From: Bdellovibrio sp. BCCA
GTDB taxonomy: Bacteria; Bdellovibrionota; Bdellovibrionia; Bdellovibrionales; Bdellovibrionaceae
Direction: 5' to 3'
Length of the DNA: 64,000 bases
Assembly (NCBI RefSeq): GCF_037996825.1
Contig: NZ_JBBNAC010000001.1
Span: 2,046,001 to 2,110,000, forward strand
How positions within the stretch are numbered: position 1 is the stretch's first letter; each line of letters begins with the position of its first letter. The notes under the pieces are model-generated. The model was not told the origin of the DNA. It saw nothing but the letters and a program-made list of their open reading frames with translations, and made no database searches. Below, piece by piece: positions 1 through 64,000 of this stretch. Made by a program: the position numbers and the translations under genes.

Positions 1-151
1 AGATGCTGGCCAAAAGAAGTTCCTTCGGAGTTGGCCCTTGGTCCTTGCCACCGACTTCCGTTTTAGCGTCCATTGTGAATTTATGAGTGCGAATATGAGA
101 TTCAAATCCCATATCTCCGATCCATTTCGTACGACATTCCATATGACCCAT
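1..151 (-). CDS. OsmC-like peroxidase/hydrolase family protein (N-terminal part only)
   Basis: Only the first 50 codons are in the window; the gene runs off the left edge. The translation has the OsmC-family opening: a beta strand with TKWIGDMGFES, then a GG..GPTPKELLLAS segment, which in this family leads into the helix carrying the first redox cysteine (not reached here). OsmC/Ohr proteins reduce organic hydroperoxides in the cytoplasm using two cysteines; whether both are present cannot be seen. The ATG start has a good GAGGAG ribosome site 8-9 bases upstream. It is divergent from rny. Family call is fairly sure; the subfamily (OsmC, Ohr or YhfA-like) is not. Confidence 0.75.
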   Translation of the reverse strand, partial: MGHMECRTKWIGDMGFESHIRTHKFTMDAKTEVGGKDQGPTPKELLLASI

Positions 152-283
152 AAAAGTCTCCTCAAATTAGTTCAGTCCTTACGCTACAATCCATAACGCC
201 AGAAGTAAAGAGAAGCTCAAAACCGGGGATCATTTGCGTTGAAGCGCAAGGAACAGTAAACTAAAAGGGTTAGGAGTAACACT

Positions 284-1867
284 ATGATTGCAATGATTGC
301 TATAGCCTTTGTTGGATTGATCGCCGGTTGTGGCGTGGGCTTGGCCTTGCACAAATTTCTGAATGCGCGCACCTTGCGCCATGCTCGTGATGAAGCTCAA
401 GACATTGTTGGAGAAGCCAAAGAAGCGGCTGAGCTGAAAGCTCTTGAGGAAAAAGAACGCGTTCAAGAAATTGAAATGGAAATGTGGACCAAGGTTGAAC
501 CTGAGATGCTTAAGGTTGAAGGCCGCATTGAAGAGCTGCAAGAAGTCGCCAACGAAAAAAAATCCAAAGCCGATTCTATCGTTCACGAAGAAAAGAAAAA
601 ACTGCAAGAGCGTGAAGCTGAAGTCAAAGCGCAAGAACAAGCTTTGCGCACCCAAGAAGCGGAACTGAACAAACTGAAAGAGGCACAGAAAAATTTAAAC
701 AATGATCTCGTGCAAAAGCTGACAGAGCGCTTGGGAACATCTTCTGAGGAATTTAAAACTCAATTAAAAACTCAGATGGAAGAAGATGCTCGTCGCAGAG
801 CCGCTAAGTTCATTCAAGAATCTGAAGAGGATCTAAAAGAACACGCCGAAGTGCGTGCGAAAAAAATCTTGAGTCTCGTGATTGATCGCTTTGCCCGTCC
901 GTACTGTGCTGAACGCGGTATTGGTGCCGTGAACTTTCCAGACAACCACATCCGCAAACTTTTCGTCGATGCCAATGGCAACAACATTAAGGCCGTTCAA
1001 GAGGCCTGCGGTTGCGACATCATTGTCGAAGAAGGTATGGACATGGTGGGTGTCGCGGGATTCGATCCGGTTCGTCGTGAACTGACTCGCAGAACACTTG
1101 AAAGAATTTTCAAAGAGAAGAAAAACATCAATCCTGATTTCATCAAGAAAATTGCTGAAAATCAGAAAAAAGAACTCTTTAAAAACATCAAACATGATGG
1201 TGATGCTTTAGCGAAAGAATTAAAACTGGAAGGTTTGAATGGTGAAATCCGTCAAATGATGGGATCTCTTCGCTATCGTTATTCTTTCACGCAAAATCAA
1301 TACTTCCACTGCGGTGAAGTCGGTTGGCTTGCGGGATTGATGGCAGCAGAACTGGGTTTGGATATTAAAAAAGCACGTCGCGTGGGTATGCTCCATGACA
1401 TTGGTAAATCCATGGACCACGTGATGGAAGGTGGACACGCCGTGATTGGTGCTGACTTTATCGCGGCCCGCGGCGAAGCGCCTGACGTGGTGCACGCTGT
1501 AAAAGCCCATCACTTTGATGAACAACCTTCAACGGATCATGCATTCCTTGTGATCGCAGCCGATGCGGTTTCAGGGGCTCGTCCGGGGGCACGTCGTTCG
1601 ACGATTGAATCTTACAATCAAAAAGTTTCTGAGCTTCAAGACATTGCTCGCAGCTTCCAAGGGGTGACGGACTGTTTCGTTTTGAGTGGCGGACGCGAGT
1701 GCCGTGTTCTTGTGAACGGCAAGAAAGTCGACGACACGCAAGCTTTAGATCTGTCTAAAAAAATTGCCGCGCGCATCGAAGAAGAGTGCAACTACCCTGG
1801 TCAAATCAAAGTGGTCATTGTGCGCGAAACTGTTGTTACAGAACAAACTAGGAAGGAACTCGCGTAA
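284..1867 (+). CDS. rny: Ribonuclease Y
   Basis: 527-residue membrane-anchored endoribonuclease that starts mRNA decay. Visible in order: one N-terminal membrane segment (about 1-22), a long charged coiled coil rich in Glu/Lys/Ala (about 30-190), a KH RNA-binding domain (about 210-285, with GVAGFDPVRRE near 257) and an HD metal-dependent phosphodiesterase domain whose HD pair lies in MLHDIGK near residue 370. Length matches the family (about 520). The ATG start at 284 has an AGGAG-type site. The gene stands alone and ends inside a hairpin. RNase Y is typical of Firmicutes but also occurs in Bdellovibrio and some other diderms. Confidence 0.96.
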   Translation: MIAMIAIAFVGLIAGCGVGLALHKFLNARTLRHARDEAQDIVGEAKEAAELKALEEKERVQEIEMEMWTKVEPEMLKVEGRIEELQEVANEKKSKADSIVHEEKKKLQEREAEVKAQEQALRTQEAELNKLKEAQKNLNNDLVQKLTERLGTSSEEFKTQLKTQMEEDARRRAAKFIQESEEDLKEHAEVRAKKILSLVIDRFARPYCAERGIGAVNFPDNHIRKLFVDANGNNIKAVQEACGCDIIVEEGMDMVGVAGFDPVRRELTRRTLERIFKEKKNINPDFIKKIAENQKKELFKNIKHDGDALAKELKLEGLNGEIRQMMGSLRYRYSFTQNQYFHCGEVGWLAGLMAAELGLDIKKARRVGMLHDIGKSMDHVMEGGHAVIGADFIAARGEAPDVVHAVKAHHFDEQPSTDHAFLVIAADAVSGARPGARRSTIESYNQKVSELQDIARSFQGVTDCFVLSGGRECRVLVNGKKVDDTQALDLSKKIAARIEEECNYPGQIKVVIVRETVVTEQTRKELA

Positions 1868-1885
1868 TAAACGCGAGTCCTTTCT
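1850..1885 (+). terminator. Hairpin at the rny stop codon
   Basis: An 8-base perfect stem (ACTCGCGT / ACGCGAGT) extends further with one bulge (GGAAGG / CCTTTC). The 5-base loop overlaps the rny TAA stop. The sequence after it is only moderately T-rich, so it may terminate transcription or protect the 3' end. Confidence 0.6.
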
Positions 1886-1996
1886 GTATCTCAACAGACC
1901 TTTTATTAAAATCCCTTCATGGTCGCTCTTTTAGAAGATTCTCCGATCTACTTCAGATCAAATAAGGAGGTAAGTTTTTTAAAAGGGAGATACCTC

Positions 1997-2422
1997 ATGG
2001 TGATCGAAACAGCACTAGAAAGGCAACACACTCCGCGCGTGTTGGTGATTGATGATAGCTTAGATTCCGTTAAGCTTATGTCTCACATCCTTGATCACTA
2101 CAAATGCGACGTAACAATGGCCTTTGATGGTCAAGACGCCATTCCATTGCTCGTCAACAGGCAGTTTGATTTGGTGATTTTAGATTGGCAGATGCCACAG
2201 ATGGGTGGTCGCGATACGTTGTTGTTAATGGACCGCCTTTTGACAGAAAAGAAAATTCACAGAATTCGAAAAGCAATTCCCGTTGTGATTTACACAGGTC
2301 ACTCGGAAGAAGAATTGGAACTTCCACTGGTTCGTCATTTCACCTATATGGGCTTTATCAACAAGCGCCAGGCGTTCAGCTCTATGATGCGATCATTTAA
2401 TTTTATTTTGCGTTCGATCTAA
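1997..2422 (+). CDS. Single-domain response regulator (receiver only)
   Basis: A 141-residue CheY-like receiver with no output domain. Seen: the acidic pair in VIDDS (about 18-19), the phospho-acceptor Asp63 in VILDWQMP, the switch Thr in IYTGHS and a Lys in INKRQ. All phosphorylation residues are therefore in place, unlike the degenerate receivers at 42867. An in-frame ATG exists 78 bases upstream (1919), but the ATG at 1997 has a GGGAGA site at normal spacing and the extra N-terminus does not look like receiver sequence. No kinase is adjacent, so the partner is unknown. Confidence 0.88.
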   Translation: MVIETALERQHTPRVLVIDDSLDSVKLMSHILDHYKCDVTMAFDGQDAIPLLVNRQFDLVILDWQMPQMGGRDTLLLMDRLLTEKKIHRIRKAIPVVIYTGHSEEELELPLVRHFTYMGFINKRQAFSSMMRSFNFILRSI

Positions 2423-2444
2423 GGAAACTTAGGAACGCGCGCGA

Positions 2445-2475
2445 GGGGCTTCCGGATAGGATGCCGGAGGCCCCC
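2445..2475. terminator. GC-rich hairpin between convergent genes
   Basis: GGGGCTTCCGG and CCGGAGGCCCC form an 11-base stem with one wobble around an 8-base loop. It sits between the ends of two convergent genes. No clear T-run follows on either strand, so termination is inferred from position only. Confidence 0.5.
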
Positions 2476-2491
2476 GATTCCATTTCGGGTC

Positions 2492-3061
2492 TTACGGGCG
2501 AGCACACTTGCCGTCATGCTGACAGCGAATCATTTCATAACGGTGATTTTTCATTTCTAGAAGAGTGTACTCCAACTCTTTATCAAATCCCTGAGCGACA
2601 GAACCTTTTTGCGCGATAGAGAAAAACTCATTCACGAATTGAAATTGTTCTGGAGAATAAATTTCTTTTGTTGAGGTATTAAAGAAACGTGTCGCTTTGT
2701 TAGAGCGGACTGTTTTTAGAAATCTGGCTCTTTGCTCGTGCGCTTTTTCAAGACCGCCTGCTACGTCTTTCCAGCATTTCACTTCGCCGATTTTCACGAC
2801 TTTTTGAATGTTCGCATCAAAGATCACAACATCAAGTTCACCAATCACGTGAGAGGCATCTCCGTAAGCGATACCGACAATGACATTGTACTGCGGAGCT
2901 GGGAATTCACGTTGAACTTGAACGCGTGCGACCTCTTCACAGATCGATCCTGAATCTTCGTAACTGCGAGGAACGTTTTTAATAAGTTCAAAATCTTCCT
3001 CCCAAGAAGCAAAAACAGTCGTGGAAGAAAGCAGAGCCAAAAGCAGAACGAAGATTTTCAT
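2492..3061 (-). CDS. Exported protein with a PD-(D/E)XK nuclease-like core
   Basis: 189 residues starting with a clear Sec signal peptide (MKIFVLLLALLSSTTVFA). The mature part contains GELDVVIFD followed about 10 residues later by GEVKCWKD. This is the Asp ... Glu-X-Lys pattern of two adjacent strands seen in PD-(D/E)XK nucleases. A preceding helix has ICEEV, a possible source of the extra acidic ligand. A longer frame starts at 3139, but the ATG at 3061 has a GAGG site and begins the signal peptide. The nuclease activity is an inference from motif and spacing only. An exported DNase would fit a predator digesting prey DNA. It is divergent from the CNNM gene. Confidence 0.6.
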   Translation of the reverse strand: MKIFVLLLALLSSTTVFASWEEDFELIKNVPRSYEDSGSICEEVARVQVQREFPAPQYNVIVGIAYGDASHVIGELDVVIFDANIQKVVKIGEVKCWKDVAGGLEKAHEQRARFLKTVRSNKATRFFNTSTKEIYSPEQFQFVNEFFSIAQKGSVAQGFDKELEYTLLEMKNHRYEMIRCQHDGKCARP

Positions 3062-3213
3062 AGAGCCTCGCAGGATTATTGAGAACCCTCTTTTGCCGAG
3101 CGGTGCCATAAAAAGCAATGAGGTTGTCCTAGATTTCAATAACGCACTGCGCGTCTTAGTAAGATGCAGTGATCCTTTGTTTTTAAACTTCGTTTTGTTA
3201 TCTTAGTCGGACT

Positions 3214-3273
3214 ATGGATCCTGACCCTTACCCGAAACGCTTATGCAGTCTCCTGCCTAAGGAGACACCATGA
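3214..3273 (+). CDS. Possible MgtL-like leader peptide (19 codons)
   Basis: A short frame encodes MDPDPYPKRLCSLLPKETP and its TGA overlaps the ATG of the next gene as ATGA. The Met-acidic-Pro-Asp-Pro opening resembles enterobacterial MgtL (as I recall it, MEPDPTPLPRRR...), whose alternating acidic/Pro residues destabilise ribosomes at low Mg2+. The downstream gene is a CNNM/CorC-family membrane protein, a family tied to Mg2+ transport. There is no strong Shine-Dalgarno. An extended -10-like TGTTATCTT at 3196-3204 would place the transcript start about 3 bases before the ATG, so it could be near-leaderless. Translation is not proven. Confidence 0.42.
   Translation: MDPDPYPKRLCSLLPKETP
3248..3266 (+). 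promoter_or_regulatory. Hairpin enclosing the ribosome site of the CNNM gene
   Basis: GTCTCC (3248-3253) and GGAGAC (3261-3266) form a perfect 6-base stem around a 7-base loop. The 3' arm is the Shine-Dalgarno sequence of the gene at 3270. The arms lie within the last third of the leader frame at 3214, so a ribosome finishing that frame would melt the hairpin and stop on the next start codon. Regulation is inferred. Confidence 0.5.
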
Positions 3274-4298
3274 CCGAAATTCTCGTCGTCCTTATTTGCC
3301 TTTTTATAAACATGCTTCTTTCTGGTTCTGAGATGGCCTTTGTGACCGTCAGCAGACAGCAACTCAAACGTCTTGCTCCGACCAATAGAAATGCGCGCGT
3401 TCTTTTAAAGCTTAAAGAAAATCCTGAAAGAACTCTTTCCGTGATTCAAATCGGCATCACTCTGGTTGGCGCTATTGCTGCTGCTGTCGGTGGTGCGGGA
3501 GCTGAAGAAGCTTTAAGTCCTTTCTTTATGGAGTTCTTTAAAGTTTCGGAACAAACAGCAGAAGCCATTTCTATTGCCGCGGTTGTTTTGCCGATTTCCT
3601 ATTTAAGTGTTGTTGTTGGTGAGCTTTTACCGAAAACGATGGCATTAAGAAATCCGCTGGTGATCGCGCTGTGGACTTCGCAAGGTCTTTATCTGGGAGA
3701 AAAAATGCTTTCCCCGGCAGTGACGATTCTTGAGAAGTCGACAAACATCCTGGTGAAGCTTGTGACTTTTGGTTCACAGAAAAACTTCACACACGATCAC
3801 CAGGACATCGCAATTGAGGACCTGCCGCAACAGACAAAACAGTATGTCGTGAATCTCGTGAGTGCCGATAAAAAAGTGGCCCGCGAAATCATGCTTCCGT
3901 GGAAAGATGTTATTTATATTCGTAAAGATGACACCCACGATGACGTCGAAACGATTGTTTTAAATTCCCGCCACACTCGCCTGCCCGTTTTGGAAGATCA
4001 AGAAGTCATTGGAATTATCAACACCAAAGAATTCTTGGCTTTAAGAGAAACAACGGATTGGCAAAGCCTGATTCGCCCGATTTTAAAATTCAAATCTTTT
4101 GAACCGCTTTTTAAAATTCTTCTAAAAATGCAGGAACAAAAATCCCATATGGCTGTGATCTATGAACAGACGAAATACGTGGGACTGATTACAATGGAAG
4201 ATATCTTTGAAGAAATTATCGGTGACGTGTTTGATGAGGACGATGACGGATTGATTAAAAAAATCCTGGCTTCAAAATCGCGTCGTCGCCCGATTTAA
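3270..4298 (+). CDS. CNNM/CorC-type membrane transporter with CBS domains
   Basis: 342 residues. N-terminal CNNM (DUF21) transmembrane domain (about 1-180) with the early GSEMAFVTVSR signature and PISYLSVVVGELLPKTMAL near 120, then a CBS pair (about 200-320) with IREIMLPW-like and EDIFEEIIGD segments. Bacterial relatives (CorC/CorB, MpfA, YtfL/PaeA, the UPF0053 family) are Mg2+ exporters or metal-resistance proteins in the inner membrane; the CBS pair binds ATP-Mg. The usual C-terminal CorC_HlyC domain is absent: the protein ends soon after the CBS pair with a basic tail, against about 430 residues in full-length members. Its start is embedded in the leader and hairpin just upstream. Confidence 0.88.
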   Translation: MTEILVVLICLFINMLLSGSEMAFVTVSRQQLKRLAPTNRNARVLLKLKENPERTLSVIQIGITLVGAIAAAVGGAGAEEALSPFFMEFFKVSEQTAEAISIAAVVLPISYLSVVVGELLPKTMALRNPLVIALWTSQGLYLGEKMLSPAVTILEKSTNILVKLVTFGSQKNFTHDHQDIAIEDLPQQTKQYVVNLVSADKKVAREIMLPWKDVIYIRKDDTHDDVETIVLNSRHTRLPVLEDQEVIGIINTKEFLALRETTDWQSLIRPILKFKSFEPLFKILLKMQEQKSHMAVIYEQTKYVGLITMEDIFEEIIGDVFDEDDDGLIKKILASKSRRRPI

Positions 4299-4322
4299 GA
4301 ATTATTTTTTAAAGGAATTTAT

Positions 4323-4796
4323 ATGCTCGTCACGGAAAAAGAATTCTATCTTGTTGGCTTTGAAACTAGGACTGACAATAAAACTGAAATGACAAGTGCC
4401 ACAGGACAGGGACAGATTGCGAAAATGTGGGAAAGAATCTTCAAGGAAGATCTTAAGGGAAAAATCCCTCATGCCGAAAGCCATGATATTTTCGCCGTTT
4501 ATTCTAATTACGAAAGCGATGAAACAGGTAAGTACGATTATTTTCTTGGCTACAAAGTCCCAAATTTCAATTCAATTCCAGCGGGCCTTGTTGCGAAAAA
4601 AATTCTGGCGGGTTCTTACAAAAAATACGTCACAAAAAAAGGACTTCCTTACGTGGTCGTACCAGAAACCTGGGCTCAAATTTGGACCGAACTCAAAGGC
4701 CAGCGTCTTTTCAAAACGGACTTTGAAGTCTATGGAGAAAAAGCACAAGATCCGAATAATGCTATTGTCGATGTTTACGTGGGAGTTAAAGGCTAA
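4323..4796 (+). CDS. Stand-alone GyrI-like/effector-binding domain protein
   Basis: 157 residues with the AraC-type effector-binding (GyrI-like) fold and no DNA-binding domain. Seen: IAKMWERIF, then FAVYSNYESDETGKYDYFLGYKV, GLVAKKILAGSYKKYVTKKG, and a final WTELKGQRLFKTDFEVYG block, matching the Y.dYesd..g.Y..G / ip.g.Y..f..G / DFE.Y signature. Such proteins bind small amphipathic or cationic molecules; the physiological ligand here is unknown. It is 24 bases after the CNNM gene on the same strand, so co-transcription is likely, but no functional link is obvious. Confidence 0.82.
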   Translation: MLVTEKEFYLVGFETRTDNKTEMTSATGQGQIAKMWERIFKEDLKGKIPHAESHDIFAVYSNYESDETGKYDYFLGYKVPNFNSIPAGLVAKKILAGSYKKYVTKKGLPYVVVPETWAQIWTELKGQRLFKTDFEVYGEKAQDPNNAIVDVYVGVKG

Positions 4797-4816
4797 CTCC
4801 CCTTCAAACGATTATG

Positions 4817-5647
4817 TTACTTCCAAATTCCTTCGGGACCTTGAGCTGCACCGTCTTTACGGCCCAGAGTTCCCAACTGGAATTCGTCTTCAATCATGCG
4901 CATTAAATCGATGTGTGTGAGTGTTTGATTTGTTGAAGAACCTGGAATGACAGAATCACCTAAGAGTGCTGTATAGATCAGATTTCCACTGCGAGTTTTG
5001 GATTCATCAAAAGTAATGACGACCAAAAGATCTTTCATAAATTGAGGATCTGAAAACTTGCTTTCAAAATTTTTCTGCAACCAGTTGGAAGCAAATCCAA
5101 TTCCCGTGTCATGGCCATCATCGTCTAAGTTCGGAGCGTAAAGAGCGAATGATGGCAACGTCCCTGCCACTGCATCTTTTTCGAAGGCCTTCGTATCGAC
5201 GATATTGGCGCACCGTGAAGGATTCTGTGCAATATCAGTGAAACTAATAAAAGGATTGTGCTTACGAGCATAACGACCTTTTGTTGGCCCCGTAAAACAA
5301 TTCCCGGGATAATCTTCGATATAACCCTTCCAAGAATATCCGCGAGCTTCAAGAAGATCGACAAGGTTTGTTCCTTTAATATTCACGGGATCGTCGTTTG
5401 CCACTTGCATGGTATCGCCGCCAAGAAGAGCAATATAGTTTCCCTGCGAAGGATGAGTGACTCCGTTCATCCGTGTGAGCAAAGCTCCCTGACGAGTCAA
5501 CTTCTGCAAGAAAGGCTGCTTCAAGGCCTCGGCGTAATCCGTATTTTCCAGGACAATGATAAGAACTTTTTTAAAACGACCGCCGGAAGAAGCTTCGGCT
5601 TGAAACGAGAACGCTAGCAACAGGAAACAAAGGACGAGCTTTTTCAT
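4817..5647 (-). CDS. Secreted phosphoesterase (AcpA/phospholipase C-like)
   Basis: 276 residues with a Sec signal peptide (MKKLVLCFLLLAFSFQAEA). The mature part carries features of the phosphoesterase family of the alkaline phosphatase superfamily: VLIIVLENTDY at the start (metal-binding Glu-Asn), THPSQGNYIALLGGD around the expected nucleophile region, PNLDDDGHDTG and a TFDES near the C-terminus. Members include acid phosphatases and phospholipases C that hydrolyse phosphomonoesters or phospholipids outside the cytoplasm. The length is short, nearer the eukaryotic-like acid phosphatase subgroup than the large PLCs. Substrate is unknown. No operon partners. Confidence 0.82.
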   Translation of the reverse strand: MKKLVLCFLLLAFSFQAEASSGGRFKKVLIIVLENTDYAEALKQPFLQKLTRQGALLTRMNGVTHPSQGNYIALLGGDTMQVANDDPVNIKGTNLVDLLEARGYSWKGYIEDYPGNCFTGPTKGRYARKHNPFISFTDIAQNPSRCANIVDTKAFEKDAVAGTLPSFALYAPNLDDDGHDTGIGFASNWLQKNFESKFSDPQFMKDLLVVITFDESKTRSGNLIYTALLGDSVIPGSSTNQTLTHIDLMRMIEDEFQLGTLGRKDGAAQGPEGIWK

Positions 5648-5716
5648 AAAGGCCCCTTTTATGTCTCACTAGCTACTCCCCTTTGACGTTAAAAGAAAGG
5701 GCAAAAAGCGATGACA

Positions 5717-5745
5717 ATAAAAAAGGGCCGGATTTCTCCAGCCCT
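5717..5745 (-). terminator. Intrinsic terminator of fadE
   Basis: On the minus strand AGGGCTGG / CCGGCCCT form an 8-base stem (one G-U pair) with a 6-base loop, directly followed by six T. It lies about 40 bases past the fadE stop. Confidence 0.85.
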
Positions 5746-5750
5746 GTCTT

Positions 5751-5784
5751 TGCGCAGTGCAATTCAAAAAGGTACGGCGTACCT
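5751..5784. repeat. Short intergenic repeat with GGTACGGCGTACC palindrome, copy 1
   Basis: Between the fadE stop and its terminator. The order is GCGCAGTGCA, a short A-tract, then GGTAC-GGC-GTACC. A second copy with the same order of elements, in the opposite orientation, lies at 24631-24658 beside greA, differing by a 4-base insertion and a few substitutions. It could be a small REP-like extragenic palindrome; two copies are too few to be sure. Confidence 0.45.
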
Positions 5785-5785
5785 T

Positions 5786-8239
5786 CTAAAGAACTTTGTT
5801 GGCGTGGTATTGCTCTTCGGAGAAGTCGTCTACCAGGATCGCGTCGTAGCGGACAGCATCGGCTTCTTGAACGAGTTTCAACTCGTCTTCTGTGATGATG
5901 TTTTTGCTGCGAGCCTCATCCAACAAAAGATTTGTTTTCTTTTTAGGAAGAACGCCGTCGCGGATCGCTTTTTTGATTTTCTTTTCAGCCGCTTCTGCTC
6001 TGAGTGACACAGAAAACGCGTGCTCAAGACGGCCCAATTGTTGATTGCGGTCTTTAGGAACGTAGATGCCTTCGCTCAAACGTTCACGGATGCCACCTTC
6101 TTGCATCATTGCTGAAGCAATCGCATGAGACCAACCGTCAGACGCTTGTGAGCCTACAGAGTTGATACGAGACCAAGCACCGATCCAACCTTTAAAGAAC
6201 CAACGAAGACCTGGGATTTTCAAGTTGTCGAAAATACCATCGAAACCTTTTTGGATTTCAGCCATCGAGTTTTTCAAGCTGTAGTGAACAAATGGAAGAT
6301 CTTCTTCCTTACGGCCTTCCGCTTCGAAACGACGAAGGATGGAAGTCGCAATGTACATATTTGCCAAGATATCAGCAAAACGACCTGTGATTTTTTCTCT
6401 CATTTTCAATGAACCACCCAACACGCCCATCGCCACGTCAGAAAGAAGTGCGAAAGTCGCTGAAGTCCAAGACAAACGACGGAAGTAGATTTTCATTTGC
6501 GGATGGCAATCCGGAGTGGCTGCCAAGTAACCGCGAGAGCATGAAAGTAAGATCGCACGGCATGTATTGCGAACGATGTGACCAATGTGACCGAAGAACG
6601 CCTTGTCGAAGGCTTTCGTGTCATTGGCTTCATAAGCTTTCACTTCAGAGTATGCAAACGGATGCGAACGAAGCGCGCCTTGACCGAAGATGATCAAAGT
6701 ACGAGTCATGATATTCGCACCTTCAACAGTAATACCGATTGGAGTTGCAATGTAGATTTCGGCCAACAAGTTGCGAGGTCCCATAGAGATACCTGCACCA
6801 CCCATGATGTCCATAGCATCATTGATACCTTTACGGCCCATCTCTGTCGCGTAGTATTTTTGCATCGCTGTGATAACGCCGGGTTTGATCCCCTTATCAA
6901 GAGCACCCAAGCAGTATTTTCTCATAGCTTCTAATGTGTACGTTGAAGCACCGATGCGAGCCAATGGCTCTTCAACACCTTCAAACTTACCGATAGAAAC
7001 ACCGAACTGACGGCGAACAACCGCATGAGCTGAAGTCACGCGAGTGATGAGTTTCGCGCCCCCTGTGGCTTGAGCTGGCAAAGAGATACCGCGACCTGCT
7101 GCCAAACACTCCATCAACATCATCCAACCGCGACCAGCACCAGCGATACCACCGACGATCGCTTCTTCAGCGTCGACGATAACGTCTTTACCTTGTGTCG
7201 GACAGTTGTAGAAAGGAGTGTTGAGTGGATCATGACGGCGGCCCAAAACAACGCCTGGCGTTTTTGAAGGGATCAACGCACAAGTAATTCCAAGATCCTC
7301 ACCTTTACCCAAAAGATTTTCTGGATCGCGAAGACGGAAGGCCAAACCGATCACAGACGAAATCGCCGCCAATGTGATCCAACGTTTGTTCCAATTCAAT
7401 TTGATTTTGATTTTTCCATCTGTGTCTTTGAAAAGAACACCAGAAGAAGTGATTGAACCCGCATCAGACCCCGCAGTTGGCTCTGTCAAACCAAAGCATG
7501 GGATTTCAGTTCCGTCTGCAAGACGTGGCAACCAATGTTTTTTCTGAGCGTCAGTTCCGTAGTGAGCCAGAAGCTCGGCAGGACCCAAAGAGTTTGGCAC
7601 CATTACTTGAATCGCCACCGCCAAAGAGCGAGAAGAGATTTTCATAATCACTTCAGAGTGGCAAAGAGCGGAGAAGCCAAGACCACCGTATTCCTTAGGA
7701 ACAATCATTCCCAAGAATTTTTCTTTTCTGATGTAGTTCCAGATGTCTTCAGGAATTTCTTTTGTCTTGTAGATATCCCAGTGGTCGATCATAGAGCACA
7801 GGGTTTCCACCGGGCCATCCATGAACGCTTTTTCTTCTGGAGTCAGATTTGGATAAACTTCGTTCATCAAGTTTGTAAAGTTTGGTTTTCCGGAGAAAAG
7901 ATCTTTTTCAATCCACACAACGCCGGCATCCAATGCCGCTTTTTCTGTGTCGGAGATTTTCGGCAAGAATTCAAACTTCTTAAAGATCGCAAATACACCC
8001 GAAGTCACAAGAGCCGCGCGAAGAGGCGCAATGTTGAAGATCACAGCAAGAACTGCAAAGACGATCCACAACCACATCGGTGCCGCGAATCCAAACAGAA
8101 TCGCTGCTACAGCAATTGTCCACACGATCAGCGGACTGCTGAAGAAACCGACAAACAACAAGAGGACGATGGAACCAAGTACCCAGGCCCATGTGCAGCT
8201 CTCTAAAAAATATCCATATAAAGAGTTGAAAGAATCCAC
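5786..8239 (-). CDS. fadE: Acyl-CoA dehydrogenase, FadE type
   Basis: 817 residues, matching the long FadE family (E. coli FadE about 814) that catalyses the first, FAD-dependent step of fatty-acid beta-oxidation. Seen: two or three N-terminal membrane segments (about 15-85), the acyl-CoA dehydrogenase N-terminal and middle domains (PKEYGGLGFS; CFGLTEPTAGSDAGS, the flavin-contact segment) and the C-terminal domain with ITVEGANIMTR, whose Glu near residue 505 matches the expected catalytic base. A FadE-specific C-terminal extension of about 250 residues follows. The start is GTG, chosen because AAAGGAGATACATC precedes it and the nearby ATG is out of frame. Monocistronic, with its own terminator. 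Fatty acids would be a major carbon source for a predator. Confidence 0.95.
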   Translation of the reverse strand: MDSFNSLYGYFLESCTWAWVLGSIVLLLFVGFFSSPLIVWTIAVAAILFGFAAPMWLWIVFAVLAVIFNIAPLRAALVTSGVFAIFKKFEFLPKISDTEKAALDAGVVWIEKDLFSGKPNFTNLMNEVYPNLTPEEKAFMDGPVETLCSMIDHWDIYKTKEIPEDIWNYIRKEKFLGMIVPKEYGGLGFSALCHSEVIMKISSRSLAVAIQVMVPNSLGPAELLAHYGTDAQKKHWLPRLADGTEIPCFGLTEPTAGSDAGSITSSGVLFKDTDGKIKIKLNWNKRWITLAAISSVIGLAFRLRDPENLLGKGEDLGITCALIPSKTPGVVLGRRHDPLNTPFYNCPTQGKDVIVDAEEAIVGGIAGAGRGWMMLMECLAAGRGISLPAQATGGAKLITRVTSAHAVVRRQFGVSIGKFEGVEEPLARIGASTYTLEAMRKYCLGALDKGIKPGVITAMQKYYATEMGRKGINDAMDIMGGAGISMGPRNLLAEIYIATPIGITVEGANIMTRTLIIFGQGALRSHPFAYSEVKAYEANDTKAFDKAFFGHIGHIVRNTCRAILLSCSRGYLAATPDCHPQMKIYFRRLSWTSATFALLSDVAMGVLGGSLKMREKITGRFADILANMYIATSILRRFEAEGRKEEDLPFVHYSLKNSMAEIQKGFDGIFDNLKIPGLRWFFKGWIGAWSRINSVGSQASDGWSHAIASAMMQEGGIRERLSEGIYVPKDRNQQLGRLEHAFSVSLRAEAAEKKIKKAIRDGVLPKKKTNLLLDEARSKNIITEDELKLVQEADAVRYDAILVDDFSEEQYHANKVL

Positions 8240-8269
8240 GATGTATCTCCTTTATCAAATACACCCATA

Positions 8270-8299
8270 ATTAGACTCTTTAATGTGAGCATGTGCAAG
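8270..8299 (-). promoter_or_regulatory. Possible promoter of fadE
   Basis: On the minus strand TTGCAC, a 17-base spacer and TCTAAT lie about 30-60 bases before the fadE start. The -10 matches well; the -35 matches poorly. Position is accurate to about one base. Confidence 0.3.
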
Positions 8300-8430
8300 A
8301 ATTTCGGATCCACGTCTATATATAAGAAAAAACGTGAGAAAGAGTCCTTTTCATTCGGCAAATTATGTTAATGCTCGAGTGGAGATTTATGTAGGAGGCC
8401 GAACGTTAGGACGTTCGCTGAGCTGATCAC

Positions 8431-8460
8431 AAAAAGCAAAAGCCCTCTTTCGAGGGCTTT
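8431..8460 (-). terminator. Intrinsic terminator of the small lipoprotein gene
   Basis: AAAGCCCTC / GAGGGCTTT is a perfect 9-base stem with a TTTC/GAAA tetraloop, followed on the minus strand by TTTGCTTTTTG. It sits 42 bases after the stop of the gene at 8502. Confidence 0.85.
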
Positions 8461-8501
8461 CGTTACTGAACTTAAGTTCGTTAGTCCTTTTCAGGATCTA
8501 A

Positions 8502-8723
8502 TTACTTAGTTTCGCCAGCAGGTGCTGCAGGAGCTGCTTCTGTAGTTGCAGGAGCTGCTTCAGTAGTAGCTGCAGGAGTACCTTCAGCTGGAGCTGCTTC
8601 AGTAGTAGTTGCAGGTGCAGTTTCAGTTGTAGCAGGTGCTTGCTCAGCAGGTTGGTTTTTAGAGCAAGTGAAACCAGTTGTGAAAGAAAGTGCTAGCAAA
8701 GCCGCGATAACGATAGCTTTCAT
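8502..8723 (-). CDS. Small Ala/Pro/Thr-rich putative lipoprotein
   Basis: 73 residues. A hydrophobic signal (MKAIVIAALLALSFTTGF) ends at Cys20, followed by SKNQPAEQ and then only Ala, Pro, Thr, Glu and Gly in imperfect repeats of the type EAAPATTEAAPA. The lipobox is weak because Thr precedes the Cys, so lipidation is likely but not certain. The tail should be an extended, disordered linker in the periplasm or on the surface. A longer frame begins at 8804, but the ATG at 8723 opens the signal peptide and has AAGGGAC upstream. The repeats are visible at DNA level as repeated gctgcttc-agtagt units. No function can be named. Confidence 0.72.
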   Translation of the reverse strand: MKAIVIAALLALSFTTGFTCSKNQPAEQAPATTETAPATTTEAAPAEGTPAATTEAAPATTEAAPAAPAGETK

Positions 8724-8837
8724 TGTTGTTGTCCCTTCATTTAATAAATTAATGCTTAACGCATTTTTTGTTTTCAAAACTCGACTAAGGACCAAGTTAC
8801 ACAAAATTGCGGCCTCTTGACAAACGAATTTTTAAAA

Positions 8838-9650
8838 TTATTTTTGGCAACGCGAACACCAGAAGGTATTTCGTCCGCCTAAAACTTTCGATTTCACCTG
8901 TTGCCCACAGGTCACACATTCTTCTCCGGCACGATCATAAACCCGAAAAGTCGTCTGAAAATATCCACTCTCCCCGGACGCTTGAGCGAAGTCACTGATC
9001 GACGAACCCCCATGCTCAATGGATCGAGTTAAAATTTTTTTAATCTCTTTTGCCAAGATGTCCGCTCGTTCCCGCGTCAACTTATATGAAGGTAATGTCG
9101 GCTTTATCCCGGCAGCAAAAAGCGCCTCACTCGCATAGATATTTCCAACACCCACCACAATCTTTTGATCCATGATGGCTATTTTTATAGCAACTTCTTT
9201 ACCACGCAGACTTTCCCAAAGCTCTTTGCCGGTGAATTGAGAACTTAAGGGTTCTGGCCCCAACGCCTTTAATTTCGGATGTTCCAGAGGATTTTGAACG
9301 AAGTCAAAATAACCAAAACGACGAGGATCTCGGTACGCCAAACGAAGTCCGCCAGAGAAATGCAGATAGATATGATCATGCAATCGCTCATCACCGGGAG
9401 GTGCGACCCGCCATGTCCCTGTCATCCCCAGATGAGAGAGCATCGCTCCTTTTTTTGTCCACAAGAGCAGGTACTTTGCCCGTCTTTCAACGGAAAGAAG
9501 TTTCTCTCCGACAAGCGTGCTGATTTTTTTGGCAGGAATCGGTTCGCGCAAATCAGGTCGCTTCAACTCTACTTTTTTAAGAGTCGGCTGATCTTTCAAA
9601 ATATCTTCAAGGCCGCGACGGACGACCTCTACCTCTGGCAACTCGGGCAT
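8838..9650 (-). CDS. mutM: Formamidopyrimidine-DNA glycosylase (MutM/Fpg)
   Basis: 270 residues, normal for the family. It removes oxidised purines such as 8-oxoguanine and cleaves the abasic site. Seen: the catalytic N-terminus MPELPEVE (Pro2 as nucleophile after Met removal, Glu3), a Lys in the GAMLSHLGMTG strand region, the H2TH helix region with VGVGNIYASEALF, and a C-terminal zinc finger CVTCGQ ... CSRC ending at the last residues. All key residues are present. It is divergent from the membrane-protein gene at 9714. Confidence 0.97.
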   Translation of the reverse strand: MPELPEVEVVRRGLEDILKDQPTLKKVELKRPDLREPIPAKKISTLVGEKLLSVERRAKYLLLWTKKGAMLSHLGMTGTWRVAPPGDERLHDHIYLHFSGGLRLAYRDPRRFGYFDFVQNPLEHPKLKALGPEPLSSQFTGKELWESLRGKEVAIKIAIMDQKIVVGVGNIYASEALFAAGIKPTLPSYKLTRERADILAKEIKKILTRSIEHGGSSISDFAQASGESGYFQTTFRVYDRAGEECVTCGQQVKSKVLGGRNTFWCSRCQK

Positions 9651-9713
9651 ATTTCACCTCTCTACGCACAGCGCAGGCTTGCATTTTATCAGGAGTTTCA
9701 CCAGGATGCTAGG

Positions 9714-10427
9714 ATGACTGAAAAGAACGCCCCTCAACAAGAAAACGGTCTCTTAAATCTGATTTTTAATATCGTTTTACCCGTTTTAATTTTAAATAAA
9801 TTAAGTAAATTTATCGGCCCTTTGGCGGCGTTGCTACTCGCGCTCGCATTTCCTTTGGGATATGGGGCTTACGATTTAGTGAAAAGAAAAAAAGCCAATG
9901 CGTTTTCAGCGTTGGGTCTACTGAATGTGCTTTTAACTGGAGGCTTGGCTCTTCTCGGCTTGCACGGTTTTTGGTTTGCAGTCAAAGAAGCGGCTTTCCC
10001 GACTCTTGTAGGTCTTTTTGTTTTTGGTTCTGCCTTCACGAAGCGTCCTTTTATTGAGACGCTCTTTTTAAATCCGTCCGTAATGAAAGTAGATCTTTTA
10101 GAGCAACGCTTGGCGGAACATGGAAAACAGGCGGAATTTCACGAGCACATGAGAAAAGCTACATTGTGGTTGTCTCTTTCATTCGTGTTTAGTGCGGTTT
10201 GCAATTTTGTTTTGGCGAGAAGAATCTTTATTAATATTGATACGACTCTTTCGCCGGAAGCTCAGTCCTTAGTGCTTAACGACCAAATCGCCACGATGAC
10301 GACTTGGTCAATGGCGATCATCATGGTTCCTTCTATTTTGTTTTTATTGGGAATCTTCTGGTACCTCATGCGAGGAATCAAACAATACGCCGGTCTTTCA
10401 ACGGAAGAACTTCTAAAGGAATCTTAG
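9714..10427 (+). CDS. VC0807-like integral membrane protein
   Basis: 237 residues with about six hydrophobic segments. The opening NLIFNIVLPVLILNKLSKFIG and the LALAFPLGYGAYDLVKRKKANAFSALGLLNVLLTGG block match the VC0807-type family of unknown function (also likened to septation protein A). The start at 9714 (AGGATGCTAGG-ATG) is preferred to an upstream frame that only mirrors mutM on the other strand. Its stop codon overlaps the stop of the convergent polyproline gene by 4 bases. Function is unknown. Confidence 0.75.
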   Translation: MTEKNAPQQENGLLNLIFNIVLPVLILNKLSKFIGPLAALLLALAFPLGYGAYDLVKRKKANAFSALGLLNVLLTGGLALLGLHGFWFAVKEAAFPTLVGLFVFGSAFTKRPFIETLFLNPSVMKVDLLEQRLAEHGKQAEFHEHMRKATLWLSLSFVFSAVCNFVLARRIFINIDTTLSPEAQSLVLNDQIATMTTWSMAIIMVPSILFLLGIFWYLMRGIKQYAGLSTEELLKES

Positions 10428-11185
10428 AAGTCTCCTCCGTCGTCTCCGAATGGTGGCGGCGGCGGTGGTGGAGGTGGGAAATCACTTCCTCCCCCGAATC
10501 CTCCAAAGTCATCGCCTCCAAATGGCGGTGGTGGTGGAGGCGGCGGCGGTGGTGGAACATCACCGAAATCGTCGGACATATTCGGGGCAGGCACGTAGCC
10601 ACCGTCTCCGAAATCATCAAATGTAGGTGGCGGCGGGAATGAAGAACCGGAACCTCCACCAAAAGAACTTCCTCCTGATGAAGACCCAGTGCTTCCCGGC
10701 AATTTTCCGTATTTGGGTTGCGCCCCAAAAAGAGCGCGTTTGCGGTATTCGTAACGAGGTCTTAGCTCTTCAAGTCCGAGCTCTTGTTCTTCTGTTGGCA
10801 GGTGCTCAGCAAGACGATTGATCTTTTCGTCTTTGTTTTTTCTCTCGGCGTACGCTTTGCGTTCAGCCTCTTGAGCCTCTTCGTACTTCTTTTTGTCGGC
10901 CGCGTCAGCTTTTGCTTCAGGGCCTTCTTCGCTCATGGATTCTCTCTTCTTATCTTTTTTATAACCTTCCAAGTCGCGATTTTTTTGATTCTCCCACTGC
11001 TCTTCTTCTTCGAGATAGGCTCTCTCCCCTTTGGCGCGGGCTTCTTCAAACTGATTTTGATTTTTTTGATGCTGAGCAAAACCAGAAAGACGGTTCATTT
11101 CCGAGTTCTGCGCATGCGCTGGCGAACTCAGAAGAGTGAAAAAAAGAGCGGCGTAAGTGGCTTGCAAATACCGTGAAAGAATCAT
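10424..11185 (-). CDS. Exported coiled-coil protein with polyproline/glycine tail
   Basis: 253 residues. Signal peptide (MILSRYLQATYAALFFTLLSSPAHA), then about 120 residues of highly charged, Glu/Lys/Arg-rich predicted coiled coil, then a basic RPRYEYRKRA segment. The low-complexity C-terminus alternates Ser/Gly runs, acidic DDFGD motifs and two proline runs (11 and 9 residues). The repeats give strong GGTGGC-type strand bias in the DNA at 10440-10560. No enzymatic domain is visible. The layout suggests a rod with a flexible proline-rich wall-spanning or binding tail; this is inference. Ends overlapping the gene on its left by 4 bases. Confidence 0.75.
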   Translation of the reverse strand: MILSRYLQATYAALFFTLLSSPAHAQNSEMNRLSGFAQHQKNQNQFEEARAKGERAYLEEEEQWENQKNRDLEGYKKDKKRESMSEEGPEAKADAADKKKYEEAQEAERKAYAERKNKDEKINRLAEHLPTEEQELGLEELRPRYEYRKRALFGAQPKYGKLPGSTGSSSGGSSFGGGSGSSFPPPPTFDDFGDGGYVPAPNMSDDFGDVPPPPPPPPPPPFGGDDFGGFGGGSDFPPPPPPPPPFGDDGGDF

Positions 11186-11292
11186 TCTGGCCCCAGTCTA
11201 CCAATGCTTTCGCTTTTTTTTGAGCAAACAAAAAAGATGCTCGACCTTTGGCTAATTCCTGAATAACTTAAACCCCTGTTTTAAGGAGCACT

Positions 11293-12312
11293 ATGGACGC
11301 CTTGCAAAGCATCGGGATATTCGCAGCACAAACGTTTCTAATTCTCTTCGCCATTTTGGCGGTGATTATCACTATTGCAATGTTGGCCTCCAGAGCTGGC
11401 GACAAGAGTGAACTTCAAATCGAACTTTTGCACAAAAAATACAAACGCTTCCGCAATCTTCTTAAATCACAAACTTTGACAAAGAATGAGCGCAAAGATC
11501 TTAAGAAAAAACTAAAAGAAGAACGCAAAGCTCAAGACAAAGAGTCGCGTGATCACGAAAAGAAAATCTTCCTGGTGGATTTCGAGGGCGATATCAAAGC
11601 GTCTGCTGTTGAAAACCTGCGTGAAGAGATCACGGCTATTCTGACAACGGCGACACCGCACGATGAAGTTGTCGTCCGTGTAGAAAGCCCGGGCGGCATG
11701 GTTCATGGTTATGGCCTTGCAGCCTCACAACTTTTGCGTGTTCGTGAAAAAGGCATTCCTCTCACTGTGTGCGTAGATAAGGTCGCTGCCAGCGGTGGTT
11801 ACTTGATGTCTGTGACTGCGAACAAAATTCTCAGTGCTCCTTTTGCGATCGTGGGATCTATCGGTGTCGTGGCGCAAGTTCCGAACGTGCACCGTGCGCT
11901 GAAAAAATTCGACGTCGATTACAAAGAGTACACAGCTGGCGAATACAAACGCACAGTGAGCTTGCTTGGCGAGATCACACCTAAAGGCGAAGAAAAATTT
12001 AAAGAACAACTTGAGGATACTCACGTTCTCTTTAAGAATTTCGTTCATAAATTCCGTCCCAATATGAATCTGGCGGAAGTGGCGACGGGCGAATACTGGT
12101 ACGGAGAACAAGCTCTCGGCAAAGGTTTGGTTGATGAAATCCGCACGAGCGATGATTACCTTTTAGGACTTTCAGAAAAGCACCAAATAGTTAAAGTAAA
12201 ATACGAACATCATGAAAGTTTAAGTGATAAACTCACAGGAATTATCGGAAAGGCTTTTAAAAAAGGAAGCCTTTCCATTATAGAAGAACTTGAAACGCGA
12301 CGTTTTCTTTAA
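11293..12312 (+). CDS. sohB: SohB-like S49 inner-membrane peptidase
   Basis: 339 residues. N-terminal membrane segment (about 8-30), a charged coiled-coil linker (about 40-90), then the S49 (protease IV/SppA) domain. The serine nucleophile is Ser167 in KVAASGGYL and the general-base lysine is Lys219 in GEYKRT, so the Ser-Lys dyad is intact. ESPGGMVHGYG precedes them. S49 proteases degrade signal peptides and membrane protein fragments on the periplasmic side. The gene ends 12 bases before oppD, so peptide production and peptide import genes appear to be co-transcribed. Confidence 0.92.
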   Translation: MDALQSIGIFAAQTFLILFAILAVIITIAMLASRAGDKSELQIELLHKKYKRFRNLLKSQTLTKNERKDLKKKLKEERKAQDKESRDHEKKIFLVDFEGDIKASAVENLREEITAILTTATPHDEVVVRVESPGGMVHGYGLAASQLLRVREKGIPLTVCVDKVAASGGYLMSVTANKILSAPFAIVGSIGVVAQVPNVHRALKKFDVDYKEYTAGEYKRTVSLLGEITPKGEEKFKEQLEDTHVLFKNFVHKFRPNMNLAEVATGEYWYGEQALGKGLVDEIRTSDDYLLGLSEKHQIVKVKYEHHESLSDKLTGIIGKAFKKGSLSIIEELETRRFL

Positions 12313-12324
12313 TAAGGACGTAGA

Positions 12325-13290
12325 GTGCAAACACCAGTACTTGAAGTAAAAAATCTTGAGACGACATTTCAAACCAATGCGGGCCCTGTGCGCGCTGTGA
12401 ACAATGTCAGTTATAAAATTGATCGCGGTCAGACTTTAGGAATCGTGGGCGAATCTGGATGCGGCAAGTCAGTGACGTCGTATTCCTTGATGCGCCTCAT
12501 CGAAAAACCGGGGAAGATCTCCAACGGTCAGGTTCTTTTAAACGGTCGCGATCTTTTAAAGATTTCTGAAAATGACATGGAAGAAGTTCGCGGCGGTGAA
12601 ATGGCGATGATCTTCCAAGAGCCTATGACAGCTCTTAATCCTGTTTTGACCATCGGCTATCAGATGGATGAACAGATCATGAAGCATAAAAAATGCTCTC
12701 CGAAAGAATCTCGCGAACGCGCTATTGAAATGCTTCGCCTGGTGGGCATCCCTTCTCCTGAAGAACGCTACGAGTCCTACCCTCACCAACTTTCCGGCGG
12801 TATGAGACAAAGAGCGATGATCGCGATGGCTCTTTCTTGCGATCCGACTTTTTTGATCGCGGATGAGCCAACGACAGCTTTAGATGTCACAATCCAAGCG
12901 CAGATTTTGGAACTTATCCAAAACCTTCAAGAAAAATTCAATATGACAGTGCAATTCATCACGCATGATCTGGGAGTTATCTCTGAGATCTCTGACAAAG
13001 TGATGGTGATGTACGGCGGCCAAACTTGCGAACAAGCCGACACACAAGAGTTGTTCTTAAATCCCCGTCACCCTTACACGGCGGCGTTGATTTCTTCTCG
13101 TCCTAAATTTGGTGAGCGTGTAAAACGTCTGACAACTATTGAAGGCAGTGTTCCGGCTCCTTTTGAACTTCCAAAAGGTTGTCCGTTTGTAAACCGATGC
13201 ACTCGCGCGAAAGCGGATTGCACTCATCACAAACCGCCTTTGAATGAAATCAAACCAGGTCACACTGTGGCTTGCTTCAATCCGCTTTAA
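12325..13290 (+). CDS. oppD: Oligopeptide/dipeptide ABC transporter ATPase D
   Basis: 321 residues. Complete ABC ATPase: Walker A GESGCGKS near 45, Q-loop [11 protein letters not shown], signature LSGGMRQR, Walker [13 protein letters not shown] and H-loop ITHDLG. The C-terminus has the OppD/DppD-type oligopeptide extension with Cys residues (CPFVNRC, ADC, ACF) that may bind an Fe-S cluster. Works in the cytoplasm with OppF to drive peptide uptake. Start is GTG with AAGGACG upstream, 12 bases after sohB. Confidence 0.93.
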
Positions 13291-13307
13291 GCACTGGGGA
13301 AAATCAA

Positions 13308-14330
13308 ATGAGTGAAATCATTCTTGAAGCAAAAAATGTAAAAAAGCACTTCCCCATTCGCAAAGGTCTTCTTCTTCGCGAAGTGGCCAGCGTGAAAGCT
13401 GTTGATGACGTTTCTTTAGTTGTGCGCAAAGGAGAAACTCTGGGCCTCGTCGGAGAATCCGGTTGTGGTAAATCCACCTTGGGTCGCACGCTGATTCGCC
13501 TTTACGAACCGACTGCGGGAGCCATCGACTTTGACGGCCAAGATTTCTTGAGTCTTAAAGGTGAAGCTCTTCGCAAGAAGCGTAAAAACATGCAGATGAT
13601 TTTCCAAGACCCGTATGCGTCTTTGGATCCCCGCATGACTGTCGGCCAAATCATTCGTCAGCCGATGGACATTCACGGCGTTGGCAGTGTTGCTGAACGC
13701 AATCAACGTGTTTTGGAATTGATTGAACTTGTGGGTTTAAGAAAAGCGCACGTGAATCGCTACCCGCATGAATTTTCCGGCGGTCAACGCCAGCGTATCA
13801 GCATTGCGCGCGCGATTGCTCTGAATCCTGAATTGATTATTTGTGACGAGCCCGTCAGTGCTTTGGACGTTTCCATCCAAGCGCAGATTTTGAATCTTCT
13901 TAAAGATCTTCAAGAAAAATTAAAACTGACTTATGTCTTTATCTCCCATGATCTTTCTGTGATTGAACACACGTGCGATCGTATCGCCGTCATGTATCTT
14001 GGAAAAATCGTGGAGATCGCAGAGCGCGATGAGCTTTTCAGAAATCCGCAACATCCTTATACGCAGGCACTCATCGGAGCGATTCCACGTGTGGGTCAGG
14101 GTAAGAAAAAGATGAAAAAATCTTTGAGTGGCGAAGTGCCAAGCCCTATCAACCCGCCATCGGGTTGTGCTTTCCATCCGCGCTGCCCGCATAAGATGGA
14201 CATCTGTGCGTCTCAGACTCCGACATTGGACGGAACTGGCGCGCATAAAAAAGCGTGCTGGCTCGCCGCGGACGCGGGCAGTGCCGCAGCGCTAAGCGCG
14301 AAGGCTGAAGCAGCTACAAATAACGAATAA
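13308..14330 (+). CDS. oppF: Oligopeptide/dipeptide ABC transporter ATPase F
   Basis: 340 residues. Second ATPase of the importer: Walker [28 protein letters not shown], signature [14 protein letters not shown], Walker [14 protein letters not shown]-loop ISHDLS and a C-terminal oligo_HPY region with [17 protein letters not shown] frame opening at 13272 overlaps oppD, but the ATG at 13308 with GGGGAAAATCAA before it starts right at the expected family N-terminus. The C-terminal tail is Ala-rich. Can pair with OppD or in principle act as a homodimer. Confidence 0.93.
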
Positions 14331-14360
14331 AGAAACTTAATTACTCAACAAGGAGAACGT

Positions 14361-16052
14361 ATGTTGAATAAGTTTGCGAAAGGACTCATGTTGGTGACAG
14401 GTTTGGGTTTTGCGACTCAAGCGATCGCTGCGCCGACAAATGCCGAACTTAAAATCGGTATCTCTCAAGAATTTGAAACTATGAACCCTCTTATCATGAC
14501 GATGTCAGCTTCGGCTTACATGTATCGTCTGGTAGGCCGTTCACTTGTGAACCTGACTCCAGAAGGTAAATGGGTGGCTCAATTGGCTAAAGAAATTCCT
14601 TCTTTGGACAAGGGCACGGCTAAAATCGTTGAAGATGGCGGCAAAAAGAAGATCGTTGCGACTTGGGAAATTCTTGAGAACGCAAAATGGGGTGACGGAA
14701 AACCTGTTATCTGCCAGGACTTCATCACAGCTCACGATATCGCGATCAGCCCGACTGTGAGCGTGGGTGAAAAAGAACAGTGGACTCAAGTCGAAAAAAT
14801 TGAAATCGACGCGAAAAATCCAAAGAAATGTACTTTCAAATACGACAAAGCAAAATGGGACTTCTACCAACTTGCTCAGTTCTTCCCTATTCCAACTCAC
14901 TTGGAAAAACCTGTTTTCGATAAATACGGAAAACAAAAAGAGGGCTACGAAAAGAACTCTAACTACGTTCGCAATCCAACCAATCCTGGATTGTACAACG
15001 GTCCTTACGTGATCTCTGAAGTGAAATTGGGATCTCACGTGGCGTTTGCTCCAAATGCAAACTTCTACGGTAAGCAACCGAACATCAAAAAAATCATCGT
15101 AAAGTTGATTCCTAATACAGGAACTTTGGAAGCGAACCTGCGCTCTGGAACAATCGATATGATTTCTGTTCTAGGTCTTGATTTCGACCAGGCTTTGGCT
15201 TTCGATAAAAAAACAAAATCTGAAAATCTTCCTTACGATGTTCACTTTGTTCCGTCTGTAACTTATGAACACATCGATCTTAAGTTGGACAACCCGATCT
15301 TAAAAGACGTTCGCGTTCGTAAAGCTCTTCTTTACAGCATCAACCGTGATGACCTTGTCAAAGCGCTTTTTGAAGGCAAACAACAAGTCGCAATTCACAA
15401 TGTATCTCCAAAAGATCCTTGGTACACAGCAGATCCTAAAATCGTGACTTTGTACCGTTACTCTAAGCGTGAAGCGGGCAAACTTTTGGATGAAGCTGGC
15501 TGGAAAATGGGAGCTGATGGTTACCGTTCTAAGGATGGTAAACGTCTTTCTTTGACGTTCCAAACAACAGCGGGCAACAAAACTCGTGAGCTTGTGCAAG
15601 TTTATTTGCAAAACCAATGGAAACAAGCCGGTATCGAAGTTCTTGTGAAGAACGAACCTGCCCGCGTTTTCTTTGGCGAGACAATGACAAAACGTAAGTT
15701 CGAAGGTCTTTCATTGTTTGCATGGGTTTCTTCTCCTGAAAACAGCCCACGCTCAACAGTGTCTTCTAAGGCGATTCCAAATTCTTCAAATGGTTGGTCT
15801 GGACAGAACTTCCATGGTTGGAACAATGCTCAAGTAGATAAAAACTTGGATGCTTTGGATCTAGAATTCAACGCGAAAAAACGCGCGGACTTGGTTCACG
15901 ACATCTTGAAAGCTTACACGAACGACGTTCCTGTATTGCCGCTTTACTACCGCTCTGACATTTCTGTGACTCCAAAGAATTTGAAGAACTACAAAATGTC
16001 TGGCCACCAGTTCTACGAAACAAACAACGTAGAAGACTGGGTTTTGAACTAA
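14361..16052 (+). CDS. oppA: Periplasmic peptide-binding protein (SBP family 5)
   Basis: 563 residues with a Sec signal peptide cleaved after AIAA. The rest is a family 5 extracellular solute-binding protein: SQEFETMNPLIMTMSAS at the N-terminus, AKWGDGKPVICQDFITAHDIA (the SVKR-like signature zone), YKNGPYVISE-type segment and a C-terminal domain with LYYRSDISVTPKNLKNY. It captures oligopeptides in the periplasm and hands them to OppBC. Length fits (E. coli OppA 543). No lipobox, so it should be soluble. Preceded by AAGGAGAACGT. Confidence 0.92.
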   Translation: MLNKFAKGLMLVTGLGFATQAIAAPTNAELKIGISQEFETMNPLIMTMSASAYMYRLVGRSLVNLTPEGKWVAQLAKEIPSLDKGTAKIVEDGGKKKIVATWEILENAKWGDGKPVICQDFITAHDIAISPTVSVGEKEQWTQVEKIEIDAKNPKKCTFKYDKAKWDFYQLAQFFPIPTHLEKPVFDKYGKQKEGYEKNSNYVRNPTNPGLYNGPYVISEVKLGSHVAFAPNANFYGKQPNIKKIIVKLIPNTGTLEANLRSGTIDMISVLGLDFDQALAFDKKTKSENLPYDVHFVPSVTYEHIDLKLDNPILKDVRVRKALLYSINRDDLVKALFEGKQQVAIHNVSPKDPWYTADPKIVTLYRYSKREAGKLLDEAGWKMGADGYRSKDGKRLSLTFQTTAGNKTRELVQVYLQNQWKQAGIEVLVKNEPARVFFGETMTKRKFEGLSLFAWVSSPENSPRSTVSSKAIPNSSNGWSGQNFHGWNNAQVDKNLDALDLEFNAKKRADLVHDILKAYTNDVPVLPLYYRSDISVTPKNLKNYKMSGHQFYETNNVEDWVLN

Positions 16053-16064
16053 CGATTTTTGCAT

Positions 16065-16084
16065 GGCGGGTTTAAACTCCCGCC
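16065..16084 (+). promoter_or_regulatory. Hairpin between oppA and oppB
   Basis: GGCGGG / CCCGCC with an 8-base loop, 12 bases after the oppA stop and without a T-run. The oppB ribosome site (GGAGGAACC) follows immediately. Such hairpins after binding-protein genes often stabilise the upstream mRNA so that more binding protein than permease is made; here that is inferred. Confidence 0.55.
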
Positions 16085-16096
16085 GGAGGAACCTTC

Positions 16097-17068
16097 ATGA
16101 CTACATTTATCACTCGCCGCATTTTGCAAACACTCGCTGTGATAGTGATCCTATCTTACGTGTGTTTCTATTTGATGAGCTTAATGCCAGGTGACCCTGT
16201 AGACATGATGGTCGCTTCAAATCCGAAGATCACAGCAGAAGACGTGGCTCGTTTGAAGTCTTTGTACGGACTGGATCAACCGGTCTATAAAAGATACTTC
16301 AACTGGGTCACTTCGATCGGCCAAGGTGATCTTGGTTACAGCCGTACTTACCGAGTGCCCGTGCAAGAACTCATGGGCCCTCGTTTGTGGAACACGTTCC
16401 TTCTTTCATTTATCTCTTTGGGACTTTCCATTCTGCTTGCCATTCCACTCGGAATCATCTCGGCTCTTAAACCGGGAAGCCGCATGGATTATTTTATGAA
16501 CCTGTTCTCGTTTGCGGGGATTTCGATTCCTTCTTTCTGGCTTGCGATCGTTTTGATTATTATCTTCGCCGTTAAAATTCCGATTCTTCCTGCGGGAGGA
16601 ACACAAACTATCGGAGGCGAACCGATGGGATTCTGGGCTGACATGATGGATCGTTCGATCTATTTGGTTTTGCCTGTTTTAAGTCTTTCTATTCAGCAAA
16701 TCGGACGTTTTTCTCGTTTCACTCGCTCGGCGATGCTCGAAGCTATGCGCAATGATTTCATTCGCACGGCGCGCGCCAAAGGCCTTTCTCGCAGCGTGGT
16801 GATTTGGAAACACGGTTTCCGCAATGCTTTAATTCCACTTATTACGATCTTAGCGTTAAGCTTCTCGGGTCTTTTTTCGGGAGCCATCCTGACTGAAACC
16901 GTATTCGCTTACCAGGGTGTCGGTAAACTTGTTTATGACTCTATCATCGGGAACGACTACAACGTCGCGATGATTTCTTTTGTTATCTCTGTCAGCATGG
17001 TTCTTTTAATGAATCTTGTTGCCGATATCGCGTATGGATTTGCTGATCCACGCATTTCTTATCAATAG
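16097..17068 (+). CDS. oppB: Oligopeptide ABC transporter permease B
   Basis: 323 residues, six hydrophobic segments, typical DppB/OppB opening (FITRRILQTLAVIVILSYVCFYLM, then SLMPGDPVDMM). The EAA loop that contacts the ATPases is visible as RTARAKGLSRSVVIWKHGFRNALIPL. Forms the inner-membrane channel with OppC. Length is standard (306-335). Start supported by GGAGGAACCTTC. Confidence 0.94.
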   Translation: MTTFITRRILQTLAVIVILSYVCFYLMSLMPGDPVDMMVASNPKITAEDVARLKSLYGLDQPVYKRYFNWVTSIGQGDLGYSRTYRVPVQELMGPRLWNTFLLSFISLGLSILLAIPLGIISALKPGSRMDYFMNLFSFAGISIPSFWLAIVLIIIFAVKIPILPAGGTQTIGGEPMGFWADMMDRSIYLVLPVLSLSIQQIGRFSRFTRSAMLEAMRNDFIRTARAKGLSRSVVIWKHGFRNALIPLITILALSFSGLFSGAILTETVFAYQGVGKLVYDSIIGNDYNVAMISFVISVSMVLLMNLVADIAYGFADPRISYQ

Positions 17069-17077
17069 AGGGTGCGT

Positions 17078-18298
17078 ATGAGTTCAAATGAAATGACAAT
17101 GAACGATTTAGAAATTGATACAACCTCCCTGTCTGCAAAGGATCGTGCTGAGATTGAAAAAGCACAACCCATGTGGAAGATGGTTTTAACTCAATTCGTT
17201 GAGCACAAACTAGCCGTTGTCGGCGCTGTGATCATCTCGATCTTTATGTTGGTTTCTATTTTCGCCGGCCAAATCCAAAGCATCACAGGTCTAGATCCTG
17301 ACGCACAAAACGTAGCAAATCGCTATTTGGCACCTATGACGACGGCACAAGCCGGCCAGGATGTGCGTGAAACGGATGTTGAAAAGTTCATCGTTGCTAA
17401 TCCTGAAGCCGCAGACAAAGTTCAAAAAGCTCTGGTTGAAAAAGGCCTTGTGACTGTTGCGGAAGCTGATGCAATTTATGATCTGACAGCTCGTGATATC
17501 AAAGAAGCCATCAGTGCTCTTCAGGCTTTGAATATTCCTGAAGCTTCCAGTGTGATCTCCATGTTTAAAAACTTTGAAACTTTCCATCTGTTTGGAACGG
17601 ACGAACTAGGTCGTGACGTTTTCATCCGCCTTGTTTATGGAACTCGCGTTTCTATGGGTGTAGGTGTTCTTGTTGCTATTGCCTCTGCTTTGATCGGTTT
17701 GTTGATCGGAAGTGTTGCAGGATTCTATGGTGGAATTATTGACACCGTTCTTATGCGTGTGACCGATGCACTTATATCCTTGCCAACCATTCCAGTTTTG
17801 ATTGTGATGGCCGCGATTGATTTGACAAAAATTCCTTGGCTGAAAGCCATTGTCAGCACATCCAACGAAAGTATCTTTAAGATGGTCATCATCTTGTGTA
17901 TCTTTTCTTGGATGACCGTAGCTCGCCTTGTGCGCGGAAGTATTCTTTCAATTCGCGAAAGAGAATTCGTTTTAGCAGCTCGCACCCTGGGCGCGAAAGA
18001 TAGTACTATTATCGTTCGCCATATGTTTCCAAACGTGATTGCACCGATGTTGGTGTCAATCACTTTGGGCGTCGGCGAGTCTATTCTGTTTGAAGCGGCT
18101 TTAAGTTTCTTGGGTCTGGGTATCATGCCCCCGACGCCAAGCTGGGGAAACATGCTTAACAACGCGCAAGAGTTGATTTACCAAGCTCCGTTCTTAGCAA
18201 TTCTTCCTGGTGTTTTGATTTTGCTGACGACAATCAGTTTTAACTATTTGGGCGATGGTCTTCAAGACGCTATTGATCCGAAAGCGATCCGCCGCTAA
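17078..18298 (+). CDS. oppC: Oligopeptide ABC transporter permease C with a long periplasmic insert
   Basis: 406 residues, about 100 more than usual OppC (around 300). N-terminal cytosolic tail, TM1 (about 45-68), then a roughly 110-residue charged helical insert rich in Ala, Glu and Val, after which normal OppC features resume at FGTDELGRDVFIRLVYGTRVS. EAA loop: LAARTLGAKDSTIIVRHMFPNVIAP. The insert sits where the external loop between TM1 and TM2 should be and may dock the binding protein. GTG at 17072 is an alternative start; the ATG at 17078 fits AGAGGG better. The stop lies inside the end of the convergent gene. Confidence 0.92.
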   Translation: MSSNEMTMNDLEIDTTSLSAKDRAEIEKAQPMWKMVLTQFVEHKLAVVGAVIISIFMLVSIFAGQIQSITGLDPDAQNVANRYLAPMTTAQAGQDVRETDVEKFIVANPEAADKVQKALVEKGLVTVAEADAIYDLTARDIKEAISALQALNIPEASSVISMFKNFETFHLFGTDELGRDVFIRLVYGTRVSMGVGVLVAIASALIGLLIGSVAGFYGGIIDTVLMRVTDALISLPTIPVLIVMAAIDLTKIPWLKAIVSTSNESIFKMVIILCIFSWMTVARLVRGSILSIREREFVLAARTLGAKDSTIIVRHMFPNVIAPMLVSITLGVGESILFEAALSFLGLGIMPPTPSWGNMLNNAQELIYQAPFLAILPGVLILLTTISFNYLGDGLQDAIDPKAIRR

Positions 18299-19193
18299 CC
18301 GCCGTGTTCCACGGTCCTTGGGCTCTGCGATGATAAAAATTCTCCAGAGCCTTGCGGTTTCTTTTCACTGTTTCAACATCCAACCACGACTCCACCGCAT
18401 TTTGATATTCTTTGCTATTGGCGGCTTTCTGCAAGGCCTGATCCACTTGTGTGATCACCTTCTTACCCCACGCATTTTTCGTGCATGCAAAGTAAAGAAC
18501 GGTTGAAGGATAAACTTCTTTTAAAGGTTTATAAAAGAGCGGCTTTTCCGGATAGATGCTTTCATTGAAATCGCGCACGACGGGTTCGTATTCAATCGTG
18601 TAGTCATAGCGTCCCTTGTGCACCATCTTAAGAAGAGACATATAGCCTTCGCTGGTTCTCAATTGATGAATTCCCGGGTTGGTTTTTGATTTTTGTTTCA
18701 ACATTAAGTCAATGGCCGGACCGTAAGATCTATTTTCTGTAAAAATGGCCGAGAGATTTTTCTTTTCTAATAGATCTTTCAACGAAGGATGATCGGAAGT
18801 TTCAGAGTAGATATCTGCTTTCGAAGTGACGAAGACATATTCATGTGGCACCTGAAAACCAAGGGCTGTGAAGTACGCCCATTTTTCTCGCTCTGGAGTT
18901 ATTAAGGCTGAACCTGAGCAAATATTTTTATTTAACTTCCAAAGCTCCACCGCGCGCGGCATATCAGCATAGACATCGCTGAATTGATAATTAGGAAGTC
19001 GTTCTGCAATGACTTTTTTAAGGCGGTCCATTCGGCCTTCGCCTTTTTGTGGACCTTTCAAAATATAATAAGGCGACCAGTCAGCAACAGCCCAAGGGAT
19101 CGTCATTTTCGCTTCTTTTTTCACGAAAAGATCCTGGGCTCTGACGAGATTCACGATAAACAAAGTAACGATAAGAAGACTCCAAACTTTCAT
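18270..19193 (-). CDS. Periplasmic solute-binding-like protein (SBP family 3/TIGR02285 type)
   Basis: 307 residues: signal peptide (MKVWSLLIVTLFIVNLVRA) then a two-lobed type 3 binding fold. Seen: TIPWAVADWSPYYI at the mature start, a segment on recalled ligand entry (NICSGSALITPEREKWAYFTALGF), a hinge (EYVFVTSK) and TIEYEPVVRDF. This looks like the uncharacterised TIGR02285 group rather than classical amino-acid binding proteins; no transporter genes are adjacent, so it could be an orphan sensor or binding protein. Its last 29 bases overlap the end of oppC on the other strand. Confidence 0.72.
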   Translation of the reverse strand: MKVWSLLIVTLFIVNLVRAQDLFVKKEAKMTIPWAVADWSPYYILKGPQKGEGRMDRLKKVIAERLPNYQFSDVYADMPRAVELWKLNKNICSGSALITPEREKWAYFTALGFQVPHEYVFVTSKADIYSETSDHPSLKDLLEKKNLSAIFTENRSYGPAIDLMLKQKSKTNPGIHQLRTSEGYMSLLKMVHKGRYDYTIEYEPVVRDFNESIYPEKPLFYKPLKEVYPSTVLYFACTKNAWGKKVITQVDQALQKAANSKEYQNAVESWLDVETVKRNRKALENFYHRRAQGPWNTAVSGGSLSDQ

Positions 19194-19381
19194 CTGTGGC
19201 CTCTTTCGATACTTAATTTACTCCGCTTTTGGTTTCTCTCCATTATGTTATTTGTAAGGACGCCGGCGGCAAAAGTCTGTCCATCTGTGTAAAAAACACC
19301 TGTTCCTTAACAATGAAAGGTCCTTGATTCGCATTAAACACGGCACGGATCTTGTTATATGGAGGTCGAACGGGGTTTCAC

Positions 19382-19864
19382 ATGAAAACGATACTTTCAT
19401 TTTTTGCGACGATCTTATTTACTGCGAATGCCTTTACTCAGACATCGGCGGAATTGACTTGCCGTGCACAAGCTAAAGAAATGGCGATGCAGACTTATTC
19501 TTCCTGCATTACCGAAGCTCGTAATAACCAAGTCGAAGAAATCCGAAAAAACTATCAAAAGGAACTTTCGGACCTTAAAGCGAAGTACGACAAAGAGCTC
19601 AAAAAAATGAACACAGGTGCTGCAAAAAAGGCCTCTAAACACGCTATAGCGCCTACGGTTAAAGAGGTTCAAGCTCCGCGACCAGTAAAAGGAATTGCGA
19701 AAGAGCTTCCAGGAAAATCCCCTATGGCGTCAGAGGCCGCTCCAGTACAAACTGTCTCAGAAGGAACCAAAGTCGTTGCCGTAGGGTCTGAGGAAGCCTC
19801 GGGACTCGAAAAAGAGGCGGCCGATGCTGACCAAGTCGAAATTATCGAGATGCCGACTGAATAA
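19382..19864 (+). CDS. Exported protein with a coiled-coil segment, function unknown
   Basis: 160 residues. Signal peptide (MKTILSFFATILFTANAFTQ), two cysteines that may pair (LTCRAQ and SSCITEA), a Lys/Glu-rich coiled coil (about 55-90, EIRKNYQKELSDLKAKYDKELKK) and a Pro/Ala/Glu-rich acidic tail ending in EIIEMPTE. The ATG at 19382 begins the signal peptide; an upstream TTG at 19352 would spoil it. GGGG lies at usable spacing. The protein is probably periplasmic. No family recognised. Confidence 0.7.
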   Translation: MKTILSFFATILFTANAFTQTSAELTCRAQAKEMAMQTYSSCITEARNNQVEEIRKNYQKELSDLKAKYDKELKKMNTGAAKKASKHAIAPTVKEVQAPRPVKGIAKELPGKSPMASEAAPVQTVSEGTKVVAVGSEEASGLEKEAADADQVEIIEMPTE

Positions 19865-19897
19865 CCTGCATTAAATCCCAGCCTTCTCGTTGATTTT

Positions 19898-19943
19898 CCT
19901 CCCAGACAGGTCTAAAAAGTGTAGACTTAAAGAATCTGGGAGG
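19898..19943 (+). promoter_or_regulatory. Inverted repeat enclosing the tatA ribosome site
   Basis: CCTCCCAGA (19898-19906) and TCTGGGAGG (19935-19943) are a perfect 9-base inverted repeat, with an inner GTCTA / TAGAC pair nested inside. The 3' arm contains the tatA Shine-Dalgarno (GGGAGG). If transcribed, the hairpin would block initiation. A TTGATT at 19890 could instead be a -35 element, in which case the 5' arm might not be in the mRNA. Confidence 0.5.
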
Positions 19944-19949
19944 AACCCC

Positions 19950-20192
19950 ATGGGTGAGTTTAGCCTAACGCATATTTTACTTCTTGCTATCATCGCTTTG
20001 ATCTTTTTTGGTCCAAGCCGTCTACCACAATTGGGTCAAGGTTTGGGTAAAGCCATCCGCGGCTTCAAACAAGGTTTGAACGAAATCGACGTAGATCCAA
20101 AAGACATTCAAGACAACCGTCAGCAAGTAAGCCATCAGCAACAACAGCAACAAACTGTGAGCCAAAAGCAAAACGAAACACAACGTTCGTAA
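19950..20192 (+). CDS. tatA: Sec-independent translocase subunit TatA
   Basis: 80 residues. N-terminal transmembrane helix after MGEFSLTHILLLAIIALI, the hinge FFGPSRLPQLGQGLGKAIRGFKQG (FGPxxLP and the amphipathic helix), then a Gln-rich hydrophilic tail. TatA oligomers form the pathway for folded proteins across the inner membrane. tatB and tatC are not adjacent, so this is a detached tatA/E-type gene. A frame starting at 19890 is rejected because the ATG at 19950 has GGGAGG and begins at the family N-terminus. Confidence 0.94.
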   Translation: MGEFSLTHILLLAIIALIFFGPSRLPQLGQGLGKAIRGFKQGLNEIDVDPKDIQDNRQQVSHQQQQQQTVSQKQNETQRS

Positions 20193-20241
20193 TTAGATCT
20201 TTCTGCCTTCGTGGAATTAGAGTTACACTTAACTTAACACC

Positions 20242-21270
20242 ATGAAGGCATTTCTTTTTTATTCCCGTTATTCACTGCCCTACTTTTTCGCGGTTCTTGC
20301 CGTGATCGGTGCTGCTTTGGGAGGTCCTTGGACTTTTTTGGGAGCCGCCGGTGTTTTTGTTTTTCATCCTCTGATCGACAATCTTCTTCTTAAAAATAAA
20401 AAAGTGCCTGAGCAAAGACCGACCTCTTTGTGGTCGTTGGTTTTGCTGATTTCTGCTTTGCCATTTTTATGTGTGTTTGGTTTTGTCGGAATACTTAGTT
20501 CTTTGAAAGCTTCTTCTTATGAGCTCGTAGGTCTTATGCTTTCTTTTGGAACGATCATGGGACTTTTGGGAATTAATACCGCTCACGAACTTGTTCATCG
20601 TAAAGAAAAAGAATTGCAGCAATTAGGTTTCGGACTTCTTTCTTTAGTGAACTTTTCGCACTATGGAGTTGAGCACGTTTTTGGACATCATAAAAACGTC
20701 GGCACTCTAGAAGACCCGGCAACGGCCCGCAAGAATGAATGGATATATTTTTATTTTGTACGGTCTTACTTCAAAGGCCTTTGGGAAAGTTTTTTTATTG
20801 AGCATCGCCGCCTTCGCCAAAAAAGTTTTTGGCATGTTTTTAAAAATCGTGTTGTCGGCTGGGGGCTTTTGCAGATCTTCATCACTCTTTCGGTCTATGC
20901 TCTTTACGGAACGCAGGCTTTGTTTTTCTGGATGGGCCAAAGCTTTGTTGCCATTCTGCTATTACAAACCGTCGACTACATTGAGCACTACGGACTTGTG
21001 CGCAAGAAGAATTCCGACGGTCTTTATGAAGGTGTGAAAGCGAAACATTCGTGGGATAGCTATCAGGCTTTTACAAATTATGCCTTGATCAATTTAGGTT
21101 ATCATTCGCATCACCACTTAAAAGCGACTCTGTCTTTCAATGAGTTGCACGAACAAGACGACGCTATGAAATTGCCTTACGGTTATTCTGTGATGGCGCT
21201 GATTGCCTTCGTGCCGCCACTTTATTTTAGTGTGATGAATCCGCGACTTCCCCAAGAGAATCCGAAATAA
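20242..21270 (+). CDS. AlkB-like membrane di-iron monooxygenase
   Basis: 342 residues with several membrane segments and the eight-histidine pattern of alkane 1-monooxygenase/fatty-acid hydroxylases: HELVHR, then EHVFGHHKN, then the AlkB-specific YIEHYGL, and near the C-terminus LGYHSHHH. These place two irons at the cytosolic face for terminal hydroxylation of alkanes or alkyl chains with O2. No rubredoxin is nearby. Somewhat shorter than AlkB (about 400). The true substrate could be lipid acyl chains. Its last 44 bases overlap the convergent GDPD gene. Confidence 0.85.
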   Translation: MKAFLFYSRYSLPYFFAVLAVIGAALGGPWTFLGAAGVFVFHPLIDNLLLKNKKVPEQRPTSLWSLVLLISALPFLCVFGFVGILSSLKASSYELVGLMLSFGTIMGLLGINTAHELVHRKEKELQQLGFGLLSLVNFSHYGVEHVFGHHKNVGTLEDPATARKNEWIYFYFVRSYFKGLWESFFIEHRRLRQKSFWHVFKNRVVGWGLLQIFITLSVYALYGTQALFFWMGQSFVAILLLQTVDYIEHYGLVRKKNSDGLYEGVKAKHSWDSYQAFTNYALINLGYHSHHHLKATLSFNELHEQDDAMKLPYGYSVMALIAFVPPLYFSVMNPRLPQENPK

Positions 21271-22027
21271 TACTTAAAGCCCCTGCTTCTAGATATTGTT
21301 TTGCAAGATCAGCATCGTTTACGGTCCACAAAGACACAGGAATTTTTCTGCTTTTCCATTTTTGCAGCGATTTGATATCGACATAGTGATAGTCCAAATG
21401 CAAAACATGGACTTTCACATACGGCGCCAACCACATCTGGCGCAGATAGATTTTATTTTCAGGTTCTTCTTCCAAGGTGGCTAAAAGAGCGCGCGGCACC
21501 TGAGGTAAATGACGGCTCAGTCTCCACAAGGAGAGAGGATTAAAGCTTGAAAACAAAATGCGTTTTTCTGCTTCATGCTTTTTGATAACGGCAGACACTT
21601 TTTCTTCCAAGCGTCCATCAAAGACTGAATTCGTTTTTAATTCAACGTTAAGATATTTTGGAATATCGGTAGATAAAAGAACTTCTTCAAGTGTGGGCGC
21701 TTGGGCCCACACTCGCAATTCAGCGGCCGTGCATTCGCTGACGAACTTCCCTCTTCCGGCAAGACGCTTTAAATCAGCATCATGGAAAACCACAGGCACT
21801 AGATCCTTGGAAAGACGAACATCCATCTCCACCATTTTAAGACCGCGCGCTTTCGCAGCTTCAAAAGAGGCCATCGTGTTTTCCTGCGCTCCGCCCTTCC
21901 AATAGCCGCGATGTCCTTGATAGCTTGGAGGCATTAAAGCACCTTGCGGCCATGGCAGCGATCTCCAGGTAAAATGGCGATAAATTAAAAACGCAGCCAT
22001 GATTAAGACAACGAAAAGAAAAAGCAT
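21227..22027 (-). CDS. Glycerophosphodiester phosphodiesterase
   Basis: 266 residues. N-terminal membrane segment (about 2-20), then a GDPD TIM barrel: GHRGYW and ENTMASFEAA (catalytic His, metal-binding Glu), VEMDVRLSKDLVPVVFHD (EMD...HD, second catalytic His) and a C-terminal VSLWTVNDADLAKQYL. It releases glycerol 3-phosphate from lysophospholipid head groups or phosphodiesters. The membrane anchor suggests action at the envelope. Its start overlaps the stop of the AsmA-like gene by one base (TAATG), so the two are translationally coupled. Confidence 0.92.
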   Translation of the reverse strand: MLFLFVVLIMAAFLIYRHFTWRSLPWPQGALMPPSYQGHRGYWKGGAQENTMASFEAAKARGLKMVEMDVRLSKDLVPVVFHDADLKRLAGRGKFVSECTAAELRVWAQAPTLEEVLLSTDIPKYLNVELKTNSVFDGRLEEKVSAVIKKHEAEKRILFSSFNPLSLWRLSRHLPQVPRALLATLEEEPENKIYLRQMWLAPYVKVHVLHLDYHYVDIKSLQKWKSRKIPVSLWTVNDADLAKQYLEAGALSIISDSLGEVADSSH

Positions 22028-24003
22028 TATTTCCTCATTGTTTTCGCGGAGTCTTCAAGGAACTGAGGATTTTCACGGTCCCCATCTATAAACCACTTTC
22101 TATGTCTCTTACCTTCTTTGGCAAGCACACTGCCCTTAAGATCTCCGTCTTCATCCCAAGAACCGTCCGTCAACAAACGTCCGGTTTTTCCAATTTGCCC
22201 TTGAAAGTTTTTCCAGGAAAGTTCTTGAGATTTCTTTAAATGAAACTGACCGGTCAAAGAGTTGAGAGTTAACTTTCCACCATTCCACCAAACAGGTTCT
22301 GTCACTTGTTTTAAAACATCGGCTCCCGGTGATCCTGGAACCACGACCAAGGATTTCACTTGCGCATTAAGAACGACTTCACCTTGAGCCCAATCGACGG
22401 ACGCTTTTGTTTTTTCAAAGCTTAAGCCTTCAACATTCATACTATCGACACGAAGAAGACCTTTTAGATAAGACATCTGACCTTTTTTAATTTTGACATC
22501 ACCATCAAGACTCAAAAGTCCGATATCCCCGCCGTTTGTCATCAACTTTTGCACCGCCGGGTCCAGCACGACTTCATCCACACGCGTTTTCACTTCGATA
22601 TCTTGGAAATCCCGATCGGCTTTCATTTTCACATCACCGATGAATGTTCCTGCTCTGGGTTCGACACGTTTGATGTGAAAATTCCAATCATTGTCTTGCA
22701 GATCAATGTCCCCAACCATGTGTTCAATGACTTGCACTTCACGCTGGCCTTTGTTTGAAAAAACAAATTGCAAACCTGAATGTTCGCCTGTCATTTTCAT
22801 TTTTTGATCTGAAACAATTTCGGCTCGTCCGGTAAACACACCGAGTTCGCCTAGCATGCTCGTGTTCTTCGGACGATTTAACAAAACCAGTAATTTCCCG
22901 ATATCGAGCTTTTTTACATCGACAACAATAGGAGAATAGCGAAGGGGCTCTACCGAAGAGATATCGATGCGATCCACACGCATCTCTCCTAAATCTCCTT
23001 CAAGACGCATATCGCGCACTTCAATCGGAGACGTGCGCACTTTGTCTAACGGAGCCACCAGGCGCGCTTTAGAGGAAATCCATACTTGGCGGCCGTTAAG
23101 ATCTTTGGAAGCCAAGCCATACTTTTGCATAATCGTGAGGATTTGACTCAGAGGAATGTGTTTCAAATCTGTTTCGATCGCCAACAGCTGTTCATCTATC
23201 GTGTAGTTGGCAATAATACTGTAATGACCTTCACGCCAGTTTCCGAAAAAGTGAGATTGAATTGTGGCTTCAGGAGATTCTTTATATTGAACGTAAAGAT
23301 TAGCGTGAGAAAGATAATCTCCAACTTGAGCATCTTTAAGAAGATGCGTTTTGGCCGTGACCTCAATCACTTTAGGTTCAAAAGATTTTACTTTGGCTAC
23401 GAAATTTAAAAGTTCAGAGTGATATTGGGGATATTTTTCAGAAGAAATTTCTAACTTCTGCACACGAATACCGCGCACGTCGTTTTGATATTTTTGCGAT
23501 TGTTCAGACGGAGACAGTGTTACCAAGGGAGCCGGTTTGTTGTCCGCTTTTTTTTCTTCTTCTTGAACATCGCAATTTTTAAAATCTTCACGCAGAACAA
23601 GTTTGACGTTGTTCGCTTCGATATTTTGAATAGGTGTTCCTCCACGAAGCGCGTTTAAGATAGAAATCGGCAAACGCAACTCGTCCACTTCCAAGATGGG
23701 AGCCGCCCAACACTTCTGTGAAGATTCCATACGCACTTGGGAAATGATCACAGCAAAGCGAGGCAAAATGCCGTCACTCATACTAAACTGCGCGGAAGCA
23801 AAATTAACTTTAACGTCTTTGTGAATGTGACTTGCCGCTTTTTCGATCTGAGCAAAAACTCGCGCAGGAGATAAAAGAGATTTCGCCGTGTACCCTAAAA
23901 AGAACGACAAGATAAGACCGGAAAGGAGAATCACCATTCCCGGTTGTTCTGCAATAAGATGTTTATCTGAAGATGCTGATGATGAGCGTTTGCGCGAGTC
24001 CAT
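22027..24003 (-). CDS. AsmA-like envelope protein
   Basis: 658 residues. Short Ser/Arg-rich cytosolic start, one membrane segment (about 24-45), then a long beta-rich periplasmic region with an AsmA/TamB-like pattern: early ARVFAQIEKAASHIHKDVKVNFASAQ, repeated short strands with VDRIDISSVEPLRY, DGDVKIKKGQM and SLTGQFHLKKSQ. AsmA-type proteins are thought to bridge the periplasm and move phospholipids to the outer membrane. Coupling to the phospholipid-related GDPD supports a lipid role. Two Cys (QKCWAA, FKNCDV) could form a disulfide. Family assignment is by general character rather than a hard motif. Confidence 0.65.
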   Translation of the reverse strand: MDSRKRSSSASSDKHLIAEQPGMVILLSGLILSFFLGYTAKSLLSPARVFAQIEKAASHIHKDVKVNFASAQFSMSDGILPRFAVIISQVRMESSQKCWAAPILEVDELRLPISILNALRGGTPIQNIEANNVKLVLREDFKNCDVQEEEKKADNKPAPLVTLSPSEQSQKYQNDVRGIRVQKLEISSEKYPQYHSELLNFVAKVKSFEPKVIEVTAKTHLLKDAQVGDYLSHANLYVQYKESPEATIQSHFFGNWREGHYSIIANYTIDEQLLAIETDLKHIPLSQILTIMQKYGLASKDLNGRQVWISSKARLVAPLDKVRTSPIEVRDMRLEGDLGEMRVDRIDISSVEPLRYSPIVVDVKKLDIGKLLVLLNRPKNTSMLGELGVFTGRAEIVSDQKMKMTGEHSGLQFVFSNKGQREVQVIEHMVGDIDLQDNDWNFHIKRVEPRAGTFIGDVKMKADRDFQDIEVKTRVDEVVLDPAVQKLMTNGGDIGLLSLDGDVKIKKGQMSYLKGLLRVDSMNVEGLSFEKTKASVDWAQGEVVLNAQVKSLVVVPGSPGADVLKQVTEPVWWNGGKLTLNSLTGQFHLKKSQELSWKNFQGQIGKTGRLLTDGSWDEDGDLKGSVLAKEGKRHRKWFIDGDRENPQFLEDSAKTMRK

Positions 24004-24056
24004 GGTTTATTGTCACAGGTCTCACCATGGACCGACAATGTCTTTTCAAAGAAAAA

Positions 24057-24545
24057 TTACTTATATCCGAAAGAAAGGATTTCGAACTCTTTGTCACCTT
24101 TGGGACTTTGCACTGTAACTGTGTCGCCCTCTTTTTTGCCGATCAAGGCACGAGCTAAAGGAGAAAGGATTGAAATCATCCCTTGTTTCACGTCAGATTC
24201 ATCAACACCCACAATCTGGTAGTTGAATTCTTCTTCTGATTCTGTGTCCACGATTTTCACATAGGCACCGAAAACAACGCGATCTGCTTTAATCGCTGAT
24301 GTATCGACAACCTCAGCGCCGGCAAGTTTGCCTTGAATTTCAGCAATTCTTCCCTCAATCATAGCCTGACGCTCTTTTGCAGATTCATATTCCGCATTTT
24401 CAGAAATATCACCTTGAGCGCGTGCTTCTTCGATCGCACGAATGACAGACGGTCTTTCTTCTAACAATAGCTTCTTAAGCTCTGCTTCAAGCATCGCTTT
24501 TCCGCGAATTGTCATAGGAAGTTTATCAGTTGTAGGATTAGCCAT
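24057..24545 (-). CDS. greA: Transcription elongation factor GreA
   Basis: 162 residues. N-terminal coiled coil carrying the acidic tip (ARAQGDISENAEYESAKERQ, with the Asp/Glu that reach the RNA polymerase active site) and a C-terminal FKBP-like domain ending in SILSPLARALIGKKEGDTVTV. It rescues backtracked RNA polymerase by transcript cleavage. Full length for the family (158). Upstream leader contains a small CCTGT-AAA-ACAGG hairpin. Confidence 0.97.
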   Translation of the reverse strand: MANPTTDKLPMTIRGKAMLEAELKKLLLEERPSVIRAIEEARAQGDISENAEYESAKERQAMIEGRIAEIQGKLAGAEVVDTSAIKADRVVFGAYVKIVDTESEEEFNYQIVGVDESDVKQGMISILSPLARALIGKKEGDTVTVQSPKGDKEFEILSFGYK

Positions 24546-24630
24546 TTCAGCTCCGTTGTTAGAAGGACACCTGTTTTACAGGATTATGCCCCAGTTATCA
24601 ATGAGATGTAACGCGCCGCACTTTAGGCTA

Positions 24631-24658
24631 GTACGGCGTACCTTTTTGCATTGCGCGG
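24631..24658. repeat. Short intergenic repeat with GTACGGCGTACC palindrome, copy 2
   Basis: Inverted relative to copy 1 at 5751-5784: palindrome GTAC-GGC-GTAC, T-tract, then GCATTGCGCGG. Lies between the divergent greA and Bfd-like genes. Confidence 0.45.
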
Positions 24659-24673
24659 CATTACAATTCAGAT

Positions 24674-24931
24674 ATGGGCCCAAAGAAGAAAACCGAAATT
24701 ATCTGTCGCTGCAATAACATCAGCCGCGAAACCATTGAGGAAGCGATCCGCAATGGGGCCCACACTTTAAATGAAATCTTCGACACAACCAGCGCAGGCG
24801 TTGGCCCCTGTGGGGGTTCTTGCCGCCGGAAGTTGGGACCGCTTTTGGAATATTATCTTCAGCATGGTGAGTTTCCCGAAAAGATTGTTGAGGATCTTAC
24901 GGGAAAAGAACCTAAGAAAGCCGGTAGTTAA
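24674..24931 (+). CDS. Bfd-like [2Fe-2S] protein
   Basis: 85 residues. A BFD-like fold alone: Cys11-X-Cys13 in ICRCNNIS, the helix TIEEAIRNGAHTLNEIF, and a second cysteine pair in VGPCGGSCRRKL. The second pair is Cys46-X3-Cys50, whereas the usual spacing is C-X2-C. Relatives carry a [2Fe-2S] cluster and act in iron release from bacterioferritin or as electron carriers. No bacterioferritin gene is near. It overlaps the next, convergent, gene that carries the same type of domain. Confidence 0.82.
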   Translation: MGPKKKTEIICRCNNISRETIEEAIRNGAHTLNEIFDTTSAGVGPCGGSCRRKLGPLLEYYLQHGEFPEKIVEDLTGKEPKKAGS

Positions 24932-25337
24932 TAATTTTTTGCACGTTAGGACGACAAGTCCCGCAGGCCGTGCTGGCGGAGGTTTGTCGAGTCACCACTT
25001 CTGGGGTGTGGGCTCCGGCGATAATGGCCTGATCCACTGTGTGAGTTGGAATAGTTCGACAATGACAAAGCTCTTCTTCGTCGTAGGGAAAAGCCCATTC
25101 GCCGCGCAGTTTTAAAATCATTTCTTTAATCAAAAGACTGGAATGATCGTGCCCTTGTGGCAAAGACCACTTCTTAAGATCCGGACCAAACTTTTTTCGC
25201 AGATCCTGCATTGTTTCGAGAAACGTTGAGCAGCCCAGAAATGACACCTTCTTCAAGGCTCCCGGAGATTTTGGGTCTTCTCCTTCGCATTCCACTTCAA
25301 TATAATCTCGTCCCTCAAGTTCCACTTTGATCTTCAT
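24912..25337 (-). CDS. Two-domain protein with C-terminal Bfd-like [2Fe-2S] module
   Basis: 141 residues. The C-terminal third is Bfd-like: Cys91-X-Cys93 (LCHCRTIP), TVDQAIIAGAHTPEVV, Cys125-X2-Cys128 (TACGTCRP). The first 80 residues (MKIKVELEGRDYIEVECEG..., FLGCSTFLETMQDLRKKFG) form a separate small domain I do not recognise, with two further cysteines. A TTG start at 25376 would add 13 residues; neither start has a strong ribosome site. The 3' end overlaps the convergent Bfd-like gene by 20 bases. Probably an iron-sulfur electron carrier or regulator. Confidence 0.75.
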   Translation of the reverse strand: MKIKVELEGRDYIEVECEGEDPKSPGALKKVSFLGCSTFLETMQDLRKKFGPDLKKWSLPQGHDHSSLLIKEMILKLRGEWAFPYDEEELCHCRTIPTHTVDQAIIAGAHTPEVVTRQTSASTACGTCRPNVQKIINYRLS

Positions 25338-25448
25338 ATTAAGTCTTATGTTAGGACAAAGGACCTTTATGACCAAGGCCAGTTATTGTTATTAATCAAT
25401 CGAACCTAGGTCTTGAAAATCAATTTCGGAAATCAGAGAATAAGAAAT

Positions 25449-26207
25449 ATGGCTCCAGCTGTTTCGCGAGTAGAACTCGTTCCTATCTTTGAAGACAATT
25501 ATGTCTTTGTCCTCGTGGACGAAGGCAAAAAGGAAGCCTTGGTTGTCGACCCAGGCGAAGCTAAAGCCATTGCGGCCTTCTTGCAACGTGAAGGTCTATC
25601 CTTAAAAGGAATTTTACTAACACATCATCACAGTGATCATGTCGGTGGTGTAAAAGAACTCAAGAATTCTTTTGCTGCGCCGGTTTTTGCTCCACAGAAA
25701 AATAAAAACCAAATTTCATATGCCGACCAGTTCGTCAAAGAAGGAGATGAAATTTCGGTCGGCGGTTTTTCGTTTTCTGTGATGGAACTTCCGGGACACA
25801 CTCTGGGGCATGTTGCTTACTGGAATCAAACTAAAAAATGGCTTTTCTCGGGCGATGTTTTATTTGGTCTTGGTTGCGGTCGTCTTTTTGAGGGGACTTA
25901 TGAACAAATGTATCAAAGCTTGCAGAGAATTAAATCCCTGCCTTCAGAAACATTGGTTTATTGCACTCACGAATACACCGAAACGAATTTGCATTTTTGT
26001 AAAATGCTGAGCAATCTGGATGACTCTCCGATTACTGGAGATGATGAAGGTCTTGCACTTTACGAAAACGAGCTGACCAACCGCCGCAGTCTTGATCTTC
26101 CTAGCGTGCCCTTAAAACTTTTTATTGAAAAAAAGGTGAATCCTTTTTTGTTAGCCCGAAACGTGCAGCAATTCACTTATCTACGCGAGCTTCGCAACAA
26201 ACAGTAA
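25449..26207 (+). CDS. gloB: Hydroxyacylglutathione hydrolase (glyoxalase II)
   Basis: 252 residues with the metallo-beta-lactamase fold: early FEDNYVFVLVD, metal motif THHHSDHVGG, LPGHTLGHV, the SGDVLFGLGCGR bridging Asp segment and THEYTETNL, all in glyoxalase II order, and a C-terminal helical domain with NPFLLARN-type ending. It hydrolyses S-D-lactoylglutathione to D-lactate and glutathione in methylglyoxal detoxification. ATG at 25449 chosen; a TTG 36 bases upstream is possible. No glyoxalase I gene adjacent. Confidence 0.93.
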   Translation: MAPAVSRVELVPIFEDNYVFVLVDEGKKEALVVDPGEAKAIAAFLQREGLSLKGILLTHHHSDHVGGVKELKNSFAAPVFAPQKNKNQISYADQFVKEGDEISVGGFSFSVMELPGHTLGHVAYWNQTKKWLFSGDVLFGLGCGRLFEGTYEQMYQSLQRIKSLPSETLVYCTHEYTETNLHFCKMLSNLDDSPITGDDEGLALYENELTNRRSLDLPSVPLKLFIEKKVNPFLLARNVQQFTYLRELRNKQ

Positions 26208-26218
26208 GCCGTTCGTCA

Positions 26219-27577
26219 TCAGCTCTCCGCCCCACCCATGGTTGATATATAATTTCTTCGAAATGAAAAAATATTCTGCACATCTTTTTTTACAAATTTA
26301 GCTCCTAAAATCCAACCAAGATACCCTAGAGGCAGTCGGTAACGGACGCGATCCACCATGAGAGTTCCACCGCAGAAAGGACGAAACTCGTGGGTATGAT
26401 GCCAAAAGCGATAGGGACCAAAGCGCTGCGTATCGACGAATTTATAAGGAGGCTGCCATTCATCAATCTCCGTTTTCCACCTTGCCGGAATGCCGTGAAT
26501 TTTCAAACGGTAGTCAATCAAAGTCCCTTGTGTGATTTCGGGACTTGATACTTTTTCAATATGAAAATTCAAAGTCGGTGGTGTGATTTTTTCAAGATTA
26601 TTTGCGTCCTGAAAAAACGGAAAAACTTTTTCGGGTGGTTCAGGCAGGAACTGCTCAGCAAGAAAAACATCTTCTCCGGCTTTAAATGGCGCACAAATTT
26701 CATTTAAAGCTTCCTTGAGTTCGTGAAAATGGAACTCGTATCCCAACGCCTCCGCTTTTTCTGCAGAACCGCGAATAGACGAAAGGATCACATCCGCTGT
26801 TTCGCCGTAAATCAATTTTAAAACCATATGCGGAACACTGGGTCCCAAACTTCGTCCAACTGCCTCAGCAAGTGTTTGCGAAAACTCTTTATTGGTTACT
26901 GGAAGCGGAGCACAGCCGTTGATAGGACCGTGTGCTTTTGAATTTTCAAGAGCAAATACAAAGAGACCCACAATATCCTTGATATGGATCCAACTCATCC
27001 ACTGCTGACCTTCCCCTAACGCCCCACCGACGCCGGCTCTGAAAGGAAAAAGCATTTCATCCAAGGCACCACCGTAACGGGACAACACAAGGCCTGTGCG
27101 TATACAAACTTTTCTGCCGGGAGCTTTTTCTACTTCGGCTTCCCAATCCACACAAAGCTTTGCGAGAAAATCTTTTCCGGCATTATGCTCTTCATATAAA
27201 AATTCACTGCCACAGTTTCCATAATAGCCGATAGCGGAGCCTGATACGAATGTCTTAATGTCTGTCGGCAAACTTGCTACCAAATTTCTAGTGCCAATCA
27301 CGCGGGAGTTGTAAATGCGTTCTTTTTTTTCTTCGTTCCATCTCTCAACCACCGTCTCGCCCATTAAATTAATAACAGCCTCAACTGTTTTAAGACGAGC
27401 GTCTTTCAATGGACCTTCGTTCAAATCACCCACAATGATTTCACAGGGAAACGGCAACACTTCGCGCGCCTTTGCGAGATTACGACTCACCACTAAAAGG
27501 TGATGACCTTTTTCCGCTAGAACTTTTCCGATTTCTCTCCCCAATAAACCTGTGGCTCCGGTGATAAGAATTCGCAT
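26219..27577 (-). CDS. TIGR01777-type epimerase fused to an SRPBCC domain
   Basis: 452 residues. The first about 295 are an atypical SDR/NAD-dependent epimerase of the YfcH/SDR39U1 (TIGR01777) type: Rossmann GATGLLGREIG, NLMGETVVERWNEEKK, SGSAIGYYGN with its Tyr, and WIHIKDIVGLF. The remaining about 150 residues form an SRPBCC ligand-binding domain (EQFLPEPPEKVFPFFQDANNLEKITPP ... WHHTHEFRPF). This fusion is known in other bacteria, where the partner domain is sometimes a separate gene. Substrate is unknown. Followed 9 bases upstream-to-downstream by photolyase in the same direction, so likely co-expressed. Confidence 0.87.
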   Translation of the reverse strand: MRILITGATGLLGREIGKVLAEKGHHLLVVSRNLAKAREVLPFPCEIIVGDLNEGPLKDARLKTVEAVINLMGETVVERWNEEKKERIYNSRVIGTRNLVASLPTDIKTFVSGSAIGYYGNCGSEFLYEEHNAGKDFLAKLCVDWEAEVEKAPGRKVCIRTGLVLSRYGGALDEMLFPFRAGVGGALGEGQQWMSWIHIKDIVGLFVFALENSKAHGPINGCAPLPVTNKEFSQTLAEAVGRSLGPSVPHMVLKLIYGETADVILSSIRGSAEKAEALGYEFHFHELKEALNEICAPFKAGEDVFLAEQFLPEPPEKVFPFFQDANNLEKITPPTLNFHIEKVSSPEITQGTLIDYRLKIHGIPARWKTEIDEWQPPYKFVDTQRFGPYRFWHHTHEFRPFCGGTLMVDRVRYRLPLGYLGWILGAKFVKKDVQNIFSFRRNYISTMGGAES

Positions 27578-27586
27578 AAAAGTCTC

Positions 27587-28894
27587 CTACTTCTTTAAAG
27601 CTTTTGTGAATGCTTGCAAACAGCGACCGCGGGCTTCTGCATGTTCAATCATGGGTTCAGGATAACGGGATGTTTGAAACTCTGGCACCCATTTTTTTAT
27701 ATACTCTCCGTCAGGATCAAACTTTTCTGCTTGAGCTTGTGGATTGAAAATTCGAAAGTATGGAGCCGCGTCACAACCTGATCCCGCCGCCCACTGCCAG
27801 TTACCATTGTTCGCAGCCAAGTCATAATCCAGAAGCTTTTCTGCAAAATACCTTTCTCCCTTATACCAGTGAATCAAAAGATGCTTACACAAAAAACTTG
27901 CCGTCACCATACGCACACGATTGTGCATATATCCAGTAGCGTTAAGCTCTCTCATCCCGGCATCTACAAGAGGATAGCCAGTCTTCCCTTCGCACCATTT
28001 GGCAAAATCTTTTGACGAATTTCGCCAGGAAATCTTGTCGTATTCAGGACGAAAACTGTGTTTTTCTACTTCTGGAAAGTGCCATAAGATTTGCATAAAG
28101 AAATCGCGCCAGATCAACTCGCTGAGCCATGTTTCTGAATATTTTCTAGCAGCACGAGCCGCCTCTCGAATACTCAAAGTGCCGAAACGCAGATGGATTC
28201 CCAAATGAGTAGTGCCATTTTCCAGAGCCGGAAAATTGCGATTTTGCGCGTAATTTTTTAAAACTTCGCTCGAAAGTGTTAAAGCTGGAAACTTTATTTT
28301 TGTTTTCTTAAAACCCATCTCCTCCAAGGAGATCATTTTTTCCGGCTTCGGCTGCCTGATGAAGCTTTTTTCGTAATTTTCATTCGGGTAAGATTCTAAA
28401 TAGAAATCATCCAAGGTCGCCAAAACTTTATTTTTATAGGGCGTAAAAACAGTGTAGGGTTTTCCCGATGCAGTGAGGATTTCATCTTTTTCAAACAGAG
28501 TTTGATCTTTAAATGTTCTATATTCGATACCGGATTTACTGGCCCACTCAGATATGTGCTGATCCCGCCTTCTAGCTGCCGGTTCGTAATCGTGGTTTGT
28601 GTAAATAGAGTGAATTTCCATTTCGCGAGAAAGACTCTTAAATACATCTTGTGGTTTTCCGTATCGCACAAGAAGATCACTTCCCTGTTTCTGCAGAGAC
28701 TCTTTTATTTCGGAAACTGTTTGATGAATAAAGGAAACCCGTGCGTCAGCAGGATCTTTTAACTTGCTTAGAATATCTGTATCGAAAATAAAAAGCGGAA
28801 GAACGTCAGCTTTTTCTTTAAGAGCATAAAAAAGACCTGCGTTATCATGAAGACGCAGGTCTCGGCGGAACCAGAAGATCGTTATTTTTGCCAT
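27587..28894 (-). CDS. phrB: Deoxyribodipyrimidine photolyase
   Basis: 435 residues. N-terminal antenna domain (ITIFWFRRDLRLHDNAGL) and C-terminal FAD domain with the class I photolyase signatures WLSELIWRDFFMQILWHFP, WCEGKTGYPLVDAGMRELNATGYMHNR and DYDLAANNGNWQWAAGSGCDAAPYFRIFNP. It repairs cyclobutane pyrimidine dimers with blue light. A short photolyase (E. coli 472). Divergent from the ABC1 gene, with 45 bases between them. Confidence 0.96.
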   Translation of the reverse strand: MAKITIFWFRRDLRLHDNAGLFYALKEKADVLPLFIFDTDILSKLKDPADARVSFIHQTVSEIKESLQKQGSDLLVRYGKPQDVFKSLSREMEIHSIYTNHDYEPAARRRDQHISEWASKSGIEYRTFKDQTLFEKDEILTASGKPYTVFTPYKNKVLATLDDFYLESYPNENYEKSFIRQPKPEKMISLEEMGFKKTKIKFPALTLSSEVLKNYAQNRNFPALENGTTHLGIHLRFGTLSIREAARAARKYSETWLSELIWRDFFMQILWHFPEVEKHSFRPEYDKISWRNSSKDFAKWCEGKTGYPLVDAGMRELNATGYMHNRVRMVTASFLCKHLLIHWYKGERYFAEKLLDYDLAANNGNWQWAAGSGCDAAPYFRIFNPQAQAEKFDPDGEYIKKWVPEFQTSRYPEPMIEHAEARGRCLQAFTKALKK

Positions 28895-28939
28895 AATAAA
28901 AGTTTAACATTTCCAAAAGTTAAGGTAAATTTAGTTTCC

Positions 28940-30340
28940 ATGGACGAAAAAAAGTCTGCCAAAAAACAAACGAAGAACCTTGAGCGCATTAAATCCTCGA
29001 TGTTCTCACGGAGTTTGTCTTTGGCGAAGCTCACCTTTCAAGCAGGAGCTTCGATTGCACAGCATGGCGTCACCTCCGCTTTAAAAAACAAAGAGGCAAA
29101 AGAAGAAAACTGGAAACGACTTCTGCAAAACCAAGCTTCTCTGATAAGTTCAGAACTCGGAGAATTAAAAGGCAGCTTGATGAAAGCAGGACAAATGCTT
29201 TCCATGTACGGAGAACATTTCCTACCTCCTGAAGCCAACGAGCTTTTAAAATCGCTTCAGTCTGACTCGCCTCCCCTTTCTTGGGAAGCTATTGAACCGA
29301 CACTAAAGAAAAATCTTTCCGAAAAAAAGTTAGCTCTTTTGGATATCGAGAAAGAAGCTTTGGCTTCAGCCTCTATGGGGCAAGTCCATCGCGCTCGAAT
29401 CAAAGCCACAGGGGAAAGTATTGTTCTTAAAATTCAGTATCCTAATGTCGATAAAGCGATTGATAGCGATTTGAGGGCGATCCGCACCTTATTGGGAACA
29501 CTGAAATTACTGCCTCGGGATTTCAATTTAGATCCGTTGTTTGCGGAAGTTCGGGAAATGTTATCGCAGGAAACCGATTACGAACTGGAAGCACAATTGA
29601 CGGAAGAATTTTATGAACGCCTTAAGGATGACACACGCTTTGTCGTTCCTAAAGTTCTTCGAGAGTTTTCTGGGCCACGAATTCTTGCCACGACCTTTGA
29701 GCGCGGTTTGCGCGCGGATGACCCTTTGATTCAAAGTCTGTCGCAAGAAAGACGTAATAAAATCGCCCTTAATTTTTTAGACCTCTACTTTAAAGAAATC
29801 TTTGATTGGGGCGTTGTGCAGACCGATCCCCACAGTGGGAACTACCGGATCCGCATCAATCCCCAGGGCCACGATCAACTTGTGCTTTTAGATTTCGGCG
29901 CGACTCGAAGGTATACGGAAGAGTTTATGCACCCTTACCGTCGTATGGTGAAAGGATCTCTTCTTAACGATCACAATACATTCTTTCAAGCCGCCTTGGA
30001 GTTAGGCTTCGTTCAGAGTGATGACGACGAAGACTTGAAAAAAGTATTTGAAGAATTTTGTTTTGAAACTGTTGAGCCGTTTATCACTTACGAAGATCCT
30101 CGCAACAAGGCAGGGCAAATAGATAAGGATGGCACTTACGATTGGAAAAACACGGACCTTCCGCAGCGTTTATCTAAAAAGGTTTTTCAGATCGTGCGAA
30201 AACATTCCTGGAGAACTCCTCCTAAGGAGATGATTTTCCTGGATCGTAAAACCGGCGGTGTTTTTATTTTCCTTTCCGTGATGCGCGCTAAAATTCGAGG
30301 GCGTGATCTTTTGCTAAAATATATTGAAAAGGTGTCTTAG
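28940..30340 (+). CDS. ABC1/AarF/UbiB-family atypical kinase
   Basis: 466 residues. The UbiB-like core shows the family's KxGQ motif (LMKAGQMLSM), the Ala-rich loop ASASMGQVHRA that replaces the Gly-rich loop, VVLKIQYP Lys, a QETDYELEA helix, catalytic TDPHSGNY and the LDFGATR metal-binding Asp. These proteins support ubiquinone synthesis or lipid handling at the membrane. A frame starting at 28847 overlaps phrB and is rejected; ATG at 28940 opens a Lys-rich start. The TlpA-like gene begins right after its stop. Confidence 0.88.
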   Translation: MDEKKSAKKQTKNLERIKSSMFSRSLSLAKLTFQAGASIAQHGVTSALKNKEAKEENWKRLLQNQASLISSELGELKGSLMKAGQMLSMYGEHFLPPEANELLKSLQSDSPPLSWEAIEPTLKKNLSEKKLALLDIEKEALASASMGQVHRARIKATGESIVLKIQYPNVDKAIDSDLRAIRTLLGTLKLLPRDFNLDPLFAEVREMLSQETDYELEAQLTEEFYERLKDDTRFVVPKVLREFSGPRILATTFERGLRADDPLIQSLSQERRNKIALNFLDLYFKEIFDWGVVQTDPHSGNYRIRINPQGHDQLVLLDFGATRRYTEEFMHPYRRMVKGSLLNDHNTFFQAALELGFVQSDDDEDLKKVFEEFCFETVEPFITYEDPRNKAGQIDKDGTYDWKNTDLPQRLSKKVFQIVRKHSWRTPPKEMIFLDRKTGGVFIFLSVMRAKIRGRDLLLKYIEKVS

Positions 30341-30829
30341 ATGCGTGCTTTGCTTTTGGCGTTAGTTGTTTTTATGAGCTTGAATGTTTTTGCGCAAAAG
30401 GCGCCCGTCGGCGTTGAGTTCAAAGCTTTACCATCGGATCTGATCCAAGGAAGTAAAATCTCAAATTTGAACGAGCTTAAAGGAAAAGTCGTTCTGATTG
30501 ATTTTTGGGCTTCTTGGTGTGAGCCCTGTAAAGAGGCTTTACCGCACTACAATCGCCTTTTTAAGAAGTACAAGGATAAAGGCTTGGTCGTTATCGCGAT
30601 CAATGAAGACGATGATTTAAAAGAGCGTGACGCGTTTTTAAAGTCTCATCCATTAAATTTCACGATTTACTTTGATAAGACTAAATCAATGGTTAAAGAT
30701 TTTAAGGTACAGGCGCTGCCTTCGCTTTTTGTCTTTGATAAAAATTTAAAACCTGTGGCTCTGTTTCGCGGATTTAGCGAGGACAAACCACAGGTTTTAG
30801 AAAAGAAGATTCAAGAACTTTTGAAATAA
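30341..30829 (+). CDS. TlpA/ResA-like exported thioredoxin
   Basis: 162 residues. Signal peptide (MRALLLALVVFMSLNVFAQ) then a thioredoxin fold: FWASWCEPCKEALPHYNRLF with active Cys60-X2-Cys63, and VQALPSLFVFDKN containing the cis-Pro. Such proteins reduce disulfides in the periplasm, for example in cytochrome c assembly. It starts directly on the base after the TAG stop of the ABC1 gene, implying translational coupling, and ends one base before the convergent gene's stop. Confidence 0.9.
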   Translation: MRALLLALVVFMSLNVFAQKAPVGVEFKALPSDLIQGSKISNLNELKGKVVLIDFWASWCEPCKEALPHYNRLFKKYKDKGLVVIAINEDDDLKERDAFLKSHPLNFTIYFDKTKSMVKDFKVQALPSLFVFDKNLKPVALFRGFSEDKPQVLEKKIQELLK

Positions 30830-32071
30830 CTATTTCTGACTTAAACGAGTTTCCGCTGGCGCAAGCCAGATGTCGATAATATCGCCCGTTTTCATCTTAC
30901 CGTTTTCCTTATACCAGAATTTCGCACGTTCGCGCGCTTCTGCGTAACGTCCAATGGGTTCTAAAATTCCTTTTTTGTAGTCGAGTGAAATCTTCACGAC
31001 CTTTTTAGAGAGCTTCACCATTTCTTCTTTTTGCGAAATGCCATCGCCGTTTTTATCATTCCAAAGAACGAGCTTGTTGAAGTCTTTGTCTTTTTTGTCG
31101 ATCACACCGTCTTTGTTGGAATCGAATTGCTTCAGGACTTCGAAGCCATTTTCAACAGAGGCATTATCACCGAAGAGTTCGTTTTTCTCTTCGATCATTC
31201 CGGTTTTATTGCGATCAATTGCCACAAACCAACCTGGCGAGTTGGCTTCGGGCCACATTGTTTTTCCAGTTGGATTCAAAGGGAAAGTGCTGGAGTTCGT
31301 GAAAGTAGGCCTTTCATTATTAAAGAAGACCATCAACGGAGACCAATAACCTCCGCAGAAACCCGTTTGTCCTGGAAAGGACACGTTGATCTCTACATTT
31401 GTACGGTCTGAAGAGACATTCACGCCACCAAAAGAGGCGGAAATGGGACCGTCTTTACCCATATATTCACCACAACTATGAGTTGGTTTGTATGACGAAT
31501 AGCCGTAAGCCCCGTAAACCGCAGATTGATTCGAGCAGTCCACCGTTTGTTCAAAGCTGTAACTCTTTAAATAAACATCACCGACACTTTGAACGACAAT
31601 GTTTCCGGTAGAATCAATGGATACTCCCGAAGGAATCGGAGTCTTCAGCAATACAGTATTTCCGTAAATACCTGCTGATCCTCCACCTGGAATACTAAAT
31701 GTTTCTGCGCTCATAGGCTTTACAGAGTTCGTCTTCATTCCCTCAGCAGTAACTAGTCCAGATGGATATTTCACCATAATAGGATATTCTTTACCGCCAA
31801 TAACAAGATTCAAATTTGCCGTGATGATCGCACTGGGTGACAGTGGATTTCCCACGCCCCGCAAGTTCGTTCCAAAGCACGAATTGTTAATTCGGACGTT
31901 AACCGCTGATTTACCAGAGCGAGATACCATGCCTGCAGCAGGAGCTGACGCGACAGAGTCTCCAGAGGTGTTTGTATTCACTGCCATCGGCATATCTTTT
32001 TCAGTAGCCCCTGCCAGCACGCCGACTGTCATACCTAGCAAGAACGTGATAAAACTTGCATGACGTTTCAT
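30830..32071 (-). CDS. Exported EF-hand-containing protein, last gene of the pseudopilin operon
   Basis: 413 residues. Signal peptide (MKRHASFITFLLGMTVGVLAGA), then about 260 residues of Gly/Ser/Asn-rich predicted beta structure with four or more Cys. The C-terminal part has calcium-loop motifs: DRNKTGMIEEKNELFG, DSNKDGVIDKKDKDF and DKNGDGISQKEE, spaced as in secreted bacterial EF-hand modules. Lies 18 bases after the prepilin gene, same strand, so probably the last of four co-transcribed genes. Likely surface-exposed or pilus-associated and Ca2+-stabilised; that role is inferred. Confidence 0.75.
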   Translation of the reverse strand: MKRHASFITFLLGMTVGVLAGATEKDMPMAVNTNTSGDSVASAPAAGMVSRSGKSAVNVRINNSCFGTNLRGVGNPLSPSAIITANLNLVIGGKEYPIMVKYPSGLVTAEGMKTNSVKPMSAETFSIPGGGSAGIYGNTVLLKTPIPSGVSIDSTGNIVVQSVGDVYLKSYSFEQTVDCSNQSAVYGAYGYSSYKPTHSCGEYMGKDGPISASFGGVNVSSDRTNVEINVSFPGQTGFCGGYWSPLMVFFNNERPTFTNSSTFPLNPTGKTMWPEANSPGWFVAIDRNKTGMIEEKNELFGDNASVENGFEVLKQFDSNKDGVIDKKDKDFNKLVLWNDKNGDGISQKEEMVKLSKKVVKISLDYKKGILEPIGRYAEARERAKFWYKENGKMKTGDIIDIWLAPAETRLSQK

Positions 32072-32089
32072 ATTTCCCCCAAAAAATTC

Positions 32090-33091
32090 CTAAAGACTCG
32101 CGGTTTTCACCTTGTCTTCGTCTGACATCTTTTTAACTTTAAAATAAATCATTTTTTTGATCACAGAGTCTCTGCGGACCATGAACTCTTTCACCTTATC
32201 CGCTAACAAGAAAGGCTGAGACCATGTTCCATTTTCGAAAGTAGTTTTATACAAACGAGCAGGCGTCGATGTATAACGACTGTCCTCATACCTTTCCAAA
32301 TAGTATCGAATAAATCTTACCGGTCTAAGGCGTACTAGCGGAATACCACCACCCATTGAAGGAATGGTTCTTAAGAATGAATCTGCCGTTGTAATTTCGT
32401 TTCCCGTTTCTGGATGCTTGATATTTAGAAAACCTTTAATGGCGATGTCCATATCCATTCTTTGTCCTTTTACCGAGCCCACAAATATAGGGCTGCGGGG
32501 AGCCACAGTCAGGTCCACATTACCTAAACTGTCCATGGGACGAATGCGAGCCGGCGTATCCAGCATCAAAATTTTGCCATCAACCCAGAATTCCTTCCGT
32601 TGATTTTTCACGAAATTATTATGGTTGACTGTTTGAAACTCTAAAGTTGCAGACAGATTAAAGTCAGCAGGCACAGGCCCAATATTATAAGCCGCCGGAG
32701 GATCATAATTTAGAAGAGCTCCCGATTTAACATCCTGAACCATGATATAAAAATCAGTGCGGTTTCCTGTCGGAGTTAAGACGATATCTCTCTCAATTTT
32801 TCCTTTAAGGGCATTTTGGGGGACATCCGGATAATAATCGAAGAAGGAAAGCCCTTTATCGTCTTTGAGATTTACATTGTTATAGGAAGGATCGGAATTA
32901 TTGAGATCAGAAAAAATAACCCTTTCCGCTAAGTTTGTATCAATGGAATCCTCAAGCTTGTCTTTTAACTGAGCTTGATCCTTAGAAACAAACAGCTGAG
33001 TCGTTACAATAACCATCGTGAGAGCGGCCATCAGGCCGATCCCCACAACTACTTCTACGGCGGTAAAACCTTTGTTAGTTCTTAACATCAT
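32090..33091 (-). CDS. Prepilin-like protein with class III signal (large minor pseudopilin)
   Basis: 333 residues. N-terminus MMLRTNKG then FTAVEVVVGIGLMAALTMVIV: a prepilin peptidase site (Gly before Phe) with Glu at +5 and the usual hydrophobic helix. The rest is a soluble beta-rich domain much larger than a major pilin, similar in plan to PilW/GspJ-like minor pseudopilins. The ATG at 33091 is chosen over an upstream frame because it gives the prepilin start and overlaps the preceding gene's TGA (ATGA coupling). Confidence 0.82.
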   Translation of the reverse strand: MMLRTNKGFTAVEVVVGIGLMAALTMVIVTTQLFVSKDQAQLKDKLEDSIDTNLAERVIFSDLNNSDPSYNNVNLKDDKGLSFFDYYPDVPQNALKGKIERDIVLTPTGNRTDFYIMVQDVKSGALLNYDPPAAYNIGPVPADFNLSATLEFQTVNHNNFVKNQRKEFWVDGKILMLDTPARIRPMDSLGNVDLTVAPRSPIFVGSVKGQRMDMDIAIKGFLNIKHPETGNEITTADSFLRTIPSMGGGIPLVRLRPVRFIRYYLERYEDSRYTSTPARLYKTTFENGTWSQPFLLADKVKEFMVRRDSVIKKMIYFKVKKMSDEDKVKTASL

Positions 33092-33534
33092 TTTGCACTC
33101 ACCACGAAAATATAGTCTTTGTACGGCTCGCCTTTTGCGGCCCACATTTTATGTGTCATTCGCAAAGTTACTTTATAAAGGCCACGATAAGATTCATACG
33201 GTTGAATGACATAACCGTACGTTCCAGCACAATCGGGACAGTCTTCACGAAGAGCGACCTTTCCATTATCCCATGCCATGGGCAGACTGTCCGGCGCCAA
33301 CATTTCTCCCGCCGCGGTTTTATAATTAAAATTTACTTGGTAGTTTTCGACACCCGATTTGATATTCTCAGCTATATCGGCAATTTGTTTTTCGGAAGAA
33401 GACATCACTACGGTACTGCGGGATGTGTTTCTTAAAGAAACCATTCCTCCGATAAAAGCAGAACCGACAATGGCAATCAAACCAAGTCCTACAAGAGATT
33501 CAACGATTGTTTGACCTCGATTATTTAAGATCAT
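33088..33534 (-). CDS. Prepilin-like minor pseudopilin (GspI/PilV size)
   Basis: 148 residues. MILNNRG then QTIVESLVGLGLIAIVGSAFIGG: Gly cleavage site, Glu at +5 and the hydrophobic helix. A small C-terminal domain holds a CPDC pair that may form a disulfide and a KVTLRMTHKMW strand. Size and position between a GspK-like and a larger prepilin suggest a PilV/GspI-type subunit. Overlaps both neighbours by 4 bases (ATGA), so three genes form one tightly coupled unit. Confidence 0.82.
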   Translation of the reverse strand: MILNNRGQTIVESLVGLGLIAIVGSAFIGGMVSLRNTSRSTVVMSSSEKQIADIAENIKSGVENYQVNFNYKTAAGEMLAPDSLPMAWDNGKVALREDCPDCAGTYGYVIQPYESYRGLYKVTLRMTHKMWAAKGEPYKDYIFVVSAK

Positions 33535-36518
33535 ATTCCACCCTCTCTTGATTGCTCGACGACGAAGAATCGAACCATGCGACGCTTACATGTCGTATTT
33601 GAGGAGCTTGTTGTACCTGAACCCGCAACAAGACCGCAGTCGGGATCAACAGTTGTCCATTGAAAGGGATCTGCTTTACCGCGAAGACTGATAGCATTGC
33701 ATGACATGCGATCCGAAACTTCAATTGCTGAAGGAATTGGATGCCAGATTGGGTCCGCGTTCTTATCGTCACATGAACGGCCCGACTTGGATTGTAGAAT
33801 TCTCGCATTACGCAGTTCAACAGTGGCTTGAGGAGAATAAATCGAACTCCAGTTAATTCCTGCTTTGATCGCATCACTATGGATTCTCAATTTGCCGACG
33901 ATAAACGTTCCAATGATGCGTAACGGTTTTGTTCTTTTCTCGATTTCCAAATCATCACAAGCCACAAATCCAGTAACAAACTCTGCCGACTCTTGAATCA
34001 CGCACTTACCAACGATAGATCGTAGTTGGAATGTCGCATTGGCACGAGTTGCATTGGTACTATTCCAAATAAGCTCGTTCAAAGCGGGATCCTCCCCTGC
34101 TTTGGTATTTTGAGTTCCGGCAAAATTCCAGGAGATGCGTGTGCTCGGACTAAAATCTGTATTCCAGCCTGCGCCACCGAATGATTGTGAAGTTGCGGCA
34201 TTACGGGCCGCCTCACACTGCGCTGCCAACGCCGTGTAATCCGTATCATCCACATCTGCAGTTATGATCGTTGAGTTTGCCTCTTTAGTCGCATAATCAG
34301 GACCATCAAGATATAACTGCGAGTTATTAAATTTAAAATTCAGATAGCCTTTCAAATTTTCATTTGATGGTATGCCATAGAGAGGTTCACTTCTATAAAA
34401 GGTTCCATCATAGGCCTGAAGTCCCACAACGGGCGCTACTAATTTACCATTTGCATCCAAAAAGCTTTTTGCATTCGTTACGGTGAAGTCAATATCCAAC
34501 TTATCGTCTGCATAGTCCCATTTAGTTTTAACTCGCGAAGTATCGACTTCAATAACAGGCGGATTGGCCTTTAAATTTAGATAAGCGTTGTAGTTTGTTT
34601 TCGCCATATCCACATCTTTTGAGGCCAAGTTCACGACACTGTCTTGAGCAGGAATTTTGTTATTCACCAAATCAGAGATCTCGGCATTGAGATCTTTAAT
34701 CTTCGCTTCTAAAGAACTAATAAGTTGAGGATCTTGATAGTCCACATTATCCGCTGGTTGTTGAGCTGTTGTAGTTCCACCGGTTGTAGTGCCGCCGGAT
34801 GTTGTTCCAGACGTTGTCCCTGATGTAGTTCCACTCTGAGTTGTTTGTGTCGTCTGAGTTCCGGAAGTATCTGTTGTGCTTGCGACGGTTCTTTTCGGTT
34901 TTGCTTCTTCTTCAGCTAATTGATTTTTCGTTTCATTTAAAAGTTTACGGTCGTAGCTTAACTTTTGATCTAGCGCTTTTTGATCTTTCAATGCAGTATT
35001 GTATTTTGCTTCAGCTGTCGTTTTTGCATTCACTAACGTATTTTCATAAGCAGGTGATCCAACAGGAACGATAACTTTCGCGTAACCATTTCTTGGCAAT
35101 TGGAAATCTACGTATCGGCCCCCAACATAGATGCGAAATTCCATCACGGCGCCGCCGAAATAAATGTCGGATTGATCAATTTCGACTTTTCCATCACCCC
35201 ACTGAGATGTATTGATACGTAAAGCGTTCCACTGACGAGAAAATTCATTCCCGTTAGAGAGTGTGATGCGGTAATCATACTGTGACATTGTCTCGTTGGT
35301 CTTTCTCGCACCTAATTTAGATTTCTGAGTTATTGTATCAACTTTGGCTCTACTTAGCGCAAAGTCGATACATTTCTTCATCAGCTCCATGCTTGTTGCT
35401 AATGAACCTGTACTAGTTGAACCAGGACCGTTTTTGAAAACTTCAAGGCCTTTATCAAGACCACCATCATTTTCGATCCCTTTTAAAAAACCACCAAAAG
35501 TTCGGGCATCGGCCCAATAACGATCGGCCAAACCGCCCATTGAACGTGGAGAATAAACTTCGTTATTTCCTTTTTTGACCCAACCGTTGCCGAGATAAAC
35601 CCGTTCAGCGAAAGTCACTGCACTATATTGTGTATTCCCGTCTACCTGATTCGCTGGTCCGTTATCTTCGGGAAGATAAATGTCTTTATTCACAAAAACA
35701 GGACTATTAAATACAAGTCCTGGGCTTGATCCCAAATCAGAACGAGATCCAAATTTATGAAGAGAAACACTGCCCGTTTTCGGCGCGAAAGTGTAATCCC
35801 AAGGCAAATCCAAATGCAGATCTCCAGGGACTAACAACGCAAAAGAACCTACTTCACGCGGGTAGACAACAATTTGGGAATTAATTTCCATCTTCGTTCG
35901 GCCGAATGCTATAGGATCTGACTCTTTAAATTCTTTCAAAGCCACATGAATTTGTAGATATACTTCTCGACCGGCTCTTGGAAGATAAGGACTGTCATCA
36001 CGTTGGATATCAACGGAGATGAATCCCACTTTCACTGGATTTCCATCAGGCCCCTTTACTGAACGTAAACTGTTTAATACTGGAAACAGAGGATGGTCTG
36101 TCGTGGCCACGGTAACGTCAATCAGCCGACTGATTTTTGAAAGGCGGATTTCACTGGGGTTTACAGGTCCTACGTTTTGATTGGCGGCAATCAAGCCTTT
36201 GATAAAGTTTTCCTGTTCCACAGACATCAAGACACGCTCAACGTTTCCGGAGTGCACAAGGTTGCACTTATCAGGCGTGTCGTTCAGAAGCGCATAATCC
36301 GGCGTAAAACAGTATTTCTGTCTAACACCGAAAATCACATAGTCCATGGCGCTGTTAAGAGCAAATCGCAGGTTTACCAGGTTGACCGTTGTACCTACTT
36401 GCTCTTTCTGTCCAATCACGTAGTTCGTGAGGAAGTAAAAAGAAGTACTCATCACGGCGGTGGCGGCCAAGATTTGCAACAAAACATTACCTGCTGAGTT
36501 ACGTACCGACTTAAGCAT
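33531..36518 (-). CDS. Very large pseudopilin-like protein (possible GspK/PilX-type tip)
   Basis: 995 residues. N-terminus MLKSVRNSAG-NVLLQILAATAVMSTSFYFLT resembles a prepilin leader and helix, but +5 is Gln rather than Glu; GspK-type tip subunits also lack this Glu. Then about 400 residues of beta-rich sequence, a Lys/Glu coiled coil (about 520-560), a Thr/Ser/Gly linker (about 565-600, TSGTTSGTTSGG-type), another coiled coil and a Cys-containing C-terminal domain. ATG at 36518 has AAGGAAACATTT before it. First gene of the operon. Far larger than GspK (about 330), so it may be a specialised adhesive tip. Confidence 0.62.
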   Translation of the reverse strand: MLKSVRNSAGNVLLQILAATAVMSTSFYFLTNYVIGQKEQVGTTVNLVNLRFALNSAMDYVIFGVRQKYCFTPDYALLNDTPDKCNLVHSGNVERVLMSVEQENFIKGLIAANQNVGPVNPSEIRLSKISRLIDVTVATTDHPLFPVLNSLRSVKGPDGNPVKVGFISVDIQRDDSPYLPRAGREVYLQIHVALKEFKESDPIAFGRTKMEINSQIVVYPREVGSFALLVPGDLHLDLPWDYTFAPKTGSVSLHKFGSRSDLGSSPGLVFNSPVFVNKDIYLPEDNGPANQVDGNTQYSAVTFAERVYLGNGWVKKGNNEVYSPRSMGGLADRYWADARTFGGFLKGIENDGGLDKGLEVFKNGPGSTSTGSLATSMELMKKCIDFALSRAKVDTITQKSKLGARKTNETMSQYDYRITLSNGNEFSRQWNALRINTSQWGDGKVEIDQSDIYFGGAVMEFRIYVGGRYVDFQLPRNGYAKVIVPVGSPAYENTLVNAKTTAEAKYNTALKDQKALDQKLSYDRKLLNETKNQLAEEEAKPKRTVASTTDTSGTQTTQTTQSGTTSGTTSGTTSGGTTTGGTTTAQQPADNVDYQDPQLISSLEAKIKDLNAEISDLVNNKIPAQDSVVNLASKDVDMAKTNYNAYLNLKANPPVIEVDTSRVKTKWDYADDKLDIDFTVTNAKSFLDANGKLVAPVVGLQAYDGTFYRSEPLYGIPSNENLKGYLNFKFNNSQLYLDGPDYATKEANSTIITADVDDTDYTALAAQCEAARNAATSQSFGGAGWNTDFSPSTRISWNFAGTQNTKAGEDPALNELIWNSTNATRANATFQLRSIVGKCVIQESAEFVTGFVACDDLEIEKRTKPLRIIGTFIVGKLRIHSDAIKAGINWSSIYSPQATVELRNARILQSKSGRSCDDKNADPIWHPIPSAIEVSDRMSCNAISLRGKADPFQWTTVDPDCGLVAGSGTTSSSNTTCKRRMVRFFVVEQSREGGI

Positions 36519-36617
36519 AAATGTTTCCTTACTTTTTCCTGTCTCTGTTATCGGCAAAATCTTGCGAAAACTTATACTTATGCGAGCAACTAAATAAATT
36601 GAAATGAAAGCGCGCCT

Positions 36618-36641
36618 CGCTTTGAGATAATTCTCAAAGCG
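36618..36641. terminator. Perfect hairpin between the CDF gene and the pseudopilin operon
   Basis: CGCTTTGAG / CTCAAAGCG, 9 base pairs with a 6-base loop, 54 bases after the CDF stop. The following minus-strand sequence is only mildly T-rich. It probably ends CDF transcription before the pseudopilin operon. Confidence 0.5.
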
Positions 36642-36694
36642 AAACGTATAAAATTCTTAGAGTGAGATGAAAAAGAGAATAAACTTGAAAAAAG

Positions 36695-37624
36695 CTATTC
36701 GTGTTCAGGATCGACACAGGAGGCACCGGAAACTTCCGTTTCAATTGTCGCCTCAACGATCCCAAAATTTTTAACAAGATTTTTTACCTGGACTTTAACT
36801 GTTTCCATATCTGAGACAGTCGCAGAAGAACCCAAAACAACGTGAGCTGTATAGATGTGACTTTCCCCATCCAAAGACCACAAATGACCGTGATGAACAT
36901 CGACGACGTTATCAAGCTTACGAATCGCACCTTCCACTTCACTGACTTGAATCTGTGTGGGAGATGCCATTAAGAAGACCTTTAAAGCTTCACGCAGATT
37001 TCTAAAAACATTAAACATAATCCACAAGGCCAAAGCAATAGCCATCCCCGCATCAAGCTGTGGAATATGGAAGAACTTCATCGCAATTGCGCCCACCAAA
37101 ACCAACGCCCATCCAATCACATCTTCAAGCATGTGCCACATGAGCATTCGCTCATTAAGGGATTCGCCTTTTGAAACACGGAAGGCTGCAAAACCATTCA
37201 CAGCCACACCAAGAATCGCTAACAAAATCATTCCATCCGCGTGGGGTTGTTGCGGAGCCATCAAGCGCGGTACAGCTTCCATCAAAATAAAAATGGAACC
37301 CACAACCAAAATCACGCCTGTAATCACAGCGCCTAAAGTGGAAAAACGACGGTACCCGTATGAAAAGCTGCCATCACTTTTTCTATGAGAAAATTTCTCT
37401 AGAAAAATCGCAAGGCCCATCGCCAATGCATCTCCGAAATCATGAAGAGCATCACTTAAAATCGCCACGCTGTTTGTAAGAATTCCGCCCACAAGCTCGA
37501 TGCAAGCAAAACCAAAATTCAACGCCAAAGCCAGCTTCATGCGACCCACGACAGCATGAGAATGATGATGGTGATGTCCATGAGAGTGTGAATGGTGATG
37601 ATGATGACCTTTAGATTCAGACAT
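36695..37624 (-). CDS. Cation diffusion facilitator (CzcD/ZnT-type exporter)
   Basis: 309 residues. His-rich cytosolic N-terminus (HHHHHSHSHGHHHHHSH), six membrane segments with metal-site motifs SDALHDFGDALA (TM2) and HMLEDVIGW (TM5), and a cytosolic C-terminal domain (VDVHHGHLWSLDGESHIYTAHVVL). Exports Zn2+, Co2+ or similar ions in exchange for protons. The HXXXD pairs favour Zn2+. Stand-alone gene, divergent from ctaA. Confidence 0.93.
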   Translation of the reverse strand: MSESKGHHHHHSHSHGHHHHHSHAVVGRMKLALALNFGFACIELVGGILTNSVAILSDALHDFGDALAMGLAIFLEKFSHRKSDGSFSYGYRRFSTLGAVITGVILVVGSIFILMEAVPRLMAPQQPHADGMILLAILGVAVNGFAAFRVSKGESLNERMLMWHMLEDVIGWALVLVGAIAMKFFHIPQLDAGMAIALALWIMFNVFRNLREALKVFLMASPTQIQVSEVEGAIRKLDNVVDVHHGHLWSLDGESHIYTAHVVLGSSATVSDMETVKVQVKNLVKNFGIVEATIETEVSGASCVDPEHE

Positions 37625-37682
37625 AGTTCATTTAAGTCTTTTCTAGCCTGCGAAGTCAATCTGTGATAGTTGGTTAATCACT

Positions 37683-38597
37683 ATGACAAAGCCTCAATAC
37701 AAGAAACTTGCATTTAGCCTTCTTATTTACACACTTCTAGTCATTTTGTGGGGAGCTTGGGTTCGCATTTCCCATTCGGGAGATGGCTGTGGAGATACGT
37801 GGCCTCTTTGTCATGGCCAGTTGATTCCTGAAGCGCAACGAGGCAAGACGTGGGTGGAATATGCTCATAGGCTCATGTCTGGCATTTACGGTTTTGTTGT
37901 GATTTATTTTTGGTGGGTGGCTCGCAAAGTTTATCCGAAGGGACACTTTGTAAGAAAGGCCGCTTTAGCGACTTTGATTTTTATGATCACTGAAGCTCTT
38001 CTTGGGGCGAAGCTTGTTCTATTCAAACTTGTTACTACAAACGACACTCCTTACAGAGCGTTCGTGATGGCCCTTCATCAAGTGAACTCCTTCATGCTTA
38101 CGGGCGCTGCGGCTCTCGCTTTTGCAGGGGCCACAATCACGAAAGACCTTCCGCCTCCAAACAAAGAAGACCGCCGCTACAGACTTCTTCCGTGGATTAT
38201 CGTCGTCATTGGAATTACAGGAGCGTGGGCTTCGCTTTCAAATTCACTTTTCCCGACGGAAAATCTGCTTGAAGGATTTTTTGCTGACTTTTCAACCGAG
38301 TCCCACTTTTTAGTACGACTGCGCGGTCTTCATCCTCTTTTTGCTTTACTCGGTGGAGGCAGCCTTGCTTTGTTCTTCTGGGTGAAAGCGCAAACTGCGG
38401 AATCGCTTTTATTAGAGCGTCGCTCGTATCAAATGAGTTTGGCTCTGGTCACAGCGATTATTTTTGGAATCATGACTTTGATTCTTCATGCGCCCGTGTG
38501 GATGAAGATTGTGCACTTGGCATTGGCGCACACGATTTGGGTGATTTTACTTCAGTGGGTCTTTTTTGCGCGCAGTGAGCGAGTTGAACTTAAGTAG
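37683..38597 (+). CDS. ctaA: Heme A synthase (COX15/CtaA)
   Basis: 304 residues, eight membrane segments in two similar halves. Seen: WGAWVRISHSGDGCGDTWPLCHGQLIP (the external Cys pair and loop) and EYAHRLMSGIYGF (heme-ligand His) in the first half; ALHQVNSFMLTGA, RGLHPLFALLGG and ALAHTIWV His residues in the second. Converts heme O to heme A for cytochrome oxidase. ctaB and oxidase genes are not in the window. No Shine-Dalgarno is evident before the ATG; a GTGAT/ATCAC inverted repeat lies directly upstream. Overlaps the convergent LON gene by 8 bases. Confidence 0.92.
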   Translation: MTKPQYKKLAFSLLIYTLLVILWGAWVRISHSGDGCGDTWPLCHGQLIPEAQRGKTWVEYAHRLMSGIYGFVVIYFWWVARKVYPKGHFVRKAALATLIFMITEALLGAKLVLFKLVTTNDTPYRAFVMALHQVNSFMLTGAAALAFAGATITKDLPPPNKEDRRYRLLPWIIVVIGITGAWASLSNSLFPTENLLEGFFADFSTESHFLVRLRGLHPLFALLGGGSLALFFWVKAQTAESLLLERRSYQMSLALVTAIIFGIMTLILHAPVWMKIVHLALAHTIWVILLQWVFFARSERVELK

Positions 38598-39207
38598 TCA
38601 ACTCGTTGGATTCCATCAAACGATGAAGGAAATGAACTTTTTCATTGATATCGTCGTACTCTAAAACCATCTGCTGCAGATCGTAGTCACGCACCAGATA
38701 CGAAGCAAAACTTCCGACAATCTCTTCGGGCTGAACCATATTTCGCATGAACAGATCTCTTTGCGCAGGATCTGGAATGTGCGTATGAATCCATCGAGTC
38801 AAAATCTTATGTAAAGAATTAAGCTCGCTGCGAAGCTCTGGCTCAAGAACGGTTTTTTCAGGAATAATCTGACCCTCGCAAATAAGATACGGAGTTCCAC
38901 GGTCAAGGACCTTACCCAGTCGTAACTTGCCTTGCCCCTGCAAAAAGATCAAAAGGGTTCCGTTCAATCTTTCCTCGACGATTTGCGCGTAACCGTAACC
39001 CGCGACCTCTCGAACAAAAGGAACTTTCTCGCCCGGCCGAACCGACGAGACCTTGGACGGGTCCTCAATGAAACCCACCGCGATAGGTGTCTGAGTTTCA
39101 ACGGCTTCTTTGATCATGGAAAGATAACGAGGCTCAAAAATATTGAGAGGCTTTGTTGTTCGTGGGAACAAAGTCACGTTAACTAGAGGAAAAAGAAAGA
39201 CTTCCAT
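38590..39207 (-). CDS. LON N-terminal-domain protein
   Basis: 205 residues consisting of a Lon protease substrate-binding (LAN) domain without ATPase or protease parts: FLFPLVNVTLFPRTTKPLNIFEPRYLSMI, then EVAGYGYAQIVEERLNGTLLIFLQGQGKLRL, and a helical end. Such proteins occur widely; function is not established, possibly protein quality control. The ATG at 39207 has GAGGAG 10 bases upstream; a TTG at 39225 would fall within that site. Confidence 0.87.
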   Translation of the reverse strand: MEVFLFPLVNVTLFPRTTKPLNIFEPRYLSMIKEAVETQTPIAVGFIEDPSKVSSVRPGEKVPFVREVAGYGYAQIVEERLNGTLLIFLQGQGKLRLGKVLDRGTPYLICEGQIIPEKTVLEPELRSELNSLHKILTRWIHTHIPDPAQRDLFMRNMVQPEEIVGSFASYLVRDYDLQQMVLEYDDINEKVHFLHRLMESNELTT

Positions 39208-39285
39208 GCGAACAAGACTCCTCAACTTGAATCTCTATTATAAAGACTGTAATCTTTAATTGCTATGGAAAAGGTGGACCTAAAA

Positions 39286-39675
39286 ATGAGAAACGTAGTC
39301 TTTTTTGATGGTGTCTGTCACCTTTGCAATGGTTTTGTCGATGCTGTTATCAGTCGCGACAAGAGTCATACTTTGCTGTTTGCTCCACTTCAAGGAACAA
39401 CCGCCGAAGAGCTTTTGCCCTCTGAAGACCGTGTTAAACTTGATACAGTGATCTACTTTGAGGCAGGCAAGATTTATCACAGGTCTGCTGCGATCTTAAA
39501 AATCCTCACAAAATTAGGCGGCCTTTATAAAATCCTTTCGATCGCCTGGATTATTCCAGGTCCAATGCGCGATATGATTTATAATTGGGTCGCAAAAAAC
39601 AGATATGCCTGGTTTGGCAAACGCGAGTTTTGTCGCCTCCCCACCAAAGAAGAGCGCTCTTATTTACTAGACTGA
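39286..39675 (+). CDS. DCC-family thiol-disulfide oxidoreductase (DUF393)
   Basis: 129 residues. Opens with VVFFDGVCHLCNGFV, the family DxxCxxC motif (Cys11, Cys14), followed by LLFAPLQGTTA, a VIYFEAGKIYHRSAAILKIL segment and a final WFGKREFCRLP with a third Cys. These thioredoxin-like proteins have predicted redox activity. The ATG at 39286 is preferred because AAGGTGG lies 8 bases before it; an ATG at 39265 would add 7 residues with no ribosome site. The end overlaps the convergent Nudix gene by 16 bases. Confidence 0.86.
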   Translation: MRNVVFFDGVCHLCNGFVDAVISRDKSHTLLFAPLQGTTAEELLPSEDRVKLDTVIYFEAGKIYHRSAAILKILTKLGGLYKILSIAWIIPGPMRDMIYNWVAKNRYAWFGKREFCRLPTKEERSYLLD

Positions 39676-40070
39676 AGAATTTGCGCCACAAACGGCCGAT
39701 CCGCTTCGGACAATTCCTCAGTCACAATTTCTTCCGGCAAACACCACTTAAACGCATCATGCTCTAAGAGCTTTAACGTCCCATCATCCGTTTCAGCCCA
39801 GTAGACTTTCAAACGGATGAGCTTTGTCGGATAAGCAAAATCTCCTTCACCTAAAAAATCTCCCACTCGGATAGAGACCGAAAGCTCTTCTTCGATCTCA
39901 CGAAGCAAAGCTTGTTCAGGCGACTCGCCTTTTTCGACTTTTCCACCGGGAAACTCCCAGAAGCCCGCACCACTTTGCCCGGGCCCTCGACGCACAATCA
40001 AAATTCTTTTTTCTGGGTCGGCGTACCTTCTGATGAGGGCCGCAACAACCACGACAGGTTCGTTTCGCAT
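39660..40070 (-). CDS. Nudix hydrolase (MutT-like)
   Basis: 136 residues. Complete Nudix box: GGKVEKGESPEQALLREIEEEL. WEFPGG before it and VYWAETDDG after it match MutT/8-oxo-dGTPase and CTP pyrophosphatase relatives. Probably cleans oxidised nucleotides from the pool, complementing mutM in this window, but the substrate cannot be fixed from sequence. ATG start; the gene stands alone. Confidence 0.92.
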   Translation of the reverse strand: MRNEPVVVVAALIRRYADPEKRILIVRRGPGQSGAGFWEFPGGKVEKGESPEQALLREIEEELSVSIRVGDFLGEGDFAYPTKLIRLKVYWAETDDGTLKLLEHDAFKWCLPEEIVTEELSEADRPFVAQILQSSK

Positions 40071-40132
40071 AGACCTAAGTATATAGCTGTCTTTTGTCTT
40101 TTTAGAAGGAATGTTTTACTCTATTTATCAGT

Positions 40133-40879
40133 ATGTTTTCCTATCAGCAGACACTTTCGCATTATAGTAAATCCAACGTTGCAATCTGGCTTTCCATGGC
40201 CTTTCAAGCTGGCGCCATTAACACCGGAGGTTATCTCTCCTGTCACCGCTTTGTCTCTCACGTCACGGGTTTTGGAACTCTTGTCGGCGCAGAGGCTGCG
40301 AGTGGAAAAATCACTCCCGCATTGGGAATGATGGCTGTGCCGGGATTTTTCATCGGAGGCACAATGCTCTCGGCCTTCTTAGTCGATCGCCGGATTCAGA
40401 CGGGCCGACGTCCTCTTTATCCCGTGGTGCTATTTTTAATTTTATCACTCACGTTATCCGTGACGATCGCGGGAAAGCTTGGATATTTTGGAGAATTTGG
40501 AGCACCCATTGTCGCAAAAGATTATCTCTTGCTGGCGGCCCTGTGCTTAGCATGTGGAATTCAAAATGGCACGGTGACCTCCGCTTTCGGAGCGATCATT
40601 CGCACAACACACTTAACAGGCATCACCACTGATTTGGGAATCGGCGTTGTGCGCATTCTCACAGGCACACATAAAATTCAGCCGCGCACGAATGAAATTC
40701 GCGCAAACTGGATGAGAGCTGGTATCATCACCTTCTTCATGTTGGGCTCCTTTCTTTCGGCCTACGTTTATCTTCACGCAGAGTATTGGGGCTTCCTAAT
40801 CCCTTGTAGTATTGCTACAATCCTCTTCTTTTGGAGTTTAGTTCACTTCTTCGGCGGCAGAACGGATAAAACATCATGA
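40133..40879 (+). CDS. DUF1275 (YoaK-like) membrane protein
   Basis: 248 residues with about six membrane segments. FQAGAINTGGYLSCHRFVSHVTGFGTLVG is the family hallmark (AGxxD/N..gf......fvsh.TGn), as is ACGIQNGTVTSAFGAIIRTTHLTGITTDLG. Function of the family is unknown; a transport role is likely. Its TGA overlaps the ATG of the Na/Pi-type transporter (ATGA), so the two are translationally coupled. Confidence 0.9.
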   Translation: MFSYQQTLSHYSKSNVAIWLSMAFQAGAINTGGYLSCHRFVSHVTGFGTLVGAEAASGKITPALGMMAVPGFFIGGTMLSAFLVDRRIQTGRRPLYPVVLFLILSLTLSVTIAGKLGYFGEFGAPIVAKDYLLLAALCLACGIQNGTVTSAFGAIIRTTHLTGITTDLGIGVVRILTGTHKIQPRTNEIRANWMRAGIITFFMLGSFLSAYVYLHAEYWGFLIPCSIATILFFWSLVHFFGGRTDKTS

Positions 40880-42480
40880 TCGACACCCATAATTCCTATT
40901 TCATTATTCTTGTCAGCGGAGTCGCGCTGTTTTTGTATGGAATGGGATTGGCTTCATCCTCTCTTGAAAAGTTGATGGCCGGAAAAATCACATCTCTTTT
41001 AAATCGCCTTTCACAAAGTAAATTTCTTGCGATCTTAACAGGCGTTGTCCTGACAACTCTGATGCAAAGTTCGGGGGCTGTGACATCAATGCTTGTGGGC
41101 TTGGGCTCTGCGCGTGTGATCAATCTCCGTCAGGTGATGGGTGTGATCATTGGAACGGCGATCGGTACAACACTGACAGTCCAATTCATCTCTTTGGATT
41201 TAGGTCAATATGCTTTGCCTGTGTTCGCTATCGCATTTGCGTTTTACTTTAAAGCCAAGAAAACTGTTTTCAAAAATCTGTCTCTGGTTTTCATGGGCTT
41301 TGGCCTTTTGTTTTTAGGTTTAAATCTGATCTCGGTGTCTTCACATCACTTTGCTGAAAATCCTATGCTCACCGATCTTTTCCAAAGTGTTCGTGAAAAT
41401 CCCGGCTACTCACTTTTGATTTCGATTATTTTCTGCGCCTTTGTTCAAAGCAGTGCCGTGACTATTGGTCTTGCAATGAGTTTAGCGACAGTGAAAGCGA
41501 TTACTTTCTACGATGCGATGCTGTGGGTTTATGGAGCTAATATCGGCACGACATCAGTCGCTTTGATTGCGGCAGCTGGAGGTAACTACGTCGGACGCCA
41601 AGTTGCCTGGGCGCATTTCTTTTACAAAACTATCAGCGTCGTGATTTTTTATCCCTTCACTCAGCTCTTCATTGATTTCTTAACGACCTTCGATACGACA
41701 TTGTCACGTTCCATCGCCAATGCGCATTTGATCTTTAACGTTCTGTCGGCTGTGCTTTTCTATCCGTTTATTAACAAAGGGGCCGAGATGATTGAAAAGA
41801 TGTTCCCGAAAGCCGCTTCTGAAGAGTTCGGAACGGAGTTTGTGAATCTCAATAACTATCAAAGCTCCGCCTTGGCAATTTCTTACGCCAATCGCGAAAT
41901 CATGCGTACAGCGGATATCGTTCTGGGAATGATCAAAGACTCTATCCGTCTGTTTGAAACAAACGATCCAAAAGATTTTGATTCCATCAAAGACCGCGAC
42001 AACAAAATCGACTTCCTCTATCGCGAAACCAAAATGTTCTTATTGGATCATGCGAATAAATCAAATACCGTCGTTCATCAAAACGTGATGAATATGATCA
42101 TGTTCTTGAGTGACTTAGAAAGAGCAGCCGACGCTATTGATATCAATATCCTCGCCTTGGCGATTAAAAAGAATGCCCTAAAACTTGAATTCTCTGGCGA
42201 AGGCTGGACTGAAATTCGTAAAATGCACGAACAAGTCGTCAAGGTCGCGGCCATGGCTATCAATGCTTATCAAAACAAAGAACTTTGCGAAGAAGCCATT
42301 CAGTTAAAACGTGATCTTGCCAAGACGGAGATCACTCTGCGCGAGAATCATATCAGCCGTCTCAACCGTGGCATTAACACTTCCATCAACACCAGCTCTA
42401 TTCACTTGGATTTACTGAGTGAATACCGCCGTATTGCAAGTCTGCTTTGCAATCACGCTTACAATTCGAGGTCTACATAA
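40876..42480 (+). CDS. Na+/phosphate cotransporter family protein with PhoU-like domain
   Basis: 534 residues. Two inverted Na_Pi_cotrans repeats, each with the QSS signature (LMQSSGAVTSM and FVQSSAVTIGL), in about eight membrane segments (1-310), then a cytosolic PhoU-like helical domain (about 330-534) with SDLERAADAIDINI. NptA/YjbB relatives move phosphate, some outwards. Sits in a coupled cluster: start overlaps DUF1275 by ATGA, stop overlaps the DUF486 gene as TAATG. Confidence 0.92.
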   Translation: MIDTHNSYFIILVSGVALFLYGMGLASSSLEKLMAGKITSLLNRLSQSKFLAILTGVVLTTLMQSSGAVTSMLVGLGSARVINLRQVMGVIIGTAIGTTLTVQFISLDLGQYALPVFAIAFAFYFKAKKTVFKNLSLVFMGFGLLFLGLNLISVSSHHFAENPMLTDLFQSVRENPGYSLLISIIFCAFVQSSAVTIGLAMSLATVKAITFYDAMLWVYGANIGTTSVALIAAAGGNYVGRQVAWAHFFYKTISVVIFYPFTQLFIDFLTTFDTTLSRSIANAHLIFNVLSAVLFYPFINKGAEMIEKMFPKAASEEFGTEFVNLNNYQSSALAISYANREIMRTADIVLGMIKDSIRLFETNDPKDFDSIKDRDNKIDFLYRETKMFLLDHANKSNTVVHQNVMNMIMFLSDLERAADAIDINILALAIKKNALKLEFSGEGWTEIRKMHEQVVKVAAMAINAYQNKELCEEAIQLKRDLAKTEITLRENHISRLNRGINTSINTSSIHLDLLSEYRRIASLLCNHAYNSRST

Positions 42481-42821
42481 TGTCTACCTTTACACCCATC
42501 GGCCTGCTGTTTCTTTCGAATATTTTTATGACTTTTGCCTGGTACGGGCATTTAAAGTCTCTTCGTGAGTCAGCTCTTTGGGTAGCAATCCTTATAAGCT
42601 GGGGTATCGCCTTTTTTGAATACGTTTTACAGGTTCCTGCCAACCGAATGGGCTATGGTCAGTTCACGCTTCCTCAGCTTAAAATCATCCAGGAAGTGAT
42701 CACCATGGTGGTCTTTGCCGGGTTTTCAGTTCTCTATATGAAACAGTCATTGAAGCTAGATTTTCTCTGGGCGGGCCTATGCCTTATTGGCGCCGTTTAT
42801 TTTATTTTTAGGTCTGCTTAG
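42480..42821 (+). CDS. DUF486 small membrane protein
   Basis: 113 residues, four membrane segments, resembling a minimal DMT-type transporter. Family marks: FMTFAWYGHLK, SWGIAFFEYVLQVPANRMGYGQFTLPQLKIIQEVITM and FSVLYMKQSLKLDFLWAGLCLIGAVYF. Function unknown. The ATG at 42480 shares a base with the preceding stop (TAATG); a longer frame from 42447 is rejected. Confidence 0.9.
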   Translation: MSTFTPIGLLFLSNIFMTFAWYGHLKSLRESALWVAILISWGIAFFEYVLQVPANRMGYGQFTLPQLKIIQEVITMVVFAGFSVLYMKQSLKLDFLWAGLCLIGAVYFIFRSA

Positions 42822-42852
42822 AAAAAATTCGCTCTTTTATCTCATTTCAAGA

Positions 42853-42858
42853 TATAAT
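42853..42858 (+). promoter_or_regulatory. -10 element placing the next transcript start beside its ATG
   Basis: A consensus TATAAT at 42853-42858 lies 8 bases before the ATG at 42867, which lacks a Shine-Dalgarno. The transcript would start within a few bases of the ATG, giving a leaderless or near-leaderless mRNA. No convincing -35. Confidence 0.45.
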
Positions 42859-42866
42859 GAACACAT

Positions 42867-44480
42867 ATGAAGTTCATTTACGTCCTGGAAGATGATGAAC
42901 GTATTCAAAAGGATCTGTATGAGACTTTAAAAAGTATAGATCCAAAGCTTCATATTCGCTTTTTTCTCACTCTTGCACAATTTCACGAATGGCTTAAATT
43001 CGCAGTCCACGAAGGTGCAAAATCCTTAGCCCCTGGCGGGCAAAAATATAAAGATGATGACTCAGAAGAGATCACCGCGTCTGACACCCATGAATTAAGA
43101 TTGGTCGTCGCAAAATACGAATTTTTTGGTGCAAAGAATATGGGGCTCATCAAACGAGCCCGCGATTTTTTCGTGCGCAAGAAAATGTGCTCAGAACAAG
43201 AACCCACGGCCCTGATCTTGACCGCTTTCGATAGTCCTGACTTCGACATTGCACTCGCTGAAGAACGCATCATTAATAATGTGATCTTTAAACCCTTTGA
43301 TAAATTAATTCTGAAGCAACATCTTGAGTACGCTCTTACGGGGCACCATCCTGTGAATACAGGCACCGTGGCGGCAATGAAAATTCAGTCCACAATTGAA
43401 ATGCTTAAAGAGGTTGCTTTTAACAGCATCTCCGAAATCGGATTTACGACGATCAACAATCATGAGATCAAAATCGGAGCCATAACGAAGTACTATAGCG
43501 ACGTCTTTAAGGCAGAAAACAAAAGAAGTATTTTTGCGTACTGTCACTCTTGCAAAGAAATTGCCCCGGCAGCTTCGGCTTCCGCCGACAAAGAATATCT
43601 TTGTGAGTTTCACTTCTTTGGCGCCGACAACAAACAGATAAGCCAGATCCGACGAAGCATTCTCCAAAACAAATCTCACGAAGTTCACAATCTTATGAAC
43701 ACTCAAGGTAGCACCATGAGAGTTCTGGTCATCGACGAAGACGTCGCCGCAGGCCTGGAAATTAAAAATTTTCTGAGCGAAAAAATCTCCAATCTAGAAA
43801 TTTACAATTACGCTCACTATGGACAACTGCTTTCAGATCTTTCTGACAAGGACACGGTCAACCGTCAGGAACTTCCACCGCAATTTGATATGGTCTTTGC
43901 GAGCTATGATCTTTTTGAGATTGAAAAGGAAAAACGCTGGGGACAAATCTGCCAGTATCTGCAAGACCGAGCCACCAAGCACGCCATTTCCACGTCAGGT
44001 CCACCGCATTTATATTTGCTTTCTCGAAAAAAAGTCCCGACGGACGAGATCAGAAATATTGCTTCTTGGAGCAAAGAAATCTTTTTCATTCCTCTCGACA
44101 AAGGCTACATTCTTAAAAAAATCCTCTCGCAGCATTCCACTCTTCTAAATCGCGAAAATTCCACCGTTTCTAGCATTAAGGACAATAGCGTCTTGAAGGT
44201 CGCTAATCCGGTTGAGATCACGCAGATTTCTGAAGCGGGGCTGGTGCTTAAGTATTACCGTGCGATGAGCACAGGCGCTTTCCGAGAGTTTATCTTATGG
44301 CGCCCCGAAGAAACCGAGACGCCTGAAATCACAGGAACCGTGAACTTCACGGAAGAGGACAAAAACGGCGGAGAGTTCTTTTTGAATCACTTCGTCTTTT
44401 TCGGGATGAAGGACCACTATCTTAAACACATCCGCCTTTGGTTGCGCGAAGCTTATATTAAATCAAAAGAAAAAGGCTAA
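42867..44480 (+). CDS. Duplicated degenerate-receiver/PilZ-like protein
   Basis: 537 residues that look like a two-fold repeat. Half one: receiver-like [10 protein letters not shown] (1-150, [16 protein letters not shown] at its end), then a PilZ-like segment with [19 protein letters not shown] (about 175-275). Half two: [19 protein letters not shown] (about 283-420), then [20 protein letters not shown] (about 440-537). In both receivers the phospho-acceptor Asp is replaced: Lys83 in VVAKYEF and Ser346 in VFASYDLF. The PilZ-like parts lack an evident RxxxR, so c-di-GMP binding is doubtful. Likely a signalling scaffold. Leaderless start. Overlaps copA's end by 4 bases. Confidence 0.65.
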
Positions 44481-46681
44481 CCTTTCACCTCTGCTCCCAC
44501 TCGTTTGCGTTTCAGCAACAATGAATTACTAACGACAGACACAGAGCTCATCGCCATGGCCGCTCCCGCAATCACCGGGTTTAGCATTCCTAACGCAGCA
44601 AGTGGAATACCTAAAACGTTATAGATGAAAGCAAAGAACAAGTTCTGACGAATCTTTTTTAAAGTCATATGTGACAATTCAACAGCATGAGCCACAGATT
44701 GAAGATCATTCTTCATCAATGTCACATCCGCGGTCTCAATGGCAATATCAGTTCCTGAAGACATCGAGAAACTCACGTCTGCCATTGCTAAGGCTGGAGC
44801 ATCATTAATACCATCTCCGACCATGGCCACGCGCTGTTTCTTCCTTTTCAAAGTCACGATGACATTGGCTTTATCCGCAGGCTTCACGCTGTGTTTAAAC
44901 TCTGTGATTCCCGCTTGGCGAGCGATTTCTTTGGCAGTTCCTTCGTTATCGCCGGTTAACATCATCACCTTGATGCCCCTTTTCTGAATATCGCTGATGG
45001 CCGCCTTGGAGCTTTCACGGATCTTATCAGCGACAGCAACATAACCCAGAATTCTTTCATTGTTAGCAAGAACCATCACCGTCTGGCCTTGAGACTCAAG
45101 CTTATGCATTAACTCTTGATTTAAAGAGAACGCGGCAGCCACCCATGAAGGACGGCCGATTTTATAGGAAACTCCATCGATATCACCTTCAATACCTTGC
45201 CCTGTGATAGATTTAAAATTTTTCACCGAAAGCAACGGCAAAGATTCCTTCTTCGCTTCTTCAACAATTGCATGAGCCAATGGATGGGATGACCCGCCCT
45301 CTAGACTTGCCGCCCACTGAATAACCTTGGCTTTATCTTGCCCTGACATTGTAACGACTTCAGTTACAACAGGTTTGCCTTCTGTGATTGTTCCTGTTTT
45401 ATCCAAAACAAGAACATCGATTTTCTCTGCAAGCTCTAAAGCTTTTGCATCACGGAAAAGAACACCGGCTTGTGCCCCTTTGCCAATACCCACAACAACC
45501 GCAGTAGGAGTTGCCAAACCCAAAGCACAAGGGCAAGCGATCACAAGAACTGACACGGATGAAATAAATGCCGCTGTCAAATCCCCGGTGAAAAACCAAG
45601 TTCCAAAGAATGTTAGAACGCTGATCCCAACAACAATCGGCACAAAGACACCGGATATTTTGTCAGCCAGTCTTTGAATAGGCGCTTTAGATCCTTGAGC
45701 GGCTGTGACGATTTTAATAATTTGCGCAAGCTGAGTGCGATTGCCGACGCCGGTGGCTTTGATACGCAAAGTTCCCTCTTGATTAAGAGTCGCCGCATAG
45801 ACTTTATCGTCGGTGCGTTTTTCCACAGGCATGCTTTCGCCTGTCAGCATAGACTCATCGACAGTCGAGACACCTTCAGCAACCAAACCGTCAACAGGGA
45901 TCGCTTCCGCATTTTTTACGATGACGATATCGCCAGCGACAAGGTCCTGAATATGAACTTCCACCACTTGGCCATTTCTTTCGACAAAGGCTTTTTTAGG
46001 TTGAAGCCTTAAAAGACTTTCGACTGCTTCCGAAGTTTTACCCTTGGCGCGGCTTTCCATCAATTTACCCAACAGGATCAATGTGATCACCGCTGTACTT
46101 GCCTCAAAATAAATGTGCTGATGATGCCAATTCATCACTGTCACCACGACACTTAATAGATAGGCCATGCTGGTACCAAGTGCCACCAAGACGTCCATAT
46201 TGGCACTCTTCGATCTCAAAGCATAATAAGAGCCGCGATAGAATCTCCACCCGATCCAAAACTGAACCGGTGTTGCAAGAATCAACTGAAACCAACGTGG
46301 CATGATTTCATTGTGTTCTCCAAAGAACATCACGAACATTTCTAAAATAAACGGCGCTGTTAAAATCGCTGAAGCGATAAACAGAAGCAACTCTTTGCGA
46401 TATTCCGCTGCTGCCTCTTCTTTAATCTTTTCGGAATCAACCTCCGAATTAATTTCGAAAGCTTGGTAACCTACGTCTTGAATCGCTTTCACCAGAGCTT
46501 CAATATTCACCGTTCCTTCAGTAAACTCCACGTGAGCTTTTTCTGTGGCAAAGTTCACCGTAGCTTTCACGTCTGGCATCGCATTCAAAGTTTTTTCGAT
46601 TTTTCCTGCGCAGTTTACGCAAGACATACCGATAAGTTGCAACTCTGCCGTCTGATTTTTATTTTCTGTTGTTGTTTCCAT
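44477..46681 (-). CDS. copA: Cu+-exporting P-type ATPase
   Basis: 734 residues. One N-terminal heavy-metal domain with GMSCVNC (Cys21, Cys24), eight membrane segments, the actuator TGES, the membrane CPC ([13 protein letters not shown]), phosphorylation DKTGT, nucleotide-binding SSHPLAH and hinge [14 protein letters not shown] and MxxSS in the last two segments ([25 protein letters not shown]) mark a Cu+ (class IB-1) pump. Removes Cu+ from the cytoplasm. Six bases after csoR, so controlled by it. Confidence 0.97.
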
Positions 46682-46687
46682 AACGAC

Positions 46688-46969
46688 CTACTTGTTTACG
46701 AGATACATGATCTCGTCAATTTTAGTTGAAATTTCTTTGCTATCTTTGGACTTCACTGCCGTCTTTACGCAGCCATGAATATGCGTTTTCATAATTTCAG
46801 ACTCCACAGCTTTAAGAGCTTTTTCCGCCGCCCTGATTTGAAAAATAATATCCGGACAATACCGGCGCTCAGTGATCATTTTTTCTATACCATCTAACTG
46901 ACCACGCACGCGGTTCAGGCGTTTGATATGAGCACTGTGATCAGGATGGGGAGCCGTTTCTTTCTTCAT
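46688..46969 (-). CDS. csoR: Copper-sensing repressor CsoR
   Basis: 93 residues, all-helical DUF156 family. Cu+ ligands are Cys38 (RRYCPD), His63 and Cys67 (HIHGC), with the same 25- and 4-residue spacing as Cys36/His61/Cys65 of M. tuberculosis CsoR. N-terminal HIKRLNRVRGQLDGIEKMI is the family signature. Represses copA until Cu+ binds. GAGGTG precedes the ATG. First gene of csoR-copA, beside a matching operator. Confidence 0.95.
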   Translation of the reverse strand: MKKETAPHPDHSAHIKRLNRVRGQLDGIEKMITERRYCPDIIFQIRAAEKALKAVESEIMKTHIHGCVKTAVKSKDSKEISTKIDEIMYLVNK

Positions 46970-46990
46970 AAAGCACCTCTTATAGGTCCT

Positions 46991-47019
46991 ATTATATACC
47001 CCCCTGGGGTATAGGAAAG
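46991..47019 (-). promoter_or_regulatory. csoR-copA promoter with CsoR-type operator
   Basis: The inverted repeat TATACCCC-CCT-GGGGTATA (46995-47013) matches the GC-tract, ATACCCC...GGGGTAT-like CsoR box. On the minus strand a perfect TATAAT (46991-46996) follows it and a poor -35 (CTTTCC, 47014-47019) precedes it. The operator therefore fills the 17-base spacer. It also lies about 95 bases before the divergent gene at 47106. Confidence 0.85.
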
Positions 47020-47105
47020 CCAGAAATATATTTTATTTTCTTTTGTCACAAATCCCTATCCCCCTCCCTATTAAAGGGCGTAGAGTTTTATTAAGGAGAG
47101 ACAAC

Positions 47106-47534
47106 ATGAGAATGATTTTAGCCGCGTTACTACTAATGCCTGCCCTTTCCTGGGCCCATGGCGAAGACAAACCAGGCCCTGCTGGCGGACATATCCGCAT
47201 GCCAGGCCCTTTTCATACAGAATTGATGCTGGATAAAGAGCAGGGCGCCCATATCTTTCTTATAGATATGAACTTTCAAAACCCGACAGTGAAAGATTCT
47301 AAAATTGAGATGGTGGCGAAATATAAAAAATCAGAGGTGAAATTTAATTGCTCCATCATGGGCGCAAATCACTTCCATTGTGTGCCTGAGAAAAAATATC
47401 CAAATAAAGGAGAACTTATCGTGAAAGCAGTTCGCGAGAACGCGGTAGGAAATCCCGTGAGTTACAAACTCCCTCTTCCTGAATTTAAGACGAAAGAGTT
47501 TGTAGATCCTCACGCGGGCCACATGGGCCACTAA
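47106..47534 (+). CDS. Exported His/Met-rich protein, probable periplasmic copper protein
   Basis: 142 residues. Signal peptide MRMILAALLLMPALSWA with cleavage predicted before HGEDK, leaving a histidine as the first mature residue. N- and C-termini are His/Met-rich (GGHIRMPGPFHTELM; HAGHMGH). Two Cys in between (KFNCSIM, HFHCVP). Divergent from csoR-copA, sharing its operator region, with AAGGAGAGACAAC before the ATG. Copper binding is inferred from context and residues. No established family recognised. Confidence 0.72.
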   Translation: MRMILAALLLMPALSWAHGEDKPGPAGGHIRMPGPFHTELMLDKEQGAHIFLIDMNFQNPTVKDSKIEMVAKYKKSEVKFNCSIMGANHFHCVPEKKYPNKGELIVKAVRENAVGNPVSYKLPLPEFKTKEFVDPHAGHMGH

Positions 47535-48100
47535 GGAACAGGGCGCACTTTCTGCGTAGCTGTGACGATCGAAATAAATTCTTTTCTAAAAAGAGTCATC
47601 AGATCCTCGGACACACGACGAGGATCTAATTTTAAATCCCCCAAGCTCAGTGTCTCTACAGGTGTTCCCTTGTTCGTTATATTCATCGCGAAATGCACCA
47701 TCACAGAAACCGGCGAACGAGTGGCAATACTGATACTGAGCTTTCTATCATCCAAATAGATGTCGTCCCCATCACGGTGCAGACTTCTCTCGCCCAACAC
47801 CGAAGAAGAATTATGTTGCAAATAGTCTTTTGCAATAGACGCAAACATTCGTTGCAACAAAACGCCCGAAAACAAATCACGATCAAAAACTTCGATAATG
47901 AAATGAAGCATTTCATCGCCTTGAATCACAGCCTTGGCCAAAAGATCTTCCCCATCAACCATGTGATCAAAAGAAATAGAACAAGGCCCCTGCCAAGAAA
48001 CGATGGAAGGTCCTAAAATTCCGTGATCAAGATAAGCAAACAAAGAGCGAAGCTGAGTCCCATCGTAAGCAAATTTCTTTTCGATAAAATGACTTTGCAT
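47531..48100 (-). CDS. DUF366 family protein
   Basis: 189 residues matching DUF366: AYDGTQLRSLFAYLDHGILGPSIVSWQGPCSI, MVDGEDLLA, GDEMLHFIIEVFDRDLF and RSLHRDGDDIYLDDRKLSISIAT. The family is uncharacterised. It lies 2 bases after queC at the end of an operon that also holds queA and tgt, so a queuosine/preQ0-linked role is plausible. Its stop overlaps the convergent copper gene by 4 bases. Confidence 0.85.
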   Translation of the reverse strand: MQSHFIEKKFAYDGTQLRSLFAYLDHGILGPSIVSWQGPCSISFDHMVDGEDLLAKAVIQGDEMLHFIIEVFDRDLFSGVLLQRMFASIAKDYLQHNSSSVLGERSLHRDGDDIYLDDRKLSISIATRSPVSVMVHFAMNITNKGTPVETLSLGDLKLDPRRVSEDLMTLFRKEFISIVTATQKVRPVP

Positions 48101-48102
48101 TT

Positions 48103-48798
48103 TTACTCCTTAAAAAGATGCTTCACATCAACACCTGCTGAAGCAAACGCGCGTTTTGAACGCTGGCACGACTCACATTGCCCGCACCATTTATCGCCTG
48201 AAAAATAACAAGGCCAAATTAACTCCCAAGGAATTTTTAACCCTTGCCCCAGACGAACGATGTCCGGTTTTTTCATATGAACCGTATAACATCCCACCGT
48301 CACATGATTCGATGTGGAATAACGAAACGCCTTTGTAGAAGCGTCCATAAATTCTTTTGAGTTATCAGGAAAGGTCGCCGCTTCCTCGGCGTTAAATCCC
48401 GGAATCACGGCATGCGCGCCTAAGGCTTCTGCGAAAGCCGCAGCGATATTCAAAAAAATACCATTGCGGTTAGGAACCCAGACTGACTTCTTGGTTTCTT
48501 CTGATTTTTCAAGATCGTCGATAGCTACTTGCGCTCCGGTAGGAACATCTTGATCTTCGACCAACAAAGAGGATTTATTGAAATCTTTAAACCAAGGAAG
48601 ATCCACAATCTTGTGCGGAATATTAAGATGAGCGGCAATCTTTGCAGAGGCCTCCATCTCTTTTTTCGCAGCTCTTTGTCCGTAATTAAACGTTAACGCC
48701 AATACCACTTCATGATGATGCTTAATCGCTTCATAAACATTCACCGTCGAGTCTAAACCCGCCGACAGAAGTACCACTACTTTTTTTGTTGATTTCAT
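48103..48798 (-). CDS. queC: 7-cyano-7-deazaguanine (preQ0) synthase
   Basis: 231 residues. ATP pyrophosphatase PP-loop LLSAGLDST (Ser-Ala-Gly instead of the usual SGGxDS) and a C-terminal zinc site of four Cys (CYFSGDKWCGQCESC). Converts 7-carboxy-7-deazaguanine to preQ0 using ATP and ammonia, on the way to queuosine. WVPNRNGIFLNIAAAFAEALGA is also typical. Overlaps recJ by 4 bases (ATGA). Confidence 0.95.
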   Translation of the reverse strand: MKSTKKVVVLLSAGLDSTVNVYEAIKHHHEVVLALTFNYGQRAAKKEMEASAKIAAHLNIPHKIVDLPWFKDFNKSSLLVEDQDVPTGAQVAIDDLEKSEETKKSVWVPNRNGIFLNIAAAFAEALGAHAVIPGFNAEEAATFPDNSKEFMDASTKAFRYSTSNHVTVGCYTVHMKKPDIVRLGQGLKIPWELIWPCYFSGDKWCGQCESCQRSKRAFASAGVDVKHLFKE

Positions 48799-50522
48799 GT
48801 TGCAGCCTTTAGGTCACGAATCAAAATCTGAATTGTCTTCTGACCTGCAAAATAGTTCCATTGAAGCTCTCCGAGGACATTATAAAATCCCGGAATGTTC
48901 TGCAAAGTATCTAGCTGACGAGGCGTTGGTGTAAACAACAAAGCCTCAGAAGAAGTCTGCCCATCGGCATCAGCAATCTTTAAACGAAGATGTCCACCCT
49001 TGAGTTCTCTTTTTGAAAGAACTTGGACATTGGAAAAATGAATCAAAGGAATCGAGAAGCCCGCCCCGAAAGGTCCGACAAAGTCATACCACTTCATAAG
49101 ACTTGCTCCAACTTCGGAAAGCTTCGCCTCAACGTCATAGAAAATTTCTAAAGGCTTCGGCTTTTCACGCAAATCGGAAAAGTGACCCGAAAGTTTTTCA
49201 ACAAAATTAGTCACGCGAGTTTCAGCAATTTCAAATCCCGCAGCGGCTGAGTGACCGCCAAAACGGCTGAGCAACTCTTGTGCTGAAGACATGGCCTCGA
49301 CTAGACATGCTTCCTGCCCTTGTGGAAGGCGCGCGCTTCCCACGATCATTCCGTCATCACCAAGAGATCCCACAAACGCTGGCTTGTTATAAACCTGAGT
49401 GAGCTTTGTTGCGATCAAGCCCACAACCCCACGATGGAAGTTTTTAGAAGCGACAAAAACAAAGTCCTTATGAGGCCACTCTTTAAGTAATTCTTGAGCT
49501 TCCACTTCGGCGTCGTTTTGAAGTTGAACTCGAGTGGAATTGTTCTTCATCACCTCGCGCACCATGGATCGCGCCTTTGCCGCATCTTCTAAAAGGAAAA
49601 TATCAATAGGAAGAACACCTGACTCCATACGTGAAAGCGCATTGAGTTTCGGAGCAAACCGAATCGCCACATCTTGGGAAGTTAAAGGACGATCAATCAA
49701 ATCTAACTCTTCAAGTAATGCTCGAAGTCCGGCTCTTTTGGTCTCAGCAAGCTTCACTAGACCATGCTTTACTAAAACACGGTTATCCTCAACCAATGGC
49801 ACCATATCGGTTAAAGTGCCGATCACAAAATAATCGAGCACTTCTTTTAAATCCCAATTGTTTTTAGGAAGTTGCGGATGATCTTGGAAGTATCGTTTTA
49901 ATCCGCGAAGAAGATAGAATGCAACACCAGCACCACACAAGAAGCCTAAACCTGAAGGACAATCCCCTTGATTGGGATTCACAACAACAAAGGCATCTGG
50001 AATTGTTTCGGCCGGTAAGTGGTGATCCGTTAAAATCACATCCACACCCAATTCGCGGGCACGATTCACGGCCGCATGAGCGGTAATGCCGACATCGACA
50101 GTGATAATTAAGGACACACCTTGCTTGTGAAGCTCTTCAACGGCCGCCGCATGAAAGCCGTACCCTTCAGAAAGACGTTTTGGTTGGTAATGCAAAACTT
50201 CTGGAAAACCTAAAGCCAGCATTCCCGTTTTTAGGAGAGCTAGACCTGAAGTTCCATCAAGGTCAAAGTCAGCATAGATGCAGATTTTTTCACCGTTAAG
50301 ATAGGCTTTACCTAGGCGCTCAAGAGCATGAGACATCCCCTTTAAACTAAGGGGATCTTTCATATCAGCGAGCTTAGGAAAAAGAAGTTTTTCAACTTCA
50401 GCGGATTCAGCGAACCCACGAGCCGCCAGAATTTTTCCGATCAGAGAAGGCCATTGCCCCTCGACTTTCGAGGGAGCTTCGGCTTCTGTCAGTAATTCAC
50501 GCGGCTTCCATAATGGGTTCAT
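48795..50522 (-). CDS. recJ: Single-strand DNA exonuclease RecJ
   Basis: 575 residues. DHH phosphoesterase core: IYADFDLDGTSGLALL (motif I), IITVDVGITAHAAV, LTDHHLPAE (DHH), NPNQGDCPSGLGFLCGAGVAF; DHHA1 region RFGGHSAAAGFEI (GGH). Degrades single-stranded DNA 5' to 3' in mismatch and recombination repair. Full length for the family. ATG start 6 bases after secF; overlaps queC, so it is in the middle of the Sec/queuosine operon. Confidence 0.95.
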   Translation of the reverse strand: MNPLWKPRELLTEAEAPSKVEGQWPSLIGKILAARGFAESAEVEKLLFPKLADMKDPLSLKGMSHALERLGKAYLNGEKICIYADFDLDGTSGLALLKTGMLALGFPEVLHYQPKRLSEGYGFHAAAVEELHKQGVSLIITVDVGITAHAAVNRARELGVDVILTDHHLPAETIPDAFVVVNPNQGDCPSGLGFLCGAGVAFYLLRGLKRYFQDHPQLPKNNWDLKEVLDYFVIGTLTDMVPLVEDNRVLVKHGLVKLAETKRAGLRALLEELDLIDRPLTSQDVAIRFAPKLNALSRMESGVLPIDIFLLEDAAKARSMVREVMKNNSTRVQLQNDAEVEAQELLKEWPHKDFVFVASKNFHRGVVGLIATKLTQVYNKPAFVGSLGDDGMIVGSARLPQGQEACLVEAMSSAQELLSRFGGHSAAAGFEIAETRVTNFVEKLSGHFSDLREKPKPLEIFYDVEAKLSEVGASLMKWYDFVGPFGAGFSIPLIHFSNVQVLSKRELKGGHLRLKIADADGQTSSEALLFTPTPRQLDTLQNIPGFYNVLGELQWNYFAGQKTIQILIRDLKAAT

Positions 50523-50528
50523 AGATCC

Positions 50529-51467
50529 TTAAGCTTTTGCTTTTTTCAAGGACATCTTTTCCATCAAAAGCACGAATGGCGCTGCTACGTAGATAGAAGA
50601 GTATGTACCGAAGAAGATACCGATGCAGATAGAGAACGCGATGTCCTGAACCGTGCCATCAGCAAAAATGTACAAGCAAAGAGCGGAAATAAACGTTGTA
50701 CCTGAAGTGATGATCGTACGTATCAACATCTCATTGATAGATCTGTTAATAACGAACTTGAAACCTTTGTCATGGTAATGACCTTCAGTTTCACGAATAC
50801 GGTCAAACACCACAATCGTGTCATTCAGCGAGAAACCGATCAAAGTCATGATCGCCGCTAAGATCGATACGTTCACTTCTTTTCCAACAGCCACGAACAC
50901 AGCCAATGTGATCACGGCATCATGGAACAAGCAAAGCACTGCGCCTGGAGCAAATTTGTAATCGAAACGCAAACCAACGTAAACCAAGATCACAAGCAAG
51001 CCGTAGAATACAGCAAGAAGACCGTTACGTTTCAACTCCGCACCCACTTGAGGTCCCACTGTATCCACACGGCGGATATCAGGGTTCGCATCAGCAAAAG
51101 TTGTTGTGATCGCGTTACGGATTTGAGTGATATCTTTATTCAAGATTTCATTCGTCTCTTTATCTGTCGCACCTTGTTTACCTTGGAAGCGCACGATGAA
51201 TTCATTGCCTTCACCGAAAGATTGCACACCCACTTCACCCAGTTTCATATCGTCCACCGTTTTACGGATGTGATCGATTGTCACTGGTTTTTCAAATTTC
51301 ACCTGAATCTCAGTACCACCTTTAAAGTCGATACCGTAGTTGATCCCGTGAACCGCAAGGTAAATCAAAGAAGCAATAACCAAAACCAAAGAGATTCCGC
51401 CAAAGAGCCAAGCTTTACCGACGAAATCAAAACGTCCAAATGATTCATTATTCTTAATAATAGTCAT
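50529..51467 (-). CDS. secF: Protein translocase subunit SecF
   Basis: 312 residues, six membrane segments. GINYGIDFKGGTEIQVKF at the start of the periplasmic domain, TVGPQVGAELKRNGLLA, VGLRFDYKFAPGAVLCLFHDAVITL and GFSLNDTIVVFDRIRE are standard SecF marks. Works with SecD to complete export using the proton gradient. Starts 10 bases after secD. Confidence 0.97.
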   Translation of the reverse strand: MTIIKNNESFGRFDFVGKAWLFGGISLVLVIASLIYLAVHGINYGIDFKGGTEIQVKFEKPVTIDHIRKTVDDMKLGEVGVQSFGEGNEFIVRFQGKQGATDKETNEILNKDITQIRNAITTTFADANPDIRRVDTVGPQVGAELKRNGLLAVFYGLLVILVYVGLRFDYKFAPGAVLCLFHDAVITLAVFVAVGKEVNVSILAAIMTLIGFSLNDTIVVFDRIRETEGHYHDKGFKFVINRSINEMLIRTIITSGTTFISALCLYIFADGTVQDIAFSICIGIFFGTYSSIYVAAPFVLLMEKMSLKKAKA

Positions 51468-51477
51468 GGATCAACAC

Positions 51478-53172
51478 CTACACAGAGAGCTTTTTAAAGT
51501 TAAACTTATAAACAAGAGTATCCACGATCACTTTTGATACGAACACGTTCGCAAACATAGAAGTCACGATACCGATCAAAAGAGTCACGGCAAATCCACG
51601 CACAGGTCCTGTACCGAAGTACAAAAGAACCACGGCCATAGCTGCTGTTGTGACGTTGGCGTCAATGATGGCTGACATCGCACGGTGATAACCTTCCTTA
51701 ACGGCAATCTTAATACTGTGACCCAAAGCCAACTCTTCTTTGATTCGCTCATTGATCAACACGTTGGCATCGACCGCAAAACCCACCGTCAAAGCGATAC
51801 CCGCAATACCCGGTAAAGTCAGAGTCGCACCAAAACTTGTGAGCAAGGCAAAGATAGAAAGGATATTAAGTCCCAAAACCAAACTCGCAACGGCACCCAT
51901 TGATTTGTAGTACACAAGCATAAAGATCACGATGATCGCAGCGCCTACAAAAGATCCCATTTTCGCTTTATCAATCGCATCGGCACCCAATGTAGGACCC
52001 ACGCGTCTTTCTTCCAACTGCTCAAGAGATGCTGGCAATGCACCGGCACGAAGAGCTGTTGAAATCATTTTTGCTTCTTCCATCATTTGGTTACGGTCAC
52101 GACCGCCACCCAAAGTCACTACAGCTTGTCCACCCGCGATACGGTCACGAATGCTTGGAGCTGATTTCACAACCTTATCAAGAACGATGGCCATTTGCTT
52201 ACCAACGTTGTTACCAGTAAGGTCTGCGAATTTAGCCGCACCTGCAGAGTTGAAGTGCAAAGAAACTTGAGGACTGCCGTATTGGTCGTAACCAACAAAC
52301 GCGTCATCCAAAGCTCCACCACCCAAGTCTGTATCTGTTTTCAATAGATAAGGAACAGCACCTGCTTCCATTGTTGTTGCATTTGAAGATTTCTCAAAGA
52401 ACACAACAGACTTTTCAGGAAGTTTGCCTTTCAAGTCTTCATTCAAACGAGTCACGTACTCAGAGTACTTCATCGTTGTCATGTTGTAGTTCCCCGCTTT
52501 TTCTGCTTCAGCGATCATCGCTTGAAGTTCTTGCGGAGTTTTTTCATGAGAAACAACCATGAAATCCAATTTCGCTGTTGTATTGATCAACTGTTTTGCT
52601 TTTTCAGCATCAGCCATACCAGGAAGCTGGATCAAGATGCGGTTAGAACCTTGTTGAGAGATTGAAGGCTCCGCCACACCGAATTCGTCGATACGGTTAC
52701 GGATTGTCTCGATAGCTTGCTGAATTACGCGATTTTTGTAATCGTTTAAATAAGCATCAAAGTAACGAACAGTCACCACAGTGTCTGTTGTGCCCATTGT
52801 TTGCAAAACTGTAGAGTATTTTTCAGAAAGAAACTTCTCAACAGCTGCTTTACCGGAAGCTTGAGCTACAGAGATTTGAATCTCCCCTTGCTCTGGCTTT
52901 TCTGATTTTACATCCGCAAACGGGATGTTTTCTTTTTGCATTTCCGCTTTCATGGAAACGATCATACGGTTTGTGCTTTCTTTCACCACACCGTCAACGT
53001 CAACGCCCATCACAAGATGCAAACCACCTTGAATGTCCAAACCATAGTTTAGCTTCTGCTTAGAAGGCCACCATGTTTTTTCACCGAAATGTACAACGTT
53101 CGGCAATACCCATACGATAGCTGCCGCTACACCTAAACCTGCGAGAATAGATCTCCAACGAAGTCCGTCCAT
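51478..53172 (-). CDS. secD: Protein translocase subunit SecD
   Basis: 564 residues. NYGLDIQGGLHLVMGVDV near residue 40, a large P1 periplasmic domain, GSNRILIQLPG, and C-terminal membrane helices with LTLPGIAGIALTVGFAVDANVLINERIKEE containing the conserved Asp in the proton path. Partner of SecF. Overlaps the yajC stop by one base (TAATG). Confidence 0.97.
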   Translation of the reverse strand: MDGLRWRSILAGLGVAAAIVWVLPNVVHFGEKTWWPSKQKLNYGLDIQGGLHLVMGVDVDGVVKESTNRMIVSMKAEMQKENIPFADVKSEKPEQGEIQISVAQASGKAAVEKFLSEKYSTVLQTMGTTDTVVTVRYFDAYLNDYKNRVIQQAIETIRNRIDEFGVAEPSISQQGSNRILIQLPGMADAEKAKQLINTTAKLDFMVVSHEKTPQELQAMIAEAEKAGNYNMTTMKYSEYVTRLNEDLKGKLPEKSVVFFEKSSNATTMEAGAVPYLLKTDTDLGGGALDDAFVGYDQYGSPQVSLHFNSAGAAKFADLTGNNVGKQMAIVLDKVVKSAPSIRDRIAGGQAVVTLGGGRDRNQMMEEAKMISTALRAGALPASLEQLEERRVGPTLGADAIDKAKMGSFVGAAIIVIFMLVYYKSMGAVASLVLGLNILSIFALLTSFGATLTLPGIAGIALTVGFAVDANVLINERIKEELALGHSIKIAVKEGYHRAMSAIIDANVTTAAMAVVLLYFGTGPVRGFAVTLLIGIVTSMFANVFVSKVIVDTLVYKFNFKKLSV

Positions 53173-53513
53173 TATTTCTTTTCCTCTGTTGTTGCTGCTT
53201 TCTGAGATGTTGCAATCTGACTGCGAAGCATTTTTACTTTCACGCCTTCAGCAATTTCCAATGTCACGAATTGATCCGTGATGCCTTCCACACGACCAAG
53301 GATTCCAGACGAAGTAACGACTTCGTCACCGCGCTTAACTTCGGCAAGGAACTTCTGATGTTCTTTTTGTCTCTTCGCTTGAGGACGAATGATGAGGAAA
53401 TAAAAGATCACGAAGATAAAGATAAAAGGCACAAACATTTCAAATGCTGATGGTTGACCACCACCGGAAGCTGTTTGCGCATAGGCTGTCGATACAAGAA
53501 GTCCGTTAAACAT
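53172..53513 (-). CDS. yajC: Sec translocon accessory subunit YajC
   Basis: 113 residues: one membrane helix (EMFVPFIFIFVIFYFLIIRP), then QAKRQKEHQKFLAEVKRGDEVVTSSGILGRVEGI, the family signature. Lies before secD as in most Proteobacteria. The ATG at 53513 has GGAGG, excluding a longer frame from 53570. A hydrophobic N-terminal MFNGLLVSTAYAQ is seen. Confidence 0.95.
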   Translation of the reverse strand: MFNGLLVSTAYAQTASGGGQPSAFEMFVPFIFIFVIFYFLIIRPQAKRQKEHQKFLAEVKRGDEVVTSSGILGRVEGITDQFVTLEIAEGVKVKMLRSQIATSQKAATTEEKK

Positions 53514-53579
53514 GATTCCTCCAATTAATAACTGACAGTAAAATTCAGCATTATTCTTAGGAAGAATCAATATTTAAGT

Positions 53580-55714
<2,135 letters not shown>

Positions 55715-55793
55715 AACGCCGTCATACCATAGAAATGGACCCACCGGACACTTTTTTCTGGCTTTAGATAAATAAAAAAACTAAAAGAATCTC

Positions 55794-56639
55794 ATGACTT
55801 TAGGTCCCGTTTTATTGCTTGTTTCAGCCTTTTTACATGCTGCCTGGAATGCCACTGCGAAATCATCGCAGGATAAGGAAAGCTTTCTCTTTCTGACCAT
55901 TTTTATCAGCGGTTTAATCACACTTGGGATCGTCCTCACATTTGGCGGCTTTCAAATGCCTACGACCTCGACTTGGTGGGTGGGAGTTCTTTCAGGAATT
56001 TTTGAAGGTCTTTATTTTATTACTTTGGCCAAGGCCCTGCGCACGTCCTCTTTGGGCCAATCTTATACAATCATGCGCGGTGGAGCGATGATTGTTGTGT
56101 GGTTGATATCAACGATCTATCTTCAAGAAAGAGCCGGCGGAATACAATACCTAGGAGCGGCGTTGATCTTTGCCGGTATTGTCGCCATGAATCTTAAAGA
56201 CTTTTCAGAGAACATTGCAAACTTCTGGAAAGGAAACGTCTGGGCTTACCTGAGCGCTATCTTCATCGCGGGCTATCACCTTTGCTATCACCGTGCTTTG
56301 GTAGAAAAGGCCGATCCTAAATCGCTCTTCTTTGTGGCGATGATTGTGTCGCTGCCGTTCCTCTTCTGGAGCTTAAGAAAAGATCCTGTCGCGCGAATCA
56401 TGCACACTTTGAGAACTCGTCGCAAGGCGGTTCTCTTTACAGGTTCTGCGGCCACGGCTTCGTTTTTAATTTTTCTTTATGGTTTACAAATCTCTGCGCC
56501 GGGTTTTGCGATCTCGTTAAGAAACTCTTCGATCTTTTTTGCCGTCGTGTTTTCCTATTTCCTAAAGGAATCACTCAGTCGCTCTCAAGTCCTCGGTGCT
56601 TGCACGGTGGGGATTGGCGCCTTTCTCTTAAGTCTTTGA
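55794..56639 (+). CDS. EamA/DMT-family transporter
   Basis: 281 residues in ten hydrophobic segments making two EamA repeats. SAFLHAAWNATAKSS at the start, LSGIFEGLYFITLAKALRTSSLGQSYTIMRG in the first half, ISAPGFAISLRNSSIFFAVVFSYFLKESL in the second. Drug/metabolite exporters; substrate cannot be predicted. Monocistronic and followed by a terminator shared with the convergent gene. Confidence 0.9.
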   Translation: MTLGPVLLLVSAFLHAAWNATAKSSQDKESFLFLTIFISGLITLGIVLTFGGFQMPTTSTWWVGVLSGIFEGLYFITLAKALRTSSLGQSYTIMRGGAMIVVWLISTIYLQERAGGIQYLGAALIFAGIVAMNLKDFSENIANFWKGNVWAYLSAIFIAGYHLCYHRALVEKADPKSLFFVAMIVSLPFLFWSLRKDPVARIMHTLRTRRKAVLFTGSAATASFLIFLYGLQISAPGFAISLRNSSIFFAVVFSYFLKESLSRSQVLGACTVGIGAFLLSL

Positions 56640-56643
56640 TAAT

Positions 56644-56681
56644 AAAAAAAGCCTTACCGCCAATGAAAACGGTAAGACTTT
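56644..56681. terminator. Bidirectional terminator
   Basis: GCCTTACCG / CGGTAAGAC stem (one mismatch) with an A7 run on the left, giving T7 for the minus strand, and a TTT on the right. It separates the convergent EamA and outer-membrane protein genes. Confidence 0.75.
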
Positions 56682-56695
56682 AAAAGCAGGAACCA

Positions 56696-57289
56696 CTATA
56701 ACGTTAGCGGTATACTGAGACTGACTAAGCCCAATTTATTTTTAAGTTTATTATCTAAACTCCCTGCCACTGAGCCTGGCTTTTCTAAAACCGAGTCGTT
56801 GTACTCAAGATCCATGTACTCCACGTTCAGACTGAGCATTAAGATTTTAAATCCCAGTCCGACTTTGGGTCCTCTGGCATCTTTGAATTTCACGTCCACT
56901 CCTCCACTTTCATCCGGATCCAACTCTCCGCCAAAGATGTATCCGGCCCAGATGCGCAAACCCACGACAGGCATCTGCGCACCAATCACGGCTCCATACA
57001 ATGTCGATTTAGCGTCAGCATCATAGTTGGTTGCTGACTGCTCAAAGTGCGGCTTTGAATAAGCTCCTTCAAGAGCGATAAAGAAAGAACTTTCAACGTG
57101 CATTCCTAACTTCAAATCCACACCCAATCCTCGAGTGTTTCCTGTTGAGTCTCCCAACGGCGCTGGCCATTCTAATTTGTTATCACCTTTTTCATAGGTA
57201 ATCCCCGGTTCGATGTAAAACCCCACGGCCTTAGCTTGAGTGGAAATAAAAAGAGCCACGATAACAAAGACAATTGCGAAATGTTTCAC
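56696..57289 (-). CDS. Small outer-membrane beta-barrel protein
   Basis: 197 residues. Signal peptide (MKHFAIVFVIVALFISTQAKA), then alternating strands in outer-membrane style (GFYIEPGITYEKG, GLGVDLKLGMHV, FFIALEGAYSKP, TLYGAVIGAQMP, PKVGLGFKILMLSLNVEYM), with the C-terminal strand GLVSLSIPLTL. Predicted 8-strand barrel. Start is GTG with GGAGGTTGGT upstream. Function unknown. First of several leftward envelope genes, 21 bases from the OmpA-like gene. Confidence 0.8.
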   Translation of the reverse strand: MKHFAIVFVIVALFISTQAKAVGFYIEPGITYEKGDNKLEWPAPLGDSTGNTRGLGVDLKLGMHVESSFFIALEGAYSKPHFEQSATNYDADAKSTLYGAVIGAQMPVVGLRIWAGYIFGGELDPDESGGVDVKFKDARGPKVGLGFKILMLSLNVEYMDLEYNDSVLEKPGSVAGSLDNKLKNKLGLVSLSIPLTL

Positions 57290-57310
57290 ACCAACCTCCT
57301 TTATTTAGAA

Positions 57311-57856
57311 TTAGCGCGTGTACACCATGATCACAGCTTTTGATGCTTTGGATTTTTGTCCAAAGAATCCTGTTTCTTCAGAAGTGCGTGGCGCCGAACC
57401 GCTGGCTTCCATAGTGGATTTCACTTTCGAATCAGAAGTTCTTAAAAATTTTTGTAAAGCGTTAGGTCGCTCCGTCATATTATAAGTATTTACAGAGCCC
57501 ACCTTCATTTCACTTTTGATAAAGGACTTAATGTTGTCAGCACGTTTTTTAGCAAGGTCGATATCTGCTTTAGAAGCCTTGGTGTCTTTGGTCGGATACT
57601 CACGGTCCGCCCATACCGCGACTTTCAACTCGTCGATATTGCCCTTTTCCTTAGCGTCTTTAATCAACGAACGAATGTCTTCTTTCGCACTGTCACTGAG
57701 ATTGGTTTGACCTTCGTCAAAGGAAATTTCTGACGTCATTTTTGCGCCGAGGGCCTTTGAAGCGGTCTCTGTTTCTGAGTCCACATTTGCCAAAGCCTTG
57801 ATAGATACCAATGTGAAAAGAAGTGCGCCAATCAGAATGATCTTGGATGTTTTCAT
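57311..57856 (-). CDS. Exported OmpA-like domain protein
   Basis: 181 residues. Signal peptide (to IKALA), then one OmpA-like domain: ISFDEGQTNLSDSAKEDIRSLIKDA, LKVAVWADREYP and LAKKRADNIKSFI. The Asp in WAD and the Arg in KKRAD line up with the Asp and Arg that bind diaminopimelate in peptidoglycan in OmpA domains. Clear paralogue of the gene at 58636 (shared WADxEYP, AERP/TERP, SDxxVK, K(A/S)IVMV). The ATG at 57856 has AAAGGAG. Confidence 0.8.
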   Translation of the reverse strand: MKTSKIILIGALLFTLVSIKALANVDSETETASKALGAKMTSEISFDEGQTNLSDSAKEDIRSLIKDAKEKGNIDELKVAVWADREYPTKDTKASKADIDLAKKRADNIKSFIKSEMKVGSVNTYNMTERPNALQKFLRTSDSKVKSTMEASGSAPRTSEETGFFGQKSKASKAVIMVYTR

Positions 57857-57971
57857 ACGTTCTCCTTTGTTGTTTGCGTGCACCTAGAAGGAAGCACGAT
57901 TCAGACCAACTCAACAACGGAGTTACGAGCGTGTATTTTTGAGATGATAAAAAAAGAGAACTTGAAAGAAC

Positions 57972-57996
57972 AAAACTGCCCCATACAGAAGGGGCA
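57972..57996 (-). terminator. Hairpin after the DUF3617 gene
   Basis: TGCCCC / GGGGCA stem with an 8-base loop, followed on the minus strand by GTTTTGTTC. It lies 13 bases past the stop of the gene at 58009. Confidence 0.65.
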
Positions 57997-58008
57997 ATTC
58001 ACCACATC

Positions 58009-58524
58009 TTACAATTCAGGCTTTACCGAACCGCAGTCGGCGGACACAAACTTGGCGTTCTGACGAATCACAGAACTTTTCCCGTCTTTGGTTTTTCCCG
58101 TCATCACACCTTCATACTGATTTTGATTTTTCACGGTCCAATCAAATGTGCCGGAAGTTTTATCTTCAGGACAATCGAACGTCCCCGTCAACTTTGTCGA
58201 AGACTGCGTCTTCAAATTCATTTTGCATTTCTTGGAAGCGTCCATCACTTTTTTCGGGTTGTCGAGCATGTCTTTTGTATAACAAACTTTGAAACCGTTT
58301 TCTGTAAAGTTCCCCATAGTGCCACTGCTTTTCATCGCAGCTTCCATTTTCTTTTTATATTCTGGCGGCATATTCGCCATCGCTTTTTTTAGCTCTGCCT
58401 GAGGATCGAACTGCTTTCCATCATAGGTGACAACTGTGGATACTTCCCAAAGGCCGGGCTTGATATCAAACGCCATGCTGGGTACCGCATAAATAAATGC
58501 TAGAAGAGACAAAATAAATTTCAT
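58009..58524 (-). CDS. DUF3617-family exported protein
   Basis: 171 residues. Signal peptide (MKFILSLLAFIYAVPSMA), then the DUF3617 opening FDIKPGLWEVSTVV, a helical PPEYKKKMEAAMK part, KVCYTKDML, KCKMNLKT and GTFDCPEDKTSGTFDW, with six Cys that may form disulfides. Periplasmic, function unknown. The ATG at 58524 has GGAG. Lies between the two OmpA-like paralogues, with its own terminators on both sides. Confidence 0.82.
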   Translation of the reverse strand: MKFILSLLAFIYAVPSMAFDIKPGLWEVSTVVTYDGKQFDPQAELKKAMANMPPEYKKKMEAAMKSSGTMGNFTENGFKVCYTKDMLDNPKKVMDASKKCKMNLKTQSSTKLTGTFDCPEDKTSGTFDWTVKNQNQYEGVMTGKTKDGKSSVIRQNAKFVSADCGSVKPEL

Positions 58525-58585
58525 GAAGAACTCCACTTCAAAATGTTTATTTAAGTTATCCAACACTCTGAAAATGGAAGCAAAG

Positions 58586-58622
58586 AAAAAGAGCCCCGGC
58601 CAGTCCAGCCAGGGCTCTTAAA
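58586..58622 (-). terminator. Intrinsic terminator of the OmpA-like lipoprotein gene
   Basis: AAGAGCCC / GGGCTCTT stem with extra inner pairs, followed on the minus strand by TTTTTCTTTG. 14 bases after the stop of the gene at 58636. Confidence 0.85.
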
Positions 58623-58635
58623 AATTGAGATGAAA

Positions 58636-59193
58636 CTATTCAGTGATCACCATCACGATAGATTTTGAAGCCTTCGAAGGACTTTTAACTGCGGAATCCG
58701 TCGTCGGAATTCCCGCTGTCTCTAAAGACTTTTTCACGCGCGCATCTGACGTATTAAACATCTCTTTGATCGCGCCTGGTCTTTCCGCCATGCTGTATGT
58801 GTCCACATCAATGCCTGAACTGTAGTCTTTCACATAGTCGCGAATGGCGTTATTGCGTTTTTTTACTAAATCTCTTTCTGCGGAAGAAAGTTTTTTTGCA
58901 TCCTTGGAAGGATACTCCTTATCCGCCCAGGAAATAACCTTAAGCTCTTTGATATTGGCGTTTCGTCGCGCATCCGTAATCAAACGGCGCAAATCTTGTT
59001 TTGCGGTTTCTGTGAGTTCCGAAGAACCCTTTGCAAACGCAAACTCTGTGACATAGGGTGCTTCTTCCGCAGCGGCCACTTGTCTTGCTGAAGGGCTTGG
59101 CGTCTTCATCACTTCCCGTTTTTCTCTGGTAGAACATCCGATCACAAAAACACCGGAAATCAGCGCCATTGCAAAAACCATTTTTGTATTCAT
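58636..59193 (-). CDS. OmpA-like lipoprotein, paralogue of the gene at 57311
   Basis: 185 residues. Lipobox FVIGC with Cys20, Lys/Arg-rich linker, then an OmpA-like domain: FAFAKGSSELTETAKQDLRRLI, LKVISWADKEYP and DLVKKRNNAIRDYV. The peptidoglycan-contact Asp and Arg positions are kept. The C-terminus KSIVMVITE matches the paralogue. Probably links the outer membrane to peptidoglycan in Pal style. The ribosome site and start codon lie inside an inverted repeat (59192-59227). Confidence 0.82.
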   Translation of the reverse strand: MNTKMVFAMALISGVFVIGCSTREKREVMKTPSPSARQVAAAEEAPYVTEFAFAKGSSELTETAKQDLRRLITDARRNANIKELKVISWADKEYPSKDAKKLSSAERDLVKKRNNAIRDYVKDYSSGIDVDTYSMAERPGAIKEMFNTSDARVKKSLETAGIPTTDSAVKSPSKASKSIVMVITE

Positions 59194-59227
59194 CGTAAGC
59201 TCCTTATTTGTTTGGAAGCTTTACGAT
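59192..59227 (-). promoter_or_regulatory. Hairpin enclosing the ribosome site and start of the OmpA-like lipoprotein
   Basis: On the minus strand ATCGTAAAGCTTCC and GGAGCTTACGAT can pair over 12 bases with two single-base bulges around a 10-base loop. The 3' arm contains the Shine-Dalgarno GGAG and the first two bases of the ATG. Confidence 0.5.
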
Positions 59228-59230
59228 AAC

Positions 59231-59244
59231 TTTGCCGCGGCAAA
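59231..59244. promoter_or_regulatory. Perfect 14-base palindrome between divergent genes
   Basis: TTTGCCGCGGCAAA, an uninterrupted palindrome 38 bases before the lipoprotein start and 140 bases before the PfpI gene. It resembles a dimeric repressor site; no regulator can be named. Confidence 0.35.
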
Positions 59245-59383
59245 AGACCAGCGCTGGTTGCGGATTCTGATAAATGTCACAGAATTTTTGTGTTTTCTAA
59301 AACATCTTCCCTGGGAATGTTCCCGGCTTTCTTTTTTTCTTTCATCCTTCAACTCTTACACGCAAGAAACGAAGGAGAAAAAT

Positions 59384-59965
59384 ATGGCTAAACCTTTAAA
59401 AGGAAAACGTGTCGCAATTTTAGCAACCGATGGTTTTGAAGAGTCCGAACTTTTTGAACCCAAAAAAGCTTTGGAGGATGCAGGGGCGGAAACCTCTGTG
59501 GTCTCTCTAAAAAAAGGAAAAATCAAAGGTTGGAATAAAGGTGACTGGGGAAAATCCATCTCCGTGGACTTAAGCTTAGATGAGGCTGATGCCGAAGACT
59601 TCGACGCGTTAATGCTTCCTGGAGGCGCCATGAATCCGGATCGCCTTCGCATAGATGAACGAGCTGTGGAGTTTGCTCAGGACTTTGTGGATGCGCAAAA
59701 ACCTATTGCGGCCATTTGCCACGGACCGCAACTATTAATTGAAACAGGAATTTTATCAGGCCGCAAGGTGACCTCATGGCCTTCTTTGCGCACGGATATT
59801 ATCAATGCCGGAGGCAAATGGTTTGATGCCGAAGTCGTGACCGACCAGGGACTTGTGACAAGCAGAAAGCCCGACGACATTCCTGCGTTTAATAAAAAAA
59901 TGATCGAAGAATTCGGTGAAGGTTTGTACTACGACAGAGACGTGCATTCGCACCCGCACCATTAA
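59384..59965 (+). CDS. PfpI/YhbO-type protein (DJ-1 superfamily)
   Basis: 193 residues. RVAILATDGFEESELFEPKKALEDAGAE is the PfpI start with the conserved Glu, DALMLPGGAMNPDRLR follows, and the nucleophile elbow AICHGPQLLIE holds the Cys. Family members are annotated as intracellular proteases, glyoxalases or protein/nucleotide deglycases; stress-related. Start ATG at 59384 with AAGGAG; a frame from 59258 is rejected. The C-terminus is His-rich (HSHPHH). Overlaps the convergent gene by 4 bases. Confidence 0.92.
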   Translation: MAKPLKGKRVAILATDGFEESELFEPKKALEDAGAETSVVSLKKGKIKGWNKGDWGKSISVDLSLDEADAEDFDALMLPGGAMNPDRLRIDERAVEFAQDFVDAQKPIAAICHGPQLLIETGILSGRKVTSWPSLRTDIINAGGKWFDAEVVTDQGLVTSRKPDDIPAFNKKMIEEFGEGLYYDRDVHSHPHH

Positions 59966-61023
59966 GTATGAAACAAACAGAGGTTGCCGTTGTCGAATTC
60001 TTCCGGCGAAGACCAACCTTCGCGACGAGCAACCTCTAAAAGCCATTTGCGTGCATTGCCTTTGGTGGCGATGATGATTTTTTTGTGATGACTGATTTCA
60101 ATAAGCTGAGAAAGTACATGACCGTAGGTTTCTTCGCTAAACGGATCGTACATATAATAAATTTCGGCTTCAGGAATTTGAAAACTCTTAAGCGATAAAT
60201 CCTGCGTATAAAAATGCACGTGACTTTGCATGCCGAGATTTTCAGTGGTTGTTGAGGCGACCTCCACCCGATGAGGTACGTATTCGTATCCGATAAAATC
60301 AATATCCGGCCGAAGCAAACCGACAACCAAACCAACTCGTCCATAACCGGAACCCAAGTCGATAAAGCGGGCGCCTTCAGGAAGATTTAAGTGATGAAGT
60401 GCCAACGAAACCGTGGAGTATCCTGATTGCACTCCGACTCCGGCCCCTTCATAAAGACGTTCCGTTCCCTGCAAATCCGTTTTCATTCCCAAATCAATAT
60501 CGTAATTCAAATTAAAGACTTCGTCTAAAGCATCAAAAGTACGGTACATGGAAAGCCCCAGGTGCAAACCCTGAGTTTTCTTTTCGACTTGCAGTTTGTT
60601 TTCTAACTCGAAAAGATCGAGCATCAATTTTAAAGATTTTTTCGCAAAAATTTTCTGCTCGGAATAAGGACGATCTTTAATAACGGAGATAACTTCTTGT
60701 TCTGCCCGCAAGGCCTGGGTGATGATGCTTTTAAGATTTTTTTCGGAAGATTCCTGAATGAAACTCTGTAGAAACTGAAGAGAAAACAATTCGACTTGGA
60801 AGTAAGGCCTTAAGAACTCGGTAAAAGATTTTTCTTTGACGGATCGATCTTTGTTTTGCAGCCACCGCTCTTCTTTAAGAAAGTTGGCGGCACATCCCAG
60901 AAAGGCGCTGTCGACAAAAAATTCGCCCAACTCGGAAGAGCTGAACGCCGTCAGCTCTTTTGCAAGATCCAGGTTTTCGGGCACCGTAAAGTATTGAAGC
61001 AGAACCCGTTGGGGATTTGTCAT
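59962..61023 (-). CDS. SAM-dependent methyltransferase
   Basis: 353 residues. N-terminal helical region (1-200) of unknown type; C-terminal class I methyltransferase with motif I FIDLGSGYGRVGLVVGLL near 220, IGYEYVPHRVEVA (acidic ribose contact) and a YYMYDPFSEETY motif in the active-site position. Ends FDNGNLCLFHT. Substrate unknown; the pattern is reminiscent of DOT1/protein-lysine methyltransferase-like folds but not decisive. The ATG has no strong ribosome site and a terminator lies only 40 bases upstream. Confidence 0.78.
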   Translation of the reverse strand: MTNPQRVLLQYFTVPENLDLAKELTAFSSSELGEFFVDSAFLGCAANFLKEERWLQNKDRSVKEKSFTEFLRPYFQVELFSLQFLQSFIQESSEKNLKSIITQALRAEQEVISVIKDRPYSEQKIFAKKSLKLMLDLFELENKLQVEKKTQGLHLGLSMYRTFDALDEVFNLNYDIDLGMKTDLQGTERLYEGAGVGVQSGYSTVSLALHHLNLPEGARFIDLGSGYGRVGLVVGLLRPDIDFIGYEYVPHRVEVASTTTENLGMQSHVHFYTQDLSLKSFQIPEAEIYYMYDPFSEETYGHVLSQLIEISHHKKIIIATKGNARKWLLEVARREGWSSPEEFDNGNLCLFHT

Positions 61024-61062
61024 AAAGAAATGCTATCAAGGCGTGAAGGTTTAGCAAGAGAA

Positions 61063-61092
61063 TAAAAAAATGGGGGAGGTCATCCCTCCCCC
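61063..61092 (-). terminator. Strong intrinsic terminator of the small membrane protein transcript
   Basis: GGGGGAGG / CCTCCCCC, 8 base pairs with a 5-base loop, followed on the minus strand by ATTTTTTTATTC. It shows a minus-strand transcript ends here, right before the methyltransferase gene. Confidence 0.88.
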
Positions 61093-61153
61093 GGACTCAC
61101 GAAGGGAACCACCAAACCTTCGAAGAGTCGCAACTTAAAATTTAAATCTATCT

Positions 61154-61276
61154 TCAAAACTTTTTCCGTTTTGCCTCTACTCTTACAGGCCTTCTTGCAA
61201 CCGTGATCCAGAGTGCTGACATCACGACTCCCGAGTAGAAGAGGCAGAACATTGCTACGTCATGTAAATCCGTCAT
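61154..61276 (-). CDS. Small single-pass membrane protein (40 residues)
   Basis: A 40-codon frame begins with an ideal ribosome site (AAAAGGAGAAGAAC-ATG). Acidic start MTDLHDV, one hydrophobic helix (about 8-27, MFCLFYSGVVMSALWITVA), then a strongly basic tail RRPVRVEAKRKKF, giving an N-out/C-in membrane protein. An in-frame ATG at 61330 would make 58 residues but has a poor site. Between its stop and the terminator the RNA contains a GACTC...GAGTC stem. No family recognised. It has its own transcription unit. Confidence 0.65.
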   Translation of the reverse strand: MTDLHDVAMFCLFYSGVVMSALWITVARRPVRVEAKRKKF

Positions 61277-61515
61277 GTTCTTCTCCTTTTTGCGGCCTTC
61301 CTTGGCCTCCCAGAAACCTCGAAGTGCCATCCTAGCGTCTTCTTGTTTCCGTCTTAAGAGCGTCCTTGCTCTTGTTATATAGACTGCCGACTTCGCTTTC
61401 GGGGTTAAAGAAAAATGCTAAAAATGTGGGCAAAATGGTCGGAAGGAGAGATTTTTTTGTCTATTGCATTATATTGACTCTGGGGACGGGAAATGATTAA
61501 TTATTACTTCCCTCG
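61277..61515. other. Intergenic leader/promoter stretch without a clear gene
   Basis: 239 bases between the small protein and the tRNA. On the minus strand it is the 5' leader of the small protein, with a GAGC...GCTC hairpin and a TATATAAC -10-like box near 61380. On the plus strand TTGACT near 61470 and TAATTA about 18 bases later could be the tRNA promoter. No gene seen. Confidence 0.4.
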
Positions 61516-61536
61516 GACCTTTAAAAGGTCATTTTT
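61516..61536 (+). terminator. Hairpin with T-run 7 bases before the tRNA
   Basis: GACCTTTAAAAGGTC forms a stem (up to 7 pairs on a tiny loop) followed by ATTTTTC. It looks like a weak terminator, but its place directly before the tRNA suggests a processing signal or a palindromic site instead. Confidence 0.35.
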
Positions 61537-61543
61537 CTTGTGC

Positions 61544-61626
61544 GCGCGGATGGTGGAATTGGTAGACACGTACGTTTGAGGGGCGTATGCGCAAGCGTGA
61601 GGGTTCAAGTCCCTCTCCGCGCACCA
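61544..61626 (+). tRNA. tRNA-Leu (anticodon GAG)
   Basis: 83 bases including an encoded CCA. Acceptor GCGCGGA / TCCGCGC; D arm with GGAATTGGTAGACAC; anticodon stem TACGT / GCGTA with loop TTGAGGG (anticodon GAG); long class II variable arm (GCGC-AA-GCGT); T arm GAGGG-TTCAAGT-CCCTC. All stems pair. It reads CUC/CUU. A HEPN/MNT cassette starts 20 bases after it. Confidence 0.97.
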
Positions 61627-61646
61627 CTTTTTCTTGTGGGAGTTTT

Positions 61647-62096
61647 ATGGGCCCATCAGCCAAGAATAAAAATCTTACGGGCCTATACTACACTAAGATC
61701 GTCCAATCTCTAAAATATCTTGAATACAGCTACAACCGAACTTTGCAAATGCCATTAAATCCTTCCCAAATGTCCGACTCAGAGCTTGAAGCCTGGGATA
61801 GCTTCACAGCGCGCTTTGCAAGAACGTCAGATATTTTTCTAAGTAAATATATTAAAGCATTTATTTTAGCTGACGATCCGGCTTTTGAAGGTGGATTCGT
61901 TGATCAATTAAAACGTGCCGAGAGATTAGGTCTACTTCAAGATGTACCAATGTGGATGGAGATTCGAGAACTTCGAAATGCCACCGTCCATGAATACAGC
62001 GATCAGGATTTAGAAAAAATCTTTGAGAAAATCCGTCGATTTTCATCTTTTCTCTTTGAATTAAGAACGAAGCTTCCTCATGCGTCTGAGTTCTAA
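61647..62096 (+). CDS. HEPN-domain toxin (HepT-like)
   Basis: 149 residues, all-helical. The HEPN RNase motif Rx4-6H is RNATVHEY: Arg110, His115, with Tyr117 two residues after as in HepT, where the Tyr is the target of AMPylation by MntA. N-terminus KNLTGLYYTKIVQSLKYLEYSY. Predicted RNase of a type VII toxin-antitoxin system. The ATG at 61647 has GGGAG. Overlaps the MNT gene by 17 bases, toxin first. The genes look AT-richer than neighbours by eye. Confidence 0.82.
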   Translation: MGPSAKNKNLTGLYYTKIVQSLKYLEYSYNRTLQMPLNPSQMSDSELEAWDSFTARFARTSDIFLSKYIKAFILADDPAFEGGFVDQLKRAERLGLLQDVPMWMEIRELRNATVHEYSDQDLEKIFEKIRRFSSFLFELRTKLPHASEF

Positions 62097-62388
62097 GGAA
62101 GTTTCAGCAATTAAAAATGCCTTTGCCCAACTTTTTCCCAATGCAGGATGCACCATCTACCTCTTCGGCAGCAGAACTCAAGATAATCGCAAAGGCGGAG
62201 ACATCGATTTATTGGTCGTAACGTCCGATCGCTTCAAAGAAGAAATTGTGAATGGTAAATCCCGAATTCGTTTAAAAATCTTTGAAACAATTCCTGAACA
62301 GAAAATTGATATAACAGTCGCTACTCCTGTAGAGTTAGTTACTGATACATTTCTTCTATCAATTCAAGATGATTTGATAAGACTTTAG
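62080..62388 (+). CDS. MNT nucleotidyltransferase antitoxin (MntA-like)
   Basis: 102 residues. Minimal nucleotidyltransferase: FGSRTQD (GSR at 30-32), GGDIDLLV (Asp41, Asp43) and KIDITV (Asp77), giving the full catalytic triad. Expected to AMPylate and silence the HEPN partner. The overlap with the HEPN gene and the order match HepT/MntA-type pairs. Confidence 0.85.
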   Translation: MRLSSKEVSAIKNAFAQLFPNAGCTIYLFGSRTQDNRKGGDIDLLVVTSDRFKEEIVNGKSRIRLKIFETIPEQKIDITVATPVELVTDTFLLSIQDDLIRL

Positions 62389-62463
62389 CTTACTTAACAC
62401 CGTACCCACTTTAAAGAATGAGAAAACTCCAAACCAATTCACGTTATTTGGGTAAACTAAAGT

Positions 62464-63246
62464 TCATTTTAGAAACATTTCAGCCAAATTTAAAATCGCA
62501 TCTGGTTTTTCGCGATGAGGGACGTGGCCGCAGTCGTTGATGATTTCTTTTTGTGCGGGGCCGGTCGCAAGCTCCGTGATCATTTCTGGGAATCTCACCG
62601 AGCCGTATTCGTCTTTATCTCCGTGAATGGCCAGCACCGGGCATTGTACTTTTGGAAGATCGTTTTTCAAACTCCAGCTTGCGAAATCTTTTGAGAGCCA
62701 AACTTCGGTCCACGCTTCCAGGACCCATTTGGATTTTTCACCGTGGTACTTTTCTAGCTTTGCAAAAACTTTTGGATCTGCAAAATCTATTTTAGCTTTC
62801 GAAATTCCTTCGCGTGTTCTATCTTCGACAAAGGCCTGTGCGGATTCTGTGATTATCGCTGTGCAACTGTCCTTGAAGGTTCCCGCCGCGACGACGGCCA
62901 TGGCCCCACCCACGCTGTGACCGAAAAGAGCGAAATTTTTAATATCGAGAGCTTTTAAAACTGCGGGAAGATAGATTTCTGCTTCTTCACTTACAAAACG
63001 TACTGAAGGCAGTTCATTTCTTTTATCGGAACGGCCAAAACCCAAACGATCATAGGAAATCACTTCTCTACCCGTTACTTCACACAAACGAAGCGGAAAA
63101 TCTCTCCATATTTCGGTGCATCCCAAGGAGTCATGCAAAAGAATTAGCGGAGCTTTATTTACAAGTCCCGGCTTCCAACGTTTTACATACACCTTTCCAC
63201 CGGGAACATTCACAAAATTTTCTAAAATTTCAGTTGCTGGCTTCAT
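62464..63246 (-). CDS. Alpha/beta hydrolase
   Basis: 260 residues. Oxyanion-side LILLHDSLGCTEIW, SYDRLGFGRSD, nucleophile elbow FGHSVGGAMA (Ser), acid in AIHGDKDEYG and the catalytic His in NDCGHVPHREKPD. The triad is complete. Probably a cytoplasmic esterase or related enzyme (no signal peptide). Starts 14 bases after the DJ-1 gene, same strand, so co-transcribed. A TTG at 63282 would overlap that gene. Confidence 0.9.
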   Translation of the reverse strand: MKPATEILENFVNVPGGKVYVKRWKPGLVNKAPLILLHDSLGCTEIWRDFPLRLCEVTGREVISYDRLGFGRSDKRNELPSVRFVSEEAEIYLPAVLKALDIKNFALFGHSVGGAMAVVAAGTFKDSCTAIITESAQAFVEDRTREGISKAKIDFADPKVFAKLEKYHGEKSKWVLEAWTEVWLSKDFASWSLKNDLPKVQCPVLAIHGDKDEYGSVRFPEMITELATGPAQKEIINDCGHVPHREKPDAILNLAEMFLK

Positions 63247-63259
63247 TCTCTTATCAAAA

Positions 63260-63859
63260 CTAAGTTTGACTCCAAAATTCAAGAGGCGGCATCACGGCGT
63301 TTTTATAGAGTTCAAACCAATGCTTGCGGTATTCCGGCGTGTACATATTTAAATAGGCCATGATTTCTCGCGTGAATTCAATAGGAGCAACTCCTGCGGC
63401 CGTAATAAGATTTTTATCTGTTACAGCAAGACTCTTAAGATAAAACTTTTCACCGCCATAAGATGGTACGATTTGCTTAAGCATATCCAAATCATTGCTT
63501 GTGTGGGGACGGTTATTCAAAAGGCCCGCGCGAGCGATTGCCACCGTTGCACCACAAATCGCAGCAACAAGAACTCCTTTTGATAGAAGAGCACTTGCAA
63601 GTTCAATCGCATTTTGATTTTGATTTGCGTCCATCCAACTGTCACTGCCAATGAGAATTAGGCCTTCAATAGTGTCCGGTGCTACTTCAGAAAGCGCCCT
63701 TTCAGGAACAATTGTCATTCCGCCAATACTTGAAATACTTTCACCTGTTGATGATGCGATAATAATTTTTTTCTTAGCCTGCCGAAGTTCAGGCAAAAGA
63801 AAAGCACCTTCCCAATCAGCAAATCCCTCTGGCAAATAGACAACCAATGATTTTTCCAT
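63260..63859 (-). CDS. DJ-1/PfpI-family protein (glutamine amidotransferase-like)
   Basis: 199 residues. VVYLPEGFADWEGAFLLPEL, IEGLILIGSDSWM and nucleophile AAICGATVAIARAGLL with the Cys, closest to the YdeA/ThiJ-like or transcription-regulator-associated DJ-1 branch rather than PfpI. ATG at 63859 with GGAGACG. Likely a stress or small-molecule enzyme; substrate unknown. Its upstream 141 bases to the window end are AT-rich and show no gene. Confidence 0.88.
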   Translation of the reverse strand: MEKSLVVYLPEGFADWEGAFLLPELRQAKKKIIIASSTGESISSIGGMTIVPERALSEVAPDTIEGLILIGSDSWMDANQNQNAIELASALLSKGVLVAAICGATVAIARAGLLNNRPHTSNDLDMLKQIVPSYGGEKFYLKSLAVTDKNLITAAGVAPIEFTREIMAYLNMYTPEYRKHWFELYKNAVMPPLEFWSQT

Positions 63860-64000
63860 CACGTCTCCAATAATTAGATTCAACCACTGAAATATTTGAA
63901 TGACATCAAGAAAAAAAAATCAGTTTGTGTATTTTTACGTCTCAAAAACGCACAAAGTCACATTTTTCTGTATAAAAATTTGCACCGTCTCATCAAAGTC

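What the first reader, a model, noticed from the sequence alone, without database searches (positions are those of the whole stretch)
30830..36518. Compact pseudopilin operon with a 995-residue tip-like protein and an EF-hand protein
Three genes with prepilin-like N-termini overlap by ATGA, followed by an exported protein with calcium-binding loops. The largest lacks Glu+5, as GspK tip subunits do, but is about three times GspK size with coiled coils and a Thr/Ser/Gly linker. No secretin, ATPase or major pilin gene is adjacent. It may be a specialised filament tip, for adhesion or prey contact.
Basis: partly seen in the sequence, partly recalled or inferred. Interest (0 to 1): 0.62.

Follow-up and report, generated by a model that had tools for sequence, protein, structure and literature searches.

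The report
Predator pilus-tip gene cassette
Four neighbouring genes of a Bdellovibrio bacterium most likely build the tip of a type IV-like pilus; the same genes in the model strain are already known to be needed for prey attachment and killing, but they had not been read as a pilus tip carrying a borrowed calcium-binding toxin-family module.

Summary
In detail: four co-directional genes, three with prepilin N-termini (995, 148, 333 aa, ATGA overlaps) and one exported calcium-loop protein (413 aa). The gene order is kept in some 65 loci across Bdellovibrionota, including Bacteriovoracaceae. The large pilin never has Glu+5 (0 of 66); its partners do (58 of 59, 67 of 67). The large protein resembles the Thermus tip pilin ComZ, a GspK-like pilin with an inserted beta-solenoid (Z 8.5), plus a fast-evolving coiled-coil module. 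The fourth protein's C-terminal domain has the FrpC self-processing-module fold (Z 19), but the Asp of its Asp-Pro cleavage site is Ser in 66 of 67 members. The genome has T4aP, T2SS and Tad machinery and a prepilin peptidase; PilY1 was not found. In strain HD100 the cassette is Bd2209-Bd2212: published work predicts one four-protein complex (ipTM 0.85), attack-phase expression and predation loss on mutation; a Bd2210 mutant fails to attach to prey. Best reading: a minor-pilin tip complex for prey contact whose calcium protein stands in for PilY1. The operon is known as a predicted complex; its reading as a pilus tip is the addition here. New variant of a known kind.

The parts
33531..36518 (-). 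P1: 995-aa GspK/ComZ-like large minor pilin (orthologue of HD100 Bd2212), Gln at +5
36321..36497 (-). P1 N-terminal pilin helix (aa 8-66)
   Evidence: AF2 model; 71% mean pairwise identity in the genus
35325..35858 (-). P1 first part of the beta-solenoid-like domain (about aa 221-398; boundaries approximate)
   Evidence: match to ComZ 6qvi and to ice-binding proteins
34311..35324 (-). P1 inserted distal module (about aa 399-736), fastest-evolving part
   Evidence: 28-38% identity against 43-71% elsewhere
34566..35054 (-). P1 antiparallel coiled-coil hairpin (aa 489-651)
34731..34892 (-). P1 disordered Thr/Ser/Gly-rich turn of the hairpin (about aa 543-596)
   Evidence: pLDDT under 50
33639..34082 (-). 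P1 second part of the beta-solenoid-like domain (about aa 813-960)
   Evidence: the part by which distant paralogues are found
33088..33534 (-). P2: 148-aa GspI/PilV-like minor pilin (orthologue of Bd2211), Glu+5
32090..33091 (-). P3: 333-aa GspJ/PilW-like minor pilin (orthologue of Bd2210), Glu+5
   Evidence: BD2210::tn attachment defect in PMC6561027
30830..32071 (-). P4: 413-aa exported calcium-loop protein (orthologue of Bd2209, annotated frpC)
31364..31915 (-). P4 N-terminal Ig/CNA-B-like beta-sandwich (aa 53-236)
   Evidence: AF2 model; best match Z 5.8 to pilus proteins of Gram-positives, (weak)
30845..31342 (-). P4 FrpC-SPM-fold domain (aa 244-409)
   Evidence: 6sjw Z 19.1, rmsd 2.5, 154 residues; phmmer 5.8e-11
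31337..31342 (-). Ser244-Pro245, at the position of the FrpC Asp414-Pro415 cleavage site
   Evidence: P245 aligns with residue 1 (P415) of 6sjw; S-P in 66 of 67 family members
31088..31123 (-). P4 calcium loop DSNKDGVIDKKD (aa 317-328; FrpC D499-D511)
31022..31057 (-). P4 calcium loop DKNGDGISQKEE (aa 339-350; FrpC D521-E532)

Best explanation
The cassette encodes a four-protein tip complex of a type IV-type filament, most likely the type IVa pilus, that touches prey. P2 and P3 are GspI/PilV-like and GspJ/PilW-like minor pilins whose Glu+5 lets them join the helical bundle. P1, which lacks Glu+5 and carries a bulky ComZ-like beta-solenoid with a fast-evolving coiled-coil module, caps the filament. 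P4 is secreted to the periplasm, binds calcium in EF-hand-like loops of an FrpC-type fold, and joins P1-P3 as the soluble cap or adhesin, the place that PilY1 holds in other type IVa pili. The pilins would be cut by PilD, prime filament assembly, and end at the tip, where the complex is needed for prey attachment. Shown: genes, conservation, prepilin motifs, the P4 fold by prediction, machinery in the genome, and (published, for the HD100 orthologues) a predicted four-protein complex and predation or attachment loss on mutation. Inferred: tip position, which filament, calcium dependence, P4 acting in place of PilY1, P1 distal module as the contact surface.
For: Order P1-P2-P3-P4 kept in some 65 loci over several families. 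Glu+5: 0/66 in P1, 58/59 in P2, 67/67 in P3, the pattern of GspI/J/K tip trimers. P1 model: 59-residue N-terminal helix, ComZ match Z 8.5 over 187 residues at 219-983, minor pseudopilin XcpV Z 5.2 at 46-219; ComZ is a GspK-like pilin with a solenoid inserted before the last strand, argued to sit at the tip (PMC6561018). P4: SPM fold Z 19.1. SPM-like domains are linked to pilins elsewhere too: fused to a prepilin in L186, and next to pilin genes in L112 and L178. PilD, PilBTC, PilMNOPQ and PilA are present. PilY1 was not found in the genus. HD100 synteny identifies Bd2209-Bd2212, with matching protein lengths in PMC12034629: AF-Multimer ipTM 0.852, attack-phase expression, predation loss; BD2210::tn attachment defect, same class as PilT and TadC mutants. 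The P1 distal module evolves fastest.
Against: No direct evidence of tip position or of a filament carrying these proteins. Bdellovibrio also has Tad and T2SS machinery and several other minor-pilin sets, so the partner filament is open. Profile comparison with the genome's own GspJ and GspK gave no significant match. The P1 model has mean pLDDT 75 and pTM 0.58. The PilY1 absence has only a weak positive control (one PilY1 found below the cut-off in G042; none of the 14 control genomes rang). The Tn-mutant phenotypes come from another strain and may be polar along the operon.
Confidence: 0.7

Rival explanations
1. The same four-protein tip complex, but docked on the Tad (Kil-like) pilus and working as a Kil-type Tip for contact-dependent killing.
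For: Myxococcus Kil Tips are three-pilin complexes with one short pilin, one extended pilin and one very large pilin with two long helices and a beta scaffold, in several paralogous clusters; the authors report a structural analogue in B. bacteriovorus whose gene numbers are only in a figure (PMC12075869). TadC and Bd2210 mutants share an attachment-defective class. A Tad locus exists in this genome.
Against: P2 and P3 have type IVa/T2SS-type prepilin motifs (F/Q-T-x-x-E, N_methyl-like) and no TadE hit in Pfam; no Tad gene lies near the cassette; Kil tip HMMs were restricted to Myxococcota in that paper.
Confidence: 0.15
2. A competence or DNA-uptake pilus tip: P1 is a DNA receptor like Thermus ComZ.
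For: ComZ is the best-matching pilin in the PDB comparison (Z 8.5) and binds DNA (PMC6561018); a ComEC-type protein is encoded.
Against: The published phenotype of the orthologues is prey attachment and predation loss; no competence gene is linked; the match covers the solenoid scaffold, and DNA-binding lysines were not compared.
Confidence: 0.08
3. A specialised pseudopilus tip for a type II-like secretion system that exports prey-acting proteins.
For: P1-P2-P3 follow the GspK/I/J pattern and a T2SS is present.
Against: That T2SS already has its own complete GspG-H-I-J-K set in its operon; no Gsp gene is near the cassette.
Confidence: 0.07

Closest known systems
Bd2209-Bd2212 and Bd2723-Bd2726 operons of Bdellovibrio bacteriovorus HD100 (PMC12034629)
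   Same: Same genes: syntenic and of matching sizes; predicted to form one four-protein complex; predation-essential.
   Different: That paper treats them as hypothetical proteins and its text holds no mention of pilins or calcium; here they are read as a minor-pilin tip with an SPM-fold partner, conserved across the phylum.
FimU-PilVWX-PilY1 minor pilin/PilY1 tip complexes of type IVa pili (Myxococcus, PMC13190605; Pseudomonas)
   Same: Minor pilins and a secreted calcium-binding partner in one operon, in several paralogous clusters.
   Different: No PilY1 beta-propeller; P4 has an Ig-like plus SPM-fold architecture, and P1 is far larger than PilX.
ComZ/PilA2 of Thermus thermophilus (PMC6561018)
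   Same: GspK-like pilin with a large beta-solenoid inserted, paired with a smaller pilin, argued to sit at the tip.
   Different: P1 has a further inserted Ig-like domain and coiled-coil hairpin, two pilin partners and a fourth secreted protein.
FrpC self-processing module (PDB 6sjw/6sjx; PMC7078468)
   Same: Same fold (Z 19.1), Trp pair, two to three EF-like loops, Pro415 and Asp579 equivalents.
   Different: Asp414 is Ser in 66 of 67 members; the fourth calcium site is lost; it is part of a pilin operon, not an RTX protein.
Kil Tip complexes (KilLMN) of Myxococcus Tad pili (PMC12075869)
   Same: Short, extended and very large pilin; paralogous sets; prey contact.
   Different: TadE/F/G type on a Tad pilus; no SPM-fold partner is mentioned in the text read.

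Membership tests
GspI/GspJ/GspK-type (minor pseudopilin) tip trimer | Prepilin signal with Gly-1 and hydrophobic helix in all three | tested here: met
   N_methyl matches of P2 and P3 are about 15 bits, below the 21.2 cut-off, but the paralogue P3 scores 35.6 bits
GspI/GspJ/GspK-type (minor pseudopilin) tip trimer | Glu+5 in the I- and J-like subunits, absent in the K-like subunit | tested here: met
   P1 0/66, P2 58/59, P3 67/67
GspI/GspJ/GspK-type (minor pseudopilin) tip trimer | Pilin fold of the K-like subunit | tested here: inconclusive
   Long N-terminal helix; XcpV Z 5.2 and ComZ Z 8.5; hhalign to own GspK not significant
GspI/GspJ/GspK-type (minor pseudopilin) tip trimer | The subunits form one complex | not testable with these tools
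   Published AF-Multimer ipTM 0.852 for the HD100 orthologues
PilY1 | PF05567 beta-propeller | tested here: not met
   P4 has no PF05567 match; its predicted fold is Ig-like plus SPM
PilY1 | Secreted calcium-loop protein encoded in a minor-pilin operon | tested here: met
   signal-like N-terminus, EF loops (sequence only; calcium binding not measured)
FrpC-type self-processing module | SPM fold | tested here: met
   6sjw Z 19.1, rmsd 2.5 over 154 residues
FrpC-type self-processing module | Cleavable Asp-Pro at the N-terminus of the module | tested here: not met
   Ser244-Pro245; S-P in 66 of 67, D-P in one
FrpC-type self-processing module | Trp451/Trp519 pair and EF-like loops D499-D511 and D521-E532 | tested here: met
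   W273, W337, D317, D328, D339, E350 invariant in A4
ComZ | Beta-solenoid inserted into a GspK-like pilin domain | tested here: inconclusive
   Z 8.5, 187 residues, model 219-983; coordinates could not be inspected
ComZ | DNA binding | not testable with these tools
   needs purified protein
Kil/TadEFG Tip | TadE/F-type pilins linked to Tad machinery | tested here: not met
   No TadE match in Pfam for P1-P3; no Tad gene in the neighbourhood

The most novel reading that the evidence does not exclude
In Bdellovibrionota the PilY1 adhesin of type IVa pili has been replaced by a domesticated RTX self-processing-module protein, and the paralogous, fast-evolving P1/P4 tips set prey range; a lineage that keeps Asp-Pro in the module (L095) might even link its tip covalently to prey.
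Probability: 0.15. Interest if true: 0.85.

Novelty: new variant of a known kind. Interest (0 to 1): 0.6.

Why it matters
How Bdellovibrio recognises and grips prey is an open question. Transposon hits Bd2210-Bd2212 and Bd2723 were unexplained hypothetical proteins; reading them as pilus-tip subunits turns them into a testable mechanism, offers a candidate for the missing PilY1, and gives a set of paralogous tips whose variation could be tied to prey range.

Tried and rejected
Pfam and NCBIfam give no family for P1 and only sub-threshold hits for P2 and P3; PHROGs gives nothing useful. hhalign of P3 to own GspJ and of P1 to own GspK: not significant. A P1 profile against PDB sequences found only coiled-coil chance hits. 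Foldseek alone found no P1 match at E 0.001; ComZ appeared only in the VIA second look. P4's N-terminal domain found only weak Ig-like matches. Guessing HD100 locus tags from position first missed; the sulA-like neighbour (Bd2205 in PMC3818213) gave the anchor. 'EF-hand protein unrelated to the pilins' was rejected because its gene travels with them and the published multimer model includes it. PilY1 absence is reported with its weak control, not as proof.
Full report
What is there. Four genes lie on the minus strand: P1 33531-36518 (995 aa), P2 33088-33534 (148 aa), P3 32090-33091 (333 aa), P4 30830-32071 (413 aa). P1/P2 and P2/P3 overlap by ATGA; P4 starts 18 bases after P3 behind a purine-rich stretch. 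P1 has SAG|NVLLQ, P2 NRG|QTIVE and P3 NKG|FTAVE; P4 begins with a signal-peptide-like stretch. The neighbours are a thioredoxin-like protein, ABC1 kinase, photolyase, epimerase with DUF1731, cation-efflux protein and CtaA, so no pilus machinery is adjacent.

Conservation. In 60 relatives P3 is found in 28 genomes, including 22 of 24 of the same genus; most carry two or more copies. P4 behaves alike. In some 50 loci taken around those hits the order P1-P2-P3-P4 is kept, with tandem copies in three genomes (L074, L076, L078) and one rearrangement (L104). A second search gave 24 named loci from Bdellovibrio, other Bdellovibrionales, Bacteriovoracaceae and a Halobacteriovorax bin; 22 show all four genes (some are the same genomes as before). 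A P4 profile over 192 Bdellovibrionota genomes gave near-full-length matches in 36 (my count of the listed rows), among them 16 of 17 of the genus. The own genome has a second cassette at C1:2584485-2590000 (L081).

Pilin pattern. Position +5 after the predicted cleavage site is never Glu in P1 (0 of 66), Glu in 58 of 59 P2 and in 67 of 67 P3. This is the pattern of GspK with GspI and GspJ, where the tip subunit lacks Glu+5 (established knowledge). The N_methyl matches of P2 and P3 are below Pfam's cut-off, but the paralogue's P3 is well above it.

P1. The AlphaFold2 model (pLDDT 75) has a helix 8-66, strands to 220, a mixed beta region, a coiled-coil hairpin 489-538/597-651 around a disordered Thr/Ser/Gly turn, and a conserved C-terminal beta part ending in a strand 984-993. 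The best pilin in the VIA comparison is ComZ of Thermus (6qvi, Z 8.5, rmsd 3.8, 187 residues, model 219-983); ice-binding beta-solenoids follow (Z 6.5-7) and the minor pseudopilin XcpV matches 46-219 (Z 5.2); matches of higher Z are generic coiled-coil hairpins. ComZ has a GspK-like pilin domain with an ice-binding-protein-like solenoid inserted between the last two strands and is argued to sit at the tip (PMC6561018). P1 thus looks like a ComZ-type pilin with a further module inserted. In 22 genus sequences that module is the least conserved part (28-38% mean pairwise identity, against 71% for the helix and 61% for the C-terminal beta part).

P4. phmmer finds the FrpC self-processing module (5.8e-11). 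The model's 244-409 domain matches 6sjw with Z 19.1, rmsd 2.5 over 154 residues, and P245 falls on Pro415. Two EF-like loops and the Trp pair are invariant in the family (W273, W337, D317, D339, E350), as is D400, which by position is FrpC Asp579. The Asp of the cleaved Asp-Pro is Ser in 66 of 67 members; only L095 has Asp-Pro. In FrpC the Asp side chain attacks its own carbonyl (PMC7078468), so cleavage is not expected in P4. The N-terminal domain is Ig-like (Z under 6). Outside the cassette, similar modules occur fused to a prepilin (L186) or beside pilin genes (L112, L178), but also in proteins without pilin neighbours.

Machinery. The genome encodes one prepilin peptidase, PilBTC, PilMNOPQ, PilA, a T2SS with its own GspGHIJK, and a Tad locus, plus at least four further minor-pilin sets, one of them (L135) like P1-P2-P3 without P4. 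PilY1 was not found in the genus with PF05567 or with the PilY1 of G042 as query; the control is weak, since PF05567 detects that G042 protein only below the cut-off.

Known work. Genome G006 has the size of HD100 (own knowledge) and is syntenic; its cassette genes of 328, 153 and 995 aa next to the sulA-like gene (Bd2205 in PMC3818213) are Bd2210-Bd2212, and the fourth is Bd2209. PMC12034629 reports Bd2209-Bd2212 and Bd2723-Bd2726 as two similar operons, attack-phase expressed, with AlphaFold-Multimer complexes (ipTM 0.852 and 0.837), and cites predation loss of Bd2210, Bd2211, Bd2212 and Bd2723 mutants. PMC6561027 shows BD2210::tn failing in attachment, killing and rounding, in the same class as PilT and TadC mutants. 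PMC12034629 mentions no pilin and no calcium. PMC12075869 describes Kil Tips on Myxococcus Tad pili and an analogue in B. bacteriovorus whose genes are given only in a figure I cannot read; it may be this cassette.

Conclusion. The most likely function is a minor-pilin tip complex for prey contact in which P4 takes the place of PilY1. Tip position, the filament it belongs to, and calcium dependence are inferred. Novelty lies in the parts list and its reading, not in the discovery of the operon.

Noticed in passing
L095:2785-4032: One P4 relative (genome G033) has Asp-Pro, not Ser-Pro, at the module's start, as in self-cleaving FrpC-type modules.
   Followed up: partly
L186:6366-8243: A 625-aa prepilin (genome G019) carries an SPM-like domain at its C-terminus.
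   Followed up: partly
L112:3437-10652 and L178:5798-12960: Large proteins with an SPM-like domain followed by prepilin genes, in genomes (G015, G029) where no full-length P4 was found.
   Followed up: partly
L111, L134, L135, L137 (own genome): Further minor-pilin sets, each with one member lacking Glu+5; L135 has the P1-P2-P3 order (854, 170, 353 aa) but no P4.
   Followed up: no
L074, L076, L078: Tandem duplicate copies of the whole four-gene cassette.
   Followed up: no
L104:3944-9116: P4 gene lies upstream of P1 in this genome, the only rearranged order seen.
   Followed up: no
L114: Genome G042 (same order) encodes PilY1-like proteins, found by PF05567 only below its cut-off, and has no full-length P4.
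   Followed up: partly
window 22027-24003 and 42867-44480: Proteins of 658 and 537 aa without any Pfam match at E 0.001.
   Followed up: no
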